Source: Syntrophaceae bacterium UBA4778
GTDB lineage: Bacteria; Desulfobacterota; Syntrophia; Syntrophales; UBA4778
DNA: 12,386 nucleotides
Reading direction: 5' to 3'
Assembly (NCBI GenBank): GCA_002403175.1
Contig: DHHG01000136.1
Location: forward strand, 1-12,386
In this document: in pieces, positions 1 through 12,386 of the stretch
Layout: each line of letters starts with the position of its first letter
Numbering within the stretch: position 1 is the first letter of the stretch
The notes under the pieces: model-generated
What the model was told of the DNA's origin: nothing
Databases searched by the model: none
What the model saw: only the letters and a program-made list of their open reading frames with translations
Position numbers and translations under genes: made by a program

Positions 1-1
1 C

Positions 2-169
2 TTCAGCCTAACCTATCGCAGCAAGATTACCATGAATGATGCCCTGCGAGCGATGGATGAACGAGCAGAGTGGGGGTGGGCTGCATCTCGATTTCGCGAT
101 TTCGTGCGCCGGGTGAAAACGGCGCAGCCACCTTACAACCGCGGACTCAGCCCCTGCCGATCGCGATAG
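2..169 (+). CDS. 3' end of an unrecognised gene (runs off the left edge)
   Basis: An open frame enters from the left edge and runs 55 codons to a TAG stop at 167-169. The fragment is Arg- and Trp-rich (it contains EWGWAASRFRDFVRRVKTA). I do not recognise the family. The frame is open from the first base, its composition looks protein-like, and its stop falls at the start of a 39-bp tandem repeat. The 3' end of a mobile-element or repeat-associated gene, for instance a REP-associated tyrosine transposase, is one possibility, but this is speculation. Chance openness over this length cannot be excluded. Confidence 0.35.
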   Translation, partial: FSLTYRSKITMNDALRAMDERAEWGWAASRFRDFVRRVKTAQPPYNRGLSPCRSR

Positions 170-240
170 GGGGCAGGTCTACATTCTTGACGGAAAGCAT
201 TGCGATAGGGGTCAGGCCTACACTCTTGACAGAAAGAAAT
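163..240. repeat. Two-copy 39-bp tandem repeat
   Basis: Positions 163-201 and 202-240 are adjacent direct copies of one 39-bp unit that begins GCGATAGGGG and contains CAGGYCTACAYTCTTGAC. They differ at 6 of 39 positions. The first unit overlaps the stop codon of the partial frame at the left edge. Similar GGGGTCAGGYCTACA-type strings recur in proteobacterial genomes beside small transposase genes as far as I recall, but that link is from memory. From 241 to 370 I see no further gene or clear signal. Confidence 0.7.
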
Positions 241-382
241 GCGAGTGTCCGTTCATGGGCATGATCCAAATCGGAATCTGCAATTGGTTCATCTTATCTT
301 CATGCCTGATCCGTAGCAGCTATTTCTTGGCTGGTTGTTATTGATAAATTTGAATGAGTAAAACCGGACTGAAAGGAAGCGA

Positions 383-1333
383 ATGAAATTCTTAATCATG
401 GGTGCAGGTGCAATAGGATGTGTTTTTGGCGGCTTCCTCGCGGAACACGGCCATGATGTCGTTCTCATTGGACGCGAGAGACATATTGCGGCAATAAAGA
501 AGCACGGTCTGAAAATCAGCGGTATCTGGGGTGAGCATCTTATTAGGAACACCAAAGGATTTACAACGGTAAACGAAATCGGCGAAGCGGATTTCGATAT
601 CATCCTGCTCGCGACAAAATCTTTCCATACGGAACAAGCCGTCCAAGACATTCTTCCGTTTGTCCGTCCTCAGACCATGATTGTCTCTCTTCAAAACGGG
701 CTCGGTAATCTGGAAGCTATTTCCAGAATTGCCGGTGAAAAACACACGGTCGGCGCAAGGGTCATCTTTGGAGTCGAACTCGTTGAACCGCACCACTTCA
801 AGGTTACAGCGATCGCGGACAAGGTGCTCCTCGGTTCTGTTTCCAAAAAAGTTCCAGGCCAGAGAATATCTGAACTTGCGGCGACGCTTCATGATGCCGG
901 CATTCCGACTGCGGCTACAGATGAGATAAATAAGTTTATCTGGAAAAAGGTGCTTTACAACTGCTGCCTTAACGCTACTGCAGCCTTGCTGGATACCTGC
1001 TACGGAAAACTTGGGGAATTCGAAGCGACCCGAAATCTCATCAGGGCAATTATTACCGAGGTGTTGGCTGTGGCAAGGAGCCGTGGCATCGATATAGGGT
1101 TCCCGGACACTGCGGCTTATGAAAAGATTTTTTATGAAGAACTTCTGCCGGTAACCTATGCTCATCATCCCTCGACGCTGCAGGATCTGAAAAACGGAAA
1201 GAAAACGGAAATCGAGGCATTGAACGGAGCCATCGTCCGCTTTGGGAAAGAGCACGCTATCCCGACGCCGGTCAATTGGGTCCTGACCCAACTTATCCAC
1301 GGAAAGGAGGGAGTCGGACCAAATCCCTCATAA
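383..1333 (+). CDS. Ketopantoate reductase family (PanE/ApbA-like) NADPH-dependent oxidoreductase
   Basis: A 316-residue protein of normal family length. The N-terminal Rossmann fold shows GAGAIG at residues 7-12, and the family signature SLQNGLGN lies at 102-109. The C-terminal helical domain has W187, K189, N193 and N197 with the spacing of the catalytic Lys and Asn residues of E. coli PanE, then the substrate-side segment STLQDLKNG...TEIEALNG (264-282), with E276 matching the conserved Glu. The family reduces 2-dehydropantoate to pantoate with NADPH in pantothenate/CoA synthesis. Many paralogues act on other 2-oxo acids, so the exact substrate is open. The start is supported by AAAGGAAG about 4 bp before ATG. 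The gene stands alone: no other pantothenate gene is nearby, and hairpins separate it from the beta-oxidation genes. A CoA-supply role fits the neighbourhood only loosely. Confidence 0.88.
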   Translation: MKFLIMGAGAIGCVFGGFLAEHGHDVVLIGRERHIAAIKKHGLKISGIWGEHLIRNTKGFTTVNEIGEADFDIILLATKSFHTEQAVQDILPFVRPQTMIVSLQNGLGNLEAISRIAGEKHTVGARVIFGVELVEPHHFKVTAIADKVLLGSVSKKVPGQRISELAATLHDAGIPTAATDEINKFIWKKVLYNCCLNATAALLDTCYGKLGEFEATRNLIRAIITEVLAVARSRGIDIGFPDTAAYEKIFYEELLPVTYAHHPSTLQDLKNGKKTEIEALNGAIVRFGKEHAIPTPVNWVLTQLIHGKEGVGPNPS

Positions 1334-1351
1334 GACGCCATGTTCATGCCG

Positions 1352-1379
1352 GATCATTGTTCCCGATATGCAAATGATC
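1352..1379 (+). other. Hairpin downstream of the PanE-like gene
   Basis: GATCATT (1352-1358) pairs with AATGATC (1373-1379) around a 14-nt loop, 18 bp after the stop codon. No T-run follows, so it looks more like an mRNA 3'-end stabiliser than a terminator. Confidence 0.4.
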
Positions 1380-1432
1380 GGGTTCAATTCAATACTCTTA
1401 TTCAAGGGGAGTACAGTATTAAACTGAAGAAA

Positions 1433-1456
1433 TAAAAAACCGCTTCGCGGCTGTTT
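1433..1456 (+). terminator. Candidate terminator of the PanE-like gene
   Basis: An A-run (1434-1439) leads into CCGC (1440-1443), loop TTC and GCGG (1447-1450), then CTGTTTG. The GC-rich stem with an A-rich left flank and short T-rich right flank resembles a weak intrinsic terminator. It sits at the left border of the regulator remnant and may mark a recombination junction. Confidence 0.5.
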
Positions 1457-1522
1457 GTAGCAAGAAGCTCAGGCTCAGCAATAAAAAATAATCTGAAAAC
1501 TCTCATCGATTCCATCACCTGA
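1456..1522 (+). pseudogene. Remnant of the 3' end of a LuxR-type PAS regulator gene
   Basis: This stretch aligns with the last ~23 codons of the intact regulator gene (11174-11241), including KKLxLxNKK of the final HTH helix and the shared end ATCGATTCCATCACCTGA. It is about 2 nt shorter in the A-rich part after 1478, which breaks the frame: read from the left it hits TAA after NKK. Similarity stops abruptly near 1456, where the candidate terminator of the PanE-like gene begins. I infer that a second regulator gene once lay here, directly upstream of the CoA-transferase gene, and was deleted almost entirely. Confidence 0.75.
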
Positions 1523-1569
1523 TACGGGGTATCTCCCTGTATTTGCCTTGTTCTTTTCCCGTATTGCAT
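1522..1569 (+). promoter_or_regulatory. Operator-like element, left copy site A
   Basis: Two direct half-sites, CCTGTATT (1536-1543) and CCCGTATT (1558-1565), start exactly 22 bp apart with a T-rich TTCTTTTC spacer end. An inverted half-site ATACGGGG (1522-1529) precedes them and can also form a hairpin with CCCTGTA (1535-1541) right after the regulator-remnant stop codon. The second half-site overlaps TTGCAT (1564-1569), the proposed -35. The same design recurs at 1931, 7240, 11255 and 11632. Confidence 0.65.
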
Positions 1570-1593
1570 TTTCCCCATTAGTCCTCCAATAAT
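1564..1593 (+). promoter_or_regulatory. Candidate sigma-70-type promoter next to site A
   Basis: The -35 is TTGCAT (1564-1569) and the -10 is AATAAT (1588-1593), 18 bp apart. Both hexamers and the spacing are unchanged in the right copy (11283-11288 and 11307-11312). The overlap of the -35 with an operator half-site would suit a class II type activator. Confidence 0.5.
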
Positions 1594-1599
1594 GCCTCA

Positions 1600-1698
1600 A
1601 TTTTCCCCCCCTCAGAAAATGAAATACCAGGGGGTAGACGCTTTTATCATGTGAATAAGATGGTAGCGCCTGTAGGCGCGTCGTCCCCCCTGGTTTTT
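1600..1698 (+). ncRNA. Candidate ~100-nt small RNA or attenuated leader ending in a strong terminator
   Basis: A transcript from the site A promoter would begin near 1600. It would end at a hairpin whose outer stem pairs CCAGGGGG (1627-1634) with CCCCCTGG (1686-1693), continues through ACGC/GCGT, carries an inner GCGCCT/AGGCGC hairpin (1675-1688 region upstream of the right arm) and is followed by TTTTT (1694-1698). The whole unit is present in the right copy. It could simply be the old terminator of the lost regulator gene. No coding potential is evident. The stretch 1699-1910 shows no gene and no clear signal. Confidence 0.4.
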
Positions 1699-1914
1699 GG
1701 GAGCAATCCTGGATGAAGTTGTTCTTCGATTCAATACCGATCAGATAGGAAATGAGGGCAGATTTTAGGAAAAATTTGCTTAAAGTTTTTCTGATAACTG
1801 CTTATCTATCAGTTGACCCACACGCCTGAAAAAAGCCGGAGAAATTGTGATCAGTTTTATGGGACCTTTCAGTTGCCAGACTGCAGATTGATGGCCACGG
1901 ATTGGTTCCGCACC

Positions 1915-1987
1915 GGATATATGTTTTCCCCCTATATTAACCTCATTCTTTTCCTGTATTGCCTATTCAGTCTGACTTTCATACAAC
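1915..1987 (+). promoter_or_regulatory. Operator-like element and promoter, left copy site B (upstream of the CoA-transferase)
   Basis: Direct half-sites CCTATATT (1931-1938) and CCTGTATT (1953-1960) start 22 bp apart, preceded by an inverted half-site GGATATATG (1915-1923). The second overlaps a -35-like TTGCCT (1959-1964); 17 bp further is TACAAC (1982-1987), a fair -10. The predicted start lies about 160 bp before the CoA-transferase ATG and leaves a long leader. This is the most likely promoter of the CoA-transferase gene. Confidence 0.6.
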
Positions 1988-2007
1988 ATGTGCAAATCCA
2001 ACCTCTA

Positions 2008-2068
2008 CCGTCCCGCAAGGCGGATATTGTTTAGCTCTCTCCTTTTCAATGTCTTATCTGTGGGACGG
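2008..2068 (+). promoter_or_regulatory. Stem structure in the CoA-transferase 5' leader
   Basis: CCGTCCCGCA (2008-2017) can pair with TGTGGGACGG (2059-2068), ten pairs with one G-U, enclosing about 40 nt. In the right copy the same arms keep nine of ten pairs. A role in leader-level regulation or mRNA stability is possible; nothing identifies it as a known riboswitch. Confidence 0.4.
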
Positions 2069-2155
2069 CGGGTAGGATCAGCTGGACCGATCAGCAACAC
2101 AATTTCGCTATATAAAAAAATAAATTTTAAATCAGAAATTAACAAGGGGGAATAA

Positions 2156-3493
2156 ATGGCTGTAAGCTGGGAAGATAGTTACAGGAGAAAATGTGTATCT
2201 TTTAAGGACGCAGCGAAACAGGTCAAAGATAATGATTTTATTGGTGTCGGACTGGGCATAGGCGCCTGCAGTCCGGACATGTATCATGCTATTCTAGCTC
2301 GATGGGAAGAATTGAAGGGCGTTACGATCAGCGATACAGTGATGGTACGCCCCGCCAGACTCTATGATCCGAGCTTCATGGCCGAACTGGAAGGGCACAT
2401 CAATTACGCGCCCGGCTTTGGCATGATCCTCAACCGTAAAATCAGTGAAGCCAAACATTCGGATTTCCTTCCTCTGATGACCTCGGACGGCGCAACCAAA
2501 TATGGGTCCCGCTCCGATATCTTCATCTGTATGGTAACACCTCCGAACAAGCATGGATACGTCAATCTCGGACTGACCAACTTCCACGAGATGGACACTA
2601 TCCGGATCGGCCGGGCAACGGGAAGGCTGCGCGTCATCATTGGCGAAGTGAACGATCAGATGCCGGTCATCTTGGGAAACAACTGGATTCACGTTTCCGA
2701 GTTCGACTACTTCGTCGAGAATTCAACCAAAATACCGACGGTAGGCCGGGCGCAACCGGGCGAAAGCGAAAGGAAAATCGGGCAAAACGTCCTGGAACTC
2801 ATCAATGACGGCGACACGATCCAGATGGGACTCGGCGGTATTCCGGAAGCTGTAGTTGCCGGCCTGGAAGGTAAGAAGGATCTGGGAGTCCTGACAGAGA
2901 TGTTTCCTATCGGTCTCCATCAGCTGGTCGAAAAGGGGATTGTCACGAACGAACGAAAACCATTCCATAAAGGCGTGACCATTGCTACATTCTGCATCGG
3001 CGACCAGGATATGTACGACTATGTTAAGGAGAATCCAGCGTGCGAATTCTATCCAGGATCGTATACGAATAACCCCGCCTTCATTGCCCAACATCCCAAC
3101 ATGGTCGCCATGAATATGGCCTTGATGATCGATTGCAGTGGCCAGATCGCGTCCGAAGGCATAGGACACCGCCAAGTGAGCGGTAGCGGAGGCCAGCTCG
3201 ACTTCATGGCTGGCGCTTATTATTCTCCAGGCGGTAAGGGCGTCACCTTAATGACTGCTGCGCGTACGATGAAAGACGGCACCCTTGTTTCTTCAATTGT
3301 GCCCGAATTGCCTCCCGGAACGCCTGTCACTGTCCCGCGGACCTATGCACAATACGTTGTTACAGAATTCGGAATTGCCGACCTGAGGGGCAAGACACGG
3401 CGAGAACGGGCCGAAGCCCTGATTAATATCGCCCACCCCGATTGTCGGGGCGAACTGAGAAACTGCCTGAAGAAAAATTTCTATTACAGTTAG
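2156..3493 (+). CDS. CoA-transferase, acetyl-CoA hydrolase/transferase family
   Basis: A 445-residue protein of the family that includes 4-hydroxybutyrate, butyryl-CoA:acetate and related CoA-transferases. Visible signatures are GLGGIP (225-230), the TEMF segment with the expected catalytic Glu248, GSGGQLDFMAGA (343-354) in the CoA-binding region, and TEFGIADLRGKT (403-414) followed by IAHPD (425-429). The enzyme would move CoA between acyl-CoA and a free acid through a glutamyl-CoA thioester, so it can activate an incoming acid or release acetate. The acid substrate cannot be read from sequence. Start: AAGGGGG lies about 6 bp before ATG. Two operator-like elements and a long structured leader precede it; a terminator follows 8 bp after the stop, so it is probably transcribed alone. 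A truncated paralogue lies at 11835-12221. Confidence 0.92.
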   Translation: MAVSWEDSYRRKCVSFKDAAKQVKDNDFIGVGLGIGACSPDMYHAILARWEELKGVTISDTVMVRPARLYDPSFMAELEGHINYAPGFGMILNRKISEAKHSDFLPLMTSDGATKYGSRSDIFICMVTPPNKHGYVNLGLTNFHEMDTIRIGRATGRLRVIIGEVNDQMPVILGNNWIHVSEFDYFVENSTKIPTVGRAQPGESERKIGQNVLELINDGDTIQMGLGGIPEAVVAGLEGKKDLGVLTEMFPIGLHQLVEKGIVTNERKPFHKGVTIATFCIGDQDMYDYVKENPACEFYPGSYTNNPAFIAQHPNMVAMNMALMIDCSGQIASEGIGHRQVSGSGGQLDFMAGAYYSPGGKGVTLMTAARTMKDGTLVSSIVPELPPGTPVTVPRTYAQYVVTEFGIADLRGKTRRERAEALINIAHPDCRGELRNCLKKNFYYS

Positions 3494-3501
3494 AAGCGTT
3501 T

Positions 3502-3536
3502 TTCCCATCATTGAACCATCAAAGTGGGAATTTTTT
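3502..3536 (+). terminator. Rho-independent terminator after the CoA-transferase
   Basis: TTCCCA (3502-3507) pairs with TGGGAA (3525-3530); an inner TTGA-ACCA-TCAA stem-loop lies between, and six T residues follow (3531-3536). It separates the CoA-transferase transcript from the thiolase gene. Confidence 0.75.
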
Positions 3537-3682
3537 ATGTGAAATAAGCATGGAAGCTTTGCAGGACCTGGTCCGGCTTCGTTGGGGGGATTTGCAGTAG
3601 CGGTCTTCGGATTCGGATATCAGACCCTCTTCCGCAGTTCCCTTTCTTTCCCGGAAAGCTGTTCTAATGCATTTCATTCAAC

Positions 3683-3708
3683 TCAAATCGATCAAGATCA
3701 GTATTTGA
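3683..3708. promoter_or_regulatory. Imperfect inverted repeat upstream of the thiolase
   Basis: TCAAAT-C-GATC (3683-3693) faces GATC-AGT-ATTTGA (3696-3708) across a 2-bp centre, 37 bp before the thiolase ATG. It resembles an operator for a dimeric regulator. No CCYRTATT element is visible here, so this gene pair may be controlled differently. The rest of 3537-3744 shows no gene; I could not assign a convincing promoter. Confidence 0.35.
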
Positions 3709-3744
3709 TTTAAAGGCGTTCAAGTATACGAAAGGAGTAAAAGT

Positions 3745-5001
3745 ATGAAAGAGAAAGATGTTGTCATTGTATCGGCCTGCCGAACTGCGATCGGATCCTT
3801 TGGTGGATCGTTAAGGGATTTAAACGCTACGGTGTTGGCAAGCGTTGCCATGAAAGATGCCGTGAGGCGCGCCGGTTTGGACCCGAACCTTATCGATGAT
3901 GTCCGATTCGGATGCTGTATTGAACATCACGATGAACTTAATGTGGCGAGAGTGGCTGCCCTCATGGCAGGAATTCCGGAGAGCTCAAACGGAGTGACTG
4001 TAAACCGCGCGTGCATTTCGGGTATGGAGGCGCTTGTTTCGGGAGCGGCCATGATTAAAGCGGGGCTGGCCGAAGTGATCCTTGCGGGCGGAGTGGAACA
4101 CATGTCCGGTGCTAGTTATGCTCTTTCCGGAGCACGCTGGGGCTACCGGCTTCACGATTCCACCTTAGAAGATGTCGTGATGCGGAAACTGCATTGCGGG
4201 TCGAGGCGTCTGCCCGGTCCGGAGAAGGGGCCACTGAAGGAAGGCGCTCCCCTGGATCAATTCATAGGCAAGCCGTACATTATGGGACTCACGGCGGAGT
4301 TCGTGGCGCAAATGCACCAGATCAGCCGCGAAAAGATGGACGAGATTGCCCTGCGCAGCCACAACAACGCGGAGCGGGCCACCCGGGACGGTGATTTTGC
4401 TGAGGAGATCGTTCCTGTCGAGATCCCGCAAAAAAAGGGGAAACCGCCGGTCATCTTCAACAAGGACGAGCACTTCATGGCGGGTCTGACACTGGAGCGA
4501 CTATCCGCTCTTCCACCGGCCTTCATCCCCAAGGTGGGGAAGGTGACGGCTGGGAACGCCTCTGGGATCAATGATGGGGCCAGTGCTATTATTATCATGT
4601 CCTCGGAGAAAGCCTCCCAACTCGGTCTGAAGCCTCTGGCGCGGATTAAGGCAGTGGGTTACGGCGGCTGTCATCCTTCGGTTATGGGCTTGAGCCCGGT
4701 ACCGGCCGTAATGAATCTGCTCACCCGCTCCGGGCTCCAGATGAAGGACTTCGAACTGATGGAGGTGAACGAGGCCTTTGCGGCGCAATACCTGGCATGT
4801 GAGAAAGAACTGAAGCTAAACCGGGAGATCACCAATGTGAACGGCTCGGGCATCGGTCTGGGCCATCCGGTAGGCTCGACGGGTAGCCGCATCATGGTCA
4901 CGCTTCTGCATGCCATGAAGAAAAAAGGGAAAACCCTGGGGCTTGCGACCTTGTGCGGGGGCGGAGGGGTTTCCATGGCCGTGGCACTGGAAATGATCTA
5001 A
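3745..5001 (+). CDS. Thiolase (acetyl-CoA C-acyltransferase family)
   Basis: A 418-residue thiolase with all active-site landmarks: nucleophile Cys90 in VNRACISGMEAL (86-97), NEAF (342-345), GLGHPVGSTGSR with His374, and Cys404 in LCGGGG. The family cleaves 3-ketoacyl-CoA with CoA to acetyl-CoA and a shortened acyl-CoA, or runs in reverse. It is somewhat longer than the usual ~390 residues; the extra length is mainly a basic, Gly/Pro-rich loop at about 147-172, ahead of the conserved MGLTAE (180-185). A strong AAAGGAG site about 8 bp before the ATG supports the start. It is followed after 22 bp by the acyl-CoA dehydrogenase gene, so the two are very likely cotranscribed. In this cluster it supplies the final, thiolytic step of beta-oxidation. 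Chain-length preference is unknown. Confidence 0.93.
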   Translation: MKEKDVVIVSACRTAIGSFGGSLRDLNATVLASVAMKDAVRRAGLDPNLIDDVRFGCCIEHHDELNVARVAALMAGIPESSNGVTVNRACISGMEALVSGAAMIKAGLAEVILAGGVEHMSGASYALSGARWGYRLHDSTLEDVVMRKLHCGSRRLPGPEKGPLKEGAPLDQFIGKPYIMGLTAEFVAQMHQISREKMDEIALRSHNNAERATRDGDFAEEIVPVEIPQKKGKPPVIFNKDEHFMAGLTLERLSALPPAFIPKVGKVTAGNASGINDGASAIIIMSSEKASQLGLKPLARIKAVGYGGCHPSVMGLSPVPAVMNLLTRSGLQMKDFELMEVNEAFAAQYLACEKELKLNREITNVNGSGIGLGHPVGSTGSRIMVTLLHAMKKKGKTLGLATLCGGGGVSMAVALEMI

Positions 5002-5023
5002 TTAGAAAGGAGATATATACATA

Positions 5024-6841
5024 ATGGCTAGTCAATGGATTGATGATAGGGATTTGCGATTTATCCTACATGAAGTCTTGAATATTGGAGAGGACCTTCT
5101 GGGAAAGGCGCCTTTTGAGGACCATGATCCGGATATGGTTAATATGGTTTTGGATGCTGCGGCAAAATTTGCTGAAAATGTGATCGCTCCCACCTACCCG
5201 GACGAAGTCCATCGCAAACCGGTGGAAGCTGTTTTTGCGAATGGACAGGTCAAGGCGCCGGAAGCTTATCACCGGCTGTGGAAAATCTACTCCGACGGCG
5301 GCTGGTTTACTGTTGCCGATAGCCCCGAAGTGGGCGGACAGGGCTTTCCCGAGGTGGTAGCTGCTGCCTGCAACCATATGTTTCTCGCCTGCAACCAGGC
5401 CTTTTGCCTGTATCCGCTGCTGACGCATGGGGCGGCTAAACTGGTCGAAAAATTCTGTACAGAGGAGCTCAAATCCATTTACCTGATCAAGATGCTTGAC
5501 GGGACCTGGGGCGGCACCATGTGTCTTACTGAACCAGGAGCGGGATCCGACGTGGGCGCGCTCAAGACGACCGCGAAAAAGAATGCCGATGGAACCTATA
5601 GCATCACGGGAACTAAGTGCTTTATTTCCTCTGGGGACCATGATCTGGTTGAAAACAACATCCATGCCGTTCTGGCTCGGATCGAAGGAGATCCCCCCGG
5701 GGTCAAGGGCATCTCCATCTTTCTGGTGCCGAAGTACCGGGTGAATTCTGACGGAAGCATCGGTGAGTCCAATGATGTCATCACGGGTGGGATCGAGAGC
5801 AAGTTGGGGATCCACGGTAACGCGACCTGCACTCTCAACTTTGGGGAGAACGGCAAGTGCATCGGTTACCTGATGGGTAAAGAGCGCGAAGGAATGAAAA
5901 TCATGTTTCACATGATGAACGAAGAGCGCCAGGGCGTCGGCCTGATGGGCGCATCAGTGGCGACCGCTGGCTTCCGCCATGCGGTGGCGTACGCCAAGGA
6001 GCGCATCCAGGGGGCGAATATTCTGACCAAATCTCCGGAAGGGGTTCCGATTATTCAGCATCCGGACATGCGCAGAATGCTCCTGAAACAGAAATCGATC
6101 ACAGAAGGAATCCGGTTCTTGGCCTTATACTGTTATTATGCTATGGACCGGCGCCATGCGGCGGAAAGCAATGGAGGAGGGTCTGAAAAGTGGCAGGGAA
6201 TAATCGAGGTGATCACGCCGATTGTGAAATCATACTGCACCGAAATGGGGCTCCTCGTCAACGATCTGGCCATTCAGAGCTACGGAGGTTACGGCTACTG
6301 CCGGGAATACCCGGTTGAACAGCTGATGCGTGACCAGAAGATCAACACGATCTATGAAGGGACCAACGGGATACAGGCTCTGGACCTCCTGGGTCGCAAG
6401 CTCGGCATGAACAAGGGGAGCTACTTCATAAATCTCATCGAAGAGGTGAAGGTTAGCCTGGCAGAGATCAAGAAAACCGGACTCTTCGCGGAAGAATCGG
6501 ACATTGTTGAGGATGCTATCGGCGCGATCGTCAAAACTGCAATGGAATTTGCGGATCTGATGAAAACCAAGCCGCACATCCCTCTGATTGCCGCCTGTGA
6601 TTTCCTCAATTGTTTCGGAGATTCTCTCCTGGGCTGGTTCCATCTGTGGATGGCTTCAGTTGCGGCCCGGAATCTCTCTATAGCCACATCCGACCAGGAA
6701 CAGTCGTTCTATACGGGGAAGATCAAATCGGCGCAGTTCTTTATCCATCGCACCACCGCACTGGTTCCGGCAAAGTGTAACGTTCTGAAGAAAGATGATG
6801 CGAGCGCAATGCAGATTTCCGAAGAGGCTTTTGCGTTATAA
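5024..6841 (+). CDS. Acyl-CoA dehydrogenase, large ~600-residue subfamily
   Basis: A 605-residue flavoenzyme of the long acyl-CoA dehydrogenase subfamily (the group that includes DmdC-like enzymes), which carries extra N- and C-terminal domains around the usual ~380-residue core. The FAD/substrate signature CLTEPGAGSDVG spans 167-178, and the motif IYEGTNGIQALDLLGRKL (443-460) holds E445, the expected catalytic base. The C-terminal helical extension runs from about 465 to the end. It would oxidise an acyl-CoA to the trans-2-enoyl-CoA and pass electrons to ETF, for which no gene is present here. AAAGGAG lies 22 bp after the thiolase stop and about 11 bp before ATG. The following gene is 560 bp away beyond two hairpins, so this is the last gene of the thiolase operon. 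Confidence 0.93.
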   Translation: MASQWIDDRDLRFILHEVLNIGEDLLGKAPFEDHDPDMVNMVLDAAAKFAENVIAPTYPDEVHRKPVEAVFANGQVKAPEAYHRLWKIYSDGGWFTVADSPEVGGQGFPEVVAAACNHMFLACNQAFCLYPLLTHGAAKLVEKFCTEELKSIYLIKMLDGTWGGTMCLTEPGAGSDVGALKTTAKKNADGTYSITGTKCFISSGDHDLVENNIHAVLARIEGDPPGVKGISIFLVPKYRVNSDGSIGESNDVITGGIESKLGIHGNATCTLNFGENGKCIGYLMGKEREGMKIMFHMMNEERQGVGLMGASVATAGFRHAVAYAKERIQGANILTKSPEGVPIIQHPDMRRMLLKQKSITEGIRFLALYCYYAMDRRHAAESNGGGSEKWQGIIEVITPIVKSYCTEMGLLVNDLAIQSYGGYGYCREYPVEQLMRDQKINTIYEGTNGIQALDLLGRKLGMNKGSYFINLIEEVKVSLAEIKKTGLFAEESDIVEDAIGAIVKTAMEFADLMKTKPHIPLIAACDFLNCFGDSLLGWFHLWMASVAARNLSIATSDQEQSFYTGKIKSAQFFIHRTTALVPAKCNVLKKDDASAMQISEEAFAL

Positions 6842-6854
6842 CAAGTTTGCTGCT

Positions 6855-6888
6855 GCTCATTCTCCTTTACACCTCCAGGGGAATGAGC
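6855..6888 (+). terminator. Hairpin ending the thiolase/acyl-CoA dehydrogenase operon
   Basis: GCTCATTCTCC (6855-6865) pairs with GGGGAATGAGC (6878-6888), eleven pairs with one G-U, 13 bp after the stop codon. Only a short ATTTT follows, so it may terminate weakly or protect the mRNA end. Confidence 0.6.
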
Positions 6889-6908
6889 GGATTTTGCCGG
6901 TCCGGTTC

Positions 6909-6950
6909 CCTCCTCTCCCGTGGGTCTTCGTCCCTCCCCGAGAGAGGAGG
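6909..6950. terminator. Second hairpin after the acyl-CoA dehydrogenase gene
   Basis: CCTCCTCTC (6909-6917) pairs perfectly with GAGAGGAGG (6942-6950) around a 24-nt loop. There is no clear T-run on the + strand. Together with the preceding hairpin it would isolate the operon from the next promoter. From 6951 to 7224 I see no convincing gene or signal. Confidence 0.45.
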
Positions 6951-7224
6951 AAATCCCGTTCATCATTTTATCCTTCATAAAAATATAAGCTGTAAGCCTC
7001 CTGCCTCTGTGAAGAGGATACTTCAGGTTTCTGGTATCGATGACCGAGTTGTTTGACGCGTTGGCAATGACAATACTCGAATTGACAAAGAGTTGGCTGC
7101 CTTGAGGATGCCCGCTACTTCTTTACAGACAAAATCAGTTCGTTAACTCTCCGGAGCGCATGATCCTTGCCGTTGATCGATATTGGAACCGACATAGAAA
7201 AGAATGGAGCCCCCCACATTTCAT

Positions 7225-7297
7225 CATATAGGGAAAATCCATATATTACCCCGGTTTTTTTCCTATATTGTAATTTTGTTGTGAGCCCGTCATTAAT
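7225..7297 (+). promoter_or_regulatory. Operator-like element and promoter upstream of the hydratase/dehydrogenase gene
   Basis: Direct half-sites CATATATT (7240-7247) and CCTATATT (7262-7269) start exactly 22 bp apart, with an inverted half-site CATATAGGG (7225-7233) before them. The second overlaps TTGTAA (7268-7273) as -35; ATTAAT (7292-7297) lies 18 bp on as -10. This region is not part of the 0.9-kb repeat, so its match to sites A and B is independent evidence that the element is functional. The predicted start lies about 100 bp before the ATG at 7402. Confidence 0.65.
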
Positions 7298-7401
7298 AAC
7301 CAAATTTCCAGTTAAAAAACAATGCCACATGGGTGGACGAAACCGTTATCATCCTATGTGGACAAAGACAGCGTAACAATTACGGAAAGGAACTAACGTT
7401 T

Positions 7402-9396
7402 ATGAATAGTATTTTTCAGTTAAAGTCGGAGAAGAATATCGGCATCGTCACCTTTGATGTTACGGGTGATGCCATGAACACGTGGACGGATGAGGCTTTT
7501 TCCAGTTTCTTCAGATTGCTGGATGAATTAGAGAAAACGAATACATTGAAGGGGTTAATCCTCATTTCAGGAAAACATGATAACTTCTTTGCAGGTGCCA
7601 ACCTGAAAAATCTTGCCCAATTATCGAGCCCGGAAGAAGTCCTGCAGACCCTTGAGCTTTTCCATGGTGCCTTCAATAGGCTGGAAAAACTCCCCATGCC
7701 CACGCTCTCCGCTATCCACGGATTTTGCCTCGGAGGTGGACTGGAGCTGGCACTGGCCTGCACTGCCCGGATCGCCAAAGAAGGTAAGACAACGATGATC
7801 GGACTTCCTGAATGTAATGTTGGTCTCTTACCCGGCGGAGGCGGTACTCAGCGCCTTCCACGGTTGATCGGTCCTGCCGCAGCGGAACTGATTGTTAAGG
7901 GGACGATGCTGTCCTCACCAAAAGCGCTGGAAATGGGTATCATTGACCGCCTGATCCCGGCCGATGGCGACCTTCTTGCAGCTGCTAAGGAATTCCTTAA
8001 TGAAATTATTGCTGGCAAGGCTAATCTAAAGCGTCCCGAACAGGATTTTTCCCAGATTGATGAACTGATTGAAGCAGCAAAGAAGACAGCTCTAAAGATG
8101 GCACGAGGCCGTGCGCTGCCGGGCCCCATGCTGGCGCTGAAGTCTATTCAGGACGGGGTCAAGGTACCCCTGCTCGAGGGACTGGAGATTGAGAAAAAAA
8201 ATTTCACCCAGGCCATCTTGTCAAACGAGGCCAAGGGAAGCATCAATACGTTTTTTATTAAGGGCATGACAGATAAACCCAAAGCCATGATGACAGAAGG
8301 ATTCGTGCCGAAGCCGCTCAGGAAAATCGGGGTCCTCGGTTTTGGGACAATGGGGCGAGGCATCATCATTGATATCATTACGAATATGAGAGTCCCGGTA
8401 CTGGTTAAAGATGTCCCTGAGGCGTTGGAGCCAGGGAGAGCATTTGTTCGCAAGGTCTTGGATGGAATGGCAGAGAAAGGACGTCTCAAGGCGCCCGTTG
8501 ACGAGTTTATGAGCCTGATCACTGTTACCGCCGATTACAGTTGGTTCAGTGATGTTGATCTCGTAATAGAAGCTGTTTTTGAAGACCTGAAAATTAAGGA
8601 GAAGGTCTACGGCGAACTCTGCAAGGCAGTGAAGGATTCTTGCATAATCGCTAGCAATACTTCATCTATCCCCATTGCGCAGATGACAGAGTATGTAACT
8701 TATCCTGCCAGATTCGGTGGCCTCCACTTCTTCTCTCCTGTATGGTTGATGCAGCTTGTAGAGGTGATTCGCGGAGAACTGACAAGCCGGGGCACCGTCA
8801 ATAATCTCCTGAATTTTGCAGCATCTATCAATAAACGTCCCATTGTCTGCCGGGATAATCCAGGCTTTGTCGTAAATGCTATGCTTTTTCCCATGCTCTG
8901 GGAGGCATTTCGTTGCCTGGAGGAGGGCAATGCAATCGAGAAAATTGATGAAGCAATGTTGGCGTTTGGAATGCCGGTCGGTCCCATTCGTCTCACTGAC
9001 GAAATCGGTATTGATATCCCATACAAGATTTTCAATGGCATGGGTATACGGCAGAATACACTCGCCAATATCGTGGAGTCCGGCCGCCTAGGATTAAAGA
9101 AATCGGGTAAAGGTTTCTTCCTGAAAGATGGTAATGTCGATCCGGAAATCCTGCCCCTCATCGCCAAAGCAGAAAAGAACGATCTGAAGAATACGGAACA
9201 GATCCAGGAAGTCATTCTTGAGTCAATGGCGAAAGCGGGAAAAGACCTCCTCGATAAAAGGATCATTGATGATGTGCGAATGATCGATGTCGGCATGATA
9301 TGGGGCGTAGGCTTTCCAGCAGATAAAGGAGGACCCATGAAATGGGCTGATCTCATCGGTATGAGCAAGCGCTTGTTCGGAAAGAACTTATATTAA
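7402..9396 (+). CDS. Fused enoyl-CoA hydratase / 3-hydroxyacyl-CoA dehydrogenase (FadB/FadJ-like)
   Basis: A 664-residue bifunctional protein. Residues 1-~200 form a crotonase domain with NFFAGANL (61-68) and both catalytic glutamates, E115 (GGGLELAL) and E137 (LPECNVGLLPGGGGTQRLPRL). From about 308 there is a Rossmann NAD domain (GVLGFGTMGRG, 310-320), then SNTSS (418-422) and HFFSPV with catalytic H442 paired to E454, followed by the C-terminal dehydrogenase domains (NPGFVVNAML, 486-495) and a second helical repeat. It would hydrate 2-enoyl-CoA and oxidise L-3-hydroxyacyl-CoA to 3-ketoacyl-CoA with NAD+. I chose ATG 7402 over an in-frame ATG at 7333 because GGAAAGGA sits about 10 bp before it and family similarity starts there. 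It has its own promoter and operator-like element and no close downstream partner. Confidence 0.93.
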   Translation: MNSIFQLKSEKNIGIVTFDVTGDAMNTWTDEAFSSFFRLLDELEKTNTLKGLILISGKHDNFFAGANLKNLAQLSSPEEVLQTLELFHGAFNRLEKLPMPTLSAIHGFCLGGGLELALACTARIAKEGKTTMIGLPECNVGLLPGGGGTQRLPRLIGPAAAELIVKGTMLSSPKALEMGIIDRLIPADGDLLAAAKEFLNEIIAGKANLKRPEQDFSQIDELIEAAKKTALKMARGRALPGPMLALKSIQDGVKVPLLEGLEIEKKNFTQAILSNEAKGSINTFFIKGMTDKPKAMMTEGFVPKPLRKIGVLGFGTMGRGIIIDIITNMRVPVLVKDVPEALEPGRAFVRKVLDGMAEKGRLKAPVDEFMSLITVTADYSWFSDVDLVIEAVFEDLKIKEKVYGELCKAVKDSCIIASNTSSIPIAQMTEYVTYPARFGGLHFFSPVWLMQLVEVIRGELTSRGTVNNLLNFAASINKRPIVCRDNPGFVVNAMLFPMLWEAFRCLEEGNAIEKIDEAMLAFGMPVGPIRLTDEIGIDIPYKIFNGMGIRQNTLANIVESGRLGLKKSGKGFFLKDGNVDPEILPLIAKAEKNDLKNTEQIQEVILESMAKAGKDLLDKRIIDDVRMIDVGMIWGVGFPADKGGPMKWADLIGMSKRLFGKNLY

Positions 9397-9425
9397 CGGG
9401 GCATTGTTAAATTCTAGTTTTTTTT
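9393..9425 (+). terminator. Weak candidate terminator after the hydratase/dehydrogenase gene
   Basis: TTAAC (9393-9397, overlapping the stop codon) can pair with GTTAA (9406-9410), and eight T residues follow at 9418-9425. The stem is short and AT-rich and the T-run is 7 nt away. Confidence 0.35.
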
Positions 9426-9460
9426 CGGCTCACTTTTTTCTTATTGTGGGGAGGATAAAA

Positions 9461-9559
9461 ATGGGTTATGTTGCGCGTAGCTGCATGAGTAAAGAGCTAC
9501 GCCGGGAAAGTTCGATTGGGGTGGTCAGTGGGCCTCTTCCGCTTTCAAGATCACCATGA
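9461..9559 (+). CDS. Possible 32-codon small ORF in the regulator leader
   Basis: ATG at 9461 is preceded by a strong GGGGAGG site (9448-9454) at good spacing and opens a 32-residue frame (starting MGYVARSCMSKELRRE) that ends in TGA at 9557-9559, 50 bp before the regulator gene. It has no recognisable domain or membrane segment. It might be a leader peptide that couples translation to the regulator mRNA, or chance. An 8-bp hairpin lies inside it. Confidence 0.3.
   Translation: MGYVARSCMSKELRRESSIGVVSGPLPLSRSP
9475..9502 (+). other. Perfect 8-bp hairpin in the regulator leader
   Basis: GCGTAGCT (9475-9482) pairs with AGCTACGC (9495-9502) around a 12-nt loop, inside the small ORF. No T-run follows, so it is not a standard terminator. 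Confidence 0.45.
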
Positions 9560-9580
9560 AAAGAAGCGGAATATTCTGAA

Positions 9581-9596
9581 ATAAAGTATACTTTAT
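9581..9596. promoter_or_regulatory. Perfect 16-bp palindrome just upstream of the regulator gene
   Basis: ATAAAGTATACTTTAT is a perfect palindrome ending 13 bp before the regulator ATG. It contains a TATACT that could serve as a -10, but with so little room before the start codon it fits better as an operator or mRNA hairpin. AAGTATAC also occurs at 3723-3730 beside the thiolase ribosome-binding site. Confidence 0.5.
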
Positions 9597-9609
9597 ACAG
9601 GATGGAACT

Positions 9610-11241
9610 ATGCCAGAAGTAATTAATCACAAGAGCGTGGCTCGACAGTATCAATTTCTGGAAAACTCTCTTCGAGAGAGCCAGGACGTTCTTAACACCA
9701 TCCTGCAGAAGTCTTTTGCTGCCATTTATGTCATCCAGAAAGGGAAAATTCGCAGGGTAAACCCCAAAGCCGCAGACTACACCGGTTATTCCGTTGAAGA
9801 ACTGGTTAGGATAAAAACAAGCAGCCTCATTCTTCCCGCCGACAGAGAGGATGCCCAGCGCAGAGCTCGTGCAATGCTGCGGGGCGAGTCGATAGCACCT
9901 TACGCATACCGAATAATTACCAAACAGGGCAATATTCGCTGGATCATAGAAACGGTATCCTTGATCACATATGAAGGGAGGCCGGCCGTTCTCGGGAACT
10001 GCATGGATATAACCGAACATCGGCTGGCCATTCAGGCGCTTCAGAATTCAGAGAATTTGTATCGGACCCTCTTCGAAACGACCCTTGCGGCGACTGTCAT
10101 CATTGAGGAAGATACCACTGTTTCCTTGGTGAACTCGGCATTCACAAGATTGTCGGGTTACAGCCGCGAAGAATGGGAAGGAAAGAAGAGCTGGACGGAA
10201 GTAGTTGCGCTTGAAGACAAAGAAAGGATGATGGGATATCATAGTCTCAGACGGATCAACCCCGATCAGTCGCCCAATAACTACGAATTCGGATTTATCA
10301 CTCGCCATGGAGAACTCCGGAACGTTATTCTTATGGTTGACTTAATACCGGGTACCAAGAAGAGTGTGGCCTCTTTTATCGATGTCACCGAGCACAAGCG
10401 TGCCGTGGTCAAACTGCAGGAATCTGAGAATCTCTATCGAACTATTTTCGAAAATACGGGAACGGCGACGATCATCATCGATGAGGATCTGAAGATCGTC
10501 CTGGCCAATACCGAGTTCGAGATCCTGACGAAGGCACTCTGGAAAGAAAAGCGCCAATGGACGGATTTGTTCAGGCCAAAAGACCTGGAGAAGATGGTTC
10601 AGTTTCAGCAAGCCAGGAATTCGCCCGTGAAGCAGGAAACCGTGCGGAACTTTCCGTGTGAAATGTGTGGCAAGGGAGGGGACAAAAAAATCGTCCTGAT
10701 TAGCAGCGCTCCCATTCCTGATTCGGGCAAAACGGTTGTTTCCATAACAGACATCAGCGAGCAGAAGCGGATCGAAGCCGCCCTGAGGGTTAGGGAACAG
10801 GAGATTGAAAAAAAATCCCGGAAACTGGAAGAAATGAATACTGCTCTGAAAGTCCTCCTGGACAAGAGAGAGGAAGATCGCAGGATGTTGGAAGAAACGG
10901 TCCTGAACAACGTGAGCGAACTGATTATCCCCAATCTGGCCGAACTGAAATCCAGAAAACTTTCGCCTTCCGATCTCGAACTGCTCAAAATTGTGGAATC
11001 CAATATCGTCAAAATTGTTTGCCCCTTCTCACAGCGGCTTCAGTCGAAGCACCTGAGATTGACCCAGAAGGAAATACAGATTGCGAACTATATACGTGAA
11101 GCCAAGTCGACAAAGGAAATTGCTGAGATCATGCACATCAGCACGGGGACGGTTTCTTTCCATCGGGACAACTTGAGAAAGAAACTCGGGCTCGGCAACA
11201 AGAAAATCAATCTGAAAAGTCACATCGATTCCATCACCTGA
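9610..11241 (+). CDS. Triple-PAS sensor regulator with C-terminal LuxR-type HTH
   Basis: A 543-residue cytoplasmic protein with no membrane segment. PAS 1 is about 27-136 (ending DITEH), PAS 2 about 149-264 (ending DVTEHKR) and PAS 3 about 273-387 (ending DISEQKR). PAS 2 and 3 open with nearly the same SENLYRT(L/I)FE string and look like an internal duplication. A charged coiled coil covers ~388-430, then a linker, then a LuxR/NarL HTH at ~482-535 (LTQKEIQIANYIREAKSTKEIAEIM, HISTGTVSFHRDNLRKKLGL). It has no receiver, kinase or GGDEF domain, so it probably senses a ligand or redox state directly. PAS 3 holds a CxxC (C350, C353). AGGA about 8 bp before ATG supports the start. It lies between the catabolic genes and a further operator-bearing region and is the natural candidate to bind the CCYRTATT elements; that is inference. 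Confidence 0.9.
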   Translation: MPEVINHKSVARQYQFLENSLRESQDVLNTILQKSFAAIYVIQKGKIRRVNPKAADYTGYSVEELVRIKTSSLILPADREDAQRRARAMLRGESIAPYAYRIITKQGNIRWIIETVSLITYEGRPAVLGNCMDITEHRLAIQALQNSENLYRTLFETTLAATVIIEEDTTVSLVNSAFTRLSGYSREEWEGKKSWTEVVALEDKERMMGYHSLRRINPDQSPNNYEFGFITRHGELRNVILMVDLIPGTKKSVASFIDVTEHKRAVVKLQESENLYRTIFENTGTATIIIDEDLKIVLANTEFEILTKALWKEKRQWTDLFRPKDLEKMVQFQQARNSPVKQETVRNFPCEMCGKGGDKKIVLISSAPIPDSGKTVVSITDISEQKRIEAALRVREQEIEKKSRKLEEMNTALKVLLDKREEDRRMLEETVLNNVSELIIPNLAELKSRKLSPSDLELLKIVESNIVKIVCPFSQRLQSKHLRLTQKEIQIANYIREAKSTKEIAEIMHISTGTVSFHRDNLRKKLGLGNKKINLKSHIDSIT

Positions 11242-11312
11242 TACGGGGTTTCTCCCTGTATTCGCCTTGTTCTTTTCCTGTATTGCATTTTCTTCATCAC
11301 TCCTCCAATAAT
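11241..11312 (+). promoter_or_regulatory. Operator-like element and promoter, right copy site A
   Basis: Directly after the regulator stop codon. Half-sites CCTGTATT at 11255-11262 and 11277-11284 are identical and 22 bp apart, with inverted ATACGGGG (11241-11248) before them. The -35 TTGCAT (11283-11288) and -10 AATAAT (11307-11312) are 18 bp apart. Confidence 0.6.
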
Positions 11313-11318
11313 GCCTCA

Positions 11319-11412
11319 ATTTTTCTCCCCTCAGAAAAGGAAATGCCAGGGGGATAGACGCTTTTACCGTGTGAATGGTAGCGCCTGCAGGCGCGTCCTC
11401 CCCCTGGTTTTT
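11319..11412 (+). ncRNA. Right copy of the candidate small RNA / terminator unit
   Basis: TCCCCCTGG (11399-11407) pairs with CCAGGGGGA (11346-11354), ACGC/GCGT extends the stem, and a perfect 14-bp palindrome GCGCCTGCAGGCGC (11381-11394) forms the inner hairpin; TTTTT follows (11408-11412). It is at least the intrinsic terminator of the regulator gene. With the site A promoter it could also define a ~94-nt RNA. The interval 11413-11590 shows nothing further. Confidence 0.45.
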
Positions 11413-11615
11413 GGGGATCAATCCCGGATGAAGTTGTTCTTCGATTCAATACGGATCAGATAGGAAATGAGGGCAGATAAAGAGAAAAATCATGATAACT
11501 GTTTTTTGTCAGTTGCCCCACACGCCTGAAAGACAGTCGGAGAAATTTTGATCGGTTATACGGGACCCTTCAGTGGTAAGGCTGTAGATTAGGGGCCACG
11601 GATTGATTCCGCACC

Positions 11616-11689
11616 GGATATATGTTTTCCCCATATATTAACCTCATTCTTTTCCTATATTGCCTATTCAGTCTGACTTTCATACAACA
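11616..11689 (+). promoter_or_regulatory. Operator-like element and promoter, right copy site B
   Basis: CATATATT (11632-11639) and CCTATATT (11654-11661) start 22 bp apart, preceded by inverted GGATATATG. TTGCCT follows as -35 and TACAAC 17 bp later as -10, as in the left copy. The first half-site differs from the left copy (CA for CC) and now equals that upstream of the hydratase/dehydrogenase gene. Confidence 0.6.
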
Positions 11690-11708
11690 TGAAAAAGTAC
11701 AACCTCTA

Positions 11709-11767
11709 CCGCCCCACAGGCGGATGTTGTTTAGCCTCTCCTTTACAATGTCTTGTCTGTGGGACGG
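11709..11767 (+). promoter_or_regulatory. Right copy of the 5' leader stem
   Basis: CCGCCCCACA (11709-11718) can pair with TGTGGGACGG (11758-11767) with a single mismatch, at the same place in the leader as the left-copy stem at 2008-2068. Confidence 0.35.
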
Positions 11768-11834
11768 CGGGGAGGGTCAGCTGGACTGATTCAGCAACTT
11801 AATTTCTCTATATAAAAAAATAAAGGAGAAATAA

Positions 11835-12221
11835 ATGGCTGCAAGCTGGAAAGATAGTTACAGGAGAAAACGTGTATCTTCTAAGGATGCAGCGAAACAG
11901 GTCAAAGACAATGATTTTATTTGTGTCGGATTGGGCATAGGCGCCTGCAGTCCGGATATCTATCATACTATTCTGGCTCGATGGAATGAATTGAAAGGCG
12001 TTAGGATCAAAGAAGCATTGATGGTACGCCCCGCCAAACTCTACGCTCCGAGCTTCCTGGAGTTGATCGAAGCCGATCGCGTCGTCTGCGTCCTGCCCAT
12101 CTATAAATTTCCCAAAATCATCGATTCCAATCTATACAGATGGTGGATAAAGCGAATTACCGATATTCAGCATAAAGTTACAGGCCTGATCGGTTATATG
12201 ATCGGGACTGAGATGAAATAG
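11835..12221 (+). pseudogene. Truncated, chimeric CoA-transferase paralogue
   Basis: A 128-codon frame with a good AAAGGAG ribosome-binding site. Codons 1-75 match the N-terminus of the CoA-transferase at 2156-3493; the remaining ~53 codons (starting LELIEADRVVCVLPIYK, ending YMIGTEMK) match no part of it and I do not recognise them. The catalytic Glu region, the GSGGQ motif and the whole C-terminal domain are missing, so it cannot be a working CoA-transferase. In the shared part I count 16 amino-acid changes against 7 silent codon changes, including G30C in the glycine-rich segment, which suggests relaxed selection. It keeps both operator-like elements and the leader upstream, so it may still be transcribed. 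It is either a deletion-fusion relic or a small new protein; the first is likelier. Confidence 0.75.
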
Positions 12222-12260
12222 ATTCGAAGAAGAAAAACATTCTTAGCGTATTAAAGCTGA

Positions 12261-12377
12261 AGCACTGCCTCCATTTCAGGTATTTTTGGCATTGAGCTTT
12301 TCGAGCCGAGTTGCCCCGGAACGGAAACAACTGCTGCATACGGACATATAGTGGAGCATGCGAAGGAATTGGAATAA
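12261..12377 (+). other. Open frame without a start codon at the right edge, possible gene fragment
   Basis: After an in-frame TGA, 38 codons run to TAA at 12375-12377 (IELFEPSCPGTETTAAYGHI near the middle). There is no ATG/GTG start and no ribosome-binding site, and I cannot assign a family. It may be debris from the deletion that truncated the neighbouring CoA-transferase gene, or chance. Nothing else is evident in 12222-12386. Confidence 0.2.
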
Positions 12378-12386
12378 TTTTCAAAA

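What the first reader, a model, noticed from the sequence alone, without database searches (positions are those of the whole stretch)
7225..7297. Five copies of a 22-bp-spaced direct-repeat operator shared by separate promoters
Pairs of CCYRTATT-like half-sites exactly 22 bp (about two helical turns) apart occur at 1536/1558, 1931/1953, 7240/7262, 11255/11277 and 11632/11654. In each the second half-site runs into TTG of a plausible -35. The 7240 copy is outside the long repeat, and sites A and B within one repeat are not copies of each other over their flanks, so there are three independent occurrences. The spacing suggests cooperative binding of an activator on one DNA face. The LuxR-HTH regulator at 9610 is the obvious candidate, giving a local regulon of CoA-transferase, hydratase/dehydrogenase and possibly a small RNA.
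Basis: partly seen in the sequence, partly recalled or inferred. Interest (0 to 1): 0.75.

Follow-up and report, generated by a model that had tools for sequence, protein, structure and literature searches.

The report
Operator embedded at regulator's stop codon
The five repeated DNA sites are very probably landing sites for a neighbouring gene-control protein of fatty-acid breakdown, and many related regulators carry the same kind of site exactly where their own gene ends, so a regulator can be matched to its DNA target.

Summary
In detail: five 22-bp-spaced half-site pairs, 0.01 expected by chance, no other spacing from 9 to 59. Two pairs are duplication copies; three are independent. The element is larger than reported: each site also has an inverted half-site 15 bp upstream of the first direct one, and TTG in a fixed register. 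Site A' starts at the stop codon of the PAS-LuxR gene (9610-11241); that codon is part of the operator. The architecture recurs behind the stop codon of part of this regulator family: TTG lies exactly 44 nt after the stop's first base in 22 of 89 divergent regulators (10 of 820 control gene ends), and the full signature is in 16 of 89 against 0 of 829 controls. Direct-repeat identity peaks at 22 and 11 bp; the inverted repeat has one register. In three relatives the best-supported site follows the regulator. Best reading: a local class-II operator/promoter of the adjacent regulator, multiplied here to three promoters of a beta-oxidation cluster. Geometry resembles BvgA promoters. New variant of a known kind. 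No binding or expression data; the window's genome is not held.

The parts
1520..1566 (+). Operator A (copy of A' made by the duplication): left inverted half-site 1521-1528, direct half-sites 1536-1543 and 1558-1565, TTG of -35 at 1564-1566
   Evidence: 44/47 identical to A'
1588..1593 (+). candidate -10 of promoter A (AATAAT, 18-bp spacer)
   Evidence: sequence; not listed by the consensus scan
1597..1705 (+). candidate short RNA with terminator-like hairpin behind promoter A
   Evidence: fold z -3.1; not in the terminator list
1915..1961 (+). Operator B in front of the CoA-transferase gene (half-sites 1916-1923 inverted, 1931-1938, 1953-1960; TTG 1959-1961)
   Evidence: 45/47 identical to B'; the next 29 nt are 29/29
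1982..1987 (+). candidate -10 of promoter B (TACAAC, 17-bp spacer)
   Evidence: sequence
1990..2090 (+). structured stretch between operator B and the CoA-transferase start, probable 5' leader
   Evidence: fold z -3.6; duplicate copy 11690-11790 z -4.6
2156..3493 (+). CoA-transferase gene (AcetylCoA_hydro; best NCBIfam match butyryl-CoA:acetate CoA-transferase TIGR03948, 257.7 bits, below its cut-off of 674.8)
7224..7270 (+). Operator C in front of the hydratase/dehydrogenase gene (half-sites 7225-7232 inverted, 7240-7247, 7262-7269; TTG 7268-7270)
   Evidence: flanks unrelated to A and B
7292..7297 (+). candidate -10 of promoter C (ATTAAT, 18-bp spacer)
   Evidence: sequence
7333..9396 (+). 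FadJ-like enoyl-CoA hydratase/3-hydroxyacyl-CoA dehydrogenase; the start is probably the ATG at 7402
   Evidence: most listed homologues are 663-667 aa against 687 for the ORF
9610..11241 (+). PAS-PAS-PAS-GerE(LuxR) regulator, 543 aa, the proposed cognate regulator
11239..11285 (+). Operator A': begins with the regulator's TGA stop; inverted half-site 11240-11247, direct half-sites 11255-11262 and 11277-11284, TTG 11283-11285
11307..11312 (+). candidate -10 of promoter A' (AATAAT, 18-bp spacer)
   Evidence: sequence
11316..11420 (+). candidate short RNA with terminator-like hairpin behind promoter A'
   Evidence: fold z -3.8; not in the terminator list
11616..11662 (+). Operator B' in front of the truncated CoA-transferase copy
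11683..11688 (+). candidate -10 of promoter B' (TACAAC, 17-bp spacer)
   Evidence: sequence
11835..12221 (+). truncated copy of the CoA-transferase gene
   Evidence: no Pfam match

Best explanation
The five sites are class-II operators of the neighbouring PAS-PAS-PAS-GerE regulator. SHOWN by sequence: each is a 47-bp element made of an inverted half-site, a direct half-site 15 bp on, and a second direct half-site 22 bp further that runs into the TTG of a -35; part of the related regulators carry the same layout right behind their own stop codon. INFERRED: a regulator dimer binds the upstream inverted pair; a second dimer, or further protomers on the same DNA face, is placed cooperatively two turns downstream and touches RNA polymerase at the weak -35, switching on the gene behind it. 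The ancestral unit is regulator, operator at its stop codon, then target. In this genome the unit was duplicated and the operator multiplied, so that regulator-adjacent RNA, CoA-transferase and hydratase/dehydrogenase promoters share one control. The PAS signal is unknown.
For: Five matches vs 0.01 expected. A matrix from the five sites, applied to 79 loci (1.1 Mb), has as its top three hits L002 (27.5), L001 (25.5) and L005 (12.6; next best anywhere 9.6), each starting 10 nt after the first base of the regulator's stop codon, as in the window. Family set of 157 tails and 89 representatives (<80% HTH identity): TTG exactly +44 from the stop in 22 of 89 vs a mean of 1.44 of 89 at positions 55-105 and 10 of 820 control gene ends. 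In those 22 tails direct-repeat identity is 0.642 at lag 22 and 0.562 at lag 11; the other lags from 6 to 32 are at most 0.41. Half-sites of one operator match each other more than those of other operators (lag 22 p 0.0004; lag 11 p 0.0034); inverted pair 0.739 vs 0.511, reached by 0 of 400 permutations. Full signature in 16 of 89 vs 0 of 829 controls. HTHs with E[IVFL]HRxH go with an AACC half-site in 6 of 7 vs 3 of 82 (post hoc). Window copies: operators 44/47 and 45/47 identical, against 168/212 for 1706-1914 and 85/101 for 1991-2090; the 29-30-nt pieces beside the operators are 25/29, 27/30 and 29/29.
Against: No binding, footprint, start-site or expression data. 34 of 89 representatives have no TTG at 40-50, and only 16 of 89 meet the full signature, so the rule covers part of the family. 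HTH distance does not track operator distance among the 22 tails (Mantel r -0.02, p 0.58). Lag 33 is not significant (p 0.07). No inverted partner of the promoter-proximal half-site stands out within 13 bp. The -10 boxes are weak and one search lists none of these promoters. In relatives no regulon beyond the adjacent site was found, so sites B and C rest on this window alone. Activation rather than repression is inferred from position and poor core promoters.
Confidence: 0.74

Rival explanations
1. Same regulator and operator, but acting as a repressor: binding over the -35 blocks polymerase until the PAS domains sense the substrate.
For: The proximal half-site overlaps the -35, a position where repressors also sit.
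Against: Core promoters are poor (TTGCAT/TTGCCT/TTGTAA, weak -10), as expected for activator dependence; the phased array running up to the -35 is the geometry of BvgA activation.
Confidence: 0.13
2. The palindrome behind the regulator is a transcription terminator or RNA hairpin, and the rest is coincidence.
For: A hairpin-like inverted repeat directly after a stop codon is the usual place of a terminator; some operators hold T-runs a few nt further on (at C, 7 nt after the right arm).
Against: The same inverted plus direct layout stands at B, B' and C, about 375 bp or more beyond the nearest gene end; no T-run directly follows the arm; the terminator scan does not list these places; 0 of 829 control gene ends carry the signature.
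Confidence: 0.03
3. The sites belong to another regulator or to an alternative sigma factor that reads all these promoters.
For: No binding data tie the 9610 protein to the sites.
Against: The layout follows the stop codons of this regulator family at a fixed distance; half-site sequence differs between paralogues but agrees within each operator, which one shared factor would not produce.
Confidence: 0.07
4. The copies reflect segmental duplication or a mobile repeat without function.
For: A/A' and B/B' are copies made by the 9.7-kb duplication.
Against: A, B and C share the operator, not the flanks; copies are better conserved in the operators (44/47, 45/47) than in 1706-1914 (168/212); relatives have diverged sites at the same place.
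Confidence: 0.03

Closest known systems
BvgA-type promoters (NarL/FixJ, GerE HTH), Bordetella Pfha/Pptx
   Same: GerE-type HTH (BvgA's family recalled); binding centres every 22 bp, one monomer per helical turn; at Pfha the high-affinity site furthest upstream, last site abutting the -35 (passages of PMC7250471).
   Different: BvgA is a phosphorylated response regulator, this is a PAS protein without a receiver domain in Pfam; the Pfha primary site printed reads as adjoining inverted heptads, here the gap is 7 bp; here the operator contains the regulator's own stop codon.
PAS-LuxR regulators of Streptomyces (archetype PimM)
   Same: PAS plus LuxR-type HTH in one protein, local cluster control (starts of abstracts in the listing).
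   Different: Three PAS domains and a conserved linker here; not antibiotic clusters; the PimM operator consensus was not compared.
PhoB pho box
   Same: Direct repeats 11 bp apart with the activator at the -35 (recalled; one search gave only a listing of one PhoP paper).
   Different: OmpR-type winged helix (recalled), not GerE; no inverted half-site.

Membership tests
GerE/LuxR-type HTH transcription regulators | C-terminal GerE domain | tested here: met
   PF00196 at 484-531, E 1.3e-13
NarL/FixJ response regulators (BvgA type) | N-terminal receiver domain | tested here: not met
   Pfam lists PAS families and GerE only, at E up to 0.001
BvgA-like 22-bp phased class-II promoter (works like, not member of) | 22-bp spacing of binding sites, last one abutting the -35 | tested here: met
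   5 of 5 window sites; lag-22 peak in 22 family tails
BvgA-like 22-bp phased class-II promoter (works like, not member of) | upstream inverted high-affinity site | tested here: met
   inverted half-sites 6-7 of 8 in all five, one register in the family; affinity itself not tested
BvgA-like 22-bp phased class-II promoter (works like, not member of) | every site a head-to-head pair of half-sites | tested here: inconclusive
   no inverted partner stands out within 13 bp of the proximal half-site
BvgA-like 22-bp phased class-II promoter (works like, not member of) | regulator binds and activates | not testable with these tools
   needs footprint and reporter
PAS-LuxR family (PimM) | PAS sensor fused to LuxR HTH | tested here: met
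PAS-LuxR family (PimM) | binding to the PimM palindrome | not tested
   not compared
PhoB/OmpR regulators | winged-helix Trans_reg_C domain | tested here: not met
   absent from the list

The most novel reading that the evidence does not exclude
In a large family of deltaproteobacterial PAS-GerE regulators the regulator's own stop codon is built into the operator that drives the next gene. Regulator, operator and target then form one compact cassette that can move or duplicate as a unit, and the many paralogues with their adjacent operators would give a ready-made protein-DNA recognition code for GerE domains, including cassettes whose first product is a small RNA.
Probability: 0.55. Interest if true: 0.7.

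Novelty: new variant of a known kind. Interest (0 to 1): 0.6.

Why it matters
These mostly uncultured bacteria carry several such PAS-LuxR regulators per genome (1-11 matches in the 120 of 149 genomes with a hit), and I know of no targets for them. A fixed operator at the regulator's stop codon would let targets and DNA specificity be read from sequence alone. It also points to how acyl-CoA pathways may be switched in these organisms. Seven searches of the held library showed no description of it: five found no paper, one paper that is unrelated by title, and fifty papers of which I saw ten titles. The library lacks most subscription papers.

Tried and rejected
The exact paired half-site pattern in 79 relatives gave one hit at spacing 22 (L038) and one each at 12 and 20. 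A first genome pattern was my own error (spacing 23 instead of 22): 19, 19, 18 and 0 hits against 12, 11, 15 and 2 for the reversed control; not used. Corrected pattern: hits in 3 of 10 genomes. G002 had one hit (0 mismatches, behind the regulator). G003 had four: the regulator site at 1 mismatch, three at 3. G001 had two at 3 mismatches, one of them the regulator site. A looser pattern gave one hit in G001, one in G002 and three at equal mismatches in G003. Of the other hits inspected, L306, L309, L114 and L120 lie inside long reading frames (L306 UvrA-like, L309 KpsF-like, by eye); L310 is intergenic and borderline. L103-L106 and the remaining 3-mismatch hits (17 of 51 genomes matched) were not inspected. 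HTH versus operator Mantel test: negative. A four-unit 11-bp array: lag 33 not significant. Rfam on the window at E up to 5: two matches, both far below gathering score. The leader behind operator C does not fold unusually well (z -1.0). A second regulator end in L021 (6826) was dropped; one search used 157 tails, after dropping matches under 100 bits, incomplete at the C-terminus, with less than 110 nt behind the stop, or identical in the first 90 nt.

Full report
THE OBSERVATION. The five half-site pairs are present at the stated coordinates and nowhere else in the window. The chance expectation is 0.01. A/A' and B/B' come from one long duplication: repeat families D1-D4 and D6-D9 cover 1484-2381 against 11203-12060, and the alignment extends it left to about 1463 (51/59). 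The left copy keeps only the last codons of the regulator; the right copy keeps only the start of the CoA-transferase. A, B and C share the operator but not the flanks.

THE ELEMENT. Index 0 is the first base of the regulator's stop codon at A'. All five sites have an inverted half-site at 1-8, direct half-sites at 16-23 and 38-45, and TTG at 44-46. The inverted match is 6-7 of 8, the 22-bp direct match 7-8 of 8, and a middle copy at 27-34 is weak, 3-5 of 8. Candidate -10 boxes follow after 17-18 bp but are weak, and a sigma-70 consensus scan lists none of these promoters.

THE REGULATOR. The gene at 9610-11241 encodes three PAS domains, a linker and a GerE domain; no receiver domain was listed.

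RELATIVES. A matrix from the window sites, run over 79 loci, put its three best hits at the same place behind the closest regulators, each starting 10 nt after the first base of the stop codon. The third (L005, 12.6) is only a little above the next best (9.6). I then collected 3' ends of this regulator family: 157 distinct tails, 89 representatives below 80% HTH identity. The sample leans to the best-scoring matches. The lists are capped; the loci given by the tools plus 60 chosen stretches were read. TTG stands exactly at +44 in 22 of 89 (mean 1.44 at positions 55-105). 55 of 89 have it at 40-50, where about 16 would be expected from the control mean of 13.8 of 820 per position. Control gene ends have TTG at 44 in 10 of 820.

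REPEAT STATISTICS. In the 22 tails, chosen for TTG only, direct-repeat identity to the proximal half-site peaks at lag 22 (0.642) and lag 11 (0.562). Half-sites within one tail agree beyond the family consensus: lag 22 p 0.0004, lag 11 p 0.0034, lag 33 p 0.07. The inverted pair stands out in one register of the 14 tried, 0.739 against 0.511 between tails. The complete signature (TTG, inverted at least 5 of 8, direct at least 5 of 8, shift -4 to +8) is in 16 of 89 representatives and 27 of 157 tails, and in 0 of 829 control gene ends. The window's own A' tail is one of the 16. The signature was defined after looking at part of these tails, so its rate is descriptive; the controls are the independent part.

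SPECIFICITY. Seven representatives carry E[IVFL]HRxH in the recognition helix; six of these have AACC in the left half-site, against 3 of 82 others (all tails: 6 of 8 against 7 of 149). This was found after looking and is not corrected for kinship. Two of the 3 others (L159, L215) score low for the operator signature. A general HTH-operator distance correlation is absent (r -0.02, p 0.58).

TARGETS. Next genes of the 22 were called by a simple rule. Besides the window's own truncated copy, the next gene is a CoA-transferase-family protein in five (L002, L003, L187, L246, L258; Pfam). Others are an AMP-binding enzyme (L001), a GntP/CitMHS-type permease (L005), methylmalonyl-CoA mutase (L217), a PHB-depolymerase-type esterase (L152) and a universal stress protein (L184). 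Three had no Pfam match (L191, L234, L266). L208 had too little sequence, and seven (L137, L186, L194, L230, L241, L260, L291) were not scanned; of these L186, L230, L241, L260 and L291 have no gene by the rule for 440-606 bp.

ONE SITE PER GENOME. In G001-G003 the best-supported pattern site is the one behind the regulator, though in G001 and G003 other hits tie it in mismatches; those inspected are one inside a reading frame and one borderline intergenic. A second pattern, for another paralogue group, matched 5 of 6 genomes, and in all five the best hit lies right behind a regulator match of this family; one further hit (L306) lies in a UvrA-like frame.

MECHANISM. Shown: architecture, position, conservation. 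Inferred: the adjacent regulator binds; an upstream dimer on the inverted pair recruits protomers two turns downstream; contact at the weak -35 activates. The nearest experimental model is BvgA: head-to-head dimers every 22 bp, one monomer per turn, the last abutting the -35 (passages of PMC7250471). Differences are the PAS input, the 7-bp gap and the missing inverted partner downstream.

SMALL RNA. Two other regulator groups have conserved stretches without Rfam match in the same place. Support for their structure by compensatory change is thin: 3 of 50 pairs with an unfavourable covariation term of +2.4, and 2 of 40 pairs.

VERDICT. A real, functional-looking operator, best read as a local class-II activator site of the adjacent PAS-LuxR protein. 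The placement at the regulator's own stop codon, shared by part of the family, is the new part.

Noticed in passing
window 1463-2400 and 11177-12080: A 9.7-kb-spaced direct repeat flanks the beta-oxidation cluster; the left copy keeps only the last codons of the regulator gene, the right copy only the start of the CoA-transferase gene.
   Followed up: partly
window 1597-1705 and 11316-11420: Terminator-like hairpin (z -3.1, -3.8) behind operators A and A'; candidate short RNA.
   Followed up: partly
window 1990-2090 and 11690-11790: Strongly folding leader (z -3.6, -4.6) between operator B/B' and the CoA-transferase start.
   Followed up: partly
L015:11348-11600, with L016, L017, L021, L027: Conserved RNA-like stretch with terminator-like hairpins right behind the regulator's operator; no Rfam match.
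   Followed up: partly
L008:3718-3850, with L009, L010, L011: Second conserved, foldable stretch behind another regulator group; no Rfam match.
   Followed up: partly
window 7333-7402: The ORF listing starts the hydratase/dehydrogenase at GTG 7333; homologue lengths suggest ATG 7402.
   Followed up: no
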